A DNA stretch of 64,000 nt from Metallosphaera yellowstonensis MK1 (GTDB lineage Archaea > Thermoproteota > Thermoprotei_A > Sulfolobales > Sulfolobaceae): positions 541,740-605,739 of the forward strand of contig NZ_JH597770.1 in NCBI RefSeq assembly GCF_000243315.1, given 5' to 3'. Every line of letters starts with the position of its first letter. Within the stretch, counting starts at the first letter, position 1. This document shows, one piece after another, positions 1 through 64,000 of this stretch. A program made the translations under genes and the position numbers. Below the pieces are notes generated by a model. The model saw nothing but the letters and a program-made list of their open reading frames with translations, was not told the origin of the DNA and did no database searches.

Positions 1-715
1 ACGACCATCCCCAAGAGGGAGCTTCACTGAAACCTATGATCATTAAGGCCAACGACGTCCCAAGGACTATTGCACCTAAGTAGTCTATCTTTACGTTAGG
101 GTTCCTATACCTGGACTCCCTAACTTGGGTGGAAGTGAGTATAGCCATGAGTACAACGAATGGTATCACACTATGATAGGTGTACTGCCATCCGAAGTTT
201 TGTGAGATGTATGCTCCTATTGGTAAAGAAATTGCAGTTCCAGCCCCAAACATAGCACTGACAATTCCTTGGGCAGTTGGTACCATATTGGGAGGAAATT
301 CCTCCCTTATCAGGCTGAAAGCTAAGGGGAACATAGCCAGACCCAGTCCCTGTATTGCCCTGGAGAAAACTAGGAAATCGAAGTTGGGAGAGAATCCAGT
401 TAAGGTGACTCCTAGGGCATAGATCCAGATGATGATTCCCAGAACTCTCTTCTTCCCATAAATGTCGCCTAGCTTTCCCGCTATTGGGTTCATGACTGCA
501 CCGGTCAAAAGGTAAACAGTTAAAACCCAACTCACCTGAGATGCCGTAACACCAAAATCCTCCTCAATCTTCACAAGTGAGGGTATTAACATGCCTTCAG
601 TATACATAACTACGATGGAGAGTGGGGCAAGAACAGCTAACGCCTTATAGGCGTACTTGATGTCGTATCCGTCGTGGCCTCGTGAGTCCCCCATTGGAGG
701 CTTTGGAACTTCCAT
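1..715 (-). CDS. MFS transporter, DHA2-like, 3' end outside window
   Basis: Drug:proton-antiporter-like member of the major facilitator superfamily, cytoplasmic membrane. Reading the minus strand from the ATG at 715 gives 238 residues open to the window edge, so the C-terminal half is missing. The first transmembrane segment follows a short polar N-terminus; MFS motif A (GKLGDIYGKKR) lies in the loop after helix 2, and several hydrophobic helices follow. The sequence resembles the 14-helix DHA2/EmrB branch. The substrate cannot be told. Upstream (716-773) is AT-rich and then runs into the IS607 remnant, so the promoter region may have been altered by that insertion. Family assignment is firm; subfamily is tentative. 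Confidence 0.85.
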   Translation of the reverse strand, partial: MEVPKPPMGDSRGHDGYDIKYAYKALAVLAPLSIVVMYTEGMLIPSLVKIEEDFGVTASQVSWVLTVYLLTGAVMNPIAGKLGDIYGKKRVLGIIIWIYALGVTLTGFSPNFDFLVFSRAIQGLGLAMFPLAFSLIREEFPPNMVPTAQGIVSAMFGAGTAISLPIGAYISQNFGWQYTYHSVIPFVVLMAILTSTQVRESRYRNPNVKIDYLGAIVLGTSLALMIIGFSEAPSWGWS

Positions 716-784
716 CAGAACTCCTAACGATATATCTTAATTTGTTTAAAAGTTTAAGTTTATCATTCGTAAGGGGTTTGGGCT

Positions 785-2058
785 TCATAGGATTTCATAA
801 TATTTAATATCAATCCTCAGCCGTTGGGCTTCACCGGGGTCACGGGGCATTGCCCCATTCATACCCCTCCGCCCCCTTAACAGGGTAACCCCAACCCACC
901 TACTCCCAGTGGGAGTGAGAAAGAGGTGGGGAAACCCGCACACCTTGAGGTATATGTTGAGAGATGCGTTCAATTGCCTATCTAGGGTGAACCCGCACCT
1001 CTCACACCTGAAAGTCCTGCCGACCTTTCGGGAAACCCGTCCACATCTGGGGCAGGACTTGGATGTGAGGTGAGGGTTCACCTCCTTCACGAAGGAACCA
1101 TAAATGGGAGCCTTATATTTTAGAACGCGATGAACAGTCCTCCAAACGGTCCTAGAAATCTTCTTAGACAGCTTGTCATCAGCATCCTCAAACATCTCTT
1201 GCTTATTCAACTTTTCAACAGCAAAAGTCGTCACAGGATACATCTCCAGCAACTTATTCACGAACTTGTGAACGTAATCCAGCACGCGATTTCTTTCGCG
1301 GTGGGAGTACTTCCTCGACAACACTTTCCCCTTCCTACCGTGCTTTGAAGCGAAGGACTTGATTCTACCCCTCTTCAACTCCATCCCAAACTTAAGGCTG
1401 TACAACTCCCTCATGAAAAACGTGACGAACTTCTCGCCGTCGTAAATGTCCAGCGTGTAGAGGTTACTGTCGATTGCTAGATAGTCTAGGGGAGTAAACC
1501 AGGGTAATTTGTAACGGAATGGTAGGTGAACCTTGTCCTCCTTTATCACGGGCTCACCCAGTTCTAACCCTTTGACCCTCCGTGAAAACCAGGAGTGGGA
1601 TCATGAGAAGGTAATGTACTCATACGGTCTTACAGTAATCCTCACACTCTCACCCTCAACCTTCCTCAGAGTAGACTTAACCCTTACGTAAACTCTCTTC
1701 AGTTATAGGTTTCCTCAGTGAAGCTCTCCCCTTTTCAGCCCTCCTCTTCCAGCTCCTCAACACGGAGTAAGCGTCGCTTATTGCCTTATCCACGTAGTGG
1801 GAAGCTAGGACGTTGACCTCCTCCAGTTCATCCCTCAACGTCCTGTAAACCCCTTCTTCTCGGGGAGGGTTATCTTGACCTTCGTGAGGACTTTCTTACC
1901 CCTCCTGATCTCTCTCCTCTCAACCTTGATCCTCTCCCACAACCAGTCTAAAGCCCTCTGCAGTAGGACTCTGTAGTTCTCCAGCAGTACCCTGCTCTCC
2001 TCCCCCTTATCGTTCTTCAGGGAGTAAGTTAGGTAGACGTACTCCTCCTCTGGCTGAA
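785..2058 (-). pseudogene. tnpB: Broken tnpB (RuvC-like RNA-guided nuclease of IS607)
   Basis: The intact 3' portion (785-1549, 254 codons) keeps the RuvC-like catalytic residues: Asp27 in LAIDSN, Glu112 in AVEKLNK and Asp190 in LDRQLNASLN, plus the zinc ribbon Cys166/Cys169/Cys182/Cys185 (numbering within this piece). Upstream, the N-terminal region is recognisable in other frames, for example EEEYVYLTYSLKNDKGEE near 2050 and ASHYVDKAISDAYSVLRSWK near 1800, but several frameshifts and stops between about 1550 and 1870 break it. The catalytic residues survive but the N-terminal recognition half does not, so it is probably a pseudogene. The 3' end of such genes normally also encodes the guide RNA scaffold. 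Confidence 0.8.
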
Positions 2059-2063
2059 ACTAT

Positions 2064-2633
2064 TTAAGCCTCAATTTCCTCGACGCACTCCCTCACCTTT
2101 TCGTATTTATGACTTCTCATTCCGTAGAGTTTTCCGCTGAATACCAATATAGAGATTTCTTCTATTAGCTCTTGCTCGGGTGTTTTGTCTCCCTATTTAG
2201 AACGACTATCTCGCAGTTGTGTGATTTGCACACTTCCTCTACTATCTCGAAGCCGAACCTCACCGGTCTGTCTGGGTAGGCTATGATTACTTTTGATACT
2301 TCGTTATTCAGCATCATCCTTAACAACTTGGTGAATCCCTTCTTCCTCACGTTCAACGAAGATCCCACGTCTGTTATCACTTGGTCGTCTTTAACGTTCT
2401 CCTCTAGGTACTTCACTTGGTTTACTAAATCGTCTTTTCCTGTGTGTTCGATACCCTAGCGTATAATGCCACTTTCCTCCTCTTGACAATTCCCATCAAT
2501 TCTACGTCCTCTTCTCTGAACCTCCACTTTCCGCTCTGTAATATCACGGGTTGATGTAGCCTTTCTTTACGTATTCTCTGAGTGTTGCGTATGAAATTCC
2601 TAAGCGTTGGCACACTTCTTTAGGTTTCAGCAT
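2064..2633 (-). pseudogene. tnpA: Broken tnpA serine recombinase of IS607
   Basis: From ATG at 2633 the minus strand reads MLKPKEVCQRLGISYATLREY, the MerR-like helix-turn-helix that starts IS607 transposases. A stop codon near 2546 and a small deletion follow. The serine-recombinase catalytic start (ALYARVS) appears in a second frame near 2455, and the rest (DLVNQVKYLEE, then DQVITDVGSSLN and VIIAYPDRPVRFGFE) in a third frame. A final frameshift near 2180 leads to the usual C-terminal tail ending at 2064. The total span of about 190 codons matches the family length. At least three lesions are visible, so it is inactive. Confidence 0.85.
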
Positions 2634-2778
2634 TGTATAAAAGTTTATGATGAAATAATATAAATTTTACGATTTATCTGAAACTGTTGTCAACGGCTTT
2701 TAGCTCTATTGGGTTTTAACCACTAATCACATTCAGATTATCGACCCTGACTTCACCGTTCAGGTTATGTCGGCATCA

Positions 2779-3324
2779 TCACTTTTGTACCCCGCCCGGC
2801 TGAGGACTTTCATTTACCGGGTTAACCGAGTCCAGTCCCGATTGGGGGCGGGGCCTTCTCGCTCTCTTTATTAGTCTATACACCAGGATTATAAGAACTA
2901 CTTGTCCCAAGTCTAGTTGAAGAGCCGATACTCCATTGTATCTTGTCTCAACAAATAATGGCAGGAAAGTCATCTGTGGGTGCCAAACGTACCAAATGAG
3001 ATAATAGTTGAGATAATTAAGAGAAGCAAAAGATAACGCAGAGGAGTCTATAACGAGGTTCTTAGCTAGACTGCCACTTCCCCAAAACAAGAGAACCCCC
3101 ACTATGAAGATCATGAGGTTTATGAATGCAGAAAAGGAGATCCCTACTGGAATTCCTAAGTTATAATATGCGTTACCATACGCATAGACTTTAGGTTCGT
3201 CCAACGGAGCTAATCCTGCTAGGGGAAGCGTCAGAATCACGAAGCCCACAGCACCTGCAAGTGAATAGAGCACATATTCCTTAGTACTTACCTCATGGTA
3301 TGCCTTTGAGCCCAAAGTCATCAC
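2779..3324 (-). CDS. Membrane protein of unknown function, about 4 TM segments
   Basis: 181 residues. The N-terminus is polar, then hydrophobic segments appear at roughly residues 18-38, 58-80, 95-112 and 130-150, ending in a basic and then polar, Pro/Gly-rich tail (KRARRPRPQSG and onward). Between helices 1 and 2 is an extracytoplasmic-looking loop with several Tyr residues (YAYGNAYYNLG). I do not recognise the family. It is divergent from the 98-residue gene at 3404, with about 80 bp between. The C-terminal Pro/Gly-rich tail ends just beside the left flank of the IS607 remnant, so the original 3' end could have been altered. Codon use and hydrophobicity pattern support a real gene. Confidence 0.55.
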   Translation of the reverse strand: MMTLGSKAYHEVSTKEYVLYSLAGAVGFVILTLPLAGLAPLDEPKVYAYGNAYYNLGIPVGISFSAFINLMIFIVGVLLFWGSGSLAKNLVIDSSALSFASLNYLNYYLIWYVWHPQMTFLPLFVETRYNGVSALQLDLGQVVLIILVYRLIKRARRPRPQSGLDSVNPVNESPQPGGVQK

Positions 3325-3403
3325 CTGGCCTTTCTCCTAAGAGTATAGTTTAAAACTAGAATTATTTATTCTCATTCCAAAGTACTTTGGAACTGATACA
3401 GCC

Positions 3404-3700
3404 ATGAGTGACTCCAAGAAATTCCTGGAGCTACAAGACATGATACTCCTTAGGACCTCCCTTGAGAAGGTCAGGTTACACGTAGATTCTAGAAAGGAAA
3501 AGACGGTGTACAGGTGGGTCATGGAGGAGTTAAAGGAATTTCTAAGGAAGGGTAGCAAGTACGGTTGTGAGGTCGAGGCTGTGTACGGAGCAATTCAGCT
3601 GGAAAACTGGCAGGTTCTCCTTAATCAGGTGAACCTATGTTTAGAGAGGTTCAAGATGGAAATAGAGGAAAAATATAGGGAAATGAGTTCTAATGAATGA
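3404..3700 (+). CDS. Small helical protein of unknown function
   Basis: 98 residues, charged and almost wholly helical in pattern, with no membrane segment and two cysteines in the second half (YGCEVEA and NLCLERF). It starts with ATG at 3404; an AT-rich stretch (TATTTATTCT) about 35 bp upstream could serve as the TATA element. Its last 11 bases overlap the end of the convergent TauE gene. No family recognised. The competing minus-strand frame through the same DNA lacks protein-like composition, so I prefer this strand. Confidence 0.5.
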   Translation: MSDSKKFLELQDMILLRTSLEKVRLHVDSRKEKTVYRWVMEELKEFLRKGSKYGCEVEAVYGAIQLENWQVLLNQVNLCLERFKMEIEEKYREMSSNE

Positions 3701-4559
3701 CGAGCAAAAGCCCCTTATAGTTCAGGATCATGATATAAACAGCTACAAGGATTATAATGAAGGCAAATGCCTTTCTCAGGATTCCCCTAGGTAACCTCGT
3801 GGCAACTGAGACCCCTGCATATCCACCCACAACTCCACCTGCGAGATAAAGTAAACTAATGAGAGGGTATACGTAACCATATATGGAATCGACAGCAGCA
3901 GTAGTTATTCCAAACGTTCCCACAGCTATTAATGATGTGCCCACTGCCTTAATCATACACAACCCTGAGCTGAACAAAAGTCCTGGGACTATCAGAAATC
4001 CTCCTCCTATACCGAAGTATCCAGAAGCAAACCCCACCGCTAACCCGGTAGGAATGACCCTAAATAAAGAGAGGTGCGCTAATCCTCCTTGAGATACCGA
4101 TGTGGTCTTTACGTCCAGGGACTTCTGTCTGAGCATGAGTAGTGCCACAACCACCATTAATATTCCGAAGAAGAATAGAAGGGATTGACCTGGCGTTATG
4201 TGACTTACGTATCCTCCCAGCGTAGCTCCGAGGATACCTGGAACCGTAAATATTATTCCCTCAGTTAGTCTCACGTTACCTTTCTTGAAATGAATGAAGC
4301 TATTGATGTAAGCATTCAGTCCCACCGCCAAGGCCGTAGTACCTACTGCAACATGATCGATGAAGTTAGAGTATTCATAGGCTAGTTCTGGGTTGGAAGC
4401 GTATTGGGGCGGAACTACTGCTAGACCCACGAAGTATAATAAGAGGGGTACAGCGAGGATAGAACCCCCTCCACCTATTAGTCCTAGACTGAAACCAACC
4501 AAAAGGCCGGATATTACAGCTAGCAAGTATTGCATTGGGGTAATTACAATCTCTATCAT
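3690..4559 (-). CDS. TauE/SafE family anion exporter
   Basis: 289-residue polytopic membrane protein of the TauE/SafE (formerly DUF81) family, proposed to export sulfite, sulfoacetate or related organosulfur anions. The two family halves are visible: the N-terminal glycine-rich helix LLVGFSLGLIGGGGSILAVP and its second-half repeat LAVGFASGYFGIGGGFLIVP. About eight hydrophobic segments; length fits the family. In a sulfur-metabolising crenarchaeon sulfite efflux is a sensible role, but the substrate is inference. It lies 14 bp downstream of the DedA gene on the same strand, which in turn overlaps the DtxR regulator, so the three genes probably form one transcription unit read from 5541. Confidence 0.85.
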   Translation of the reverse strand: MIEIVITPMQYLLAVISGLLVGFSLGLIGGGGSILAVPLLLYFVGLAVVPPQYASNPELAYEYSNFIDHVAVGTTALAVGLNAYINSFIHFKKGNVRLTEGIIFTVPGILGATLGGYVSHITPGQSLLFFFGILMVVVALLMLRQKSLDVKTTSVSQGGLAHLSLFRVIPTGLAVGFASGYFGIGGGFLIVPGLLFSSGLCMIKAVGTSLIAVGTFGITTAAVDSIYGYVYPLISLLYLAGGVVGGYAGVSVATRLPRGILRKAFAFIIILVAVYIMILNYKGLLLVIH

Positions 4560-4573
4560 AAAAGTAAGTTTCG

Positions 4574-5149
4574 TTAAAACTTTAAAAAGTTTCCTTTGAT
4601 CAAAATGTAGGCCACTATAACGATTGAAATTACTACTGCAACTATGTACAGATACTGATCAATTAAGGCTATTAAGGTCTCCCAAGTTGAAGCGAATCTT
4701 ATTCCTATGTAAACAAGTGCACTGTCCCAGATCAAATGACCTAAGAAGGTAGCAATAATGAAGAGACTTACGTTCATCCTACTAAGTCCTGCTGGAAAGG
4801 AGATCAAGGCTCTGAAGACGGGAACAAACCTAAAGAGAAATACCGACTGAAGCCCATATTTGGAGAACCACTTATTTAACGCATCTAACTTCTCATCGTT
4901 AAGCTTGAATGCCCATCCGTATTTCCTGAGGAACGGGACGCCAAGCTTCAAGGCTACCATGTAATCTATGATCGAACCGATGAGACTGCCCACAGTTCCT
5001 ACCAATAGCCCCACCAGGGGATCTATGAGACCCTTAGTGGAGTAATAGCCTACTAACGGCATCACTACCTCGCTAGGGATGGGAAGTGACATCCCTTCAA
5101 GTATCATTAGGGCGAAGATATAGACGTAGGATGGTGGGACATTGATCAC
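4574..5149 (-). CDS. DedA family membrane protein
   Basis: 191 residues, the usual length for the DedA/VTT (SNARE-associated) family of integral membrane proteins, linked in bacteria to membrane homeostasis and lipid scrambling. Family features visible: an early Glu/Pro motif (LEGMSLPIPSEVVMPLVGYYS), a GxxxGxxxG-type helix, and the FxRFxPxxRxxxxxxAGxxxM signature as FRFVPVFRALISFPAGLSRM. The start ATG lies inside the TGA region of the upstream DtxR gene (4-bp overlap, 5146-5149), a clear sign of translational coupling with the regulator. Function in archaea is not established. Confidence 0.85.
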   Translation of the reverse strand: MINVPPSYVYIFALMILEGMSLPIPSEVVMPLVGYYSTKGLIDPLVGLLVGTVGSLIGSIIDYMVALKLGVPFLRKYGWAFKLNDEKLDALNKWFSKYGLQSVFLFRFVPVFRALISFPAGLSRMNVSLFIIATFLGHLIWDSALVYIGIRFASTWETLIALIDQYLYIVAVVISIVIVAYILIKGNFLKF

Positions 5150-5541
5150 GGAATCTCCTCACCGTGTGGACACTTCTCCGGCCTCCCAAGGAACTCATAT
5201 AATTTTTCTATTATCTCTTCAGGAACGTCAAGCTCAAACTTCTTGGAGTAATTGCAGGCTGAAGAAGGGTCTAAGCCGGTCTTAACTAGGAGGGACTCTA
5301 TGACTCTGTGGGCCCTTTTCGCCCTAATCAGGCTCTTTCTTCCCTCTTCCGTTATGAATATATCGTTGTCCTGTTTCCTAATAAGGCCCTTCCTCTCTAG
5401 ATGCCTTAGTTCTTCAAAGGCACTTGCTGGACTCACCTCAATTTCCTTCGCGAGTGCACTCAACCTAGCAGGCTTCCCCCCGTCGTTGAGTCTCTTTATC
5501 GCACTGAGATAATCTATCTCTCTGGGCGAAATTCCCATCAT
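5146..5541 (-). CDS. DtxR/MntR-type metal-dependent regulator, no FeoA domain
   Basis: 131 residues: an N-terminal winged helix (about 1-65) followed by the DtxR dimerisation/metal-binding domain, ending with the CPHGEEIP motif typical of this family. A Cys lies just before the predicted metal-site helix (SSACNYSKKFE). There is no C-terminal SH3/FeoA domain, unlike the second DtxR protein at 42650. It likely senses Fe or Mn and represses its own DedA/TauE unit; this is inference from operon structure. The first codon is only 9 bp from the antiporter start on the opposite strand, so the two promoters must interleave: a TATA-like GTTAATAAG at 5561-5569 suits this gene as a leaderless transcript. 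Confidence 0.85.
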   Translation of the reverse strand: MMGISPREIDYLSAIKRLNDGGKPARLSALAKEIEVSPASAFEELRHLERKGLIRKQDNDIFITEEGRKSLIRAKRAHRVIESLLVKTGLDPSSACNYSKKFELDVPEEIIEKLYEFLGRPEKCPHGEEIP

Positions 5542-5549
5542 ATTTAAAG

Positions 5550-7103
5550 ATGGCCGATCTGTTAATAAGTCTTTACATGAACGTCGCAGTGGTAACTCTT
5601 CTTTACATAGGGATTATGCTAATTTTAGCTAAGCTAGCAGAAGAAGGTTTTTCTAGGATAGGACTAACACCCTTCGTCGGAGCCGTCATCATAGGGATAG
5701 TGTTGGGCAACGGCGTTTTGGGAGTTATAACTGTGAACGATATCGTCAGCTTCATCACCTCCCTAGGCATAATCTTTCTCCTTTTCCTCGCGGGAGCAGA
5801 AGAGATAGGGGGAGGGCTGGAGGTAGACGGCAAGATAGTATGGTCCTCCGTTTTCCTACTTCTACTTCCATCAATTTTCGTCTTTTACGTTTTATATTTC
5901 CTACATATGGCTGAAGCAACCGTTCTCTTGTTCCCCTTAGTTATGACTAGCGTAGGACCGTTGACACGACTTCTCATGGACACCGGGATGTCGAAGTCTA
6001 CTCTAGGTAGGAAGATCTTTTATCAGGGTACAACTGTTGAAATAATTTCAGTTATCCTTTTTGCTATATTTTTAAATGCTGTTAATCTCGAAAGTCTGTT
6101 AAAGATAGGAATAGAGATTGTGTTGGTCTTTCTACTCATACTTGTAGCAGGCCCTAAGATAGCCAGGGTTCTGGAGACCTTAGAGGGTTACGTGAAGGTA
6201 AGGGAGATTGAGTTAGCCTCCGTTGTTTCCTTCATACTGATAACAGGATACGTTGCCGAGGTTCTGAACTTCAATTCAGCCATAGCTGCCCTCTTCTTAG
6301 GGTTCCTCCTCAGGGGATATCTAAGAGATAGACCAGATTTAGTTGAGAAGCTTAGAGGATTGACTTATGGTTTCTTCGAGCCTCTCTTCTTTGTAAGTAT
6401 CGGTCTCTACTTCGTTAGGATAACCCCGCTCATAGCTGGAATAGGACTCCTTCTCGCATCTGTCGTGTTGCTTTCAAAATTCATTGCTGGATTCCTCGCA
6501 TCCTTTATCGTGAAGGAAAATCCGATAGTTAATGGACTAGGAACATCAACAAAGGGGGGAGTGGACGCCTCCTTACTGATAACAGCTCTCGTAGTTCATA
6601 AGTTGAACTACCATGAATACTCCTTTTCAGCCCTCTCCTTGACAGTCCTAGCTGTTGCAGTTCCTCTTCTCTTTAAACTAAAGTTTAAAGGGAAAATAGG
6701 AACGGACATAAGGAGGCCTCGAATGAACGAAAAGGTGGGCTCCTTAAGTTACTTACTTCCTCCCTTGTTCGCGAAGAAGGATGAAACCCTCAGGGAAATA
6801 ATCAACAAGATTACAGAAAGGGGAGCTAGGGCCATAGTGATTGTGGACGACCAAATGCACCTGGTAGGTCATATAACCGTTCAGCAGTTACTTGAGATAG
6901 ATCCAGCTCAGTACGAGGCACTTAAGGCAGCAGACCTGCCACTAAACGAGACCGAATCAGTAGATGTTGACGCGAGAATCATTGATGTCCTGAGAAAGTT
7001 CAAGTCCACAGGAACGGCAGTGATTGCAGTGATAGATCGCGATCACAGGGTCATTGGTATCATATATGAACGTGAATTGCTCAGGATCCTTGCGTCTCCT
7101 TAG
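5550..7103 (+). CDS. CPA2-type cation/proton antiporter with C-terminal CBS pair
   Basis: 517 residues. The first 380 form about 12 hydrophobic helices of the Na+/H+ exchanger (CPA2/KefB) superfamily, with the conserved FFxxxGLYF-like segment FEPLFFVSIGLYFV. The cytoplasmic tail from about residue 395 contains two CBS motifs (IVIVDDQMHLVGHITVQQLLE and VIAVIDRDHRVIGIIYEREL), likely sensing adenine nucleotides or ionic strength. It probably contributes to pH and ion homeostasis in acid. Start choice: ATG 5550 is preceded by TATTTAAA at 5541-5548, too close for a TATA box of that start but well placed for a leaderless message starting at the in-frame ATG 5577. Metal or ion specificity unknown. 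Confidence 0.85.
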   Translation: MADLLISLYMNVAVVTLLYIGIMLILAKLAEEGFSRIGLTPFVGAVIIGIVLGNGVLGVITVNDIVSFITSLGIIFLLFLAGAEEIGGGLEVDGKIVWSSVFLLLLPSIFVFYVLYFLHMAEATVLLFPLVMTSVGPLTRLLMDTGMSKSTLGRKIFYQGTTVEIISVILFAIFLNAVNLESLLKIGIEIVLVFLLILVAGPKIARVLETLEGYVKVREIELASVVSFILITGYVAEVLNFNSAIAALFLGFLLRGYLRDRPDLVEKLRGLTYGFFEPLFFVSIGLYFVRITPLIAGIGLLLASVVLLSKFIAGFLASFIVKENPIVNGLGTSTKGGVDASLLITALVVHKLNYHEYSFSALSLTVLAVAVPLLFKLKFKGKIGTDIRRPRMNEKVGSLSYLLPPLFAKKDETLREIINKITERGARAIVIVDDQMHLVGHITVQQLLEIDPAQYEALKAADLPLNETESVDVDARIIDVLRKFKSTGTAVIAVIDRDHRVIGIIYERELLRILASP

Positions 7104-7152
7104 ATTGGATCAGGGAACAAGCCTAATTAGGTAGAGGGATTATATTTAAGTC

Positions 7153-8016
7153 ATGAAACACATCATAGTTGCAAACGTAACACCCTTCGACGAGAAGGGG
7201 GAAGTGGATCTGAACGCACTTAAGACACTTTATGAGTTCGACCTTAAGAGGGGAGTAACCGGTTTTTGGGTCATGGGTACTACAGGAGAGCTCAACATGT
7301 TAAGCCATGAGGAGAAACTCAAAATTGCGAAGGTCAGTGTAGAGACTGCAGGTGACAAGATGATTCTGGGAATAAATGAGGACTCTACCTATCTCGCCCT
7401 CAGACTAGCTAAGGAGTATACAGACATGGGGGCCACCGCCATTTTCTCTCTTCCTCCCATCTATCACAGGCCTTCTGAACAAGGTCTATTTAGATTTTTC
7501 GAGGCACTCTCTAAGCCTGGAGTACCACTCTATGTGTATAACATCCCCAGTTATACAGGCTATCTTTTCCCCCTCGAGCTGACCAAGAAGTTAGCCAGGG
7601 AGGGCATAATCCAAGGCATGAAATACACCACTAACGATCTCGTATCGTTCTATCAGTTCTCAACCGCGAAGGAGGAGGCTAGGGACTTCAAGCTATTTAT
7701 AGGCTCAGAACACCTCATCCTTCCCTCCTTCATGTACGGAAGTGACGGTGCAGTAACCGCAGTAGCCAACTTCGCTCCAGAGTTGGTGAGGGCGCTGGTA
7801 GACTCCTATGAGTCAGGGGACTGGAGAAAGGCCATTGAGTACCAGCTCATGGTTTCCAAGCTGGGCTTTGCGGTCGGAGCTGGAGATTATCCCACAGGTG
7901 TCAAGATAGCGCTGAGATATAGGGGCGTCTGGGTTGGGAGAGCAAGGGCTCCACTTCAAGAGGATATAAACCAGGAAGCCGTGATATACTCCAAGTTAAA
8001 GGAGCTGGGTCTGTGA
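7153..8016 (+). CDS. DHDPS/KDG aldolase family enzyme
   Basis: 287-residue (beta/alpha)8 aldolase of the dihydrodipicolinate synthase/N-acetylneuraminate lyase superfamily. Key residues: substrate-carboxylate loop GTTGE (42-46), catalytic Tyr129 in YNIPSYTG, and Schiff-base Lys157 in GMKYTT. Sulfolobales make lysine by the LysW/alpha-aminoadipate route, so a true DapA is unlikely; 2-keto-3-deoxygluconate or another 2-keto-3-deoxy-sugar acid is a better guess. It is not a close match to the known Sulfolobus KdgA as I remember it, so the substrate remains open. It sits 50 bp downstream of the antiporter; TTATATTTAA just ahead of the ATG could drive a separate transcript. Confidence 0.8.
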   Translation: MKHIIVANVTPFDEKGEVDLNALKTLYEFDLKRGVTGFWVMGTTGELNMLSHEEKLKIAKVSVETAGDKMILGINEDSTYLALRLAKEYTDMGATAIFSLPPIYHRPSEQGLFRFFEALSKPGVPLYVYNIPSYTGYLFPLELTKKLAREGIIQGMKYTTNDLVSFYQFSTAKEEARDFKLFIGSEHLILPSFMYGSDGAVTAVANFAPELVRALVDSYESGDWRKAIEYQLMVSKLGFAVGAGDYPTGVKIALRYRGVWVGRARAPLQEDINQEAVIYSKLKELGL

Positions 8017-8061
8017 TGAACTCGATGTAGATCGAAAGGTGAGATAATTATTCCCGGCTGA

Positions 8062-8577
8062 TCAGAAGACTGTCACGTTTACATAAACTACGTTGCACCT
8101 GTCCCAGATCGGGACGAGCAGAGTTCCTTGGGAAATGTTGTTTAGTCTCAGTATCACCTCCACTGTGGTTGAGGAGGGCGTGAAGTTCTCCTCTAATCCC
8201 TCTAGTATGTAAAACCTGTTGTCGCCGTTTATGTGAACGATATCATTTCCCCTTATAACAATAGTGAAGTTGATCGTACTGTTACCTGAGACCCTCATAG
8301 ATGAAGGATACACTGAGAAGTCCCCTCGGCAGATTTCAAATTCAGCTCCGAATGAGGCGGGCCCATTATATACAAAAGTCTGGTTGGATATTGTTGAGCC
8401 GTAATGGGTCGGATAAAATAAGGGAGGATTGGCCGTTGGCTCTAGCTCAATACCGTTCTCTACGTCCCTGAACTTGTCGTGAAAGGGATAAACGGGCGCA
8501 AACGACAGCACGAGAGAGAGATAGGCCAAGGACAAGGCAAGAACGACTCCAGCCAGCACCAGGACGGCAGTTTTCAC
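8062..8577 (-). CDS. Secreted or membrane-anchored protein of unknown function
   Basis: 171 residues with a short basic N-terminus and one hydrophobic helix (about residues 4-28), then a soluble extracytoplasmic domain rich in Thr, Asn, Val and Tyr with beta-strand periodicity. Many N-x-S/T sites (for example NQTF, NSTINFT, NISQ, NVTVF) suggest N-glycosylation, as is usual for surface proteins of Sulfolobales. Two cysteines (EICRGDF and WDRCNVVY) could form a disulfide. No family recognised. It is transcribed away from the membrane/HTH pair at 8720-9457. Confidence 0.6.
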   Translation of the reverse strand: MKTAVLVLAGVVLALSLAYLSLVLSFAPVYPFHDKFRDVENGIELEPTANPPLFYPTHYGSTISNQTFVYNGPASFGAEFEICRGDFSVYPSSMRVSGNSTINFTIVIRGNDIVHINGDNRFYILEGLEENFTPSSTTVEVILRLNNISQGTLLVPIWDRCNVVYVNVTVF

Positions 8578-8719
8578 GGTAGCATCTTCTTCTGCTACAA
8601 ATATATACTTAATCCAAACTTGTCCTAATTCCTCCTCGTAACCATCAAAAAGTGTTCACTACGTGATTTGGGTAAAGACTTATTAAAACTGGTTAATGTG
8701 AAGATCTTCAAGAGATTAG

Positions 8720-9007
8720 ATGTTTGAGATATGGTACGTCACTATATCCTTGTCTGTGCTAACCTCAATATTTTCAATCCTTATACTGATCGAATTTCTC
8801 AGAATCAGGCAGTCATTCGGCACCAGGATAGTTGCACTCATGTCAAGTCTAAGTACCCTATTTGTAATTCAAAGCGTGACATACGTGGCCTCTTTCATGA
8901 TGTGGAGCAATGAAAGAAACCCGTTATATGTATATCCATCCCTAGTTATGGCAGCTCTTTCATCAGCGATAATAATTCTCCTTTATTACTATATTACAAG
9001 ATACTAA
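8720..9007 (+). CDS. Small membrane protein, three TM helices
   Basis: 95 residues with three hydrophobic helices (about 6-28, 36-60, 70-92) joined by short loops; no enzyme motif. It converges on the membrane-bound HTH regulator at 9038 with 30 bp between the stop codons. The pairing of a tiny polytopic protein with a one-component membrane regulator suggests the two could act together, but this is only a neighbourhood argument. Family not recognised. The overlapping plus-strand frame at 8731 has no protein-like character. Confidence 0.55.
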   Translation: MFEIWYVTISLSVLTSIFSILILIEFLRIRQSFGTRIVALMSSLSTLFVIQSVTYVASFMMWSNERNPLYVYPSLVMAALSSAIIILLYYYITRY

Positions 9008-9037
9008 CTCGTTAAGGTTAGTTCTAACTTCGTTACG

Positions 9038-9457
9038 TCAATCTTCTCTACTTCTTCCACTGTGTAGTTCAAAATACTTTCTTACAACGTCCACGATATA
9101 TATGGAAGCTGGTACAGCTATAATCACGGAGCTGAAGAGAGGAACTGCAAAGGGATTAAGGCTAGTTAAAATCCAAAGCAGGATAAGAGAAGTGATAAAG
9201 AAGGAAGCCAGGAACGCAGACCTAGGGATCAGAATATTGGCTACCTTTATGTAATCTCCCAGAACCAACTTCTTCACTGTATAGCCTTCCGATGTCTCCT
9301 TTACAAGTCCCATCTCCTCCAACTTCCTCAAATGATACAGAGCCAGAGAAGGAGAGCTCAGGTTCAATTCCCTTTGGATCTTCCTCAAAGAAACTGGCTC
9401 TCTCTGCCTCAGTAAATAGTAGTAGATCTTCCTCCTCGTGCCGTATAGGATTTCCAC
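9038..9457 (-). CDS. Membrane-tethered winged-helix regulator
   Basis: 139 residues. Residues 1-65 form an ArsR-like winged helix (recognition helix around LSSPSLALYHLRKLEEMGLV), followed by a wing with TSEGYTV. Two adjacent hydrophobic helices (about 78-97 and 102-124) anchor the protein in the membrane, and a basic tail follows. The architecture recalls the Sulfolobales one-component membrane regulators (ArnR type), though without their longer extracytoplasmic sensor domain. It presumably senses a membrane or envelope signal. No flagellar (archaellum) genes are nearby, so the target is unknown. Confidence 0.7.
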   Translation of the reverse strand: MEILYGTRRKIYYYLLRQREPVSLRKIQRELNLSSPSLALYHLRKLEEMGLVKETSEGYTVKKLVLGDYIKVANILIPRSAFLASFFITSLILLWILTSLNPFAVPLFSSVIIAVPASIYIVDVVRKYFELHSGRSRED

Positions 9458-9459
9458 GA

Positions 9460-10410
9460 CAACGGATAGGAAGAAACGATCTTAAACTTTTCTCTTTAAC
9501 TTAATTATGAGGTTAAACTTCATCTACGAGAGAGTCATGAGTTTACGTAATGATACTTTATAAAGGAAAGGGATCAAAGGGGCAGAGAACCTCACCTCTT
9601 CTGGGTAGACCGAAATCAGTCTTCTAAAAATATTTGATCTAGTATCTCAATTATGGGCAGAGGTAAAGATCTAAGGCGGAGTCACAGTAATACTCATGAG
9701 CAGAGTGAAGGGGGTGAGACGATCGATCTCCCGCCAGGAACTTCGGCTGACTGTACGTAAAATAGAGTCCTAGCTGAACTTTCTGGGAGGGTGAGGGAGA
9801 TGGCCGAGACCTTGGTCTCGCCCTGGCTGTTGAACGCGTCGGCGGAGAGGATCACTCGGACCAGTCTCGTCCCAGACCGTGAGGAATTACGCAGGAGAGG
9901 TAGTAGCCCAAGAGATGCTGAGGGAGGTAAGCGTGAGACTGCGGGGGAGTTGAGGAGGTCCAAGTGTCACTGGACTGTTCGGGCGTGAAGTTCCGGGTAA
10001 TTACGTGGAGGTCCTCAGGCTCTACAACGAGGTCAGGACCTCCTAAGGCTTCCGAGGAGCAAGACCTTCCTGCTCTTTATGAGCTCCACTAAGCGGAGCT
10101 CAGACCTCTCACCTTCACGCTGGACTCCCTTCTGCTCCGTCCTCGTGCCCTTCAAGGGCGTGGAGAGATTCAGGTTCCTCCTTACTGTGCTCTTCATTAA
10201 GAAGATAATAGATTATCTCGACATTTCATCTATTGAATTATTAGAATTATTTTGACTTTATTCTGACTTATTTTCAAGGAGGTGATTTTGCGTCCATCGT
10301 CAGGGCGGGAAGGAGGTCAAACTTGCAACTGATTACTGCCCTGCACGATCCCTTCATTTACACTTGAGCAAAAGTTTAAACTCTTTAAATTTCGTAAGGT
10401 CTATAGGTAG
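9460..10410. other. Gene-free stretch, probably a decayed gene
   Basis: About 950 bp without an intact gene. The middle part (9700-10200) is clearly richer in G and C than its AT-rich flanks. Protein-like pieces appear on the minus strand in shifting frames: a 54-codon piece starting ATG at 10196, then segments such as VRVILSADAFNSQGETKVSA and KVQLGLYFTYSQPKFLAG. That pattern suggests a decayed gene, perhaps for a secreted beta-rich protein, but I cannot name it. I found none of the inverted repeats of the IS at 55 kb here. The last 40 bp hold the promoter of the mutase small subunit (AAAGTTTAAACTCTTTAAAT). Confidence 0.35.
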
Positions 10411-10412
10411 CT

Positions 10413-10832
10413 ATGGATAAGAGAATAAAGGTCATAGTCGCTAAGCTGGGCCTCGATGGTCACGATAGAGGAGCTAAAGTGATAGCTAGGGCCCTAAAGG
10501 ACGCTGGCATGGAAGTCGTTTATACAGGCCTGAGGCAAACACCTCAGCAAATTGTTAAGACTGCTATCCAGGAGGATGCAGACGTAATAGGTGTGAGCAT
10601 ATTGAGTGGTGCTCACTTGGAACTCGTTCCTCAGATAGTTGAGGCAATGAGAAACGCCGGCCTCAATGACGTGGGATTAGTCGTGGGTGGTGTAATACCC
10701 CCTGAGGACATATCTAAGCTAAAGTCGATGGGTGTAGACGAGGTGTTTCTACCTGGAACTGGCCTGAAGGAAATAATAGCCAAGGTATCTTCAGTTGCCG
10801 GAAAGAAAAGAGGTATCAAGGTTGAACAATGA
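10413..10832 (+). CDS. mcmA2: Methylmalonyl-CoA mutase, small (cobalamin-binding) subunit
   Basis: 139 residues, a stand-alone B12-binding domain. The lower-ligand motif DGHDRG at about residues 15-20 (His coordinates cobalt) and the downstream [10 protein letters not shown] and VVGGVIP loops that cradle the nucleotide tail are all present. With the separately encoded large subunit it interconverts methylmalonyl-CoA and succinyl-CoA, a step of the 3-hydroxypropionate/4-hydroxybutyrate cycle in Sulfolobales. The large subunit is not in this window. It overlaps the start of the MeaB gene, its dedicated chaperone. A TATA-like TTTAAA sits 20-30 bp ahead of the ATG. Confidence 0.92.
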
Positions 10833-11766
10833 GCTCCTTAAGAAGGCCCTCTCTGGGGACGAGCTCGCCATATCCAAGGTATTAACTAACATAGAGTACA
10901 CAACCAGTGACGGGCTTAAGTATCTGCAGGAGCTCACCAAACTCTCAGGTAAGGCTCACACCATCGGTGTTACTGGGATACCTGGAGCTGGTAAGAGTAC
11001 TCTCCTATCCGATCTGATTGAGACCTATGTATCCAAGGGCTTCAGGGTTGGGGTCATAATGATAGACCCATCTAGCCCAATATCCATGGGTTCTTTCATG
11101 GGTAACAGGATTAGGATGCAAGATAAGACGCTCCTGAGTAACGTCTTCATAAGGAGTACTGCATCCAGGGGACACCTTGGTGGATTTTCCTCCGAAGCAC
11201 TCATGTTAATGGAAGCCATGGACGGCCTGGGATTTGATAGGATATTGGTCGAGACCGTAGGAGCAGGCCAAACTGACACTGACGTAATGTCATCCGTTCA
11301 TTCTGTGGTAGTGCTGACTATCCCTGGTGCTGGAGACGAAATACAGGCCCTCAAGGCCGGCATAATGGAAATAGGTGATATTTACGTAGTCAACAAGGCT
11401 GATAGGCCTGAGGCAGATATGGTATATGACGCAGTGAGGTTTGCAGTGGAAAGCGGTGAGATGTCGTGGAGGGATGGCTGGAAGCCTCTAGTGTTGAAGG
11501 TAAGCGCACTTAAAAAGGTGGGTATAGGCGAACTAGTGGATGCCCTTGAGATTCACTCCGAATTCTTGAAAAAGAAAGGCCTATTCGAGACCAGGGTTAA
11601 CTCTCGGAGGAGAAAAATGATAGAACTAATTCTAAGGAGAAAAGTGAATGAAGTGGTTACGAGGGTTCTTGAGTCCAATTCAGCGTACATAAGTGAAATG
11701 CTAGTTAAGGGGGAATTGGCTACCTTAATCGATTCCCTTTACTCGTCGGTAAAAGACGAGTTGTAG
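10822..11766 (+). CDS. meaB: MeaB/ArgK-type GTPase, mutase chaperone
   Basis: About 314 residues from the TTG at 10822. It belongs to the G3E family: P-loop GIPGAGKST, base-recognition motif NKAD, and the ETVGAGQTD switch typical of MeaB. It loads and protects adenosylcobalamin on methylmalonyl-CoA mutase, whose small subunit gene it overlaps by 11 bp. I chose TTG 10822 because GAGGT lies 8 bp upstream and the next residues ([13 protein letters not shown]) match the usual start of the family; a TTG at 10795 is also in frame. Cytoplasmic. Confidence 0.9.
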
Positions 11767-12344
11767 AGCTCAGGATGACTCTGGATTGTACTTGAATTAA
11801 AGCAAAATTTGGGAGAAAGCTCATGAGGCTACGAAGTACGTGTTTACCCGTGGCGTCACTTTTCCTTACTTTTAATTACTTCTAATTCCACCACGGGCAC
11901 CCCTCTTGAGGGATCATACACGGTCACCCTTAACTCATTGGGGCTAGTCGAGGGAAACACCACTACCCTCCCATCCACACTTTTATCACTCCCCAAACCT
12001 CGTGAGCAGTGCCCGTCATCAGTTGGGGGGATCATCAATGAAAACTACTTCGGTGATACTATGTAAACACAACTTGTCAAAACGATATTTAGAAGTGATT
12101 AAAAATAACGAGTAGTTACGTAGAAGCGTCACAGTCTTCTCCGCTAAATTTCATTCTTGTACGGCCGTGATGAGGACCTTTAAGGCGAGGCTTGAAGTAT
12201 GTTTACCCTCTTCCCCGCGTGGACTGAGGCGATTCTGTGTATCCCTTCTAAGGCCATCTGGTTACACGTTACGTGGTTGGCGTGAAACGTCATTCGGTTA
12301 CTGCAAGTGGTCATTCCTCACTCCTTTATGTCGACTCATGTCGT
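11767..12344. other. Intergenic stretch with only weak ORFs
   Basis: About 580 bp. A minus-strand frame of 60 codons (11856-12038) ends in a plausible beta-strand-rich tail (ELRVTVYDPSRGVPVVELEV) and could be the remnant of a larger gene, but it has no recognisable family or clear promoter. A 61-codon plus frame at 12167 has unlikely composition. Near 12060 an AT-rich run (GATTAAAAATAACG) is seen. Nothing else is supportable. Confidence 0.3.
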
Positions 12345-13001
12345 TCACTTAGCTATAATGCCCTTTCTCTTCATCTCTCTCACTACCAACTCACCTAGCC
12401 TACTGAGTCCGTAATACTTGTGGTGAGTCCTAGTCTCTTTTTTAGGCTTAGCCTTCCTATCCCTGAACTTTATTATCCTGGCGTTCTTCTCTTCAAGAAG
12501 TCCCATTCTCATCAACTTCTCAAGCAGAGTTATAGCCTCCTCTAAACTCGACCTGATTAGCTTCGCGTACGTGAGGGCATGATCAGCGTTCAATTCCTCC
12601 GCTAACTGCAGGATCTTAGTGCTCTTTTGATCATTTTTAAGTAACTCTATATAATTATTGATCAGATCCTCTTGTGTTAAGTGTCTCAGCAAGTGGTCCC
12701 CAGCTCTCGTGAGTGAATAATATGTGTGATGTTTGTGAACTTCTGAGCTCAACTTAAACTTGGCCTCTGTGTTCTTCAGCGTGGCTCCCATGACTCTCTC
12801 GATCAGTCCCATTCTCTCCAGGTCATCTAGGATATTCACGATTTCAGAAAGCGGTATCTTCGTGTTAAGCATGATGGATTTTCCGTAATCCACGTTCGCC
12901 TTCTTCAAGTGGTAGAGGATCTTGAGATACCTTTGATCTTCCAGTATCTTCTTCAAGCTATCATTAGCATCTTCCATAACAGTCTTCTCCCCAGGACTCA
13001 A
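12345..13001 (-). CDS. DUF2250-like tandem winged-helix protein
   Basis: 218 residues built from two related winged-helix units: residues about 15-110 and 115-215. Each ends with a similar motif, HHTYYSLTRAGDHLL and HHKYYGLSRLGELVV, which I associate with the archaeal DUF2250 family. Probably a DNA-binding regulator; target unknown. Its ATG overlaps the stop of the upstream alpha/beta hydrolase by 4 bp (12998-13001), so the two are co-translated from a promoter near 13620. Duplicated-domain architecture is seen directly; the regulatory role is inferred. Confidence 0.7.
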   Translation of the reverse strand: MSPGEKTVMEDANDSLKKILEDQRYLKILYHLKKANVDYGKSIMLNTKIPLSEIVNILDDLERMGLIERVMGATLKNTEAKFKLSSEVHKHHTYYSLTRAGDHLLRHLTQEDLINNYIELLKNDQKSTKILQLAEELNADHALTYAKLIRSSLEEAITLLEKLMRMGLLEEKNARIIKFRDRKAKPKKETRTHHKYYGLSRLGELVVREMKRKGIIAK

Positions 13002-13597
13002 TCTTCCTTCAAGTTCTTAGCGAACTCTACCACTGCTTCGTTGAAGGCTTCAGGATCGTCAAGATAACAGGCGTGTTGCTTACCTATAAATATCAACTTG
13101 GCAGAACTCACTCTCCTCTCAAGTTCCCTTGCGTCCTCCACTGGGGATACAGAGTCCTCCCTACCCCATATCAGGAGTAAAGGAATCCCACTCAGCGAGC
13201 TCACATGGCTCAGGACCTCATCAATTCCCACTGCCCCGACCAGAATAAGACCTCTCGGTCTACCTCCCTTTATTACATATCTCAATACAGCTTTACCGCC
13301 CATGGAAGGTCCCAGGAGGATACTTCCCTGAAGGCCGCTGACACGTAAGAAATCTGAGACGAAATCGGCTAAATCGCTCCACTTGCCTTTCTCCGATTTA
13401 CCGTAACCTGGGAAATCCACAGAAATTCCCCTTATATCGTTCTTCTCTAGTGCCTCCAGTGTACCTACACCCAACCAGGTTTCAGCATTGAAGCGGGCTC
13501 CATGAAATAGCACTACATTGGGTTCTGACTTACCAGAGTTCTCTATAACGTATATTCTGCTTCCGTCTACATTCACGTAGGCGTGAGTAAAGCTCAT
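12998..13597 (-). CDS. Alpha/beta hydrolase
   Basis: 199 residues, a small single-domain alpha/beta hydrolase. The oxyanion region (FHGARFNAETW), nucleophile elbow GPSMGG (Ser98), acidic residue Asp148 in WGREDSVSP and His175 in KQHACYL give a full catalytic triad. Likely a cytoplasmic serine esterase or peptidase-like enzyme of the CIB-like subgroup; substrate unknown. TTTATAA about 25-30 bp upstream of the ATG fits a leaderless transcript. First gene of a two-gene unit with the DUF2250-like regulator, divergent from sulfide:quinone oxidoreductase. Confidence 0.8.
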   Translation of the reverse strand: MSFTHAYVNVDGSRIYVIENSGKSEPNVVLFHGARFNAETWLGVGTLEALEKNDIRGISVDFPGYGKSEKGKWSDLADFVSDFLRVSGLQGSILLGPSMGGKAVLRYVIKGGRPRGLILVGAVGIDEVLSHVSSLSGIPLLLIWGREDSVSPVEDARELERRVSSAKLIFIGKQHACYLDDPEAFNEAVVEFAKNLKED

Positions 13598-13726
13598 TAA
13601 TTGTAAGCCTAATTTAAACGGTTATAAACTTTTATAACAATAACACTCTAATATCGCAAAAAAAGAAGATCTATATAATATTATAGAAAGAATATTTGAA
13701 ATAAACTTTTTAAAGTCGTAGGTTAA

Positions 13727-14974
<1,248 letters not shown>

Positions 14975-14983
14975 TTTTATCAC

Positions 14984-15826
14984 ATGGAGTCAATAGAGCG
15001 GCACGCACTAGATAACATATTGAAAGAGGAGAAACTACTCACAGTGAATAAATTTCTAGATATTCTCTCAACTTTGGACAAACTAGGCCTCTTGGACGTA
15101 ATACAAGGAGCCATCAATGACGAGGAGTTAATGACCAAACTGTTCAGCGGGATACTCAACGATAAGGCATTATCTCTCCTCATAAACTACAAGAACCTTG
15201 GAGAGTTAGCAGATCTAGTACTCAATGAGAAAACTCAGGATAAACTCAAGTTTCTCCTGGAACTAGCCGGAACTCTGCAGCACTCGGGCGTGGTTGAACC
15301 CCTGTTAGGGATGCTCAAGGACGAAGATGTTATGGGAAGGATAATATCCGCGTTGGTTAACGATAAGACCCTCGAGCTAATGCAAAATTGGGAAAATTTA
15401 CTGAACATAACTCTCATGTTGACGAAGAGAGAGACGAGTGAGAGTTTAGAGTATTTCCTAAGTTTTCTCAATGAGTTGAGGACTTCTGGGATCTTAGATC
15501 CCATAAGGGGTCTACTGAAGGATGAGGAGACCTTGGGCAAAATAATCTCAGCTCTAGTCAACGACTTCACGCTAGGTCTAGTGAGCAATTGGAGCGATAT
15601 AGCCAAACATCTCTCTTCCTTAGATCTCACAGGATTTAAGGGATATGTTGATATAATAAATGCTGCAGGAAAAGCGATAAACGACGTCAATTATAAACCG
15701 ATTCGATCAGTCTTCGACATCCTTAGGAGCCTTAAGGATCCTGATATACAGAACGGTTTGGGATTCCTCTTCAGTGTCATTAAGGAATTGGGAAAGATGG
15801 CTAAGGAGAAGAACGCTCCTCACTGA
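14984..15826 (+). CDS. DUF1641 repeat protein, SQR partner
   Basis: 280 residues, helical, with no membrane segment. At least three copies of a roughly 38-residue repeat are visible: around residues 34-70 (LGLLDVIQGAINDEELMTKL), 100-136 (SGVVEPLLGMLKDEDVMGRI) and 168-204 (SGILDPIRGLLKDEETLGKI), each followed by a variant of SALVNDKTLELMQNW. DUF1641 proteins are commonly found next to sulfide:quinone oxidoreductases and formate dehydrogenase-like genes; their role is unknown, possibly a scaffold or maturation partner. Only 9 bp separates it from sqr, so they are co-transcribed. The 3' end overlaps the convergent P-loop gene by 26 bp. Confidence 0.8.
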   Translation: MESIERHALDNILKEEKLLTVNKFLDILSTLDKLGLLDVIQGAINDEELMTKLFSGILNDKALSLLINYKNLGELADLVLNEKTQDKLKFLLELAGTLQHSGVVEPLLGMLKDEDVMGRIISALVNDKTLELMQNWENLLNITLMLTKRETSESLEYFLSFLNELRTSGILDPIRGLLKDEETLGKIISALVNDFTLGLVSNWSDIAKHLSSLDLTGFKGYVDIINAAGKAINDVNYKPIRSVFDILRSLKDPDIQNGLGFLFSVIKELGKMAKEKNAPH

Positions 15827-16613
15827 GGAGTAAATCGAGGATTTTTCCGTTTTTAGAAGTTACTGGATCTAGACAGAAGCTAAGAGGCCTTAAATACTTG
15901 AAGATCTTTTCCGAGCTAATGGTCCAGGGGGGCAAGCTACTCAGACTCAAGAACTTTCGAAACTCTTGACCTTTAACGAGAAATGCTCTACCTGGAAATA
16001 CCGTGAAGACATAGTCTACTTCGGAGCATGAAAAACAGGGAGAGGACGCGTTATTGTAGGACTCGATCACGACGTTATCGTTCTCAGAGATAGTTCTTCT
16101 AACTTCCTCGTCCACTATGTAACCAGACTCGTCCACAATCTGCCTCAGTTGGTCTGTTGTGACGATAGTGGGACGAAATATTTCCCTCAGCTTGTCAAGG
16201 CTCTCCTTAAGCGAATCCAATACGTATTCTGGTATACTAGTGAAATAGCTCGAATTACCCTCTCTAGTTATTCTCATCATCACAGGGACCCCTCTCTCCA
16301 TGAGAATGTTATAGCTAGTCGTGCTGTAGTCCAGTTTTTCCAGTTCAACTGGAGCCAAGAGAACGTCAAAAGGGTTTATCTTCTCTGGCTTTATGCCTGT
16401 GATCTCGTAATAGGAGAGGGCATCATTTCCTACCAGAACGTTCAGTTCGACACTCCTCAGGAGCGTAGAGTAGCTGTACCATGCATTATGACCTGCTACA
16501 GGTTTAAGAGGCGTAAGTTTCACTCCCACCTCAGCCATAGCTGAGATAAGGGCTAGTCCGAAACGCGTTTTGCCTGAATCGTAGGGTAACCCTCCGTTTA
16601 TGAGTACCCTCAC
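15801..16613 (-). CDS. Predicted P-loop ATPase/GTPase, dethiobiotin-synthetase-like
   Basis: 270 residues. The N-terminal Walker A variant GGLPYDSGKTRFG and the following LKPVAGHNAWYS segment resemble the BioD/CobQ-like P-loop fold. The C-terminal half is less distinctive; two cysteines (SPCFSCSEVD) form a CxxC. It is found beside the proteasome beta gene in Sulfolobales as far as I recall. No biotin synthesis genes other than a biotin ligase lie in this window, so a true BioD role is not supported. Divergent from psmB. Confidence 0.6.
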   Translation of the reverse strand: MRVLINGGLPYDSGKTRFGLALISAMAEVGVKLTPLKPVAGHNAWYSYSTLLRSVELNVLVGNDALSYYEITGIKPEKINPFDVLLAPVELEKLDYSTTSYNILMERGVPVMMRITREGNSSYFTSIPEYVLDSLKESLDKLREIFRPTIVTTDQLRQIVDESGYIVDEEVRRTISENDNVVIESYNNASSPCFSCSEVDYVFTVFPGRAFLVKGQEFRKFLSLSSLPPWTISSEKIFKYLRPLSFCLDPVTSKNGKILDLLLSEERSSP

Positions 16614-16726
16614 ATATCCATGTTTTCTTTCATTCCCAAAAAATTAGCTAGAAGCACTGGTTCGCAAATTCCCGTTGTTAAACAAAGTTTCAAATATGTA
16701 TTGCACCCCTATATTCTTGGAAGAAA

Positions 16727-17365
16727 ATGGAAGACCTGTTTCAAGGCCAAAACAAACAGAAGATAAAGATCCTTAAGGGAACAACTACCGTGGGATTAGT
16801 AGTGAAAGACGCAGTTGTGTTGGCTGCAGATAGGAGGGCTAGTGCAGGTTTCTTCGTGGCCAATAAGATGGTGAGAAAGATTCTTTACATAGATGAGAGG
16901 ATAGGCATAACTACTGCAGGTAGCGTTGCGGATCTGCAGTTCATCTATAACTATCTGAAAAACATCTATCACTATAATTACATCTCAGGAAATAGACCTG
17001 TGACGGTTAAGGCTCTAGCCACTTATCTCACTAACATACTTTCCCAGAGCAAGTACTTCCCTTACCTAGTCCAGATCCTCATTGGAGGTTATGACGTCCA
17101 GCCCAGGTTGTTTAACCTTGACTACCTAGGCGACATGACTGAGGAAACTTACGTAGCCACAGGCTCAGGTTCACCTGTTGCTATGGGGGTACTTGAAGAT
17201 GGATACAGACCAAGTATGACTCCTGATGAAGCTGTAGAACTAGCTACTAGGGCTGTGCTCTCAGCCATCAAGAGGGACTCGTTTACTGGAACCGGGGTAA
17301 TAGTTACCAAAATAACTAAGGACGGCCACCAAGAAAAAGAGGTGTTCCCTCAAGGGAAAGAGTAA
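16727..17365 (+). CDS. psmB: 20S proteasome beta subunit
   Basis: 212 residues. Autoprocessing between Gly18 and Thr19 would expose the nucleophile (KG/TTTVGL); Asp35 and Lys51 are in the places of mature Asp17 and Lys33, so this copy looks catalytically competent. It closely resembles the Sulfolobus beta subunit starting KGTTTVG. It assembles with alpha rings into the core particle. The TATA region TTTCAAATATGTAT lies about 35 bp upstream. Sulfolobales carry a second beta subunit elsewhere. Confidence 0.93.
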
Positions 17366-17387
17366 TGTAAAGGTTTTATATCGTATC

Positions 17388-17852
17388 ATGACATTTTATT
17401 CTATGTTTGTGTCATCAGTCTTCAAGAACGAAGACGTAATACCCGTCAAGTACACTTGTGAAGGGGTAGACGTATCTCCTCCCTTAAAGTGGGAGAAGGT
17501 GCCCAATGCCGTGAGTTATGCGGTCATCGTAGAGGATCCAGATGCTCCCGGTGGTACCTTCATCCATTGGGTCATGTACAACGTCAAGGTGAACGAACTA
17601 CCGGAGAACGTAGAGAAGAGGGAGAGAACCTCCTACGGTCTTCAAGGCCTGAACGATTTCGGTAGGATAGGGTATAACGGTCCCTGTCCTCCAAGGGGGC
17701 ATGGTTACCACAGGTACTATTTCAACATCTACGCCCTGAGTACCGAGCTTTCTCTGAAGTCGGTGAGGAAGGTTACTGCAGAGAGTCTTAAGGACGCTAT
17801 GGAAGGATATGTTATCGCGGTAGGAACTTTGATGGGTAAATTCAAGAGATAG
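17388..17852 (+). CDS. YbhB/YbcL family (PEBP/RKIP-like) protein
   Basis: 154 residues, one phosphatidylethanolamine-binding-protein domain. Both family signatures are present: DPDAPGGTFIHWV near residue 50 and GPCPPRGHGYHRY near residue 104. These proteins bind phosphorylated or anionic ligands; the biological role in archaea is unknown. TTTTATATCG lies directly upstream of the ATG at 17388, so a leaderless start slightly downstream, at the in-frame ATG 17403 (MFVSSVF), is possible. It sits between psmB and rfcS, the conserved order in Sulfolobus. Confidence 0.88.
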   Translation: MTFYSMFVSSVFKNEDVIPVKYTCEGVDVSPPLKWEKVPNAVSYAVIVEDPDAPGGTFIHWVMYNVKVNELPENVEKRERTSYGLQGLNDFGRIGYNGPCPPRGHGYHRYYFNIYALSTELSLKSVRKVTAESLKDAMEGYVIAVGTLMGKFKR

Positions 17853-17897
17853 TCCGATTTTTTAATCTTTGTTAGATACTTTACTCATGGATAACTC

Positions 17898-18878
17898 ATG
17901 GAATTTGAGGTATTGTGGGCTGAGAAGTACAGGCCTAAGTCGCTTGATGATATAGTAAATCAGAAGGATATTGTAGAGAGGCTCAAGAAATTTGTGAAAG
18001 AGAAAAACATGCCTCACCTGTTGTTTGCAGGTCCACCTGGAACTGGGAAGACCACGTCAGCATTGGCACTGGTCTATGACCTTTATGGTGAGAACTACCG
18101 TCAATACTTCCTAGAGTTAAACGCCAGTGACGAGAGAGGAATCGATGTTATCAGGAACAAGGTGAAGGACTTTGCCAGAACCGTGACACCACAAGACGTC
18201 CCTTTTAAGACAGTGCTTTTGGATGAAGCTGATAATATGACTGCAGATGCTCAACAGGCTTTAAGGAGAACAATGGAGCTCTACACTGAGACTACTAGAT
18301 TCATTCTCGCATGCAATTACCTTAGTAAAATCATAGATCCAATTCAATCTAGGACAGCTCTCTTCAGGTTCTATCCTCTGAAAAAGGAGGACGTCATATC
18401 AAGGCTCGAGTTCATTGCCAAGAATGAAAAAGTGGAGTATGACCCAAAGGCCCTCGATACAATATACGAAATCACCTCAGGTGACATGAGGAAGGCAATA
18501 AACATACTTCAAGCGTCATCTGCTTATGGAAAGGTAACCACTGAGGCCGTTTATAAAGTTCTTGGTATGGCTCAGCCCAAGGAAATCAGAGAAATGGTCA
18601 AATCTGCCCTTCAGGGAAGGTTCACAGAGGCCAGATCAAAGCTACTTTCTCTCATGATCAACTACGGTCTTTCAGGGGAGGACATAGTCAAACAAGTTCA
18701 CAGGGACATATTTTCCAATGAGTTCCAGATTCCTGAGGAACTAAGGGTAATTATGGCAGACTATGTGGGAGAGGTTGAGTATAGGATAATTGAGGGGGCT
18801 GACGACGAGATTCAACTTTCCGCTATGTTGGCTAGGATAAGCCTCTTGGGACAGAAATATGTTGGGGAACGTAAATGA
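17898..18878 (+). CDS. rfcS: Replication factor C small subunit
   Basis: 326-residue AAA+ clamp-loader subunit. Walker A GPPGTGKT at 45-52, Walker B LLDEADNM near 110, sensor 1 ACNYLSK, and an SRT in place of the usual SRC motif (QSRTALFRF). Forms the heteropentamer with RfcL that loads PCNA onto primer-template DNA. The stop overlaps the start of rfcL (ATGA, 18875-18878), so the two are translationally coupled. Full length for the archaeal family. Confidence 0.96.
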   Translation: MEFEVLWAEKYRPKSLDDIVNQKDIVERLKKFVKEKNMPHLLFAGPPGTGKTTSALALVYDLYGENYRQYFLELNASDERGIDVIRNKVKDFARTVTPQDVPFKTVLLDEADNMTADAQQALRRTMELYTETTRFILACNYLSKIIDPIQSRTALFRFYPLKKEDVISRLEFIAKNEKVEYDPKALDTIYEITSGDMRKAINILQASSAYGKVTTEAVYKVLGMAQPKEIREMVKSALQGRFTEARSKLLSLMINYGLSGEDIVKQVHRDIFSNEFQIPEELRVIMADYVGEVEYRIIEGADDEIQLSAMLARISLLGQKYVGERK

Positions 18879-20191
18879 GCAGAGTACCCTGGACGATAAA
18901 GTACAGACCTAAGGTCTTGGACGAGGTCGAGAACCAAGAGGATGTGAAGAAACAGCTGAGGGAATGGATCGAGTCCTGGCTCGGCAGAAAACCAGAAACC
19001 AAGGGTCTGTTACTCTATGGTCCGCCTGGAACTGGAAAGACTACGTTAGCCTATGCCCTAGCAAGAACTTACGGGCTGGAGATTATTGAGACGAACGCTA
19101 GTGATAGCAGGAATATGACCTCCCTGAGAAATATAGTGGAGAGAGCCTCCATGGCAGGATCGCTCTTCAACGAGAGAGGAAAGCTCATCTTCCTTGATGA
19201 GGTGGACGGGATTCAGCCGAGACAAGATTTCGGGGCGATCTCGGCGATCCTAGAGATATTGAGAAACACAAAATATCCCATCCTCATGGCTGCCAACGAT
19301 CCCTGGGATCCTAACCTTCGTGACCTTCGGGAGGCTGTGAAGATGATTGAAGTGAAGAGACTAGGGAAGGTTCCGTTGAGGAGATTGCTCAAGAGGATAT
19401 GCACAGAGGAGAGGATAAAGTGTGAAGACGGGGCGATAGATAGTATAATAGATGCTTCTGACGGGGATGCCAGATATGCCATAAACTTCCTGGAGAGCAT
19501 CGCTGAGGGATACAGGGAAGTGAAAGAGGATCTCGTAAACGAAGTGTTAAGAAGAAAGGAACGGGAGCTTAACCCTTTTGAGACGCTCAGGAATACCTTC
19601 TGGGCTAAGTACGGTTGGCAAGCAAGGCAGGCAGTTTCTAATTCACAAATCGACTACGACCTCCTCATGAGATGGTTTTCGGAGAACATACCTGTTCAAT
19701 ATGAGAGCCTAAATGATATGTGGAGAGCCTACGATGCCCTCTCAAGGGCCTCAGTCTTCCTTTCCCGAGCCAAAAAGGCTAGTTGGGACATGCTCAGTTA
19801 CACCTTCGACCTGATGGGACCTGGAGTCGCCATGGCAGAGGTAGCTAAGAAGACTCAGAACTGGAAGGCCAAGTGGAAAAATTATCAATTTCCTCAGTTG
19901 GTAACGCAGTTGTATAGAACCAAAAGGACCAGGGATCTTAGGGATCAGATAGTAAGGAAGATAGGTCTACATCTCCACACCTCCTCCGGTAAAGTTTACA
20001 GCGATGTACTCCCCTTCGCTCTTGTTTATTTGTCTAAGGAACCAGAAATGATGAAAAATATTGATCTCTCTCCAGAGGAGATAAATTTCGCCAAATCTCT
20101 AACGATTCACGAGAATGAAGATGTGAGACAGCACATCGAGAAGAAAAGGGAAAGTAAGCTCAAGAGAAATGCCAGGAGAGCTAAATCTTGA
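18875..20191 (+). CDS. rfcL: Replication factor C large subunit
   Basis: 438-residue AAA+ protein: Walker A GPPGTGKT near residue 50, Walker B LIFLDEVDGI near 105, and the C-terminal collar domain. Partners RfcS in the clamp loader. The C-terminus ends in a basic tail (KKRESKLKRNARRAKS); I do not see an obvious PCNA-interacting QxxL/IxxFF box there, which many archaeal RfcL proteins carry. The last 11 bp overlap the 3' end of moaC on the other strand. Confidence 0.95.
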   Translation: MSRVPWTIKYRPKVLDEVENQEDVKKQLREWIESWLGRKPETKGLLLYGPPGTGKTTLAYALARTYGLEIIETNASDSRNMTSLRNIVERASMAGSLFNERGKLIFLDEVDGIQPRQDFGAISAILEILRNTKYPILMAANDPWDPNLRDLREAVKMIEVKRLGKVPLRRLLKRICTEERIKCEDGAIDSIIDASDGDARYAINFLESIAEGYREVKEDLVNEVLRRKERELNPFETLRNTFWAKYGWQARQAVSNSQIDYDLLMRWFSENIPVQYESLNDMWRAYDALSRASVFLSRAKKASWDMLSYTFDLMGPGVAMAEVAKKTQNWKAKWKNYQFPQLVTQLYRTKRTRDLRDQIVRKIGLHLHTSSGKVYSDVLPFALVYLSKEPEMMKNIDLSPEEINFAKSLTIHENEDVRQHIEKKRESKLKRNARRAKS

Positions 20192-20621
20192 TCTTTTCAA
20201 CAACCCTAACTCCTTCTATGGCAGTACTAGGGTATTGTCCTTTATCGTCCTTCTCATATTTCTTCACCATATCCCACACCGTCAGAAGTGCCACGGAAGT
20301 GGCTGTCAAGGCCTCCATCTCTACTCCAGTTTTGTAGTGCGCCTTAATCCTTGTCCTGACTCTGACCCCCTCGTTCTCAACTTCTATCTTTACCTCAACC
20401 GATTCTAAAGGTATGGGATGGCAGAGTGGGAGTAACTCTGGAGTCCTCTTAGCAGCTAGAATTCCGGCAGTCTTAGCCACAGTTATCACATCTCCTTTTT
20501 CTATCTTCCCTTCCCTTATTAGCCTCACAGTATCTGACCTCAGCCTTATGAACCCTTCAGCCTCAGCCTCCCTTAAGGAATACGCCTTCCCTGAGATGTC
20601 TACCATTACAGCATTGCTCAT
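20181..20621 (-). CDS. moaC: Cyclic pyranopterin monophosphate synthase MoaC
   Basis: 146 residues, the usual length. MoaC signatures: VDISGKAYSLREA at the start, PLCHPIPL, TGVEMEALTA and DMVKKYEKD. It converts the MoaA product to cyclic pyranopterin monophosphate in molybdopterin (tungstopterin) synthesis; other cofactor genes (mobA, moeA, mobB) sit 18 kb away in this window. Its start overlaps the stop of the upstream 84-residue HTH gene by 4 bp, placing it at the end of a cdc6-2 unit. C-terminal tail lacks the GGKSG ending seen in many bacterial homologues. Confidence 0.93.
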   Translation of the reverse strand: MSNAVMVDISGKAYSLREAEAEGFIRLRSDTVRLIREGKIEKGDVITVAKTAGILAAKRTPELLPLCHPIPLESVEVKIEVENEGVRVRTRIKAHYKTGVEMEALTATSVALLTVWDMVKKYEKDDKGQYPSTAIEGVRVVEKIKI

Positions 20622-20872
20622 ATATCCTCTAACTCCTCTAGAAGGTTTTTTACAATAATAACCTTTCTATTTTCGAGGTTTACCCTAACTATTCGCACTC
20701 TACCAGAGGAGAATACCTCCACGTACCCATTCCTCTCCAATTGCTCCACCTCACTCCTCGCTGTCCAATAGCGTACCCCAGCTTCCTGAGCCAACTTAGT
20801 TAATGACATTTCGCCCTGTCTGAGGAGAACATAAAGTAGCTTTAATCTAATCAGACTCCTCTCTGTTATCAA
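20618..20872 (-). CDS. Small winged-helix protein in the cdc6-2 unit
   Basis: 84 residues: a MarR/GntR-like winged helix (recognition helix around YWTARSEVEQLERNGYV, wing SSGRVRIVRV) with a short helical C-terminal tail (VIIVKNLLEELEDI). Overlaps the end of cdc6-2 by 26 bp and the start of moaC by 4 bp, so it is translated as part of the same message. Probably DNA-binding; target unknown. Confidence 0.75.
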   Translation of the reverse strand: MITERSLIRLKLLYVLLRQGEMSLTKLAQEAGVRYWTARSEVEQLERNGYVEVFSSGRVRIVRVNLENRKVIIVKNLLEELEDI

Positions 20873-22109
20873 GCCTCATCCTCAAGATCCTGTTGATAAG
20901 ATTCTCTAGCTGCGGTGTGACAGGTACGTTAAGCGACACTAATGTGGTCCTTCCCCTAGTTCCCTTACCACTTTGTTTCGTATTTATTATCCCCATCAGT
21001 TTCATTCTCCTCACGTATTCATAGACTTGAGTGTGTCGCCTAGGTTCCTCACCTATCTCACTACAGATCCCCGCGTATTCTTGTTCTAGTTTTCCCATAG
21101 ACACGGTGTCTATCCTAAACCTGTTGTTAAGATTGAGCAATGCTTTCAGCAGGAGTAAGGGATGTAATTCCAAGTTGGTTATTGAGTCTAGAATTTCTCC
21201 GGCCTCTTGGTTTATCTTTGAATTAGCTTCCTTAGCATGCTCTATTAACACTAGAGGGGAATTTCTCAATTCCGCTATCTTTCCTGCCAACTCCAAGGTC
21301 TCTATGGCCAACCTGGCGTTACCCGTGCCTCCCTTGTCATAGCCATAGATATCAGAGATAAAGGTTATGGTCTCATCTGGAACTACGTTAGGTTGGAAGG
21401 CATCCCTCACCCTGTCATTGAGTATATCGTTAAGCTCAAAGGCCCTATATGGTTCAAATTTTATCACGTTTCTCATTATATGATCTTTAACGCTCTTATC
21501 AAGAGCAGAAACAGTCACGAGATCCCTTAAGATGAAGATATAGCTGACCCTCCTAACCACCGACGAGAATTCGTCATAGAGCCTCACCAGAAAGTAAATG
21601 TCCTCCTGTGACGATGTGTTTATAAAGTAATCGAACTCATCCAGCGTTATGACTAGATACATGTTCCTTTTCTCCAAATAGTCATGAATTACCTTGAAGA
21701 CCTCCTGTGAGGAGAGTCCTCTAGTCGGAATGGGTAATTTTAGACTCGAAGCTACCTCCATTGTAAGGAGGTATAAGGTTCTCTGTCTATGACAATTCAC
21801 GTGAACATATTCCAATTTTATTCCTCTGACTTTGAGTTTCTCCTTAAATGCATAACCGAATGACTTAGTAGTCACAGTTTTTCCAGTTCCGGTTGGGCCG
21901 AAGATCACTACCCTGACAGACGTTCCTCCAGGGTCCTCCACTACATCCCTAAAGGCTAGCGTGAGTTCTCTTAGCTTCTCTTCCCTGTGGGGTAGTCTAG
22001 GTGGTATGTGCTCTGGAGTCAATACGTTTGGCTTCTTGAATATCAAACTTCCTGTAAGACCGCTCTCTATGATGTCCTCAATGCTGGACGTAACTTTCAC
22101 CCTTACCAT
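20847..22109 (-). CDS. cdc6-2: Orc1/Cdc6 family protein, Cdc6-2 (Orc1-2) type
   Basis: 420-residue AAA+ initiator-like ATPase with C-terminal winged helix. Walker A GPTGTGKT near 70-77, Walker B TLDEFDYF near 160, sensor 2 region GGTGNARLAIE near 265, and a winged-helix domain from about 320. Neighbours (RfcL on one side; GINS23 and MCM on the other) match the locus of S. solfataricus Cdc6-2. In S. islandicus the orthologue Orc1-2 is a DNA-damage-response transcription regulator rather than the main initiator (known from literature). No cluster of origin-recognition boxes is visible around it, in keeping with that role. Confidence 0.93.
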   Translation of the reverse strand: MVRVKVTSSIEDIIESGLTGSLIFKKPNVLTPEHIPPRLPHREEKLRELTLAFRDVVEDPGGTSVRVVIFGPTGTGKTVTTKSFGYAFKEKLKVRGIKLEYVHVNCHRQRTLYLLTMEVASSLKLPIPTRGLSSQEVFKVIHDYLEKRNMYLVITLDEFDYFINTSSQEDIYFLVRLYDEFSSVVRRVSYIFILRDLVTVSALDKSVKDHIMRNVIKFEPYRAFELNDILNDRVRDAFQPNVVPDETITFISDIYGYDKGGTGNARLAIETLELAGKIAELRNSPLVLIEHAKEANSKINQEAGEILDSITNLELHPLLLLKALLNLNNRFRIDTVSMGKLEQEYAGICSEIGEEPRRHTQVYEYVRRMKLMGIINTKQSGKGTRGRTTLVSLNVPVTPQLENLINRILRMRLDNREESD

Positions 22110-22160
22110 TAATTGTGCAGTAGTATCTTATATTTTAGGGGAGAGACCTAACCGAAAGTT
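22110..22160 (-). promoter_or_regulatory. Promoter of cdc6-2 with an ACTTTC hexamer upstream of TATA
   Basis: On the minus strand a TATA element (TAAAATATAAG, 22127-22137) lies about 20-28 bp ahead of the cdc6-2 ATG at 22109, suiting a leaderless message. The TAA stop of the upstream THUMP-like gene is part of it. ACTTTC, matching the ANTTTC hexamer reported in DNA-damage-responsive promoters bound by Orc1-2, lies at 22154-22159, about 20 bp upstream of TATA, inside the upstream coding region. Seen: the motifs. Inferred: autoregulation. Confidence 0.5.
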
Positions 22161-22641
22161 TTTCTTCATCCTTCTTGAGGATGGAGATCAGAACCGAGTC
22201 CTTGAGCACGTTAACCACACATCTAACCTCGGGAGTTCTAGAATCTATCTTCGCAATTCCACTCACACTACCTCCAATTGCCATTTCTAGTGTCCTACAA
22301 CTCAATCTACCCCCTCTATTATAACAGTCCACATAGAGAGTCCTAGCGTTGGTTTCATTGAGCAGCCTCTTAGCCTCACTGATCACAGCTCCGTAATCTG
22401 GTCTCGCTACCGCATGGATTGGAAATATCTTTCTTGCACATGCGGGAGGTGCAGAGACCACGAGTCCGTAGCATATTCTGCTTTGTAATACAGAGTAGAC
22501 AACGAGAACGTTCTGAACTTCTTCAGTTATCTTCACTAAAGGATCCCTTATCATTATTCTGTTTGCTATTTCGATTGCACATAAAGTTCCCTTATTTGGC
22601 GCGGTGGTGACTAGAAGAGCAGGTTTGAGTTGTGACTGCAC
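22135..22641 (-). CDS. THUMP-like putative RNA-binding protein
   Basis: 168 residues. The pattern of alternating strands and helices and the closing segment (VRCVVNVLKDSVLISILKKDE) resembles a THUMP RNA-binding domain, found in tRNA-modifying enzymes. No catalytic domain accompanies it. It begins the minus-strand unit leading into cdc6-2 (26 bp gap) and is divergent from gins23 with 48 bp between, where a TTTTTAAGGAAAG element may serve one or both genes. Family assignment is moderate. Confidence 0.55.
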   Translation of the reverse strand: MQSQLKPALLVTTAPNKGTLCAIEIANRIMIRDPLVKITEEVQNVLVVYSVLQSRICYGLVVSAPPACARKIFPIHAVARPDYGAVISEAKRLLNETNARTLYVDCYNRGGRLSCRTLEMAIGGSVSGIAKIDSRTPEVRCVVNVLKDSVLISILKKDEEKLSVRSLP

Positions 22642-22689
22642 AGCGTCTATTAGACTCCTTAGTTTTTAAGGAAAGCTAGACAATAATAT

Positions 22690-23244
22690 GTGTGGGGCAA
22701 ATACGTGTTCAGCATTAAGTACAAGGCATTACGCAGACTTGCTAGAACCTATAGGAGAAAGGTCATCATTCATGACGAGCTTAGATCCTTGGATCTTGGG
22801 TTAGAAGAAGTAAAGCTTGTTAAGGGAAACGATCCAGATTTGCCCTCGTGGCTCATAGACATTCTAGAACCTGAAGGTATAATAGGTGCTACTCCTATAA
22901 CGATTGACGAGATAGCCAGGTACTTATACCAGGAGAAACAGAATTCTTCGATTCCGGCCTCTCTCGTGCAGATATCCAACGACTTTTATTTCAGGGCCAA
23001 CCATCTACTGAGAGAATTGTCTAAAGCTGGCAATAATATCACCCAACTGGAAAGTTTAAAGAAGGCTTCACAGATGTTGGACGAACTAAAGCGAACTCGA
23101 GGAAGAAAGATCGTACAGTTGGCGAGTTTAAACGTATCTGATCAATCGCTTATTAATAAGATGACAACGGAGGAATATTTGGTATACCGAGAATTGAGAA
23201 ATATAATCAACACATTCGTTGGTGACATCAGTGGAAACTCGTGA
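22690..23244 (+). CDS. gins23: GINS complex subunit, Gins23 type
   Basis: 184 residues from GTG 22690. The small beta-rich B domain comes first (about 20-70, with the KGNDPDLPSWLIDIL segment) and the helical A domain second (about 95-180, with MLDELKRTRGRKIVQLASL and EEYLVYRELRNIIN). B-before-A order is the Psf2/Psf3 arrangement, hence Gins23 rather than Gins51. It bridges MCM and the rest of the replisome (CMG-like complex). It overlaps the mcm start by 26 bp. A second GTG at 22711 is also in frame. Confidence 0.85.
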   Translation: MWGKYVFSIKYKALRRLARTYRRKVIIHDELRSLDLGLEEVKLVKGNDPDLPSWLIDILEPEGIIGATPITIDEIARYLYQEKQNSSIPASLVQISNDFYFRANHLLRELSKAGNNITQLESLKKASQMLDELKRTRGRKIVQLASLNVSDQSLINKMTTEEYLVYRELRNIINTFVGDISGNS

Positions 23245-25288
23245 GGTAGATCTAGGAGCTAGGTTAGAGGAGTTCATCAGGACATTCGAGGACTCCTCAG
23301 GACATAAGTACTTAGCTCAGATAAACGAAATGATAGCGTTTAGAAGGAGAAGCCTGTTAGTAGACTTTAACGAACTCTATCGTTTCGATGAGAGTTTGGC
23401 TACGCAAATAATCAACTCGCCTTTGGAGATCCTCCCTCTCCTAGAGCAAACCCTCATGAAGATAGTGGGGGAGCTAGACCCTCAGTTTACTACGGAAGTT
23501 AAGAAGATCCACTTGAGGCTCACAAATGTTCCGAAGTTAATCGAACTTAGAAAGATAAGGAGTAGTGATGTGAATAAGGTTGTTGTAGTTGAGGGAATAC
23601 TGACCAAACAGACTCCCATAAAGGAGAGAGCTTACAGGATAACATTGAAACACGTGAGCCCTGACTGTAATGAGGAATTTAGTTGGCCTGAGGGCGAGGA
23701 GATAGAAGAGACAATTAAGATGCCCTCTGTCTGTCCTATCTGTGGTAAGGCGGGCCAGTTCGATATAATTCCCCACAAATCCGAGTTAGTGGATTGGCAG
23801 AGGGTGATAATTCAGGAGAGGCCTGAGGAAGTTCCACCGGGACAGATACCGAGACAGTTGGAGGCTGTTTTCGAAGACGACCTGGTGGACTCAGCTAGGC
23901 CCGGAGATAGGGTGAGACTCACTGGGATCCTCATGATAAAGCAAGACTCCCTACTCAGGAGAGGCAGTAGATCAATTTTCGATGTGTACCTAAAGACCCT
24001 CAGTGTTGAGATATCCCAGAAAGTATTGGACGAAGTTCAGATAACTGAGGAAGATAAGAGGAAAATCGAAGAGCTGGCCAGGAATCCGTGGATAAGGGAA
24101 GCCATAATATCTTCCATAGCGCCCTCCATCTTCGATCATTGGGAAATAAAGGAAGCTATAGCTCTAGCGCTGTTTGGAGGCGTATCGAGGACTATGGCTG
24201 ACGGGACTAGAACTAGGGGAGATATACATGTTCTCGTCATTGGAGACCCAGGTACTGCAAAGTCCCAGTTGCTACAGTTTGCAGCCAGGGTATCTCCTAG
24301 GTCCGTATACACCACGGGTAAGGGAGCAACAGCAGCAGGTCTAACTGCTGCAGTGGTTCGTGAGAAAAACACTGGGGATTATTACCTAGAGGCAGGTGCC
24401 CTAGTTTTAGCAGACGGCGGAATAGCAGTAATTGACGAGATAGACAAGATGAGGGATGAAGACAGAGTTGCTATTCACGAGGCCATGGAGCAACAAACCG
24501 TCTCGATAGCTAAGGCTGGCATTCTGGCCAAGCTTAACGCCAGGACTACCATAATAGCTGCGGGAAATCCCAAGTTCGGGAGATACATCCCAGAGAGGGG
24601 GGTATCAGACAACATCGAATTACCTCCCACCATCCTATCCAGGTTTGACTTGATATTCATTCTCGTGGATAAACCTGGAGCCGAGGATCAAAACTTAGCG
24701 CTACATATCCTGGATATGCATGGGGGAAAGGAAGTAAAGAATTTCTTACCCGTGGAGTTACTGAAAAAGTATATAGCCTTCGCTAGGAAATTTGTGTTCC
24801 CCACTCTCACCGAGGAGGCAAAGAGCCTGTTGGCTGATTTCTATGTGGAGATGAGGAAGAAAAGTAGTGAGAATCCCAGCAGCCCCATATTGATAACACC
24901 CAGACAGTTGGAGGCCTTGATAAGGTTAACAGAAGCCTATGCTAGGATGGCTCTCAGGAATGAAGCAAGCAGAGAAGACGCTGAGAGAGCCATTAACATA
25001 ATGAGAGTGTTCCTTGAAAGAGTAGGTATAGACGTTGAGTCTGGGTCAATTGATATAGACACTATCATGACTGGCAAACCCAAGAGCGCAAGGGAGAAAA
25101 TGGTGAAGTTAATTGAGATAATAGACACTCTGGCCTCTGACAAGGGATGTGCCAAACTTAAAGAGATCATAAAAGAAGCAGAAAGAGAGGGGATAGAACC
25201 CTCATCATCTGAAAAAATAGTCTCTGATATGAGAAAGAGCGGGCTGATTTATGAGGCCAATCCCGAGTGTTATAAAAAAGTAACGTAG
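23219..25288 (+). CDS. mcm: Replicative helicase MCM
   Basis: 689 residues. N-terminal domain with a zinc site formed by His/Cys near 147-174 (HVSPDC, CPICGK), then the AAA+ core: Walker A GDPGTAKSQ near 341, Walker B VIDEIDKM near 405, arginine finger in LSRFDLIF, and a C-terminal winged helix. Very similar to S. solfataricus MCM over its full length. Starts TTG 23219 or GTG 23222 within the end of gins23, showing tight coupling. Forms a 3'-5' hexameric helicase. Confidence 0.97.
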   Translation: MVTSVETREVDLGARLEEFIRTFEDSSGHKYLAQINEMIAFRRRSLLVDFNELYRFDESLATQIINSPLEILPLLEQTLMKIVGELDPQFTTEVKKIHLRLTNVPKLIELRKIRSSDVNKVVVVEGILTKQTPIKERAYRITLKHVSPDCNEEFSWPEGEEIEETIKMPSVCPICGKAGQFDIIPHKSELVDWQRVIIQERPEEVPPGQIPRQLEAVFEDDLVDSARPGDRVRLTGILMIKQDSLLRRGSRSIFDVYLKTLSVEISQKVLDEVQITEEDKRKIEELARNPWIREAIISSIAPSIFDHWEIKEAIALALFGGVSRTMADGTRTRGDIHVLVIGDPGTAKSQLLQFAARVSPRSVYTTGKGATAAGLTAAVVREKNTGDYYLEAGALVLADGGIAVIDEIDKMRDEDRVAIHEAMEQQTVSIAKAGILAKLNARTTIIAAGNPKFGRYIPERGVSDNIELPPTILSRFDLIFILVDKPGAEDQNLALHILDMHGGKEVKNFLPVELLKKYIAFARKFVFPTLTEEAKSLLADFYVEMRKKSSENPSSPILITPRQLEALIRLTEAYARMALRNEASREDAERAINIMRVFLERVGIDVESGSIDIDTIMTGKPKSAREKMVKLIEIIDTLASDKGCAKLKEIIKEAEREGIEPSSSEKIVSDMRKSGLIYEANPECYKKVT

Positions 25289-25289
25289 G

Positions 25290-25526
25290 TTATTTCGCTC
25301 TCCTCATGACCTGGAGAGGAGTCCACATCACCCACGATGGTACCACTTTCACCAATTCGTATGCTTCCTCCCAGCTGCTTAGATTCAGTTCCGCTGCCAA
25401 TCCTTCAAGGGTCAACTGAGTCCTAGCATACTTATTGAGTATCCTCACGACATCTTCGTTTACCTCGATCTCTTTCCCAGTGGATAGTTTAACCTTGATG
25501 TTGTCCATAAGCTTTACAACCACCAC
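25290..25526 (-). CDS. Small conserved protein of unknown function
   Basis: 78 residues: a short beta-rich start (IKVKLSTGKEIEV) followed by helices (VVRILNKYARTQLTLEGLAAELNL) and a C-terminal WVMWTPLQVMRRAK. The middle looks like a helix-turn-helix-like trihelix, but no firm family. Its stop is 1 bp from the stop of mcm on the other strand. Own upstream region (25527-25565) is AT-rich (ATTAAAAATAATTTT) and could be its promoter. Confidence 0.6.
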   Translation of the reverse strand: MVVVKLMDNIKVKLSTGKEIEVNEDVVRILNKYARTQLTLEGLAAELNLSSWEEAYELVKVVPSWVMWTPLQVMRRAK

Positions 25527-25565
25527 GATTAAAAATAATTTTCTACCCTTTCATCCTCATATATT

Positions 25566-25919
25566 TCATATGTTGTGGATTATGTTGTTAACACTAGATA
25601 TGCCGTAAAGCTCCCACACTAGGACTGTCAGAATGATCAGTGAAAATATGATGGCAAAGGATCCTACTTCTACCTGTTTTCTTTCCACTAGGTAGATTCC
25701 TGCGAGGATCATGGCTAGCAGAATAACCCCTAATACCAGGTAACCTCCATTACTGGGTCCTCCCTCAGAGTATGTTATTGGGGAGATGTAGTAAGGTATG
25801 GCCAAGACTCCTATTATCCCCATCATCATTATAATGACCAGAATGATCGTCAGATACGTCTCCAATATTTGGCTGAAAGTCCTTTGAGGGTTGGGCATGA
25901 TAACTCTACCACGGGACAC
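25566..25919 (-). CDS. Small membrane protein downstream of carS
   Basis: 117 residues from GTG 25919 (an ATG eight codons in, at 25898, is also possible). Three hydrophobic helices: about 20-45, 62-80 and 88-108, with a Pro/Tyr-rich loop between the first two. Overlaps the end of carS by 14 bp, so it is translationally coupled. No family recognised; perhaps an accessory of membrane lipid synthesis by position only. Confidence 0.6.
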
Positions 25920-26409
25920 TTTTTATTTTTAATCGGTAGGCAAGGAAATTAGTGCCCAGATGCATCACGAAAGCGAAAAGACAGATGAAGAGGAACTGGA
26001 TGAGCGACACTCTTAGCCCCCCTGCATATCCCAGCACGGTCGAACCTAATATGAAGTCTAGCTGATCCAAACCTATGGCCCTACCTCCTCGAGGTATACT
26101 GAGTCTCCGCTTTATGAACGCTCCGAGCATGTCTCCCAACATGGCCCCAACCGACTCCAAAAAGGAGATCAAGATCCACTCGCTCCCAAGAAAGCTAGAA
26201 ATGACCACACCCACAGTAGTGCCGTAAGTAAGTGCCAATATGAGACCCTCGTAAGTCTTTCCATCTCCCAGTACTCGTCTGCCGTCCCATGTGACCCTCC
26301 CACCGTCAATAGGAGTGCCGTTTCTAACCAGGGGACCTGAGCCGTTTGCCATGAAGGCTGGCAAGTAGTAGATCACAGCGAGGCCTAATTCTATAAGGTT
26401 CAACTGCAA
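25906..26409 (-). CDS. carS: CDP-archaeol synthase
   Basis: 167-residue polytopic membrane enzyme (formerly DUF46). Signatures: the [12 protein letters not shown] start and the conserved cytoplasmic loop [18 protein letters not shown], followed by the DQLDFILGS motif. It transfers CMP from CTP to unsaturated archaetidic acid to give CDP-archaeol, the branch point to polar archaeal lipids. Overlaps the upstream RadA-paralogue gene by 10 bp. Length and helices (about five) fit the family. Confidence 0.92.
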
Positions 26410-26924
26410 CCTCTTACACCGGCACTGTCTATATTTATTTTACATCTCTCTCCGTCACCTATTAAATATTTTCCAGTTGCTCTGAACACAGATTGAGAGT
26501 AAAACCTCATTATTTTGTGACCGTACACCTTGTTGTTGGAGGCCATATCCCACGTCAAGAGGACTTTACCCCTGAAGGTCACTAACAAGTTCAGCTGTAT
26601 GAGAAGGTCCCTGTACTTTCTATCTATGGAGTAAAACCTGTTGATCGTATCTATTGCTATGATTTTCGGTTGCAAGCTCATAGCCTCCACTATAGCTTCG
26701 ACCAATTCGTAGGAACCCCTGACATCCATGAATAGCACATCCCATTCACCTTTCACTCTACTCTTATAGCTCTCACCGGTAGTGGAAATGAAAACCCCTC
26801 TACCCAAATCCCTGATAACCTGAAGTGCTATGGAAGTCTTTCCGGTTCCTGATGGTCCAAACAGAGAAACCATATCCCTTTTGTCGAACAGGAAACGAGC
26901 GAGAGATGAACGCTTATATTCCAC
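26400..26924 (-). CDS. RadA paralogue, Ral3-like RecA-fold ATPase
   Basis: RecA-core ATPase without the N-terminal helix-hairpin-helix domain of RadA. Walker [10 protein letters not shown] and a Walker B-like [10 protein letters not shown] are clear. By synteny with mcm and carS it corresponds to the S. solfataricus paralogue SSO0777, called Ral3 in the literature; role in recombinational repair is only partly known. Start: GTG 26924 keeps overlap with the divergent gene small; an ATG at 26981 would add 19 residues and a 76-bp overlap. Both genes' 5' ends overlap on opposite strands whichever start is used. Confidence 0.75.
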
Positions 26925-27475
26925 CAGTCGTTTATAATCTCGTGGGGAATAAAAAGATTGTTTTAGACATAGAGGACCCACGAATGTACGTTGAGATTTT
27001 CAAGAGGCTTAGGAGCCTTGGTGTGGACGTAGGTTCTGCAGAGGGGACTGGGGACCAAGTCTTCAAACTCAAGGGGTCGGAAGAGAGTGTAAGGAGCGTC
27101 GTAAATAGACTCTACTTGGCCTCCAAGGGGAAAGAGGCTTTCAACGAGCTACTCATAGGTATAGATACTAACAAGGATAGATTGACCGTGGTGATTCTAG
27201 CCGACGGTCAAATCTTTGAGACCAAGGAGCTGAGAATAGAGGAAACGACCAGGTATTTGGAGGAAGTGATTTCGGAGTATCCACACAGGAGGCTTCGCAT
27301 AGGTGTTGGAGTGGGCAACCTTCACGGAAGGCAAGTGTACGAGATGCTGAGAAAGGAGATTCCTTTCGTAAAGATGGTCGACGAGAGAGGCACCAGTTCC
27401 AGGAATCCTTACATAGAGGTTAAGGATCGTGACGTCAGGGCAGCCTACGCCATAGCCATTAGGTCAGCCATATGA
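26906..27475 (+). CDS. Putative RNase H/RuvC-fold protein upstream of clp1
   Basis: About 189 residues from ATG 26906. The first 65 residues form a small alpha/beta domain (KKIVLDIEDPRMYVEIFKRLRSLGV); the rest starts with LLIGIDTNKDRLTVVILADG and ends with EVKDRDVRAAYAIAIRS, the usual order of acidic residues in an RNase H/RuvC-like fold (IGIDxxxD ... DxxxAxxIA). No certain catalytic assignment; could be a structure-specific nuclease or inactive homologue. GTG 26942 and ATG 26984 are alternative starts. Stop overlaps the clp1 start (ATGA). Confidence 0.65.
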   Translation: MNAYIPPVVYNLVGNKKIVLDIEDPRMYVEIFKRLRSLGVDVGSAEGTGDQVFKLKGSEESVRSVVNRLYLASKGKEAFNELLIGIDTNKDRLTVVILADGQIFETKELRIEETTRYLEEVISEYPHRRLRIGVGVGNLHGRQVYEMLRKEIPFVKMVDERGTSSRNPYIEVKDRDVRAAYAIAIRSAI

Positions 27476-28470
27476 AGGTTCCCAAAGGGGAGTATCTGGT
27501 CTTTAAGGGGCCCTGCAATATAAGAGCAATCCAGGGAGAAATAAAGATCCTGGGGTTAGAGGGGGAAGAATTCTCCATAACTTCTGACGATACCTTCAGT
27601 GTTAGTTCTGACAAGGGTGCAGATATTATAACAAATTGCGAGTTTATAACATCATTCCCGTCACTAGGTTGGGAGGGCGTTATTGAGGCCATAGCTTCCA
27701 CAGGCGGGATAGCCATTGTGCTAGGCAAGGAGGATTCTGGGAAGACTTATCTCTCTAAGAGTATTTATAACGCCTCAAGGAAGGGGAAGTTTGTGGACAT
27801 GGACGTGGGCCAGTCTACCGTGTTTCTCCCTGGATTTCTTTCTACCTTCTCCGGGTCTAGCCTCTGGCTTAACAACCCGTTGCGTTTTGCGGAGTCCCAG
27901 TTCTTTGGGGACATAACACCGTCCATTAATCCTAAGCTTCACCTAGAACTCGCTCTGAAATTAGTAAAGAAGAGGGAAGATCTGACGGTGGTTGACACTG
28001 ACGGTTGGTTAAACGGCTACGGAAGGAAACATAAGGAAGAACTCATAAACCTACTGGATCCGGATTTCATCATCTCGATGGGGAGAGGAGTTCACGTTCC
28101 TCCAGGCTATGAAGAGAGAACGATAAGATTGAGGACAACACCGAGATCTCTCTTTAAATCAAGGGAAAAGAGGGCTGAGAGGAGGAGAAAGTTGTTTGCC
28201 TATTACTTTCAAAATGCCGAAAAGTACAATGTGCTCTTAGAGGGGAGGAGGTTAGGAATAAGGGGTAGCTCCTGCTTGCCTATGGATTGGCTCGACGGGC
28301 TGTTGGTAGGACTCGAGAATAACGGAAGAATTGTGGGGGCGGGTCTCCTCTCAGTCTCCTCTCAGTCCATCCTAACTCCGTGTCGCACGTTTGACAACTA
28401 TATCATGGGCTTCATAGCTCTAGGGATAGATATGAGGGAAAGGAGGCTAAACCCAACGTTGGCGAAATGA
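27472..28470 (+). CDS. Clp1/Grc3-type polynucleotide 5'-hydroxyl kinase
   Basis: 332 residues. P-loop LGKEDSGKTYLSK near 88-100, the DMDVGQS motif near 115-120 and GDITPS near 152 are the signature series of the Clp1/Nol9/Grc3 family. The archaeal member phosphorylates 5'-OH RNA or DNA ends, with roles in tRNA or rRNA processing. N-terminal beta domain (1-75) and C-terminal domain (235-332) flank the kinase core, as in the family. Coupled to the RNase H-like gene upstream by a 4-bp overlap. Confidence 0.88.
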   Translation: MKVPKGEYLVFKGPCNIRAIQGEIKILGLEGEEFSITSDDTFSVSSDKGADIITNCEFITSFPSLGWEGVIEAIASTGGIAIVLGKEDSGKTYLSKSIYNASRKGKFVDMDVGQSTVFLPGFLSTFSGSSLWLNNPLRFAESQFFGDITPSINPKLHLELALKLVKKREDLTVVDTDGWLNGYGRKHKEELINLLDPDFIISMGRGVHVPPGYEERTIRLRTTPRSLFKSREKRAERRRKLFAYYFQNAEKYNVLLEGRRLGIRGSSCLPMDWLDGLLVGLENNGRIVGAGLLSVSSQSILTPCRTFDNYIMGFIALGIDMRERRLNPTLAK

Positions 28471-28481
28471 GCTCCCCTTCA

Positions 28482-28512
28482 ACGGGAAATCCCGTAGTCC
28501 GTCAGGGACGGA
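28482..28512 (+). other. Tandem perfect hairpins between clp1 and tmk
   Basis: Two adjacent inverted repeats: ACGGG-AAAT-CCCGT (28482-28495) and TCCGTC-AGG-GACGGA (28498-28512), starting 12 bp after the clp1 stop. The 168-bp gap up to tmk has no gene. No T-rich run follows, so a simple terminator is unlikely; a processed 3' UTR or small RNA is possible. Only the fold potential is seen directly. Confidence 0.35.
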
Positions 28513-28638
28513 AGGTAACGCCTGATCTCCTAGCGATGAGAAATTCATGGTAGATCTGTGAAGGTTAAGAGACTCTACAAAGATTGCGACCTACATTCGA
28601 GGCTCAGAGTTATTACCTCACCTGAGTAAAACGCTGAA

Positions 28639-29208
28639 ATGAAACTCATAGTGATTGAAGGTATAGACGGGGCTGGAAAGACTACCCTCTCTAACCTGTT
28701 GGCAGAGAGACTAGTTGAACTGGGATATGACGCCATAGTCACTCACGAGCCCTTCACAGATGAAATAAAGATGTTACTGGAGAATGTAGGGTGGAAGGAC
28801 CCCTTAGTTCTTACTTTCCTCTTCTCAGCAGATAGGGCTATTCATGTGAACTGGTTAAGAGATGCTGGGAAGGGAATAATCATCATGGATAGATACTATT
28901 ATTCAACAATGGCATATCAAGCCGCTTTAGGACTTGATTTGAAGTGGTTAGAGACAGTGAGTTCTGTGTTCCCTAAACCTGATCTCGTCTTACTTATAGA
29001 TCTTCCCGTTGAGTTTGCCCTCATGAGACTGAGCAGAAAACGTGACTCCTTGGACTTTAAGGAAAAGAGAGAAACCCTCTCTAAGGTTAGAGAGAATTAT
29101 CTGAGCCTAGCGAGGAAGTATAATATGATAATATTGGACGGAAAGAGAGACCTTCGAGAGCTCACCGAGCAGGCTCTGACCCACGTCCTCCAGACCTTAT
29201 CTTCCTGA
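28639..29208 (+). CDS. tmk: Thymidylate kinase
   Basis: 189 residues. P-loop EGIDGAGKTT near the N-terminus, DRYYYS motif near residue 85, and a C-terminal LID-like region rich in Arg/Lys (SRKRDSLDFKEKRETL). Phosphorylates dTMP to dTDP. The final 47 bp overlap the convergent UPF0148 gene. No clear Shine-Dalgarno; the message may be leaderless, with a TATA-like GTTATTA about 30 bp upstream. Confidence 0.93.
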   Translation: MKLIVIEGIDGAGKTTLSNLLAERLVELGYDAIVTHEPFTDEIKMLLENVGWKDPLVLTFLFSADRAIHVNWLRDAGKGIIIMDRYYYSTMAYQAALGLDLKWLETVSSVFPKPDLVLLIDLPVEFALMRLSRKRDSLDFKEKRETLSKVRENYLSLARKYNMIILDGKRDLRELTEQALTHVLQTLSS

Positions 29209-29524
29209 GCCTTTCAAGGGAGTCTAAATACCTGATAACCTGAAGGAGAGCATCGCTGTCCATGGGATCTTCTTTTACCCTCTTAGAGATGGATGTCATG
29301 GATTCTATGAGCGTCTCCTCCAATGAATCCAAGAGGAGATCCCTCTTCAGTCTCTTCTCCTCCTCTTCGTCCTTTGCTATTATCACCTTACCGTGTATCG
29401 GACATACTATCTCCCCATTCCTAAGTTTATAGAGTGGGTTATTACAAACGGGGCACGACTCGCTGAGCATTGATGCTCCTTGCTTGAGCAACTCAGCCGC
29501 CTTTCTAACGCTCTGGTCTACCAT
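29162..29524 (-). CDS. UPF0148 zinc-ribbon protein (autoantigen p27 domain)
   Basis: 120 residues. Zinc ribbon CPVCNNPLYKLRNGEIVCPIHG near residues 24-46 (last ligand could be His) is the hallmark of the Sjogren/scleroderma autoantigen 1 domain; the remainder is charged helix. Function unknown. Divergent from the UPF0147 gene with about 60 bp between; AATTGCTAACATAAAAAG there may hold both promoters. Its 3' end overlaps tmk by 47 bp. Confidence 0.85.
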   Translation of the reverse strand: MVDQSVRKAAELLKQGASMLSESCPVCNNPLYKLRNGEIVCPIHGKVIIAKDEEEEKRLKRDLLLDSLEETLIESMTSISKRVKEDPMDSDALLQVIRYLDSLERLRKIRSGGRGSEPAR

Positions 29525-29582
29525 GAGGAAATCTACATAAACCTAAAATTGCTAACATAAAAAGTATACCGGGTGAAGAACT

Positions 29583-29852
29583 CTGGCCACACTTTATGAT
29601 AATGAGGCAAAGATCAAACAAGCCGTGGTGCTTCTGCAGAAAGTCGTCAACGACACAAGTGTTCCCAGGAACATAAGGAGAGCTGCCAGCGATGCCATAA
29701 GGAGCCTCCAGGATCCTGCACTCAGTCCAGCCGTGAGGGCAGCTAACGCTACGGCGATTTTGGACGAAATAAGTCAAGACCCCAATATGCCATCTCAAAC
29801 AAGGATTTCCATATGGAATGTCGTCTCCATTCTAGAAACGATAAGGGACTAG
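29583..29852 (+). CDS. UPF0147 family protein, probably with a CTG start
   Basis: Small helical archaeal protein of unknown function. The conserved body starts [24 protein letters not shown]. No ATG, GTG or TTG start precedes the GTG codons at 29622-29627, yet in-frame residues upstream ([13 protein letters not shown]) look like the usual family N-terminus. A CTG at 29583 is preceded by GGGTGA with 6 bp spacing and by CATAAAAAGTA at the TATA distance, and an in-frame TGA lies four codons before it. I therefore propose CTG initiation (90 codons including stop); the conservative GTG start gives 75 residues. Confidence 0.7.
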
Positions 29853-29883
29853 TTTTTTAAAAGTGGGGAGTTGAAGAAAGTAG

Positions 29884-29952
<69 letters not shown>

Positions 29953-29971
<19 letters not shown>

Positions 29972-30663
29972 TTCACCTCCTCTGGCTCCTCATACCACCT
30001 TACCTTTTCACCAACCTTGGCTCTCAGCTTCCATCTCAGACTCTTGGGACTATTTTCAACTTTATTCCAAAGAGTGTTAAGTTTTTCAATTATTTGTTTT
30101 CCTTCCTCTCTGCCAGCCAGGAACTCTAGCATCCTGGAGTGATTTATACTGAAAGTCTTATAGAATCCCCAATCGTCTGAGAGCACGCTCACTATTCTTC
30201 CCACATCAATTTCATTGATGTCATCCCTTGTGGACAGATTGAAATCGTAGAGTAAAGCTGCTATGTCCTTTCTATCGTTCTCGGTGAGATTGATTATTTG
30301 CATCTTAGTGAGCAGTAGGTCTGAAGGAGGTATCGACGGGTAATAGTTTTTAAGTCTGTCCTTCAGGATCAATTTATGGCACATTATAAACTCGTCTAGA
30401 AATACATCTACGTTAGTCCCCAGGACTTTATCGAAAAACATCAGTCTATTGTAACCGTGAAGAGCATTAAACCTCCTGTTGGGTTCCATTCCCATCTCTT
30501 CCATAAGCGTCTGTATCGCTTTTCTCTCAGTGGATAGACCGAAGTAGTCCGCATCCTTGTAGTACCTGGAGAATATCTCGCTCCCTCGGGGAGCTATGGA
30601 GGCTATTGCAGCACCGCCGATTAGCCTTATAGTGATACCTCTTTCCTTCCCTTCCTTCACCAC
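29953..30663 (-). CDS. Nucleotidyltransferase-fold protein
   Basis: 236 residues. RLIGGAAIA near residue 13, KDADYFG near 37 and NVDVFLDEF near 85 fit the nucleotidyltransferase superfamily (AbiEii-like/MNT branch: G-G-x-A..., then acidic pairs). C-terminal half helical with DRKDIAALLYDF. Likely substrate unknown; in toxin families this fold nucleotidylates tRNA, but no antitoxin neighbour is seen. The last six codons (NAGGGI and stop) run through the T arm/acceptor of tRNA-Leu in antisense. Confidence 0.65.
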
Positions 30664-30804
30664 CTGAAGGGCTCTATTTAAGAGAGTCCCCTTTTCAATG
30701 GGAATTGTCTAGCACCAATTGGATCTTGAAGGCCTAGATTAATTCCTTTCCTGTCTCATAGCTGGCGGGGAAACGTTTTTTAGACCAGTTGTGAATCTCC
30801 TTAT

Positions 30805-30903
<99 letters not shown>

Positions 30904-31009
30904 CATTATCTCGGTTAACTTAATTAGTTTACATGAAATAAACCTAGTTAAAGTGTATATTGGTACTCTTATAGAATAAAGAGAAATAAAATCGTAGTTT
31001 TATAGTCAC

Positions 31010-32779
31010 ATGGGAATCGATATGGGATTTAAGGAATTTGTGACAGCTTTGTTCCAATTAGACAAGGACTGGACCACTAGGATCGTCATGGGTATGTTGG
31101 TCATGGGCGTCATATGGGGGCTCTTGGGAGTCATAGACTCCCTGATGGTGAGGCTTCAGGAAACCATTTGGGGGGTCTCAGGCGTACTTGTGTTCACCCC
31201 ACAAGAATACTTTGCTAGTATCACCCTACACGCCGAAAGGGATCTGTTCGGTTTTGCACAACAGGTTATATATGCAATATTTATTTTTTTTACAATAAAA
31301 TTGCTTAATCTCCAACCTAGGGCCAAGTGGCTCCTTAACGTTTCTTTCATTCTCATTAATATCTCGATGATGTTCATGGAGGGTCCCGTAGTACTCGTTC
31401 CAAACTTTAATGATAATTATTTCAGTGCAACCATCTGGTACTACATCTCACCGATAGGTTTACCTAACTACTCCAACTACGTAGTCTCACCACTTTTCTT
31501 CATAGGCTGGCTCCTGCTTGACGCATTCACCTATATGGCAGGGATATGGATAGTCTATCACTACTACATAGCGTCCAGACAACTCAAGGAGAAACTTCCG
31601 GTTCCACTAGTTTTCTTCCTCATGGACACGCTTCTCTTCATGATAGGGTACAGTGGGGTCACTGCAGCTAACGTGTGGGATCTACTATCCTTTTATAACG
31701 TTATCCCCATGAATCCCATAGCCAATCAAATAGCGTTCTGGATATTTGGTCACGCTGTGGTTTACATGGCTTGGCTACCTGCAATAGGTGCCCTTTACCT
31801 CCTAATACCCACGCTGGCCAATAGACCTCTCTTCAGCGATAGGATGGGGAGAATATCAGCGCTTCTTTACCTCATCTTCTCCAATAACGTACCTATTCAC
31901 CATCTCTATATGGTCAATCTCCCTGTCACCATCAAGGTACTCCAGGAGGTCCTCACTTATGCCGTAGTTATTCCGTCTATGATGACCTTCCTGAACCTTT
32001 GGGCTACAGTTAAGGGTGCTCAAGTCAAGTTTAACGTTATCACGGCCTTTACTGTAACTGCCTTTACAGGGGCCATAGCTGCAGGGGTCACTGGAATCTC
32101 CAACGCTACTATAGCCTTCGACGCCATTGTGCACAACACAGACTGGGTAGTATCCCACTTCCATGCCATGATACTCCTCTCCATTGTGCCCGCTGCCATG
32201 GCTGTGCTATATTTCATGATACCAATGATGACTGGAAGACAATGGTTTTCCAGCAAGATGGCCTGGTTCCACTGGTTAGGTTACGTTATCGGTTCCGTGC
32301 TATTTGTGGTGGGCTATGAGCTACAGGGTCTCGAGGGACTAATAAGGAGGGCCGAAATATATCCCAGGATTCCATCCCTCGTAGACGCGGAGGTTCTGTC
32401 CACTGTGGGGGCATTAATAGCACAGGTAGCCACACTAGTTTGGTTCCTTAATCTAGTCCTGACCTTGGTAAAGGGTAGGACAGCCAGGCTTGAGGGTTTA
32501 AGTGTAGGGCAACTTATCAATACCGTCGCATCGTCTCTCGGTTGGGAGGGGGAAAGCATTAATATCTCTACTTTATTCAGTAAAATCATGATAAAGAAAG
32601 CTATCTCCTCAATGTGGGCACTGGGCATACTGGGCTCCATAATCATTGTTGTGAGTATGTTTCCCCTAGCCATGTCTGGAAATACCTATAACGACCTCCC
32701 GTGGATATGGATAACCCTCCTGACGTTGGGGATAGTGCTAATTGCCTATCCCATATTAAGGGGTGCCAAAAGTTTATGA
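31010..32779 (+). CDS. doxB: Terminal quinol oxidase subunit I (DoxB-like)
   Basis: 589-residue heme-copper oxidase catalytic subunit, about 14 helices. Low-spin heme ligand His74 in SITLHAERD; CuB site His in [10 protein letters not shown] where most oxidases have HPEVY; HH pair in NNVPIHHLY; and the heme-ligand pair in [10 protein letters not shown]. Length and gene order (doxB-doxC-doxE) match the Acidianus ambivalens aa3 quinol oxidase that takes electrons from caldariella quinone, including those from sulfide oxidation. TATA-like AATAAAATCG lies about 27 bp upstream. Subunits A and D of the thiosulfate oxidoreductase are not here. Confidence 0.93.
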
Positions 32780-32824
32780 TCAAGAATTTTTTATTTTCTT
32801 CCGTTTTTAGTTGAGGTGAGATAA

Positions 32825-33847
32825 ATGGATAAAAAGGAGAAGTACGAGATTGCGTGGGCCCTGTTCGTCATAGTCCTCTTTGCAGTGGTCATAGTGGGAA
32901 CCCTGCCCCAAGATTTTGTTGTAGGGGGAGTTCCCAATTCCCTATCCATATTGAGAAATGATCCACCCTCAGATGTTATACAGACCACGGTGATCTCCGA
33001 GCAGTACGTCTTCTTAGTTAAGGAGGCGGGTCCGGTGAACTCTAACGAGATGGGTTCTCCGTACCTCTATAATCTCATTATAGCTCACCCTGGAGAGTGG
33101 CTTAATATGACCATGAGGTCCGCTGACGTGACTGCGAACTTTTACTTCCCCGACTATGCAGACACGGTAGTGGATGACCAAATAGTACCAGGCTTAGTTA
33201 CATATGACGCACTTAGGGTTCCAAATCTCACTGGACCTTTCGTGTTCTTGAATGGAGAGTATAACGGACCTTGGTTCAGTTACCAGGTGGGAGAATTGCT
33301 GGTTCTCCCCAGTTCTGGATACTTCGACTCGCAGGATCTATCTCTTCTGCAGGCTCAAAACCTCAGGGCACAAAGCAGCGGTTTGGTGGGAGATCCCTAC
33401 AACACTCAGATGATAGGCCCTTCGTCTCAGTTCACAGTTGTAACCGATAAGTATGGGCTCTTCAACGGTAGTGTACCAGGTCCTACCTTAATCACCAGGT
33501 TAGGAGACCAGGTAACACTAAATATGATCTTCACTACCCCAGCTAGTGATCACAATTATCTCTATAATTACAGTGCAGCAGGGGTTCCATCTCCCGTACA
33601 AGGGATTGAGGTCGGCGTTTACGCAGTATGGTGGAACGGTACTGTGAGCTTAGTGGCACAACAGCCCATATCGTACGGAAAACCTATGATCTTCACTTTT
33701 AACGCTACAGCTCCCGCGTATGTGTACGGCATAATAAGTCCCGTGTATAACGTCTATAACCCGGACGGCATGTCCAACAATTTGATAGGCCAGGATAAAG
33801 GGTATGTCATGGGAGCCTGGGGGACCATACTGGTGGAGGGGAGCTGA
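32825..33847 (+). CDS. doxC: Quinol oxidase subunit DoxC
   Basis: 340 residues. One N-terminal membrane helix (about 8-28) and a long extracytoplasmic domain with many N-x-S/T sites and beta-rich cupredoxin-like portions; no CuA ligands are seen, in line with a quinol rather than cytochrome c oxidase. GAGGTGAG 8-10 bp before the ATG is a strong ribosome-binding site, needed because it is internal to the unit; a T-rich stretch (GAATTTTTTATTTTC) lies between doxB and doxC. Confidence 0.88.
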
Positions 33848-33848
33848 G

Positions 33849-34037
33849 ATGGTGAGTTTCTTTAAATTATTAGGTATAGGTTACGTACTTGCCATTCTAC
33901 TGCTAATATGGGAACTGGTTGACATAACCTTACACGCAGCTGCAGCGCCTTATACGGGGCTGTTCACTGCCATGGCACTGATCGGCTTCCTAGCGTTCTA
34001 CTTGTTCGTAAGGTTCGCCCCTGAGAGCGAGAAGTAG
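33849..34037 (+). CDS. doxE: Quinol oxidase small subunit DoxE
   Basis: 62 residues with two hydrophobic helices (about 5-27 and 34-56), the size of the small DoxE subunit of the A. ambivalens enzyme. ATG 33849 follows the doxC stop by one base, with GGAGGGGAG inside the doxC end as the ribosome-binding site. The final 40 bp overlap the convergent tatD gene in antisense. Confidence 0.85.
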   Translation: MVSFFKLLGIGYVLAILLLIWELVDITLHAAAAPYTGLFTAMALIGFLAFYLFVRFAPESEK

Positions 34038-34759
34038 GGCTCCATAATTCCCTTGAAGTTATCCTGGATTTTTTCCTCGATCTCCCTCACATCTTGTTTT
34101 CTCAACTTCGCTAGCTCCATGAGGGTTATCGCGACGTTACAAGGCTCATTCCTGTACCTGTCCGGCCCCATGAACGGTGAGTCGGTCTCGGTGAGGATGG
34201 ACTCCAGGGGTATCTTTTCCGCAACTGTTCTTCTAACCTTATCTCTAACTATTATTGGTGGAATGGAAACAAAACCTCCAAGCTCGTGCACTCTAATGGC
34301 GTCCTTTATGCTACCCTCGTAAGCGTGTATGACGAACTTCACCTTGTAGCTCGTAACCATCTCAAGGATATCTCTCAATCCTCCCCTCGAGTGTATCACT
34401 AGGGCCTTTCTCTGTCTCTCCCCTTCTTCCATGAACCGTCCCAGCATTTCCACTTGTTTTTTTCTCAATTTTTCTTCTTTTATCCAGTAAAAGTCTAACC
34501 CCACTTCACTAATTATTGGTGCCTCCTTAATCAACTCAAGGACTTTCTCCAGTTCCAGATCCGCTTTTTCCACGAACTCTGGATGGAGTCCTACTGCAGG
34601 TACAACGTTGGGATAACTCCTCGCCATATTTAAACTGGCCATACTGCTCTTGAGGTCAACCCCAGCGTTAACTACAACTATCCTACATTTCCTGAGAACT
34701 TCCTCTCTATCCTTGTCAAACTCCTCCACATCCAGATGAGCGTGGACATCAACGAGCAT
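33998..34759 (-). CDS. tatD: TatD family metal-dependent hydrolase/DNase
   Basis: 253-residue TIM-barrel hydrolase. Metal ligands: HAHLD at the start (His6, His8), Glu in SEVGLDFY, His in VIHSRGG and VIHAYEG, and Asp in ETDSPF. Family members are 3'-5' exonucleases and quality-control peptidase-like enzymes; exact substrate unknown. Its 3' end overlaps doxE by 40 bp. Upstream is a short AbrB gene on the same strand. Confidence 0.9.
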   Translation of the reverse strand: MLVDVHAHLDVEEFDKDREEVLRKCRIVVVNAGVDLKSSMASLNMARSYPNVVPAVGLHPEFVEKADLELEKVLELIKEAPIISEVGLDFYWIKEEKLRKKQVEMLGRFMEEGERQRKALVIHSRGGLRDILEMVTSYKVKFVIHAYEGSIKDAIRVHELGGFVSIPPIIVRDKVRRTVAEKIPLESILTETDSPFMGPDRYRNEPCNVAITLMELAKLRKQDVREIEEKIQDNFKGIMEPYFSLSGANLTNK

Positions 34760-34789
34760 TAAAAAAATAAAAACAGTAACACTTAAAAA

Positions 34790-34954
34790 TTATTTCCAGG
34801 GTTCCTTCATTATGGATATCTTCACTGCGTTTTCCTTCTCATCGTAGATGACTTTCACCAGGTCACCTTCCTTTATCTGAAACTTCTGCCTTATCTTGGC
34901 AGGTATGGTGACCTGATAATTCCTGCTGACTTTTACTATCTCTTCCACTTCCAT
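34790..34954 (-). CDS. AbrB/SpoVT-type swapped-hairpin DNA-binding protein
   Basis: 54 residues from ATG 34954. A single AbrB domain: IVKVSRNYQVTIPAKIRQKF followed by IKEGDLVKVIYDEK and a beta-strand tail. Dimeric transcription factor or antitoxin-type protein; no toxin gene is next to it (tatD downstream is a housekeeping enzyme). A TATA element (GTTTTATATAC) lies about 40 bp upstream on the minus strand. Confidence 0.85.
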   Translation of the reverse strand: MEVEEIVKVSRNYQVTIPAKIRQKFQIKEGDLVKVIYDEKENAVKISIMKEPWK

Positions 34955-35118
34955 TTAGGTCACTAAGTTACCCATTAATAGACCGTAGTATATAAAACTT
35001 TTTGAAAGACTATTAAATATGATTGTGCCTTTTAAGTGAGTTACTGGTCTTCAGGGGAAGAATTTGCACCAATTATATTAACTTCTATTCACGTCCTTTT
35101 TGTATAAAAGATTTACAG

Positions 35119-35134
35119 TTTCAGCATGTTGAAA
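35119..35134. promoter_or_regulatory. Near-palindromic operator candidate
   Basis: TTTCAGCATGTTGAAA is symmetric except for one base pair on each side of the centre. It lies about 30-45 bp upstream of the ATATATAT box (35161-35168) of the HTH gene, a natural place for an autoregulatory activator or repressor site. Confidence 0.5.
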
Positions 35135-35192
35135 TGTTCTCTATAAAGGATGACGAAAAAATATATATAGCTCGTGGTTAGATTCTTTATTT

Positions 35193-35588
35193 GTGGTCAT
35201 AATGTCCCAAACTCAGATATCTGGAGCCAGAATAAAACTACCCTCAGGAAAAGATGCAGGGCTAGTTGATATACTGTCCTTTTGTTACGGACTTTCCGAG
35301 ACTGACGTACAAGTCCTCATGGCGTTGATGAGGGGAGATGCCAGGGGTACAGAAGAACTTGAAACTGAACTCAAGTTATCCAAGGCATCCATAAACAGGA
35401 GTTTAAACAAGTTGCTTGAAATGACTTTAGTAATGAGGATCAAGGAACCTGGTAACAAGGCTGGAAGACCTAGGTATCTCTATAAGGCAAAGGACTATGC
35501 CGAGCTTAAGAGCAAGATGTTGGACGACATCAAGTCTTGCTCCGACAAGATGGCAGAGCTGGTTAACCAGGAATTCAAACCTCTCTAA
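35193..35588 (+). CDS. Winged-helix regulator, Lrs14/TrmB-like
   Basis: 131 residues from GTG 35193 (ATG 35202 is an alternative). N-terminal ISGARIKLPSGKDAGLVDILSFCYGLSE then a winged helix (TEELETELKLSKASINRSLNKLLEMTLVMRI, wing GNKAGRPRYLYKA) and a C-terminal helix likely for dimerisation. It resembles Sulfolobales-specific Lrs14-like regulators, which govern biofilm and motility or lag-phase genes. The TATA box ATATATAT at 35161-35168 places the transcript start at or next to the first codon. A palindromic candidate operator lies upstream. The last 14 bp overlap the amidohydrolase. Confidence 0.8.
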   Translation: MVIMSQTQISGARIKLPSGKDAGLVDILSFCYGLSETDVQVLMALMRGDARGTEELETELKLSKASINRSLNKLLEMTLVMRIKEPGNKAGRPRYLYKAKDYAELKSKMLDDIKSCSDKMAELVNQEFKPL

Positions 35589-36822
35589 GGCGTCCAGCTA
35601 GGATTTCCTCTAATTTTTCTACTAGTTTTCTTTTCCTTTCTTCAAACATTCCCCTCCGGTAAACCATCCTTCCACGTACTATAACTCTCTCGACAGAGTT
35701 TCCAGTCAGGTGATAAACCAGGTGAGAGATTGTTCTGTTATTGAGAGCTGGAACTAGATCATATCTGTTCAAGAGCACCAAATCTGCAACGTGACCCGGT
35801 TCGATCAACCCCCCGTTTACTTTAAACAGTCTATAACCATTCATGGTGGATGCCCTCAAAACGTGTTGGGCCTTAACCCACGTGTTCCAGTAGGAGTGTC
35901 TCTGGAGTAGTACCGCTGTTCTCATCTCCCTAAACATGTCCAAGGAGTTGTTGCTAGCCGGACCGTCAGTTCCTAGAGTTATGTTCACTCCTGCCTCCCA
36001 CATTTCCTTGAATGGGAAAGAGCCACCAGTGGCCAACTTCATGTTGGATGTGGGGCAGTGTGTCACTCCAGGAGAGGATTTGAGGAGTTCAATTTCCCAA
36101 GAGGTCACCCAGCCCAGGTGAACAGCCTGTATGTGGGGAATCAGCCCCTCTCTCCACAACAGCTCCACTGGGAAGAGTCCGTATCTCTTCTTCACGGAGA
36201 ATATCTCTGCCCTAGTCTCTGACACGTGAATGTGAATTCTCTCCCCTCCAGTCAACAGGTCTCTAACTCTCGTTAGGGCATCTAATCCAACTGCGTAAAT
36301 GCTGTGGACGTTTACTACGGGGGTGAAAAGATCCGACTTACCCAAGGATCTAGTCTTCTTTACTGCCTCTTCAGGGTCCAATCCCCTCAGGACTGTGTAA
36401 CCTGCTGAGGCCCTGATACCGTATTTCTCACTTAGATCTTTAATCTGGTTGGGATTAAAATACATGTCAACGAACGCAGTGGTGCCGGAGGAGAGCATCT
36501 CAATTACGGCCAGCTCTGCCGAGACGTACATGAGTTCATCGGTGAATTTATCCTCAGCTTCCCACATCCTCTTTAACCAATCCTCCAGTTCCCCATCGTC
36601 AAAATACCCCCTCAGGGCTAGCATGGACGCATGAGTGTGGGAGTTGACCAAGCCTGGCATCACGACAAGGTCAGAGCAGTCTATCTCGTCCCCCTCCACT
36701 TCTCCTCCCACTCTGGTTATTGTCCCATCCTCAATTGTCACGTTCACTCGTTCCCTAACTCCTCGATAGTCCACCACTTGATGGCACCTGACTAATGTAT
36801 ACGTTCTATCTGGAATATCCAC
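35575..36822 (-). CDS. Amidohydrolase family deaminase (MtaD/SsnA-like)
   Basis: About 415 residues from GTG 36822. Metal-dependent amidohydrolase: HTHAS (first two His), [15 protein letters not shown], and the final [13 protein letters not shown] with the catalytic Asp. Best guess is 5-methylthioadenosine/S-adenosylhomocysteine deaminase or a guanine/chlorohydrolase-type deaminase. The frame is open further upstream, but that part is Arg-rich shadow of the dph6 gene, so I place the start at GTG 36822, giving a 31-bp overlap with dph6 and a normal family length. Confidence 0.82.
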
Positions 36823-37460
36823 TCGAACTCTCCTATTTTCCTGACCACCCCTTCCACATTTAATTTTCTTCTGAAAAGGGGAGCTTCTACGACGAAAGTC
36901 TCGGCCTCTCCCCCTTCGAATGCAGGATTGAAACCATATTTTCTCGCCCTCTCCACTATGAGTTCCACGTCCTCTTCCTCTATTACCTTTCCAACAAGGT
37001 GAAATGGAAATCCGTAAGCTGAAGCTGAAGTTATGATGAACTTTACGCCAAACTTGATCAGTTCTCTCAGATAACGCTCTTGATCTTTTCTCCACAAGGG
37101 GGAGAAGGTCTTCAGACCCACGTCGTGAGCCACAGAGTTTATGTTAATTCTCTGGTAATCAGAGAGGAGGGCCCCACTAACTATTCCCTTCGCCCCCATG
37201 GATTTGGCAATCTTAAATGCCTCCCTTAGGTCCTCCAACTCTCGCTCTTTCTCTCCTGAGCTCTCCACCCTAACTAAGGGTAACCCCATGGCATCAGCCT
37301 GATAAGAGGTGAAGTCAACGTTCTGCGACTGGAACATCCAGGAATCCCTTCTCTTTGGAAGGACTGTTATCAGACACTTCACCCTGAATCCGTGGAGTAT
37401 GGACACGTGGAGCGCGAACGTGCTGTCCTTTCCGCCGGAGAAGAGAGAACAAACTTCCAT
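36792..37460 (-). CDS. dph6: Diphthine--ammonia ligase (Dph6)
   Basis: 222 residues. ATP-pyrophosphatase PP-loop SGGKDST at residues 8-14; the family's conserved [14 protein letters not shown] and GGEAETFV motifs are present. Catalyses the last amidation step of diphthamide formation on elongation factor 2. First gene of a minus-strand pair with the amidohydrolase. Confidence 0.88.
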
Positions 37461-37517
37461 AACCGATTGTCTGTAAAAAAGGAATTAACTTTAAAGCTGT
37501 GAGGAATCAGTTCGCGT

Positions 37518-37589
37518 TTACTTCTTCTTCTGTTCGCCGCCCTGAGCCTGCTGCTGGCCTTGCTCTTTCTTGCCCTTTCCCTTTGCCAT
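37518..37589 (-). CDS. Micro-ORF, 23-residue Lys/Gln/Gly-rich peptide
   Basis: ATG 37589 to TAA, 23 residues: starts MAKGKGKKEQGQQQ and ends in three lysines. No family recognised. TTTAAAATAC about 25-30 bp upstream on the minus strand matches a Sulfolobales TATA box for a leaderless message, and the ORF stands alone in a 360-bp gap between dph6 and mobA. Might be a real basic micro-protein, or the leftover start of a ribosomal-protein-like gene. The rest of the gap (37600-37824) is AT-rich without gene or fold that I can support. Confidence 0.45.
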   Translation of the reverse strand: MAKGKGKKEQGQQQAQGGEQKKK

Positions 37590-37824
37590 TAGGGATCTGT
37601 TAAAATACTGAATGCGAAGTATTTTAAACATTATCCACATATTCTCCTCTAAAAACTTATGTAAGACTGTGATTAAAAAGGTACTTAATTAACAGGTATA
37701 TTGGGACTTAAATTAACTTCTATGATGATTTATCATCCGGAAATAGTAAATCTTTTTCAATATTCTATAGCTAAAGAATGGAGTTTGCTAATATATGTCT
37801 CAATTGCTCCCCTGCCCTTCTGAT

Positions 37825-38427
37825 TTAGAGAACAATAAAATTCTCAGTATTACTATAAATCCTGGTATGCCAGAACTCTCTTACCTTAGGCCTAAACAGG
37901 TCTTTTATGGAGTTGACGTTAACGAGTGAGAGGAAAGTTGGATCCAGCATCTCCAGCTCTCTATAGCCTAAGAGGTAGATTGAGGGGGACACTGTTATCA
38001 ATTCCTGGAGTGAGGCAACCATACCTAAGGTTTCGGAGAGTAAGGACAGTTCATAGCACGCCATTAGTGGTTGAGGTTTCCCACAGGACAGGACTAAAGC
38101 TATCTTTTCTGGCCTGGTACAGAGTCTCCACGGTATCTCTGGCTTCAGGAAAGGGAAATCGCAGCCAGTTATGAACACCCTATTTGCCTTAAGGAGAGGA
38201 AGGGCTTGTGCAATAGCCCTTACTGGGCCCCTAAGCTCTCTATCTAGGATTAGTCTACCCTTGCTTATCTTCCTTTGCCTATCAGACACTACAACTGGGT
38301 CTTCTAATGCGTCCAATACCCTCTCAAGCATGGTTCTATTATCTATCTCGAACGCGCATTTGTCGTCGCCAAACCTCGACGATCTCCCTCCTGCCAGGAT
38401 TATACTGTCAAAGGAATCTCTGGACAA
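37825..38427 (-). CDS. mobA: Molybdenum cofactor guanylyltransferase MobA
   Basis: 200 residues. N-terminal nucleotide-binding LAGGRSSRFGDDKC and the GCDFPFL motif are typical of MobA. Attaches GMP to molybdopterin to give the guanine dinucleotide cofactor. The start overlaps the 3' end of moeA by 20 bp, so they form one unit with moeA first. The C-terminal quarter is diverged. Cytoplasmic. Confidence 0.88.
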   Translation of the reverse strand: MSRDSFDSIILAGGRSSRFGDDKCAFEIDNRTMLERVLDALEDPVVVSDRQRKISKGRLILDRELRGPVRAIAQALPLLKANRVFITGCDFPFLKPEIPWRLCTRPEKIALVLSCGKPQPLMACYELSLLSETLGMVASLQELITVSPSIYLLGYRELEMLDPTFLSLVNVNSIKDLFRPKVREFWHTRIYSNTENFIVL

Positions 38428-39586
38428 TTATCCTCTCGCCTTCCCTATAGAGTGTACCTCTCTTCAGTAGGGTAAACCCGGAAGCTCTTCCGAGTTCGCT
38501 ATATAGTCCCACTCCCCACCTCAAGGGAAATGCCTTTCCTGATACTTCCTTTACCAGGTATATCGAGTCCATCCTGTGATCTACAAACAAGTCACACCCT
38601 AGCTCAACCTCGTGGAACTCCCTGAGCTCCACTCCTGTCATTTTGGTCAGGACATGAAGTCCGTGCTCGTGAAAGGAAGTAACTGCAGATACTATCTGCC
38701 CTGGAAGAATGAGCACAGGCTTTCCTTCGATCACCCCGAAGCCTGCCCTCTTTATTACATTAGTTGACACACCCTCAAAAATTAGGTTCCCCATCGAGGC
38801 CACAGCCTTCTTAACGTAATCTTTATCCCCCATTGAGGATCCGCCGACGGAAATGACGAAATCGTGACTTCTGACGCATTCCGTCAGGTGTCTCTCGACG
38901 CTCTCCAAATTATCAGAAGCTACTCCAGCATAGTGTACAGTTCCAAACCTTTTAAGGAGATGAACGAAAACTGGAGTGATGGAATCAGGGACGCCTTCTC
39001 TCTCCTCTCCCCAAGGAACTATTTCATCTCCGTTGGCGAAGATACAGAAGCCCACTTGGAACACCTTTACTCTCCTTATTCTCTGTTGCTCTAGGAGGGA
39101 AAGATGATAGGGGGTGAGGATCGTACCTTTAGCTAGAAGCAGGTCTCCTGTCCTTACATCTTCTCCCCTTTTCCTCACATCCTTCCACGGTTTTAAGTCC
39201 CCGCCAACAGTAACGAACTCCCCTTCAACCCTACAGGACTCGACTCTGGCTACTACGTCAGCCCCTTCAGGTAAGGGGGCACCAGTAGTCACATAGCAAG
39301 CCTCTCCCGCTGAAAGCTTGGGTACCTGGGCACTGTTGGGGTATAGCTTGGACACTATTTTCAGTCTCCGTGACGTGCTTATGTCTGAGTATCTGAAGGC
39401 GAAACCGTCCATGGCAGATACGTCTCTTTCGGGCAAGTCCTTCATTGCGTAGACATCCTGGGCCAATATCATCCCCACACCGTTGAAGGGTTCGGTTTCT
39501 ACGCTTTTTGCCTCAACGATCTTGCTGGAGTCTATGAGCCTTCTAGCCTCATCAATTGGTATAAGCATTGATAACCTGTTATTCAC
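38408..39586 (-). CDS. moeA: Molybdopterin molybdenumtransferase MoeA
   Basis: 392 residues, four-domain MoeA. Motifs: LPERDVSAMDGFAFRYSD near 50, GAPLPEGADVVARVE near 95, ANGDEIV near 210, SVGGSSMGDKDYV near 248 and ILPGQIVSAVTSFHEHG near 305. Inserts molybdate (or tungstate) into adenylylated molybdopterin. Divergent from mobB with 21 bp between; overlaps mobA. Confidence 0.92.
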   Translation of the reverse strand: MNNRLSMLIPIDEARRLIDSSKIVEAKSVETEPFNGVGMILAQDVYAMKDLPERDVSAMDGFAFRYSDISTSRRLKIVSKLYPNSAQVPKLSAGEACYVTTGAPLPEGADVVARVESCRVEGEFVTVGGDLKPWKDVRKRGEDVRTGDLLLAKGTILTPYHLSLLEQQRIRRVKVFQVGFCIFANGDEIVPWGEEREGVPDSITPVFVHLLKRFGTVHYAGVASDNLESVERHLTECVRSHDFVISVGGSSMGDKDYVKKAVASMGNLIFEGVSTNVIKRAGFGVIEGKPVLILPGQIVSAVTSFHEHGLHVLTKMTGVELREFHEVELGCDLFVDHRMDSIYLVKEVSGKAFPLRWGVGLYSELGRASGFTLLKRGTLYREGERIIVQRFL

Positions 39587-39607
39587 AAACTAGTATGAAG
39601 GTAATAT

Positions 39608-40096
39608 ATGAATTGCGTTTACCAGGTCGTGGGAAGGAAAGACAGCGGAAAGACCTTAACTATAGAGATTGCAGCAAGAAAATTGAAGGAAATGGGCTAC
39701 ACGGTCGCAGTGGTTAAGCATACACACCACGTAATCAATCCAGACTCTAAGGACACAGCAAGATTCATGCGTTCTGGAGCCGACGTGGTCATACTCCACA
39801 GTAATGATTGTATGTGGTTCTGGGAGTGCAAGGAAACCGAATACTTAGACCTAATCCCTGCTGACGTTGTGCTCATTGAGGGATTCGAAAGTGTGAATCT
39901 GGGAAACAAATTTGTTATAGAGAGGCCTGAGGACGCTGAGAGCATAGCCAGAGAGATTGTGAATAGAGCCGAAAGCTGTTCCAGTGACATTCCTCTCATG
40001 ATTAGGGGTGTTAACCCTGAGAAACGTAAGAAACTAATATTTTACAAACTCATGAAAAAGTGGGGAGTAAAAGAGGTCAAATTACTTGAGACCTGA
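39608..40096 (+). CDS. mobB: MobB-type GTP-binding protein
   Basis: 162 residues. Walker A GRKDSGKTLTIE near residue 9, the KHTHH motif near 38 and VVLIEGFE near 88 are those of MobB, which assists guanine-dinucleotide cofactor synthesis with MobA. Only 21 bp from the moeA start on the other strand, so the two promoters share space. The stop overlaps the next gene by 11 bp. Confidence 0.87.
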   Translation: MNCVYQVVGRKDSGKTLTIEIAARKLKEMGYTVAVVKHTHHVINPDSKDTARFMRSGADVVILHSNDCMWFWECKETEYLDLIPADVVLIEGFESVNLGNKFVIERPEDAESIAREIVNRAESCSSDIPLMIRGVNPEKRKKLIFYKLMKKWGVKEVKLLET

Positions 40097-40805
40097 AGGT
40101 TCAGACGTAATTTCACTGGAGTGTAGTGCTACGGTCTTGGACACTATCTTCTTTATGAGGAGAAATAAAATAAGGAGGATAGTTGTAACGTGTGACAGTA
40201 AGGTTGCAGGCCTCTTCACTGTAGATGAGGCCATTAAGAGGATCTTGGAGAGATCGGTTGAGACAACGTTGAGGGATTCAGAACTCAAGAGGGCTGTTTA
40301 CGTATCTGACAACGACGTTAAGGAAGTAGTTAGAAAAATAGTCGAGAACTCAGTAGATGCTGTCCTCTTCAGAGACAAGATCATCACAGAGAAGGACGTG
40401 GTCTCATCATATGCGTGGAGCTACGAGGATAAGATCTATCCTCTTTCAAGAAAGGCTGTTACAGTCGAGGGTTTCACTAAGGCCCTCACTGCGGCCGAGA
40501 TAATGGCGAGGCACGGTATAAGGCACTTACCAGTGGTTGAGGAGGTTCCATTAGGTATGCTCTCATCCAGAGACTTGGTGTATAGATACTCTGAGAAACT
40601 CACTTTATCAGAGGACGTTAAACAGATCATGGTCCCCTTTCTGGTTTTCGGACAGAAGGACCACTCATTAAGGGAGGCGGTAGAGGTGATGTTATCGAGA
40701 GGGGTTGGGAGCCTTGTTTTCAGGGAGGAAAGTGGGTTATATATTGTTACATTTAAAGATCTTATTAAATATATTTATAGGAGGTATCTGAATGAGCTCT
40801 TGTGA
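40086..40805 (+). CDS. Protein with four CBS motifs
   Basis: 239 residues from TTG 40086, made only of CBS motifs: four copies, with the third best seen in ALTAAEIMARHGIRHLPVVEEVPLGMLSSRDLV. Likely binds adenine nucleotides; lies in the mobB transcription unit, so a regulatory role in cofactor synthesis is possible but only inferred. Overlaps mobB by 11 bp and the methyltransferase by 4 bp. Confidence 0.8.
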   Translation: MRPEGSDVISLECSATVLDTIFFMRRNKIRRIVVTCDSKVAGLFTVDEAIKRILERSVETTLRDSELKRAVYVSDNDVKEVVRKIVENSVDAVLFRDKIITEKDVVSSYAWSYEDKIYPLSRKAVTVEGFTKALTAAEIMARHGIRHLPVVEEVPLGMLSSRDLVYRYSEKLTLSEDVKQIMVPFLVFGQKDHSLREAVEVMLSRGVGSLVFREESGLYIVTFKDLIKYIYRRYLNELL

Positions 40806-41491
40806 TTCCTTTAGTCTGTCCAGTTCATCGAACGATTCTCTCGAGTGACCTGAAATGTCCAGCCGGTCATAGATATACTTTTGTGAATGGTATACCAGAC
40901 TTTGTCGGAACTCCCAACGTCCCAGATCTCCTAGAGAGGGTGGCTCCATTCTATGAGAGTCTTTGGGCACCTCTCGGGATGTTAGTTACCGCCAGGAGGA
41001 CTTACTCTTCCATCCTAAAGGAGGCTGGAAGCTTCACTAAGGCAGATACCTACTTAGACATAGGTACAGGGACTGGGAAGATCTTCGATTACGTCCCATG
41101 TAGCGATTGTGTAGGGTTGGACCTATCCTTACGTTTCCTAGAAATACTGAAATCTAAGAGGTCAAAGGTTAGGGTAATTAGGGGAGACGCCACTTCGTTG
41201 CCCTTTCCAAGCGAAAGCTTCCAAGGGGTTAATTCCATGCTTGTGTTGCATATGCTCAACGAACCCGCGGTAGGGATATCTGAGATCTCGCGGGTTCTGG
41301 TTAAGGGAGGTAGATGTTCCGTTGGAGTACTAGTTGAGGGTGGCTTCTTGTCGTCTTTTCTATCTTCTTGGTGGAAACTAAGGCCTAGAACACAGGAATA
41401 TTATGAGAAAGCTCTTGAGGGTCATGGCCTAAAGGTTGTTCACATGGAAAGGATAGGCCCTTGGGCCTTCATCAAGTGTGAAAAGCTTTAG
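40802..41491 (+). CDS. SAM-dependent methyltransferase with N-terminal zinc segment
   Basis: 229 residues from GTG 40802 (GTGA overlap with the CBS gene stop). A Trm112/RlmA-like start (VCPVHRTI then LKCPAGHRYTFVNGIPDFVG) precedes a class I methyltransferase core: motif I YLDIGTGTGKIFDYV near 85, GLDLS near 105, RGDATSLPF near 127 and a GG-containing post-motif. Substrate unknown; could be RNA or a quinone or small molecule. Overlaps the convergent membrane protein by 4 bp. Confidence 0.8.
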   Translation: MIPLVCPVHRTILSSDLKCPAGHRYTFVNGIPDFVGTPNVPDLLERVAPFYESLWAPLGMLVTARRTYSSILKEAGSFTKADTYLDIGTGTGKIFDYVPCSDCVGLDLSLRFLEILKSKRSKVRVIRGDATSLPFPSESFQGVNSMLVLHMLNEPAVGISEISRVLVKGGRCSVGVLVEGGFLSSFLSSWWKLRPRTQEYYEKALEGHGLKVVHMERIGPWAFIKCEKL

Positions 41492-41889
41492 GGAAGCATC
41501 CAAAGGGCCACTGCAAAGAGTATGTAGGAAAACCCGTTGGCCACTTCGGCTATTTTCACTAGGGTTCCTTGTAAGAAGAGGGCATAAACACCTATATAGA
41601 TTCCCATGAATACTCCGAAGAAGAACATACTGAAGAGCACATAGGCCGCAAGATCCCCTTCACCCATCAACAGGTAATAAAGCCTCTTGTTACCGGTAAT
41701 TCCGTAGACCATTCTCTCGGCCCCGAGTATCAGTCCCACGTAATAGAGGATATAGGGGTTGAAGGTAGCTATCATCTCGAACAAATTGAAAGGCACTTTG
41801 TCCACTAGATAAAGAGAGGAGAAAAACATTATGGAACCTATAAGTATGCTCACGACTCTTCTCTTTAGACCTCTATCGATATTGGCCAT
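41488..41889 (-). CDS. Membrane protein, about four TM helices
   Basis: 133 residues: basic N-terminus (DRGLKRRV) then hydrophobic helices around 12-30, 38-55, 75-100 and 112-130. No family recognised. Start overlaps the upstream gene by 25 bp, so it is the second gene of a two-gene unit. Confidence 0.6.
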   Translation of the reverse strand: MANIDRGLKRRVVSILIGSIMFFSSLYLVDKVPFNLFEMIATFNPYILYYVGLILGAERMVYGITGNKRLYYLLMGEGDLAAYVLFSMFFFGVFMGIYIGVYALFLQGTLVKIAEVANGFSYILFAVALWMLP

Positions 41890-42290
41890 GGGTACACACC
41901 AACGTAAGACTCGTTCATCTCGATGTCTAGAAACTCTCCAAGGAGCAAACCCCCTAAGGCTCCTAGGAACAGTCCGGGAAGCCCCCCTATCTTGAACCCT
42001 ATGGTGGCCCCTAGAACTCCCCCAACTCCCTTTCCCAAATAGCTATCATTAACCTTGAACACGGTGGCGAAATCCTGTCCACCGGATCTCCCCTCTTTAC
42101 CTAAGAAGTAGGCCACCTCAGTTAGTGCTTCCCTCAATTCCTCCATGTCATTACTTTTGAACAACGTGGCGTAGATCTCTACGTCTCCGTTCCTCTTGCT
42201 CATATAAGGCACAAAACCTGCTCTCTTTACTGCCCTGAGTCCCCTGGCATCCCTAAAGGGAGAGGTTACCTTAAACACGATCTTATACAT
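41865..42290 (-). CDS. Protein of unknown function with glycine-zipper hairpin
   Basis: 141 residues. Residues 1-80 form a soluble alpha/beta domain (YKIVFKVTSPFRD..., DVEIYATLFKSNDMEELREAL). Residues 84-115 are a glycine-rich hydrophobic hairpin (GKGVGGVLGATIGFKIGGLPG) like glycine-zipper membrane segments, followed by a short polar tail. Not recognised. Divergent from the 82-residue gene at 42391. Confidence 0.55.
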   Translation of the reverse strand: MYKIVFKVTSPFRDARGLRAVKRAGFVPYMSKRNGDVEIYATLFKSNDMEELREALTEVAYFLGKEGRSGGQDFATVFKVNDSYLGKGVGGVLGATIGFKIGGLPGLFLGALGGLLLGEFLDIEMNESYVGVYPWPISIEV

Positions 42291-42390
42291 TATGTAAGCA
42301 TCATATTCACAACTTTTATATTTTTGTCATTTCGAGATTCGTACCTTAATCTTTTTACTGTCGAAGGCCTCTGTTAAGTAGGCGATCCCT

Positions 42391-42639
42391 GTGCCCTCGG
42401 AAAAGAAGAAGTTCTACGCGGTTGTGAAGGTGGATAACTTGGAGGTTCCCGAAGTTATATCCAAGACCGGTCTGCACGATCATATCTCCTCGGCTGTGGA
42501 TGAAGTTCTAAATAATGTTAGAAATTACCTCAGGGATCAGGGTATAATTGGAAAATTTAACGCTCAGATCGAGGTCTTCGCCAAAGAGGAATCTGTGGCT
42601 AGGTTGATAGAGAGTATAAAGACTAAAATTAAGGCCTGA
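42391..42639 (+). CDS. Small conserved protein of unknown function
   Basis: 82 residues from GTG 42391: a strand ([12 protein letters not shown]), a long helix ([22 protein letters not shown]), a strand (FNAQIEVFA) and a helix. No family recognised. It lies 10 bp upstream of the DtxR/FeoA regulator on the same strand and is probably co-transcribed. Confidence 0.6.
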
Positions 42640-42649
42640 CTCATTATTC

Positions 42650-43300
42650 ATGATGTCAGAACTATCGGAACCCCTAGAGAACTACCTGAAGGAGATCTAT
42701 GAATTGGAGGAAACTAAGGGTCAGGCTAAGGTGGTTGACCTTATAGAGGCATTCTCCATCTCTCCAGGTACAATAAGTAAGGCTTTAGAGAGACTGGAAT
42801 CCCTAGGTTTCATTGATAGGAGTACCAAGAGGATAAGGCTAACTGAGGATGGAAGGAAGGTTGCCGAGAGGCTGATAAGGGCACATAGGCTTTCAGAAAG
42901 ACTCCTCACTGACATATTAGAAGTGGACTGGATCAGAGCTCACGAGTTAGCCCACAGGCTAGAGCATATTTGGCCTGAAGATGTTCTGGAGAAAATGGAT
43001 AGGGTCCTTGGGAACCCAGCCACGTGTCCACACGGTCATCCTATACCTGGAAGGATTCAAAAGGAAGGAATTAAAGGTACGACGCTGGACAACGTTCAAC
43101 CAGGAGAATATCGGGTTGTCATGATAGTGAAGGAAAGGGAATGGATCCTCAGAGCCGTGGAGGATCTAGGTTTGATTCCCGGTAAGAGGGTAAAAGTTGA
43201 GGGAATGGAAGGAAGAGATGTTAGGGTTGAGGTTGATGGTAAGGGGATGAAGGTCCCCATAGAGATAGCGGAGCAGGTGGTAGTGAGTGGAATTAGATGA
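42650..43300 (+). CDS. DtxR/MntR family regulator with FeoA domain
   Basis: 216 residues. Winged helix (1-65), metal-binding/dimer domain (66-130; helix [20 protein letters not shown] and [12 protein letters not shown]), then an SH3-like FeoA domain (145-216; [29 protein letters not shown]). Full three-domain arrangement of the iron- or manganese-dependent repressors. The other DtxR in this window (5146) lacks FeoA, so the two probably respond differently. Overlaps the next gene by 14 bp. Confidence 0.88.
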
Positions 43301-43622
43301 GCTGTGTAGACTCGTCCTAGTTCACATTTACAAGTTTGGTCCGGACAGCCCATGGTACATGGCCAGGAGACTCATGGGTACCAGCGGTTGGGCCCCAAAG
43401 TACAATGAAAGCGATGTGGAGAGGGCGTGCCAAGAGCTGGAGAAAGTGGGGCTTCTGATGAGATACAAAGGATCCTTAAAGAGGTCCGTGACTTCCTCAA
43501 TTAAGCCTTGGCTAAAGGTTAAGGCAAGGGAACTAGATCATAAGCCATCTGGGGTCTACTACGAACTGACGAAAGAAGGAAGAAAGATGGCCTCAACAAT
43601 CTACAAGTCTATGAGAAGCTGA
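43287..43622 (+). CDS. Winged-helix protein coupled to DtxR
   Basis: 111 residues from GTG 43287. Winged-helix pattern with recognition helix [21 protein letters not shown] and a final [13 protein letters not shown], similar in style to the DUF2250 protein at 12345. Starts inside the end of the DtxR gene, so they are translated together. Target unknown. Confidence 0.65.
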
Positions 43623-43717
43623 ACCTTCTCTTTCAGCAATATACTAATTCCTTGCGGTCGCCCATATAATATCCTTGAGGGTCTAGGAATCCTGGATTCC
43701 TAGCCTCGACGCACGTT

Positions 43718-43938
43718 CAGCAGTTATGGGACTTCAACGTAGCTGAAGTTTTCATCAACCCAGGTTCTACCTAAACGACTTTCGGGAATCTCAGGAACCC
43801 CTCCACGCCCCTCAGGTTCAGCTCCCTGATCGGCTGACTACGGTGACCACGATGAAGATCCTGAGGTAGCCCTGGAAAATAAAAACTTCTCGCTAATACC
43901 GACTTACCAGTCCTCCCTAAGATTCCCATAACTTCTGA
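43718..43938 (-). mobile_element. 221-bp MITE-like derivative of the 55-kb IS
   Basis: The right end (CAGCAGTTATGGGA, 43718-43731) and an imperfect left end (CAGAAGTTATGGGAATC on the minus strand, 43938 down to about 43915) match those of the element at 55036-56160. Between them is the last part of its transposase frame: QGYLRIF near 43875 and RELNLRGVEGFLRF ending at the TAG at 43771, broken by one frameshift. The internal deletion removes about 900 bp. Flanks show no clear target duplication. Confidence 0.75.
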
Positions 43939-44081
43939 GTTGAGATCGATTTTAGTAATGCAACTTGTGAACATCAGATACCAGGCTCTCCTCTGCTCGT
44001 AAAGTACAAGATCTCCACAACATACGCGGAAGAACTGATGCGCCAAATAGGTTTTCTATGACGGTTTGCAAACTAAGATTA

Positions 44082-45269
44082 ATGGACGAGATAGTTAAGA
44101 GGATCCTAGACCTTGCGGATCCCGAGCGAGCCTTAGAGGAGAAGGTGAGTATAAGGAGAGGGGTAATCGAAGTAAATGGAAGGGAATTCACCTTTTCCAG
44201 GCCACTCTTGATCTCTGTGGGAAAGGCATCAGTGAAGATGGCCAACTTCTTCTTAAAGAGGATTGAACCTACGAAGACCATAGTCGTTAAGCCTAAGGGA
44301 GATGAGGGGCAAGTACAAGGGGACGCTGAGGTGATATCTTCAGGTCATCCCAACCCTGATCGGGACAGCTTCAAGGCCGGTAGGGTGATATTAAATGCAG
44401 TCAAAAGTGAGGACTACGACCTCCTGTTATTCCTGGTCTCTGGGGGAGCCTCTGCGTTGATGGAGTACCCTCTGATAGATGAGGAGATCTACATAAGGTT
44501 GAATGAGACGTTGGTGAGATCGGGCCTCACGATCCAGGAGATCAACGCTGTGAGGAAACACGTATCCAAGATAAAGGGAGGAAGGTTGGCAGAGGAAGCT
44601 AAGTCACCTGTCCTCACATTGATCATTAGTGACGTTCCCGGTAATGACCTGAGTAGTGTGGGTAGTGGACCAACAATAGCTGATCCTACTACTGTGGAGG
44701 ACGCCATGTCAGTGCTCAAAACTCTCGGCTTTGATCTGAAATTTGCCCTGCCCGAGACCCCGAAGAACCTTAGGAATTCATGGGCATTCAAAGTCCTTGA
44801 TAACGGTGAACTGTTAAGTAAACTCTCTTCCTCCACCACAAATCCCTTCATCCTCACCTCGGAGCTGAGAGGCGAGGCTAAGGATGTAGGCTCAATTATC
44901 GCGTCCATCTATAACTCCTCCACATCCCTTAAGAGACCTTACACACTCCTCCTGGGAGGCGAACCCGAGGTTACCATAAAGGGTCCGGCTGGGAAAGGGG
45001 GGAGGAACGGAGAAGTGTGTCTTTCCCTTCTTCTCTGGGTATCAGGTGGCCGGTTTAAGTTTCACGCCATAGCGACCGATGGCGTAGATGGGAACAGCGA
45101 ATATGCAGGGTGTATAGTGGGCGATACGACTAAGCTAGACAAGGGAGATATAAGGAGAGCCTTGAGAGATCACTCCTCATACGAACTTCTCGAGAGGATA
45201 GGAGTGACAGTCAAGACTGGGCCTACAGGAACAAACGTTAACAACGTCTACGTCTTGACGGCGCCTTGA
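44082..45269 (+). CDS. gckA: Glycerate 2-kinase (GckA/MOFRL type)
   Basis: About 396 residues from ATG 44082 (ATG 44058 also in frame). Family motifs: LISVGKASVKMA, SGGASALMEYP, ISDVPGNDLSSVGSGPT and the C-terminal MOFRL-domain HAIATDGVDGNSEYAG. Makes 2-phosphoglycerate from glycerate, the last specific step of the branched Entner-Doudoroff pathway in Sulfolobales. Its 3' end overlaps the convergent nuoB by 22 bp. Confidence 0.9.
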   Translation: MDEIVKRILDLADPERALEEKVSIRRGVIEVNGREFTFSRPLLISVGKASVKMANFFLKRIEPTKTIVVKPKGDEGQVQGDAEVISSGHPNPDRDSFKAGRVILNAVKSEDYDLLLFLVSGGASALMEYPLIDEEIYIRLNETLVRSGLTIQEINAVRKHVSKIKGGRLAEEAKSPVLTLIISDVPGNDLSSVGSGPTIADPTTVEDAMSVLKTLGFDLKFALPETPKNLRNSWAFKVLDNGELLSKLSSSTTNPFILTSELRGEAKDVGSIIASIYNSSTSLKRPYTLLLGGEPEVTIKGPAGKGGRNGEVCLSLLLWVSGGRFKFHAIATDGVDGNSEYAGCIVGDTTKLDKGDIRRALRDHSSYELLERIGVTVKTGPTGTNVNNVYVLTAP

Positions 45270-45760
45270 CTCCTTATCTTCTTCTGCAACATCAATAATC
45301 CCCTAGCTATAGCCTCCGGTCTAGTGGGACAACCTGGAAGATAAAGGTCAACTGGTATTCCCACGTCTGAGGGAAGAACTGTGTTATAGGAATTCCAGAA
45401 TATACCTCCCTCGAGTATACAGGCTCCCAAGGCGATCACGTACTTGGGCTCAGGCATTTGGTCGTAAACTATCCTAGCTGCCCTAGCCATTTTCCTGGTC
45501 AGAGTACCCTCTATAGTAAGAATATTGGACTGTCTTGATGAGGCAAAGGGTAGCATTCCGTACCTCTCGGCGTCAAACCTAGCTGCAGCGAACGCCCCGA
45601 ACTCGGTTCCACAACAACTGGTGGTGAAGTGCGGGGGCCACAATGAGAAGGCTACTGCCCAGTCCCTGAGACTTCTGATGGGTTTCCTGTTCACCAGCCA
45701 TTGGGCAGCCTTCCTAGCTGCCTCTTCCAAGTTTCCCGTAAGAATGAGCTGCTCACTCAT
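45248..45760 (-). CDS. nuoB: NuoB-like 20-kDa subunit, stand-alone gene
   Basis: 170 residues. The four cysteines of the N2 iron-sulfur cluster are in place: the adjacent pair in TSCCGTEF, one in GACILEGG and one in PGCPTRPE. In Sulfolobales nuoB is normally within a nuo cluster, but here no other complex I genes are nearby. It may be a second copy or part of a related hydrogenase-like complex. N-terminal 50 residues (MSEQLILTGNLEEAARKAAQ...) are longer than a minimal NuoB. Confidence 0.85.
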   Translation of the reverse strand: MSEQLILTGNLEEAARKAAQWLVNRKPIRSLRDWAVAFSLWPPHFTTSCCGTEFGAFAAARFDAERYGMLPFASSRQSNILTIEGTLTRKMARAARIVYDQMPEPKYVIALGACILEGGIFWNSYNTVLPSDVGIPVDLYLPGCPTRPEAIARGLLMLQKKIRSQGAVKT

Positions 45761-45943
45761 ATTTGACCCAATGGGAATTCTCCTGGTGACTTATAAGCAT
45801 TTGTTATCAATATATGTAAACCAATTCAAATTCATCATACGTCAGCGATCACCTCACTAATCACCAATCATCCTTCAGCATAGAGCACCCATGCCATAGA
45901 TAGCATCGGAGGTTCTTCATCACTTAAAAACATAAAGGTATAG

Positions 45944-47660
<1,717 letters not shown>

Positions 47661-47681
<21 letters not shown>

Positions 47682-48896
47682 GGTCTCCCACACAGCCTCT
47701 AGGTAAGAAGGATGAGGAAGGACGACGTCTATGGCATCGGAGACTTTGACACCTATCCTCATAAGTGTGGAAACAAACGTGATAATTTCCTCACCCCTCT
47801 CACTGAACGCCACGCCACCCGTTATTCTTCCCTGCTCATCTCTACAGATTTTCACAAAGCCCTCAGTCCTCTTCTCAGCTACTGCCCTCACGATCTCCGT
47901 CATGTTGGTCTTACGACATATTCCCTCAGTCCTCCCGACATAGGCTATTTGTGGTTCTGTGTAAATCACCTTAGGTATCGCGTTCCCTTCGTATTTCTTC
48001 CTGCCTCCAGTGGCGTTGATTCCAGCCACAAATCCTTTGTGAATCGCCTCGTGTGCCGTGTAGGAACCAGTCACGTCCCCAGCTGCATATATTCCGTTGA
48101 CCTTCGTTCTCATGAATTCATCCACTTCTATCTTTCCCTCACTGGTCAATTCATCGAACCCGAACGTCTCAAACTTCCTCCCAAATGTCATGACTACCAG
48201 ATCAGCGTCAAGCTTCTCCCCGTTCACCGTGACTGATCCGTTCTCAAGCTTCGCAATAGAGTTCAGCATCAGGTTGACACCCATTCTCCGGAAGTACGAG
48301 GTCACACTGGTTCTCAGATCTTGATCGTGACCGGGAAGGAGAAGTGAATCCTTTTCCACGATAGTTACCTCCTTTCCTGCCATTCTAAGTAACCAGCCGT
48401 ATTCTACCCCTCCCACTCCACCGCCTATCAGGACTACCTTGTTGAAGTCGGTCTCATAGTACGGCAGGTCATCTGAGGCCACGGTGTACTTTATGTCAGG
48501 TTTTCTAGTTCCAGTAGCGACTATCACGGCGTCTGAAGGTATCTGTTCGCCACCCACGTGAACCTTGCCGCTCCTTAATTCTGCATTTCCGTGAACTATA
48601 TCGATTCCTGCGGACTCAAGGGTGAGTGAGACAGCCTTACTCACCCTGTCTACGGTGCTCATTGAAAGGGATCTCAGTTCCTGAAAAGTGAACTTGACCT
48701 CCCTCCCCAACCTATTAAGAGAGTAGGCCAAGCCTAGAGGGGCTAACATCGCCTTGGACGGAATGCAACCGTAGAGCACACAAGTTCCTCCCAGTCTCTC
48801 AGACTTCTCCACCAGGGTTACCTTAGCCCCGTTTCTTTGGGCTACTAGAGCAGCGTAAAGCCCTGCTGGCCCAGAACCTATAATGGTGACCTTCAT
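47661..48896 (-). CDS. Dihydrolipoamide dehydrogenase-like flavoprotein
   Basis: 411 residues. FAD motif GSGPAG at 7-12, redox-active disulfide Cys39/Cys44 in GGTCVLYGCIPSK, NAD motif GGGVGGVEYG near 158, second FAD motif YAAGDVTG and the C-terminal HPSYLEAVWE pair that supplies the active-site base. Sequence type covers lipoamide dehydrogenase and mercuric reductase relatives. About 40 residues shorter than usual E3 enzymes, mainly in the C-terminal region. No 2-oxoacid dehydrogenase genes adjoin it. Confidence 0.85.
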
Positions 48897-48927
48897 GATA
48901 ATTCTATTCGGCTAGCTAAAATAAAAT

Positions 48928-49353
48928 TCACTTCACAACTAGGACTGGGATCTTTGCCTCATGGATTATCCTTGAAGAGACGCTACCTAGGAACATCCTC
49001 TTTATGGTAGACAGTCCTCTACTACCAGTCACTATCAGATCCACGCCGTTCTTTGAGGCATAATCCATAACAGCGGTAGCAGGATCCCCCTCAACTATCA
49101 CACCTTCCACCTTGATACCTGCATCGCTGGCCTGTTTCTTAGCTCCCTCCACGTCGGCCTTGGCCTTATTATAGAGCGACTCAATGACATCTGGGGGTAC
49201 CGGACCTATTCCGGCTCCCAAGATTATTGACGTGTCTACGACCTCTATAATGTCCAACTTAGCCTCATATCTCTTAGCTAAGTCTATCGCTACGTTTAGG
49301 GCCCTTTTGGCGTTCTCCGAACCATCGAACGCCACAAGCATATGTTTGAACAT
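48928..49353 (-). CDS. Universal stress protein (UspA family)
   Basis: 141 residues from ATG 49353 (MFKHMLVAFDGSENAKRAL). ATP-binding Usp signature GSRGLSTIKRMFLGSVSSRI near the C-terminus. Cytoplasmic stress or nucleotide-sensing protein. An ATG 17 codons upstream exists, but those codons lack similarity to the family start. Confidence 0.9.
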   Translation of the reverse strand: MFKHMLVAFDGSENAKRALNVAIDLAKRYEAKLDIIEVVDTSIILGAGIGPVPPDVIESLYNKAKADVEGAKKQASDAGIKVEGVIVEGDPATAVMDYASKNGVDLIVTGSRGLSTIKRMFLGSVSSRIIHEAKIPVLVVK

Positions 49354-49436
49354 GGTTCTCAAATACACTTCATCAAGATAGTAATTAAATATTAGCACTT
49401 TCAATACCCTAACCGTATGTTAACAAGGTTAAAAGA

Positions 49437-50690
49437 TCAGTAAACTACGTTGAGCCCCTCCGTCACTAGGTGTCCAGCTCTCAAGTACATGTATCTCCGT
49501 TTCTCTCCATATGTTCCAACTATCCCTTCAAGGAGAGACCTCAAGTTTCCAGAGATCACTACCTCTCTCACACCCTTGATTTGGTTATTCTCTACATACC
49601 AGCTCACTGGAGCTACCACGCCAAACTCACCTGTCTCCCAGTTACTGGTGTGGACGCCCTGGACTTGGTCTATCACCAACGTTCCTGGGGTCTCCTCTGC
49701 CCTCCCAGGATGTTCTAGTTCTAAGTTTGAGACCCCAATTGACGGTGTGCTTGCGAAGGATCTGATTGCAGAGCATGAATTTTCTATCTTTAATTTTCTG
49801 GACCAGTACCAGTTGGTGAGGGGCCTGGAGAAAACTCCTTCTTCCAATACGACTTTCCTGGAAGTTTGTTGGCCCTCTCCGTCGAATGATCTGCTGTAAG
49901 GAGACATCTCGTCCTCAGGATTGTCCACAACGGTCAAACTTCCGTACTTCTCCTTTAGCTTAAGCGGAGATCTTCCCCTAAAGACGTTCTCCCCGTTAAT
50001 GGCGGAGGAGATAATGGGACCCAGGAGTTCAGCTGCAGCCTTAGGAGTGAAGGCTATAACCTTGGGTTTCCTCCCTAGCTTCTCCCTCTTTGCGGATATT
50101 TTTACCTTCTCTATCACCTCTCGCTTAATCAGATCTACGTCTATTCCTCTCCTGAACCTCGAGGAGGCACTCTCCCAGACTTCAGGACTCACAGTCCCTG
50201 ACTCCTTATAGTTCGCCATCACGCTAACGTAAATCCCCGTCCTGGTCTCCTCGGCGTCTACCCCCTCAGTACTCACTATTTTAATGGTGCTCTCCTCCAC
50301 GTCAACGTCGATGCTGACCAAGTTGACCTTTTCCCTCAAGTCCTCCAACGTCCTCATCAACTCCTTGGGCAGTTCCTGTAGATCGAGCTCGTCACGGAGG
50401 TTAAGATGCCTAGGTCTAGAGGGAGGTGGCGGGACATTATCCACGTCCTCCTCGCTGGCCCTTATGGAACTCATAGCCTTCTCCAGTAGATCGTCAGTAA
50501 GTATCGTCGAGAAGGCGAAACCAACCTTACCGTCCTTAAAAACCCTGAGTCCGTAACCTTCCTCCTGTAAGGATCTGGCGTAATACTGGTTCTCCCTCCT
50601 CACACCACCTTCCCTTCTCCTTATCGAGTAGAGTTCCGCTGAGACCCCCATAGTCTTAGCTCTCTCTAAAACCTTGAATACGTCGGTCAT
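49437..50690 (-). CDS. tldE: TldE/PmbA-type subunit of the TldD/TldE protease
   Basis: About 417 residues from ATG 50690. Family segments visible: [18 protein letters not shown] near the N-terminus and [39 protein letters not shown] toward the C-terminus. Non-catalytic partner of TldD; in archaea the pair forms a heterodimeric metalloprotease. The ATG overlaps the tldD stop by 4 bp (50687-50690). An upstream in-frame ATG at 50774 lies within tldD and is not favoured. Confidence 0.88.
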
Positions 50691-52018
50691 CCCACCTTCA
50701 CCTTCACCCTGATATAAGGCCCCCCAGTACTCACTGGTACACTCTGACCGCCCTTTCCGCAATGACCGGGCCACACATCGAAGTCCTTGGAGACCGCAGT
50801 GATCTTACCCAAGGTCTCTATGGTGTAACCTGAGATGGCCGTGTTACGTAAAGTACCCTGAATTTCGCCATTCTCTATGACATAACCTTCCTGAATTCCA
50901 AACTGAAACGTACCGTCAGGGCTAGTTTGTCCTCCCAGAGGGGACACCAAGAGGTAACCACTCTTGACGTCCTTTAGTAGCTCCTCTTTGCTCCAGGAAC
51001 CTGGTTTCATGTAGGTATTCCTCATTCTTATGAGCAAGGGGCTCCTGAAATCCTCAGCTCTGCCATTCCCTGTAGGTCTCTCACCAAGATAAGCTGAGTA
51101 AAACCTGTCCACTAACATTTCCGATACGAGTCCCCTATCCACTATTTTCACTTCCCTGGACTCTACGCCTTCGTCGTCATAGGGGGTGAAGCCGTGAGCC
51201 ATGGGATGGTCCAGCACACCTGAATCCACAACTGTCACGAAGTCTTCTGCTATCTTCTTTCCTCTGAGCTCGCCCAGGATGCCGTTGACGGCTAGGTCTG
51301 CCTCAGCCAGATGTCCCAACGCCTCATGGGAGAAGACGCCCACGACGTCGGGGGCTAAAACCACGTCTGCATCTCCCCCCCTTGGAGGCCTACCCTTGAG
51401 TTGGTTCTCCAGCCTCTTCCTTACAACTTCCACCGTTTGGTTCACGTCGAAGACTTCCAAAGGGTAACCCAAGTGCGTGGAGAGGGACGCACTAGCTGAC
51501 GCTGTCACCTCCCCCTCTCTGGCTGTCGCTCTAATGGAGACTCCACTGATGCTGTAGCTCATCTCTATCTCCCTCTCTTCTGTACTGAAGTAGCCCTTGT
51601 TAATTTTTGAGATGAATATTCTAACGTTCACGCTCTTCACGCTGGGGTGAGATCTCATCACAGCTTCCTTAATTTTCTCGGCATCCCTCATGATTTCTTC
51701 CACGCTCTTGTTTACCTCTTTCTTAGGGAGTACCTTCACCCTGTCTCTCTTTGGAGGAAGGAAAACGATATTGATCCTCTCGTCTCCGTAAGCGCTGTTC
51801 ACAGCCCTTTCCGCCTCATCGCCTGTACTTTTAGAGAAACTGTAATACCCCCAATTCCCGTTGACTAGGACTCTCAGCGAACTCCCCGCTTCTCTCCCTA
51901 ACGAAGTCACTTGTTTAGTGGTTTCAGTTACGTACACTGAGGTTTCATCAACGTCGTAAGTCCTGAGGTCTGCGAAGATAGCTCCTAAGCCTTCGGCCCT
52001 CTTCAGAAGTTCAAGCAT
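50687..52018 (-). CDS. tldD: TldD metalloprotease subunit
   Basis: 443 residues. The zinc motif HEALGH (HExxxH) is seen at about residues 228-233, followed by the glycine-rich C-terminal region ([13 protein letters not shown] and [12 protein letters not shown]). Catalytic half of the TldD/TldE protease that degrades unfolded peptides. First gene of the pair; the ATG at 52018 is divergent from nikR with 33 bp between. Confidence 0.9.
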
Positions 52019-52051
52019 GATATAAAACCTCGCCTGGGTACAATTGTCTCA

Positions 52052-52474
52052 ATGAACGTTGAAAAGATTAGCGTATCAGTGGACAAGGAACTCCTCAAGA
52101 GACTGGAGGAGTACATGTCTCGCACAGGGTTAGGGGACAGATCCAGGGTGGTACAGCTGGCCCTAAGGGACTTCCTCGACGAAAGGGGCCTCGGTGAGGA
52201 GGACGTCCTAGGCATAATAAGCATAGTCTATGAGGAGAGTCTAGCCAAAAACGCGTTGACGGAACTTCAGCACAGCCTGCATCACCTCATAATTTCCACC
52301 CTCCACGTGCACGTGAACGAGAAGGTCTGTATGGAGGCTATAGCAGTCAGGGGTAAGAGGAAGGAGTTGGTGGAACTTCTATCCCTTCTGTCCAAGACTA
52401 GGGGAGTTAAAAAGTCCAAGCTCGTTATTTCAACACAGATTGAGGATGAGGATCAAGATAGCCAAAGAGTGTAA
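52052..52474 (+). CDS. nikR: NikR-type nickel-responsive regulator
   Basis: 140 residues: N-terminal ribbon-helix-helix (KISVSVDKELLKRLEEYM, then SRVVQLALRDFL) and a C-terminal ACT-like metal domain with the HVHVNEKVCMEAIAVRG signature carrying the His/His/Cys nickel ligands. Presumably controls nickel uptake genes elsewhere; no nickel transporter or hydrogenase is in the window. Overlaps the next gene by 29 bp. Confidence 0.88.
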   Translation: MNVEKISVSVDKELLKRLEEYMSRTGLGDRSRVVQLALRDFLDERGLGEEDVLGIISIVYEESLAKNALTELQHSLHHLIISTLHVHVNEKVCMEAIAVRGKRKELVELLSLLSKTRGVKKSKLVISTQIEDEDQDSQRV

Positions 52475-53105
52475 GGAATTGGGAATCTTCGTGGCTCACA
52501 CTGAGGTTCTTGGCGTAACTAACGGTAGAGGAAAGTTTCACGAACTTATGAATGAGACTGAGGAAAAGTTCAGAAAGGGAGACACAGAATCTCTGAAGAT
52601 TGAACCCGTGGTGCGGGCCTACAGAGACTTCTACTGGAAGATAGGGATAGATCCCACGAAGACCAGACCGTCTGGAGAGGCTTTGAGGAGAAGAGTAGTA
52701 AGGGGGGACAGCCTACCGAGGATAAACGATGTGGTCGACGCGGGAAATCTAGTGAGCTTAGAGACTCTTATATCGATCGGGTTATACGATTTGGAAAAGT
52801 TTAAGGGAGAGCCTTGGATTGTTTTGAGCCGGGGAGGAGAACTGTTCCAAGGACTTGGAAATAAAATCGAGGAGTTGCAGAGGGGAGTCCCCATTATGGT
52901 TGATGAACTGGGTACAGTGATGCACATATTCCCTCACCGTGACTCCGTCCTCACTAGTGTGAGGATCGATACCAGGAACGTGTTGGTGGTAGGTGCAGGG
53001 GTTCCAGGTATAGAGCCTCCTTTAGTTATGAAGGCGGTGAAGATGACAGCTAGTTTACTCGAGGGGCTAGGCGGCAGAGTATCACATGAGGTGACGCTAG
53101 AATGA
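52446..53105 (+). CDS. B3/B4 (PheRS beta-like) domain protein
   Basis: 219 residues from ATG 52446. The central part (YRDFYWKIGIDPTKTRPSGEALRRRVVRG and SIGLYDLEKFKGE) matches the B3/B4 tRNA-editing domain found in phenylalanyl-tRNA synthetase beta and in stand-alone proteins (COG3382). Could deacylate mischarged tRNA or bind amino acids; not established. Overlaps nikR by 29 bp and the homoserine dehydrogenase start by 4 bp (ATGA). Confidence 0.82.
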   Translation: MRIKIAKECKELGIFVAHTEVLGVTNGRGKFHELMNETEEKFRKGDTESLKIEPVVRAYRDFYWKIGIDPTKTRPSGEALRRRVVRGDSLPRINDVVDAGNLVSLETLISIGLYDLEKFKGEPWIVLSRGGELFQGLGNKIEELQRGVPIMVDELGTVMHIFPHRDSVLTSVRIDTRNVLVVGAGVPGIEPPLVMKAVKMTASLLEGLGGRVSHEVTLE

Positions 53106-54040
53106 AGGCCATCATGGTTGGTTTTGGGCAAGTGGGGAGAAGCCTGAGGACTCTCCTTCAGGGAAGGGCTAAGGAGTTGGGCGTCGAGGTCGAGATAGAG
53201 GCTGTTGTGACTAGGAGGGGGATCATGATAGGCGACGGAGAAGAATTCAGAAAAACTAGGGACGGAACAGCTATGGACGCCCTCAATTTGATAGGACCTG
53301 ACCTGGTCATAGATGTGAGCTCAGCAAACTATCAGACAGGAGAGCCATCTCTTTCCCTGTACATCGAGGCCCTCAGGAGAGGAGTTCACGTAGTGACTTC
53401 CAATAAGGCACCTTTGGCCCTTAAGTTCTGGGAAATAATGGATACCTCCAGAAGGCATGGAGGCAAGTTGGGCTTCCAGGCAACCGTGATGAGTGGCGTG
53501 CCCTCTGTTAACTTAATTAGAGTCATGCCTGGGCTCAAGATAACGAGGATAAGGGGAATCCTCAACGGTACCACTAACTACATCCTGAGCAAAATGTACC
53601 AGGGGCTCAGTTACGAAGAGGCCCTTAAAGAGGCCCAAGAGCTCGGATACGCTGAGTCGAATCCAGAGCATGATGTCAACGGCTTCGATGCTGCGGCTAA
53701 ACTGGTCATATTGGCTAACTACGGACTGGGAAGTAGGGCCAACATAAACTCTGTACATTTTAAGGGAATCAAGGAGTTGTCTCAGGAGAGGATAATTGCT
53801 CTTAAGAGACAGGGCAAAAAGGTGAAACTGGTAGCTGAGGCCTACGGCAACTCCCTAACCGTTGAGCCTAGGGAGATAGGGCCAGAAGATCCTCTCTATA
53901 ATATCGACGGGGTAACTAACGCTCTGCACATCAGCTCTGACGTTCAGGAGATCACGGTGATAGGTCCTGGGGCAGGTCCACTGAACGCAGCATTCGGGGT
54001 CTTCTCCGATATTGTACTCATGAGTAAGGGACTATACTAA
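53102..54040 (+). CDS. hom: Homoserine dehydrogenase
   Basis: 312 residues. NAD(P) motif GFGQVGRSL at the N-terminus, TSNKAPLA near 99, and the signature ILNGTTNYILSKM followed by EAQELGYAESNPEHDVNGFDAAAKL with catalytic Lys/Asp/Glu. No ACT domain, as in short archaeal forms. Converts aspartate semialdehyde to homoserine for Thr/Met synthesis. Coupled to the B3/B4 gene. Confidence 0.93.
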   Translation: MKAIMVGFGQVGRSLRTLLQGRAKELGVEVEIEAVVTRRGIMIGDGEEFRKTRDGTAMDALNLIGPDLVIDVSSANYQTGEPSLSLYIEALRRGVHVVTSNKAPLALKFWEIMDTSRRHGGKLGFQATVMSGVPSVNLIRVMPGLKITRIRGILNGTTNYILSKMYQGLSYEEALKEAQELGYAESNPEHDVNGFDAAAKLVILANYGLGSRANINSVHFKGIKELSQERIIALKRQGKKVKLVAEAYGNSLTVEPREIGPEDPLYNIDGVTNALHISSDVQEITVIGPGAGPLNAAFGVFSDIVLMSKGLY

Positions 54041-54098
54041 CTCCAACGTTCTCTCTTATATTTATAAACGCTGAGGTAACATAGAAAATAGTGATATT

Positions 54099-54956
54099 TT
54101 GCAGACTAACATAAAGGCAAGATTGATCTATTACGCCAAACTGAGTAAACCCAGAATAATCTGGTTACTGGATTTAGCTGCCTTATCTGGGGCGTTCCTG
54201 TCAGGCAGGTTTCTCCCCATGAACTTACTTTTAGTATTAGTCGGTGGTACATTGGCCTCTGCTGGTTCAATGATAGTGAACGAAGGTATAGAGATAGACA
54301 GAGACAAAGTTATGAGAAGGACGTCCAAGAGGCCCACAGTCATGGGCTATGTCACTAGGAAGGAGGCAATATACGTCGGGACTGTCATGTTGACCGCAGG
54401 TACGCTCTTCGGGTTGGTCGATAATGTGTGGACAGCTTTCTTTATCCTCTTAGGTGGGCTGGTCTATATTCTAGTGTACACTGTTTGGCTCAAACCAAGG
54501 ACACCACTGAACATAGTGATCGGAGGGCTGGCTGGGAGTGCTGCAGCTTGGGCTGGATACGCTTCCTCCACTAACTCTTTCACCTTGGCATCATTGTTTT
54601 TGGGTTTGCTCATCTTCATGTGGACTCCAGGCCACTTCTGGGCACTGGCCCTGAGATTTAAGGAGGACTACGGGAGGGCAGGAATTCCAATGCTACCCGT
54701 GATAATGAATGAAAACTTCTCAGCCAAGATGATAGCACTCTCCAACGCCCTCATGATTCCCTTTGCACTGGTACTATCCCTTTACGCTGGGACGATGTAC
54801 ATGGTCGTGGCTGTGCTTCTATCTATCATCCAAATGTACTTCAGTATAAGACTCATGAGGAATCCCACAGGAGAGGAAGCTTGGAGGTCGTTTAAGTTCT
54901 CTTCACCGTATCTGGCTATCCTACTTATCCTGATAGTTCTCAGTAGGATAATATGA
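54099..54956 (+). CDS. ctaB: Heme O synthase-like protoheme farnesyltransferase
   Basis: 285 residues from TTG 54099, about eight helices. UbiA-superfamily motif [19 protein letters not shown] (with Glu where CtaB enzymes usually have the first Asp of NxxxDxxxD) and the CtaB-specific [17 protein letters not shown]. Makes heme O or the As-type heme used by the terminal oxidases such as DoxB. TTTATAAACG about 35 bp upstream of the TTG is the likely promoter. Confidence 0.9.
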
Positions 54957-55029
54957 CCCAGGTCATTGGGGACACTTTCCGGTTTTCTCTTTAGGGTTTT
55001 AACGTCACGGTAGCCCTAGTTAAGAGATA

Positions 55030-55035
55030 ACCTTA
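55030..55035 (+). repeat. Target-site duplication, left copy
   Basis: ACCTTA directly outside the left inverted repeat of the IS; the same six bases follow the right end at 56161-56166. Confidence 0.8.
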
Positions 55036-56160
55036 CAGCAGTTATGGGAATCTTAGGGAGGTAATACGAAAAATCCGGTATTGGTGAGAAGTTTTTCGAC
55101 GTCGTCCCGCTGAAAAGGTGCGGAAAGAGACAGATCGAGTTCGCTAGGGAGAGGCTGTCAGGGAGATCAACAGGCTGGGCGTGGTGAGGGGGAAGGGGAG
55201 GAGCAGGAAGGTTAACTGGCGCTAGTCCTCATGGTCCTGGTAGGTGGGAGGGCCAGCGTGAGGAACGGGGCCGAGACGTTCGGGTTGGAACGTGAATTGA
55301 TGGGGCGTTGGGAGAACTTGACGACGCGTGGAGGTCCTGTCAGGCTGGTGAAGGGTCAGGTCGTCATCGTGGACGACACAGTGGACCACGACGCTCCGGG
55401 AGGACGTGAGCCCCTGAGAACTACTGGACCTACTGCCACACCCACGGGAGGTTCGAGAGGGCCAAGCTCCTCACGGTCGCCATAGTGGACCTCGGGCAGG
55501 ACGTTCATGGTGGGAGCTTTCCCCTACGCCGTGAGGAAGATGTTGAATTTGTGAGGGTCACCGAGTTCAAGACCAAGATCGACGTGGCCAGATGTTGGAC
55601 GTGCTCAAGGAGCCCTTCCGGTAGCCAGGGTCGTCTTCGACCCCAGTACTGTCCGAGAAGCTCGTGACGGACAACGTGGTGTCTGAGCTCAAGTCCAACC
55701 GAACTCAGGGTCGGCCCGGGGGACCCTCGAGGAGGTGGAGGGACACCTCCGAGTGGGAGACCCCCTGGAGTCTACTACGCCGACCTGACCCTGGGAGGCC
55801 GACCCATTACGGTGAAGTTGCTAGTCCGGGAACATAAACGTGACTCTGGGACACACGCCAGGTACCTCTACACCACCGACCTCTCGCTCAGCGAGGAAGT
55901 CGAGGAGGCCTGTTGTGTGGGAGATCGAGGAGCTCCACAGGGACGTCAAGGCCCTGGGACTGGAGGACTCCTCATTCTGGAGGAGGGAGAGGCTTCAGGG
56001 TTACCTCACGATCTTCACCATCAACAACGTCGTCAGGGAGCTGGTGGGGGAGCCGAACCTGAGGAGCGTGGAGGCGTTCCTCATGTTCTTGAACGTCATT
56101 TAGGCGGACCACCTGGGCTGATGAAAATCTTTAAGTTACGTTAAAATCCCATAACTGCTG
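55036..56160 (+). mobile_element. DDE-type IS with intact ends, 1,125 bp (ISC1217-like?)
   Basis: Perfect 14-bp terminal inverted repeats (CAGCAGTTATGGGA at 55036-55049 and its complement at 56147-56160) flanked by a 6-bp direct repeat ACCTTA. The inside encodes a transposase on the plus strand that is broken by several frameshifts. Size, repeat length and 6-bp duplication recall ISC1217 of S. solfataricus, but I cannot confirm by alignment. The DNA is much richer in G and C than its neighbours, a sign of foreign origin. A 221-bp deletion derivative is at 43718. Confidence 0.85.
55230..56103 (+). pseudogene. Frameshifted transposase of the 1.1-kb IS
   Basis: Protein-like pieces in changing frames: VKGQVVIVDDTVDHDAPGG near 55345 (first DDE aspartate), FERAKLLTVAIVDLGQD near 55460, HARYLYTTDLSLSEE near 55855 and WEIEELHRDVKALGLEDS near 55920 through the TAG at 56103. 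The spacing before WEIEELHRDVK suggests a Y-R-E-K box typical of the IS4 superfamily, with a small deletion through it (residues around EEACCV replace the expected Y...R). At least four frameshifts, so inactive. Confidence 0.8.
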
Positions 56161-56166
56161 ACCTTA
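56147..56166 (-). repeat. Right inverted repeat of the IS plus right ACCTTA copy
   Basis: 56147-56160 is the exact reverse complement of 55036-55049; 56161-56166 repeats the left-flank ACCTTA. Confidence 0.85.
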
Positions 56167-56178
56167 GTTAAGAAAAAC

Positions 56179-56976
<798 letters not shown>

Positions 56977-57030
56977 TCATTAAAAGACGTAATATTAATG
57001 CTTTAATTCCGGTTCTCACAAGATTAAGTT

Positions 57031-57594
57031 ATGGTCAATTTTGAGAGGGGAACAACACTTCAGACGATGACGGTGCTGATCCCTTGGGTCGGCCCCAGTG
57101 TCTCAACACTATTGCTAGTTAGGAGAATGAGAGACTTCTGGAACTCAGCCCCCTATCTCCTTTACATTACACCTCTCTCCTTCGCATCGACTATAGCGTT
57201 CACAGCTATATATATGAAAAATTTGCTTATGATTGCACTCATTTATTCCCTAGTTTCCCCTCTCCTGTTTACCTTTATTTATTCTAAGAAATATGACTCG
57301 ATGCAAATTAATGTCAACGAGTATTACATCGAGGTGAAACTTAAGGTTCCCCTTTTAACCGATAACGTAATCGACCCAAACGCTCTGTTCGAAAAGGTGG
57401 TCAATAAGGCTGTGAGAAGGATAAGGAACCCCTACTATCACTATAAGCTCAAGTCGTTGGGAAACTGTTCCAACCTGAAGGTAAACCTATCTGAGAACAA
57501 GATAACATTAAGGAGACGCTGTGGAGATATTACAGTGGAAGTGATAATCTCTAATAATGATATAGCGGACATGAAAGTGTCTATCTCCTATTAA
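57031..57594 (+). CDS. Membrane-anchored protein of unknown function
   Basis: 187 residues. Hydrophobic segments at about 12-30, 38-58 and 62-84, then a soluble C-terminal domain (90-187) of alternating strands and a basic helix (FEKVVNKAVRRIRNPYYHYKLK). One cysteine pair (LGNCSNLK, RRCGDITV). Not recognised. ATG 57031 follows CACAAGATTAAGTT at the TATA distance. Divergent from the crotonase gene. Confidence 0.55.
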   Translation: MVNFERGTTLQTMTVLIPWVGPSVSTLLLVRRMRDFWNSAPYLLYITPLSFASTIAFTAIYMKNLLMIALIYSLVSPLLFTFIYSKKYDSMQINVNEYYIEVKLKVPLLTDNVIDPNALFEKVVNKAVRRIRNPYYHYKLKSLGNCSNLKVNLSENKITLRRRCGDITVEVIISNNDIADMKVSISY

Positions 57595-57597
57595 GCG

Positions 57598-57944
57598 AGT
57601 CACATCCTCTTGAAGGAGGCCTCCTTGCACCCTGCTTGAAGTGAGGGGGTGTGGTAACATGAGTTCTGACGGTTGCCCCGCCCCGAGGATATGGAGTGTA
57701 ATGGGACTTTCGCGCCTATACGAACCATTAATGGGATTAGGTGTGACCTCATCGACTCCAACAGTTGACGGGGTTCGACTATCAGCGGTTAAGCTCTTGT
57801 ACCCCGTTTAACCCAGACTCTTTGGTAACGCAACTCTGTCAGTGGCCGTAGCTCACAATAGAGCTTGATAGGAATGTCTAAGGAGATCTCATTCGTGAGT
57901 GGCTAAAGTTTTCCTCCCCTTCAAACTAGTTGTTACAAGACAGA
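57598..57944. other. Structured gene-free stretch
   Basis: 347 bp without a gene. It contains a perfect 14-bp palindrome AAGGAGGCCTCCTT (57613-57626), a CACCC...GGGTG pair just after it, and a long-range arm pair ACGGGGT (57768-57774)/ACCCCGT (57801-57807) that extends to an 11-bp stem with one bulge. The first could end the transcript of the gene at 57031. The rest may be an RNA or the end of a lost TnpB-type element; I see no coding evidence. Confidence 0.35.
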
Positions 57945-59003
57945 TTAGATAAACACTGGCTGAAATCTCTCTTCTCTGAAGTTCTTTGAAAGCCTTCCTT
58001 TTATGGGCAACTTGTATCCGCAGAACCTGCACCTCATATCCTCAGTTAACTTCCAGTCGAGAATTCTGAACCCCTCCCTCTCTACAATTACGTTCCCGCA
58101 GGCTGGACAGTAGGTGTTCTCAAGTGGATGCCCAGGAACGTTGCCTATGTATGCATACTTGAAACCTATCTTCTTAGCGAGAGCGTGATGTTTCTCCAAA
58201 GTCTCAACTGGAGTCCAGGGTAGGTTGTTCAATTTATAGTCGGGGTGGAACCTGAGGAAATGAATCGGAACTTCAGGTCCCACCACATCATAGAGCTTCT
58301 TCAAGAACACTTCAGCCCAACCTAGATCGTCGCCTATGGAGGGAATCACTAAGTCCGTTATTTCTACGTGCACTCCCCTCTTGATTAGTCCCTCAATTGT
58401 CTCAAATATGGGCTCCGGCCCGCTCGCTCCAGTATACCTTCTCATGAACCTGGGCTCCCCATTACCCTTAAAGTCCACAGTCACGGCGTCCAGGAAACTC
58501 TTGGCGTAGTCCACTAGTTCTTGTGTCCAATAACCGTTCGTAACCATCGTGTTGAAGAGATTGTACCTCTTGGCTATCACTCCAGTATCGTGGGCAAATT
58601 CCGCAAATATTGCGGGTTCGTTATAGGTGTACGTGATGCCGTCCACCTCGTAGGCCCTCGCCATCTCAACTACCTCCTCTGGCGATACCTCAGCACCTTC
58701 AGCTCTTCTCCTTTGACTAATATCGAAGTTCTGACAGTACATGCACATCCAGTTACATCCGAAGGTGGAGAAGGAGAAGACTCTAGATCCTGGGTAGAAG
58801 TGGACTAGTGGTTTTTTCTCTATGGGATCTATGTGTGCTGCAGCTATCTTTCCATATACGTCGAGGTAGAGTTTCCCGTTCCTGACAGACCTCACTCCAC
58901 AGAATCCCGTCTGGCCTTCCCCAACTAAACATCGCCTAGCACATGCGTCACACCTTATCCTACTGCCCTGTACAGAGTAAAGTACGGCTTCTTTTGACAT
59001 CAA
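57945..59003 (-). CDS. Radical SAM protein, COG1180/AmmeMemoRadiSam type
   Basis: 352 residues. Radical SAM motif [11 protein letters not shown] (CxxxCxxC) near residue 80; extra cysteines at the start ([21 protein letters not shown]) and a C-terminal zinc-like pair (CPACGNVI ... CRFCGYK). Belongs to the pyruvate-formate-lyase-activating-like family that in archaea sits in the AmmeMemoRadiSam set with Memo and AMMECR1 homologues, which are not in this window. Its chemistry is unknown. Divergent from the DUF309 gene with 34 bp between. Confidence 0.87.
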
Positions 59004-59037
59004 ATATTTACCTTATCTTTGTGACATAAAAGGCTAT

Positions 59038-59889
<852 letters not shown>

Positions 59890-59920
59890 GCACTCAGTTA
59901 CAAATTTTCAAAATTAAAGT

Positions 59921-60301
59921 TTAGCTGACCAGGTAAGCGTAATTAAGCACGATCTCCTCATTCTGGTTAACCTCGACGTGTATCTTGTAATGGAGTTGTG
60001 TTACGAAGACGGTGTAATTACCAGCGGGTAAGAGGAACATAGCTACGCCGTCAGGTGCAGTGAAGTTTTGATGAAATCCGTTACCGTAGACCCAAACTAC
60101 TGCGTCTCCAAGGGGCTGCGTCCCGCCAAAATAGCCGTAATTGATGAGAACCTTCACCTTTAGGGTGTAGTACCCCCCATTACTGCTTCCCCCGAGTGGC
60201 TGGACATCCACTTGAGTTTTGTAGGAGGAGGCTACCACTACTCCGCCTATCGTCAGAAGGAGCACGACCGCCATGGCAACTAGGAGGAGACCTTTCCTCA
60301 T
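59921..60301 (-). CDS. Secreted beta-sandwich protein
   Basis: 126 residues with a signal-like or anchor helix (4-25) ending in VVASSYK, then a beta-rich domain resembling Ig-like/carboxypeptidase-regulatory repeats (LKVKVLINYGY, DAVVWVYGNGFHQNFTAPDGVAMFLLPAGNYTVFV). Contains an N-x-S/T site. Likely an extracytoplasmic, possibly pilus- or surface-associated protein; family uncertain. Confidence 0.6.
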   Translation of the reverse strand: MRKGLLLVAMAVVLLLTIGGVVVASSYKTQVDVQPLGGSSNGGYYTLKVKVLINYGYFGGTQPLGDAVVWVYGNGFHQNFTAPDGVAMFLLPAGNYTVFVTQLHYKIHVEVNQNEEIVLNYAYLVS

Positions 60302-60352
60302 GATAGGGGGAATTGAGAAGACTAATATTTAAGTTGAATCAATATATCGGAC

Positions 60353-60901
60353 GTGTTCGATAGGTTCTTGGATGGTCTAAGATACTCCCTCAGGAACGAG
60401 AGACCCATACTTAGGAGGTACCTGATTCTAGGGGCCTTCGACGGAGTACTCGTCTCACTGGGCATACTCGTATCGTCATCGTTTGCTGGCGCTTCGGACA
60501 AAGTCATAACCATCTCCATTGTGACCGCGCTGGTGGCAGTAGCCATCTCTTCCGCTTGGAACTCACTCATCGTCGAACTCAAGGAGAGAAGGCTGGAGTT
60601 CGCCAGGCTGGAAAAGCAGATGATGAAGAGTCTGAGGGGATCCATTTATGATTACGGAATGAGGATGACAGTAGTCCTCTCAGTCCTGGCTCACGGCGTC
60701 TCGCCGTTCCTAGGACTGTTATCGCTCTTAGCTTTCCACTTAACAGGGAGCACAGTATACAGTGCGGCGATCTCCCTAGTGGAACTCCTGGGGCTAGGGT
60801 TCGCCTACGAGGGTAATACCAGCGATAAGATACGTTCCGGTCTATTCATAGCTCTTGGAGGAGTCATGACTCTAGTCATCTCCGTACTGTTGGCAAGGTG
60901 A
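60353..60901 (+). CDS. VIT1/CCC1 family transporter
   Basis: 182 residues from GTG 60353. Five hydrophobic helices with the family start LILGAFDGVLVSLGILVSSSFAG and the charged loop ELKERRLEFARLEKQMMKSL between helices 2 and 3, where these proteins bind Fe/Mn. Shorter than plant VIT1; transports Fe2+ or Mn2+ out of the cytoplasm. AATATTTAAGTTG precedes it. An interrupted gene follows after 7 bp. Confidence 0.82.
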   Translation: MFDRFLDGLRYSLRNERPILRRYLILGAFDGVLVSLGILVSSSFAGASDKVITISIVTALVAVAISSAWNSLIVELKERRLEFARLEKQMMKSLRGSIYDYGMRMTVVLSVLAHGVSPFLGLLSLLAFHLTGSTVYSAAISLVELLGLGFAYEGNTSDKIRSGLFIALGGVMTLVISVLLAR

Positions 60902-60908
60902 TGATGAT

Positions 60909-61001
60909 GTGACGCTCTCAGAAGATCCTAAAGTTGAGTTCGACGAGTATAGAGACACTTCCCCTCATTGGTTCTCGTCGATAGGGTTTGGGCTTCTTTG
61001 A
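60909..61001 (+). pseudogene. 5' fragment of a gene cut by an IS607-type end
   Basis: From GTG 60909 a frame of 26 native codons (TLSEDPKVEFDEYRDTSPHW and on) runs into the GGG of the mobile-element end at 60984 and stops five codons later at TGA 60999-61001. Composition is strongly protein-like and the codon use matches the neighbours, so this is the beginning of a real gene, probably co-transcribed with VIT1, whose remainder is gone. Its product is not recognisable from this piece. Confidence 0.5.
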
Positions 61002-61200
61002 ATTTTCATGAATTTGTATCAATCCTAGGCCTTGAGCTTCACCGGAGTCAGGGCTGGCCCGTTCACCCTACCCCCCAGCGGGATGACCCCATTCAACGCA
61101 GTGTTACCGCCCTTTGGGAAACCCGCACATCCCTGACGCACTTGCCGTCACACCTATCGGGATATTCCCACCTCATCCGGTGTGACTGTATTTTTATTTG
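60984..61200 (-). mobile_element. Solo right end of an IS607-type element
   Basis: GGGTTTGGGCTTC at 60984-60996 and the next roughly 65 bp align with the right end of the element at 774 (ATCAATCCT, then CTTCACCGG and GTCA blocks in the same order). Further in, GGGAAACCCGCACA near 61118 matches the tnpB 3' part. The reading frame is destroyed and the rest of the element is absent. This end would have encoded the TnpB guide-RNA scaffold. Inner boundary is vague. Confidence 0.7.
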
Positions 61201-61254
61201 CCTATAGAGTACGTAAACCTCGCGGTTTATCGGAAGTTGACAACGGCTCTCAAG

Positions 61255-61440
61255 TCACCACGGTGTTACTCCATCGCAACCATACCTGGAGAAAAGCGTC
61301 ATACATGCTCTCCCATCTCCAGACTTACATCTCTCACATAAGCTGCCGTAGTCGCTCACGGTGAGTTCGTCACATACGAGAGAGCCACATATTTCCACAC
61401 AGGTCCTGTCGCTCAATTTGATGTAGCATTCTACATTCAT
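61255..61440 (-). CDS. Cys-rich small protein
   Basis: 61 residues with eight cysteines ([19 protein letters not shown], then CERC, GRACM and YGCDG). Spacing suggests metal clusters or zinc binding; no family recognised. GTTTAAGA at 61463-61470 on the minus strand sits at the TATA distance from ATG 61440. The region next door is mobile-element debris, yet the promoter and cysteine pattern support a real gene. Confidence 0.5.
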
Positions 61441-61479
61441 TGGAGATCACTTTTTAAACTTCTTAAACAATTTATACCC

Positions 61480-62040
61480 ATGTCGAAACTCCTATCCAGG
61501 CGTGATAGACAGGAGGAAATCAGAAAAGGATTAGAGGGCATGATAAAGGAGATAGAGGGCGAGGATTTAAGAGTAGTCACTTTCATGGAATATACCGAAC
61601 CTTCCCCTCCGGTTAAGCCTAAGATCATCAAATTTTCTAATGTGCTACCGTTACTGAGGAGATTAGCTGAGATGGGTAGAGTTGAGAAAGGAGTAGCAAA
61701 GGTAATGTTCTATTCCCCCAGTACGGGGAGGTCTAGGGGACTGACACCAACCATGATGGCAGGTTTCCAGTATCTGGCCCCTGGTGCAAGAACTGAACCT
61801 CACTCTCATAACATGGCCTCGATATACATTGTGGTGAAAGGAGAGGGAAGTTCCATAATAGGAGGAGAAGTCTTCAGCTGGAGTGAGGGAGACGTCTTTG
61901 TAGTCCCAGCCAACATTGAGCATAGTCATATGAATGAGGGGCAGGAGGAGGCTATACTGTTCGATGTTACAGACTCAGGATTATTGGAGAACATGGGGAT
62001 ATTGGAGTTCAGGCAAGAGATGAGTGAGGTCAAGAAGTGA
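61480..62040 (+). CDS. Cupin-domain protein
   Basis: 186 residues; a helical N-terminus and a C-terminal cupin barrel with motif 1 as [23 protein letters not shown] and motif 2 as [17 protein letters not shown], supplying His/Glu metal ligands. Possibly a gentisate-dioxygenase-like or small-molecule-binding single cupin; reaction unknown. TTTTTAAACT at 61451-61460 is about 25 bp from the ATG, again leaderless, and is interleaved with the promoter of the Cys-rich gene. Confidence 0.8.
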
Positions 62041-62327
62041 ACGGAAAAGGGGTTTAAGGCATTACAGGTGAGCCGTGAGAGCTTCAATTTTTCCATTTTA
62101 GAGAGGAGAAGTTCCTTAAAGGATAAAGATGGACTACCTGAGCTTAAACACTTTTTCCCAAACTCTTTAGTTAAATCAATGGTACTCCTTCATGGATGCT
62201 TAAAGGAACCGTAGGATTAGTGTCCGCTGTCCCTTATCCTAAACCTTTCATGTGAAGGATCAGCGGGTTCTGACTCCAGTGAGAGGAGTTCTCTGTAACA
62301 CTCTATCCCTACTATGTAGGTAAACTA

Positions 62328-62347
62328 CCCCGCCCTCACGGACGGGG
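62328..62347. repeat. Terminal hairpin, tnpB 3' side
   Basis: CCCCGCCCTCAC-GGACGGGG; imperfect 8-bp stem. Between it and the tnpB stop (about 35 bp, including GACGGGGCTTTGGGGTT) lies the expected 3' part of the guide RNA and the guide itself would begin outside the element end. Confidence 0.6.
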
Positions 62348-62381
62348 CTTTGGGGTTTCCAGTGGCCTTCACGACGCACCT

Positions 62382-63527
62382 TCATGTCCCCTTCGGGGTG
62401 TTTACGTACCCCCGACCCGTACCTCTCGTTAAGGCACGGGCTACGTTAATAGATGCGTTCAGGTCACGGTTGTACTTGAGACCGCACTTAGGACAGCGAT
62501 ATTCCCTTCCTTCAACGTGGGTAACGTACCCACACCTGTGGCAAGTCTTGGACGTATTCTTAGGGTCTATGTATACCACCTTGATTCCTTGTATCTTAGC
62601 CTTGTACTCCACCATCTTCTGCAGTTTCCTGAAGGGTAAGGAGTGAAACCTCCTATTGAGTTTCTTACCCTTCTTGAAGTTCTCTCTAATACCCGTGAGC
62701 TTCTCCATCACTATCACAGGAGAAGGGAACTGTTTTACGTATTCCACAATCTCCTTGGAGATAACGTGAAGCTCGTGGTTCACAATCCTTCTCTCTCTAC
62801 CTCTCAGCCTCTTGAACACGTCCAACCTTCTCTTTTCCTGTAGTTTCCTCCTGATGTTGAAGTGCCTGTGCCTGACTTCCTTGATTCTAGATCCCTTGAA
62901 GAAGGTGCCCTTTGTCGGTTTACCGACTAGTGCCACTACTGTGGCTAAGTTCTTTTCACCCAGGTCTATCCCTATAGGTGTTTGTGGTTCAAAATCCTTG
63001 AATGGTTTTTCAAGGGTGAAGTAGGCGTACCACTCTCCGTCTCTCTTTACGAGTTCAACCTGTTGCAAAGACCACTCGCCGTCGTCAGAGAGGGCGTCAA
63101 CTATCATCTGTCTTTGTCTTTCCCCGAACTGTACTGGATACCACACACCATCACCGTCCAGCTTGAGGTACAACCAATAAGGTGTTAACTTAGTGTCCCT
63201 CCTCACGAGCTTGAAAGCACGGTAGTTCACTCGCATTGATACTTCATGCACGTGAAATTCTCTTCCCTCATTAGCCTTAACCAGTTCTACTGCTTTGTCC
63301 CTAGCAGTCTGCGTGAGAGTGGAAGATAGACCGAACCTTCTTCTCGCCTCCTTGTACGCTTTCTGTTGGAGAAGATTCTTATCCTTGATCTTAAAGGAAG
63401 CGAAGAACTTCACAGCTTTTAGGTACTTCTCTAGAACGACGTTCAGTTTGTGTCTCTTCTCTTTGTTAGGGTTCAGAATCTTCCCCTGTACTGCTACTTT
63501 AACTTCTGCCCTCAGGGAACGTCCCAA
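62382..63527 (-). CDS. tnpB: TnpB, RNA-guided nuclease of the IS200/IS605 element
   Basis: 381 residues, uninterrupted and of normal TnpB length. RuvC-like catalytic residues Asp188 (GIDLGEKN), Glu275 (VMEKLTGIRE) and Asp355 (NRDLNASIN); zinc ribbon Cys329/Cys332 and Cys345/Cys348. The N-terminal half carries the usual wedge and recognition parts. TnpB proteins use a guide RNA made from the element's own 3' end to cut target DNA beside a short target-adjacent motif. All active-site residues are intact, so it may be active. No promoter of note beyond TTTTATATTTTGA at about 63531-63543. Confidence 0.93.
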   Translation of the reverse strand: MGRSLRAEVKVAVQGKILNPNKEKRHKLNVVLEKYLKAVKFFASFKIKDKNLLQQKAYKEARRRFGLSSTLTQTARDKAVELVKANEGREFHVHEVSMRVNYRAFKLVRRDTKLTPYWLYLKLDGDGVWYPVQFGERQRQMIVDALSDDGEWSLQQVELVKRDGEWYAYFTLEKPFKDFEPQTPIGIDLGEKNLATVVALVGKPTKGTFFKGSRIKEVRHRHFNIRRKLQEKRRLDVFKRLRGRERRIVNHELHVISKEIVEYVKQFPSPVIVMEKLTGIRENFKKGKKLNRRFHSLPFRKLQKMVEYKAKIQGIKVVYIDPKNTSKTCHRCGYVTHVEGREYRCPKCGLKYNRDLNASINVARALTRGTGRGYVNTPKGT

Positions 63528-63563
63528 TCTTTTTTATATTTTGATTCACATTTATACTTAGCT

Positions 63564-63583
63564 CCCCGTCCTCATGGACGGGG
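63564..63583. repeat. Terminal hairpin, tnpB 5' side
   Basis: CCCCGTCC-TCAT-GGACGGGG: perfect 8-bp stem with TCAT loop, near-copy of the hairpin at 62328. Confidence 0.7.
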
Positions 63584-63687
63584 TCTCAGGTGTCAAAAGA
63601 TGAAAGCATGAAAGTGAATTGGTAGCGAAAACGTGAGCCCGATGCAGGAAAAACTTTCACCTTCCTTCAGTCGTGAGAAGAATTAGG

Positions 63688-64000
63688 TCACTTGCTCCAT
63701 ACTACGCGGTATACATCCAGAAGTTTTTTGTCCCTCCAACGGGACAGTTCCTGGAAACTCTTATCCTTGATGAAGGCATACTCCTTCATCTGTTCTACTG
63801 CCTTCTTCACTGCGGTGTAAGGAAACTTATCGAACTTAGCTAGAGTGTGCATCCACTCGTTAGCTCCGTACCCAAAGCCTCTACTGAAGAAGTACTCTAA
63901 TCCGCCCTCCCCACCCCCCAGGTGGTAGGTTAAGAACGGACCCATGAAAGCCCACCTGAGGCCTATTGCCGCTGTCATGACCTTGTCTATGTCCTCCACC
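63688..64000 (-). CDS. 3-Hydroxyacyl-CoA dehydrogenase (lambda-crystallin-like), 5' part outside window
   Basis: Only the C-terminal 103 residues are in the window, open at the right edge. [32 protein letters not shown] is the typical C-terminal-domain segment of short 3-hydroxyacyl-CoA dehydrogenases and lambda-crystallin-like enzymes; the Arg/Trp-rich end ([16 protein letters not shown]) is also usual. Could take part in beta-oxidation or in the crotonyl-/3-hydroxybutyryl-CoA steps of the 4-hydroxybutyrate branch. The NAD-binding half is not visible. Confidence 0.85.

Follow-up and report, generated by a model that had tools for sequence, protein, structure and literature searches.

The window analysed here, the whole stretch of 64,000 nucleotides from Metallosphaera yellowstonensis MK1, carries a full-length, non-autonomous insertion sequence of the ISC1217 type between two genes, one protoheme-farnesyltransferase-like and the other enoyl-CoA-hydratase-like, both named from their translations (Table 1). 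The element measures 1125 bp, compared with 1214-1220 bp in those siblings of the same genome whose transposase frame is open. The sequence-only reading of this DNA that preceded our work had described perfect 14-bp inverted repeats and a 6-bp ACCTTA target duplication, and it was right on both counts: the two 14-nt termini are 100% complementary, and ACCTTA stands directly outside each of them. Because the same ends recur in at least 59 full-length places of the genome, the element is real and no chance pattern. That reading had also proposed a comparison with the empty site in relatives, which could be carried through in part. In five of five congeners the flanking genes are adjacent and have no element between them, their aligned parts lying 36-253 bp apart, at a nucleotide identity (69-73%) too low to read the exact empty site. 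The window element is a lineage-specific insertion.

Table 1. Features of the insertion sequence and of its target site in the window.
Feature	Position	Strand	Basis
Target-site duplication ACCTTA, left copy	55030..55035		Sequence
ISC1217-type insertion sequence, full-length, non-autonomous, 1125 bp	55036..56160	+	Repeats, sibling alignment
Terminal inverted repeat, left, CAGCAGTTATGGGA	55036..55049	+	Within the first ~31 bp, nearly invariant among copies
Transposase pseudogene (start approximate; the sibling gene has about 369 codons)	55124..56144	+	Alignment to L067
Remnant of YREK-like box (AWRMRWEIEELHRDVK in open siblings)	55908..55950	+	Translations, alignment
Terminal inverted repeat, right, TCCCATAACTGCTG	56147..56160	-	Complementarity to left end
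Target-site duplication ACCTTA, right copy	56161..56166		Sequence

The transposase gene of this copy is thoroughly ruined. Its longest internal stop-to-stop frame has 158 aa, only partly in the transposase frame, and the alignment with the open sibling L067 contains 27 indels, all of them deletions, 20 of which break the frame; the earlier count of at least four frameshifts was thus an understatement. In 159 columns (70 substitutions and 89 gaps) the window copy has a state absent from all seven open copies. A piece of the Pfam profile PF04693, "Archaeal putative transposase ISC1217", is still recognized at 55915-56067 (profile positions 275-326, 45.2 bits), whereas the seven open siblings score 347-362 bits (cut-off 20.2), which supports the suggested placement in the ISC1217 group; open-frame relatives in other genomes match the same profile over its full length. 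Terminal inverted repeats of about 13-14 bp and a 6-bp target duplication are characteristic of this group, and the window element shows both of them together with the PF04693 match. The family resembles the group (PF04693, DDE_Tnp_2) in its length of about 1.2 kb, its 14-bp inverted repeats, its duplications of 6-7 bp and a DDE-type transposase of about 370 aa that spans the whole profile in the open siblings. It differs in that the window copy is a pseudogene and in one residue of the siblings' catalytic box, and the assignment to the group is by Pfam profile. This box had been singled out as Y-R-E-K-like: in the open siblings it reads AWRMRWEIEELHRDVK in translation (W-x2-R-x3-E-x6-K), so that the spacing fits and Trp replaces Tyr, and in the window copy the segment is destroyed, two different frames giving ACCVGDRG and EIEELHRDVK. 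Membership of the IS701 or IS4 families was rejected, since the NCBIfam models reached at best 60 and 72.9 bits with the relatives L042 and L043, below the curated cut-offs of 170 and 250, which indicates a distant relation only.

The search for an intact copy elsewhere in the genome that the earlier reading had called for was successful. With PF04693 we identified at least seven copies open over the whole profile (L067-L073), with frames of 355-384 aa, the same ends as the window element and 94-98% similarity to one another; perfect duplications of 6-7 bp flank five of the seven, and one, L068, has a 1-bp deletion and stops about 14 residues early. Altogether the genome contains at least 59 full-length copies of 1019-1220 bp, three of which (L137, L036 and L149) are aberrant; those retrieved by DNA search are 86-92% identical. 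These tallies are minima because a limited number of candidates was scored. The genome is a draft in 21 contigs, with runs of 100 N near several copies.

Had the window element been inserted intact and then decayed in isolation, one would expect it to carry lesions found in no other copy. We found no variant private to the window copy, either when 38 full copies were aligned with 16 partial ones or in the 59-copy set. Each of its 20 frame-breaking deletions is present in 7-42 of 49 non-intact copies, the window copy included (the 59 full-length copies less the seven open and the three aberrant ones). Six other broken copies, L021, L129, L131, L133, L142 and L144, likewise have perfect duplications. 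The distribution of variation over codon positions is informative in this respect: among the seven open copies, changes at positions 1, 2 and 3 number 30, 22 and 58 (p = 6e-5), whereas bases that are absent from the open copies and common to at least two sequences number 107, 92 and 97 (p = 0.55). Such an even spread implies that the shared bases arose without coding constraint, and yet they are present at several loci. Taken together, the lack of private variants, the shared lesions and the fresh duplication favour the insertion of a copy that was already broken, as the earlier reading had supposed, and we consider this the most likely history of the window copy. Ordinary decay, in which independent point mutations and deletions follow an intact insertion and the ends are kept by luck or constraint, would be in keeping with the large surplus of deletions over insertions in the non-intact full-length copies (1096 against 15 in the 59-copy set, counted per copy relative to L067), and prokaryotic genomes commonly contain broken IS copies. 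As an account of most of the lesions, however, it is already contradicted, unless mutation is strongly hot-spotted, by the absence of private variants and by the occurrence of all 20 frame-breaking deletions at other loci, and we regard it as highly improbable.

Three features expected of an element mobilized in trans are present in this genome: ends intact without a working transposase, open relatives with the same ends, and shared lesions combined with a fresh duplication. On the origin of the window copy itself, the copy most similar to it is L002, identical in 95.8% of the ungapped columns, the differences being spread along the length, and no single parent was identified among the copies compared. 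The lack of a clear parent makes it possible that the gene was broken in place by conversion, an alternative to which we return below.

The intact ends had been explained by a slower decay of the ends than of the gene. This explanation did not hold. In the smaller alignment (38 full copies and 16 partial ones), variants carried by two or more copies occupy 10 of the 74 end columns and 527 of the 1146 interior columns, a depletion at the ends (p = 1e-8), whereas private changes are as frequent there as elsewhere (22 in 74 end columns and 253 in 1146 interior columns, p = 0.20). A second count, on the larger set without L137, L036 and L149, gave the same picture, with shared-polymorphic columns at 14 of 74 against 557 of 1146 (p = 4e-7) and private changes per column at 0.351 in the ends and 0.299 in the interior (p = 0.44). 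When all 59 copies are kept, the ends seem to have an excess of private changes (71 of 551, p = 3e-9), 47 of the 71 coming from the aberrant L137, and shared columns are still depleted (17 of 74 against 586 of 1146). Slow decay of the ends is thereby ruled out, private changes not being depleted there. The depletion of shared variants without a depletion of private ones points to a filter acting at transposition and not to guarding after insertion, that is, only well-ended copies would be propagated.

Unexpectedly, alleles are reassorted between the copies. Among 42 broken ones, excluding the three aberrant, the seven open and seven few-lesion copies, the mean r2 between variants falls from 0.261 at 1-5 bp to 0.083 at 6-10 bp, 0.055 at 21-40 bp and 0.025 beyond 640 bp, where the unlinked baseline is 0.024, and the proportion of pairs with all four gametes rises from 29% at 1-5 bp to 75% at 11-20 bp. 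Linkage is still correlated with distance when only pairs more than 100 bp apart are considered (none of 2000 permutations gave a value as low), and the result was similar with 29 copies; in the small sample of seven open copies, linkage showed no relation to distance. This short-range linkage resembles what has been described for Sulfolobus, where passages of a review by Grogan (PMC4471258) describe how transformation yields several short tracts that are discontinuous and in some cases comprise a single marker, and a part of another article (PMC3914695) describes discontinuous short tracts between wild strains of a natural population. Unlike the transformation studies, which involve a cross, our data concern dispersed repeats of one genome, and exchange by gene conversion would account for their linkage pattern. 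It could be argued that the sharing is only apparent, the same local deletions having arisen independently and repeatedly at short repeats or hairpins. Several deletions do lie between short direct repeats (judged by eye and uncounted), and near-linkage-equilibrium is what independence predicts; nevertheless, many blocks carry complex multi-base alleles, several variants of which occur in at least two copies each, and linkage depends on distance up to hundreds of bp, unlike what parallel mutation would give. We therefore hold such parallel mutation to be very unlikely. One pair of broken copies 3 kb apart, L012 (C19:787489) and L022 (C19:791516), shares an identical run of 438 bp despite an overall difference of 6%, possibly a long and recent conversion tract.

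The flanks of the copies have a history of their own. Perfect duplications occur in 10 of the 18 copies of at least 1186 bp and in 2 of the 39 shorter ones, or in 12 of 59 once two further copies are added; 9 of these 12 duplications have 7 bp and 3 have 6 bp. As 47 of the 59 full-length copies show no perfect duplication, most insertion histories are unreadable. At 57 full-length copies we observed a target preference consisting of an A adjoining the element and a T seven bases out, on both sides, and the 37 shorter copies (<1186 bp) without a perfect duplication keep this signature at each junction. In the 45 copies without a perfect duplication, the left and right flanks of a copy resembled each other no more often than by chance (2 near matches against 2.0 expected with two mismatches, exact matches being excluded by the selection), whereas flank matches between different copies were in excess at one mismatch (46 against 26 expected, p = 0.002) and exact ones numbered 4 against 1.7 expected (p = 0.08). 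This excess was clearest in the 7-bp register (44 copies), with weak excesses also in a few control registers. The flanks of one such copy, L013, lie about 3.8 kb apart and inverted in a congener assembled in one contig (G008). These data are suggestive of a loss of duplications in old copies through flank exchange between copies, although a preference for related targets could give the same excess.

Two relatives assembled as single contigs bear on these questions. In G029, which belongs to another genus, the frame of seven copies (L166-L172) stays open for 286-291 codons and is then shifted at the box by one and the same lesion; this genome also contains L164, an open sibling of full length. 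Six of the seven have 6-7 bp duplications of their own, and complete ends could not be located for the remaining one, L171. Two of these copies, L168 and L169, are 99.6% identical and occupy different sites with different duplications, and short tracts cross between two clades that are 20-25% apart. In six of the seven the part downstream of the lesion at the catalytic box is open in another frame, and a truncated protein or recoding is conceivable there. In G008, of the same genus, 13 loci were fetched and ten copies compared, three partial ones being omitted; they are mosaic, the mean r2 going from 0.841 at 1-10 bp to 0.120 at 321-640 bp and up again to 0.257 above 640 bp, and the trend with distance holds above 30 bp (0 of 2000 permutations) and weakly above 100 bp (64 of 2000).

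The single-contig results imply that neither the movement of broken copies nor exchange between copies is peculiar to the draft assembly. An error of sequencing or assembly that had produced chimeric repeats might be suspected from the 21 contigs, the N runs near some copies, the mosaic alleles and the lack of matching duplications at most old copies. Yet most of the linkage is lost over about 10 bp, which is shorter than a sequencing read, the target signature is kept at the junctions, long open frames adjoin the window copy and many of the other copies, and the same two phenomena occur in single-contig relatives, so that an artefact is hardly credible.

The main alternative is that the window element was inserted intact and was then broken piecemeal where it stands, with dead copies at other loci of the genome as donors of gene conversion. 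The strong mosaicism and fast linkage decay among the copies, the conversion-like patches in the single-contig relatives and the absence of a clear parent are all compatible with it, and frequent conversion would also erase private variants. On the other hand, it requires that 27 deletions and about 70 substitutions were imported along the full length of the element without any change in its perfect duplication, and for the seven G029 copies with the same frameshift, including L168 and L169 at different sites, the simplest explanation is the transposition of a broken copy. We consider breakage in place rather unlikely.

Our preferred reading, to which we give a probability of roughly 0.7, is that the window element is a non-autonomous full-length ISC1217-type copy that was inserted after the ruin of its transposase, moved in trans by the transposase of its siblings, and that the broken copies form a recombining mosaic population. 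According to this scheme, the transposase gene would have been ruined first and the element then copied or moved into the intergenic gap, with the transposase supplied in trans by open siblings of the same genome. The ends would be intact because a copy with damaged ends cannot be moved, and after insertion they would apparently enjoy no protection. Alleles, frame-breaking deletions among them, would pass between loci in very short patches, presumably by gene conversion, making each broken copy a mosaic. Taken singly, the window copy is ordinary, and it is the recombining pool around it that is of interest. For the broader proposal that the dead full-length copies constitute a long-lived recombining population, mobilized in trans, purified only at the ends and reshuffled by gene conversion in patches of about 10 bases between dispersed copies, we see an even chance. 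A literature search, mostly outside subscription journals, returned no published description of these copies.

In the usual cis-preference picture of prokaryotic IS elements, dead copies are dead ends. If our reading is true, prokaryotic IS families need not obey cis-preference, and broken copies may be copied for a long time, holding and exchanging variation. The contrast of private and shared changes between ends and interior would offer a simple test of transposition in trans for any multi-copy IS family, and the decay of linkage a way of estimating how long the gene-conversion patches between natural repeats of Sulfolobales are. The genome would then record a patchy recombination so far known mainly from transformation experiments and strain comparisons.

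Short relatives of the element are also abundant. At 84 places in the genome we found MITE-like elements that consist of CAGCAGTTAT, a spacer of 30-60 bp and ATAACTGCTG, corresponding to the outer 10 bp of both element ends. They have 62-64 bp and several interior types among the 50 listed of the 84 (for example L075:3382-3445 and L076:3675-3738), 14 of the 25 with flanks in hand show perfect duplications of 6-9 bp, and one folds as a hairpin (z -6.9). These elements fit a transposase working in trans. The size range of MITEs is given as 50-500 in a section of PMC10969869. Like the non-autonomous elements of Sulfolobales (SM1-SM4, SM3A and SMN1), which have intact ends and no working transposase and need a related IS according to parts of PMC3718332 and PMC10969869, the window copy combines intact ends with a dead transposase; unlike them, it is full length with a recognisable dead gene, and the MITE-like elements here have 62-64 bp.

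At 43718-43937 the window contains a 220-bp derivative of the ISC1217-type element with an internal deletion. No target duplication is evident beside it, and no further full-length match to this form was present among the 41 matches listed. It consists of 66 bp of one end and 169 bp of the other, and is 78-83% identical to an open copy.

Follow-up and report, generated by a model that had tools for sequence, protein, structure and literature searches.

A two-ended IS607-type MITE with a putative TnpB guide RNA gene in a Sulfolobaceae genome

The element at 60984-61247 and its surroundings

The minus strand of the window (the whole 64,000-nucleotide stretch of DNA that was analysed) carries a 264 bp IS607 element at 60984-61247. 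The element is non-autonomous (a MITE) but complete, having both a right end (RE) and a left end (LE). The source genome, G000, is 2.82 Mb in size, comes from a thermophilic archaeon and belongs to the same family as S. islandicus. No tnp ORFs are present in the 264 bp of the MITE, while its RE and LE both match those of full-length elements, one of which, disrupted, is found in the same window. The relevant features are as follows.

60984-61247, minus strand: MITE, RE at 60984, LE at 61247; the predicted RNA reads toward 60984
60964-60983, minus strand: predicted guide, host flank TATCGACGAGAACCAATGAG past the RE, placed from the sequence and the ISXfa1-type boundary rule (PMC10711439)
60984-61125, minus strand: omega-RNA-like core scaffold, eight helices in the model (covariance model R1, model positions 1-159)
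61116-61131, minus strand: conserved box GATGTGCGGGTTTCCC, 16/16 match in the window copy
61147-61186, minus strand: 5' hairpin P0, GTCACACC ... GGTGTGAC, folding as an 8 bp stem
61211-61218, minus strand: weak TATA-like box GTTTACGT, 24 nt upstream of P0
61219-61247, minus strand: IS607 left end GCCGTTGTCAACTTCCGATAAACCGCGAG, matching the LE of full-length elements
774-2698, minus strand: full-length but disrupted IS607 element, LE 1925 bp from RE, R1 score 168.6 bits
785-1549 and 2165-2416: TnpB and TnpA fragments of the 774 element (Pfam TNB/OrfB_IS605 and Resolvase)

The original prediction had described this locus as a solo right end. Its boundary at 60984 is exact to the base: the alignment with the RE of the 774 element, which spans 94-98 positions, is 77.6% identical over 98 columns (E 5e-10). 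The loss of tnpB and tnpA coding DNA was also recognized correctly. The unit, however, is not solo, but continues to 61247, where it terminates in an IS607 left end (..TTTATCGGAAGTTGACAACGGC), and it has a two-ended twin at C19:62924-63187 of the same genome (L009:425-688), 98.9% identical over 262 bp (60986-61247). Beyond both ends the two sequences diverge fully and the flanks are unrelated. Since the identity with the twin runs throughout and the far end is a known IS607 LE, the unit was defined as a two-ended 264 bp MITE. A diverged copy of the scaffold (65 bits) lies ~1 kb from the twin in the opposite orientation (L009:1630-1772, G000:C19:64129-64271).

The IS607 exchange dinucleotide is GG/CC (end rule from PMC6188088). 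A G at LE −1 precedes CC in 54/59 junctions and C occupies RE +1 in 52/59, the window copy having T there. In IS607 TnpB guide RNAs a fixed right-flanking nucleotide is taken into the scaffold (PMC10711439), an observation consistent with the frequent C at RE +1; by analogy with ISXfa1, the first base(s) of the flank TATCGACGAGAACCAATGAG may belong to the scaffold. The 3'-terminal CCCAAACCC of the window core sits at the RE. The 16-mer box GATGTGCGGGTTTCCC recurs in many Sulfolobaceae genomes, and its GGGTTT is complementary to the 3'-terminal AAACCC.

The order of the neighbouring genes (upORF182, a small Cys-rich protein, a cupin protein) is conserved in four congeners, the small protein being weakly matched in some. 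In G003 and G004 the first two genes are separated by ~45 bp and the element is absent. The corresponding spacer of G002 holds an IS607 MITE too (L080:1086-1365, G002:C1:1656096-1656375), in the same orientation; this insertion looks independent, because its internal structure and junctions differ from those of the window MITE. A 381 aa TnpB of a different subfamily is encoded at 62382-63527, ~1.1 kb from the MITE, and the guide-RNA model gave zero matches at its end. A search of 60000-62400 against Rfam 15 returned a chance-level match only (E 0.8, below cut-off), and viral contigs contained zero exact matches to the MITE pattern.

Related places in G000 number 40 by DNA search (E below 1e-3) and 64 by the covariance model. 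Two-ended elements of ~250-300 bp occur in ten genomes (G000, G001, G002, G004, G010, G013, G017, G019, G027 and G029), with uneven LE clarity among the members. Several Sulfolobaceae lineages share one plan: an LE with a TATA box, ~24 nt, P0, the folded core, the RE and host flank. The anatomy first proposed for the locus held for the scaffold part and had overlooked the left end, the TATA-like box, the 5' hairpin and the multi-copy, multi-genus class. Besides the window MITE and its twin, near-identical pairs at different sites include L086/L124 (99.6%) and L194/L195 of G004, which are 100% identical over exactly 274 bp. Such pairs at separate sites demonstrate that the MITEs are mobile. In G004 there are also ~14 similar tnpB copies (L180-L193), most with open frames; together with L194/L195 these are a recent burst.

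Of 25 MITEs no longer than ~300 bp, 23 retain 146 bp or more on the RE side, and the LE side has a median of ~70 bp. In the IS607 family the motifs bound by TnpA sit no farther than ~60-80 bp from an end (PMC6188088), so transposition by itself does not account for so long an RE.

The RNA fold and hairpin P0

Covariance model R1 was built from 20 full-length elements, with the window copy not included. In the window it has two hits and no more, each on the minus strand: 774-938 (168.6 bits) and 60984-61125 (62.1 bits, E 1.6e-15). The suggestion that the retained stretch is where a TnpB guide-RNA scaffold is expected is borne out. R1 matches 32/32 short-element sources searched, the window copy among them. 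The window copy scores 62 bits against up to 175 in others, contains numerous non-standard pairs when aligned to the model, and folds as a single sequence no better than its shuffles (z −0.44).

Consensus folding of full elements, of MITEs and of both together gave a closely similar plan each time: GGGUUU paired with the 3'-terminal AAACCC, stem P1, a branched domain, GGGCU/AGCCC and GGAUU/AAUCC. In the long-range GGGUUU/AAACCC helix, which comes from consensus folding, most pairs either do not vary or vary on a single side. The model matches and the covariation tests support a conserved scaffold fold that ends at the RE.

The tnpB frame of most full elements ends 12 bp short of the RE. Because it overlaps the scaffold region, conservation in full elements alone was not counted and protein-less elements were tested instead. 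A plain sequence alignment of the 20 full elements and seven MITEs contains 15 double-changed pairs compared to 8.9±1.8 in shuffled alignments (0/500), and 4-8 in slid controls. A MITE-only MAFFT alignment made without the model gave 8 pairs versus 6.4 shuffled (score reached by 53/500, cells by 4/500). Since MAFFT does not correctly place P1 and the apical stems, which are variable, R1, trained on full elements only, was used to align the sequences. The R1-fitted alignment of 33 rows has 31 double-changed pairs (14.2±2.2 in controls) and the core of the MITE-only clade that includes the window copy has 24 (12.7±2.1; 0/500), though these strong figures rest on R1-fitted rows, which are biased toward the model, and the unfitted MITE alignment is much weaker. 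A sequence-only model, R2, was set aside, as its scores are not comparable. The proposal survived the test for compensatory changes, double-sided pair changes being present.

Nearly every MITE carries a hairpin, P0, upstream of the core. In full elements P0 lies inside the zinc-ribbon codons of tnpB and is separated from the core by a linker; in MITEs this linker is wholly or partly deleted and P0 is retained. The P0 loop resembles the zinc-ribbon codons of full elements (CCAGATGTGGATGGGTTTCCCGAAAGG), whose homologous region also folds as a hairpin (AAGUCCUGCC/GGCAGGACUU). The arms are radically different among lineages with complementarity preserved: GUCACACC/GGUGUGAC in the window copy, GUCACAUC/GAUGUGAC in L014, CUUGCUACC/GGUAGCAAG in G002, GUCUUGCC/GGUAAGAC in L107, and AUGCCAG/CUGGCAU versus AUGCAAG/CUUGCAU in two G010 copies. 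In a sequence-only alignment of 30 MITEs the P0 covariation score is 0.409 versus 0.200±0.025 (0/500). Slid controls matter here, since related sequences can beat shuffles without any structure; they reach at most 0.274. Within the MITE-only clade of the window copy the score is 0.233 versus 0.150 (5/500 shuffles; slid controls at most 0.143). Judged from these alignments, compensatory changes appear to preserve the fold in protein-less MITEs, with P0 as the clearest case.

Nine tnpB copies of G000 share a 4-nt deletion in the zinc ribbon, by which GGTCGGCAGG became GGTAGG or GGCAGG. These copies, full-length or partial, occupy different sites (L020, L021, L025, L026, L030, L031, L037, L045 and L157). 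The deletion breaks the tnpB frame and leaves the P0 arms complementary; it seems that a TnpB-dead lineage multiplied while keeping the RNA.

The sequence GTGAAGTTTATAT is present in the LE. The tnpA ATG of full elements lies ~25 nt beyond the LE TATA box, a spacing as in the leaderless archaeal mRNA of Sulfolobales. In MITEs the place of the tnpA start is occupied by P0, with the TATA-like box ending 23-30 nt before P0 in 20 of 31; those without a good TATA or P0 include L141, L147 and L150. The window TATA, GTTTACGT, is weak, while many relatives have GTTTATAT. In L107 the joint falls at the tnpA start codon, the LE running up to TTATACAA and P0 following directly. With the TATA box ~24 nt before P0, transcription would be predicted to start at P0.

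Parent elements and origins

Full elements are ~1.9 kb long and bear tnpA and tnpB. One of them, L027 (contig C4 of G000), has an open TnpA frame of 176 aa, whose closest solved relative is the ISC1904 TnpA (3ilx, E 7e-60), and an open TnpB frame of 394 aa related to ISDra2 TnpB (E 6e-13), with the RuvC residues D, E and D readable in the translation. Over its whole length L027 aligns at 85.5% with an element of S. islandicus plasmid NC_012624, which is annotated as ISSis5 family, IS607-like. Candidate TnpB suppliers for the MITE are few, which counts against the guide-RNA reading: a single clearly intact TnpB of the MITE subgroup was found among the elements examined. Judged by its reading frames, an intact TnpA+TnpB element of the MITE's group is present in G000.

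In an RE tree, most branches of which are modestly supported, MITE and full-element labels change five times compared to 19.2 in shuffles, and at least three changes are forced by well-supported branches. The clade of the window copy spans three genera with its 17 MITEs, and eight MITEs form a G002/G013 clade. The L107 MITE branches among full elements of its own genome, and the core of the identical 274 bp MITEs of G004 is ~95% identical to full elements of that genome. A common plan in spite of separate origins speaks for selection on the RNA, although part of this pattern could be mimicked by gene conversion between copies.

A guide-RNA-only MITE and its alternatives

The anatomy of a guide-RNA MITE is well supported. 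We consider it probable, from the sequence comparisons above, that the window element is such a MITE, mobilized in trans by TnpA and relying on a TnpB that is likewise supplied in trans. It would represent an ISC1904/ISSis5-like IS607 transposon cut down to its mobility ends and a guide-RNA unit. TnpA from intact elements elsewhere in the genome would recognize both ends and move it. The TATA box that serves the leaderless tnpA in full elements sits ~24 nt before P0 in the MITE, so that a transcript would start at P0, cross the scaffold and pass the RE into host DNA; the new flank as the source of the guide, as originally predicted, was judged right. TnpB made elsewhere would bind this omega-RNA in trans and cut guide-matching DNA, the presumed target being either the empty site left after excision or a sister chromosome that lacks the insertion; repair of the cut would restore the MITE. 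The MITE would thereby exploit both parent proteins. We infer transcription, binding, cutting and benefit from this anatomy and from TnpB biology; use of TnpB in trans is plausible, since G000 holds an intact partner element.

Compared with other copies, that of the window is rather degenerate, making its own activity uncertain, and may be weak or dead. That it is a dead relic of a once-functional guide-RNA MITE is a possibility with perhaps one chance in three, compatible with the preferred explanation for the family: its 62-bit score, non-standard pairs and weak TATA suggest decay, but its P0 and box are perfect, the twin indicates a fairly recent move, and errors in the scaffold may be tolerated.

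It is unlikely that we are dealing with an ordinary MITE, in which only the ends matter, for TnpA, and the scaffold is passive ancestry with no RNA function. Mobility is evident, TnpA alone suffices for IS607 transposition (PMC6188088), and the fold of the window copy itself is unremarkable, all as expected for such an element; against this, the RE is retained far beyond the end needed, P0 is kept though the linker is deleted, arms are rewritten yet complementary in protein-less elements, and a plan with similar TATA-P0 spacing recurs in separate lineages. Somewhat less likely still is an RNA that is functional and does not guide cutting, for instance acting as a decoy or regulator that titrates TnpB or TnpA, or having a host role. 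The fold does appear to be under selection and many degenerate copies would suit a decoy, but the 3'-terminal helix beside a variable flank is kept, as predicted for a guide RNA, and the copies are at unrelated sites and so share no host target. The first proposal of a stranded right end, the remnant of a decayed full element and perhaps transcribed from external sequence, accounts for the RE match and lost coding DNA, and truly truncated copies do occur in G000 (e.g. L043, L158), but with an LE, a near-identical twin with the same two ends and an empty orthologous spacer in G003/G004 it is very improbable.

For the family as a whole, we give about even chances to the broader claim that Sulfolobaceae harbour self-contained guide-RNA-only transposons that arose several times and hijack an IS607 transposase and an RNA-guided nuclease. 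If so, TnpB would be a shared public good and guide-RNA genes would evolve as selfish units, with P0 changing fast but compensated. The TnpB system would split naturally into separately spreading protein and guide units, a step toward a CRISPR-like division of labour. Whether TnpB-guided cutting aids transposon survival would become testable, as guide-only MITEs with and without intact folds could be compared in one cell, and natural compact scaffolds for thermophilic TnpB would be at hand.

The window MITE has its ends and RE fold in common with the ISC1904/ISSis5-type IS607 transposons of Sulfolobales, and differs from them in having neither tnpA nor tnpB and in the loss of the linker, by which P0 is joined to the core. 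As with the TnpB omega-RNA/reRNA of ISDra2 and ISXfa1, its predicted RNA derives from the RE and has the guide in the flank. The putative pairing of its 3'-terminal bases with a distant upstream segment would resemble the pseudoknot of ISDra2 (−5..−3 with −103..−105, PMC10097598). The ISDra2 and ISXfa1 RNAs, however, come from the tnpB transcript or overlap tnpB, whereas the MITE RNA is predicted to be encoded separately, under a promoter of its own, and to carry the 5' hairpin P0. TnpB processes its own mRNA into omega-RNA (PMC10278001), and archaea, including two Sulfolobales species, express IS200/IS605 RNAs also as circles (PMC12558985).

Guide-RNA MITEs of IS607 elements were not described in the literature searched, a set without key subscription papers. 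Stand-alone trans-acting omega-RNAs and PATEs, guide RNAs or transposon ends of IS200/IS605 elements that lack the protein gene, were reportedly described by Altae-Tran in 2021 and Meers in 2023. These are IscB or Y1-transposase elements, whereas the window MITE is an archaeal IS607 element, further distinguished by its covariation and promoter geometry. Short, protein-less MITEs mobilized in trans are already known in Sulfolobales: Sulfolobus SMN1 and SM3A are set apart from the window MITE by the parents named for them, ISC1733 and ISC1058 respectively (PMC3718332). A second repeat of ~60 bp, CAGCAGTTAT...AACTGCTG, has inserted into the L010 MITE (L010:2585-2665) and adjoins MITEs at L009, L018, L022 and L040; it is possibly another tiny MITE family.
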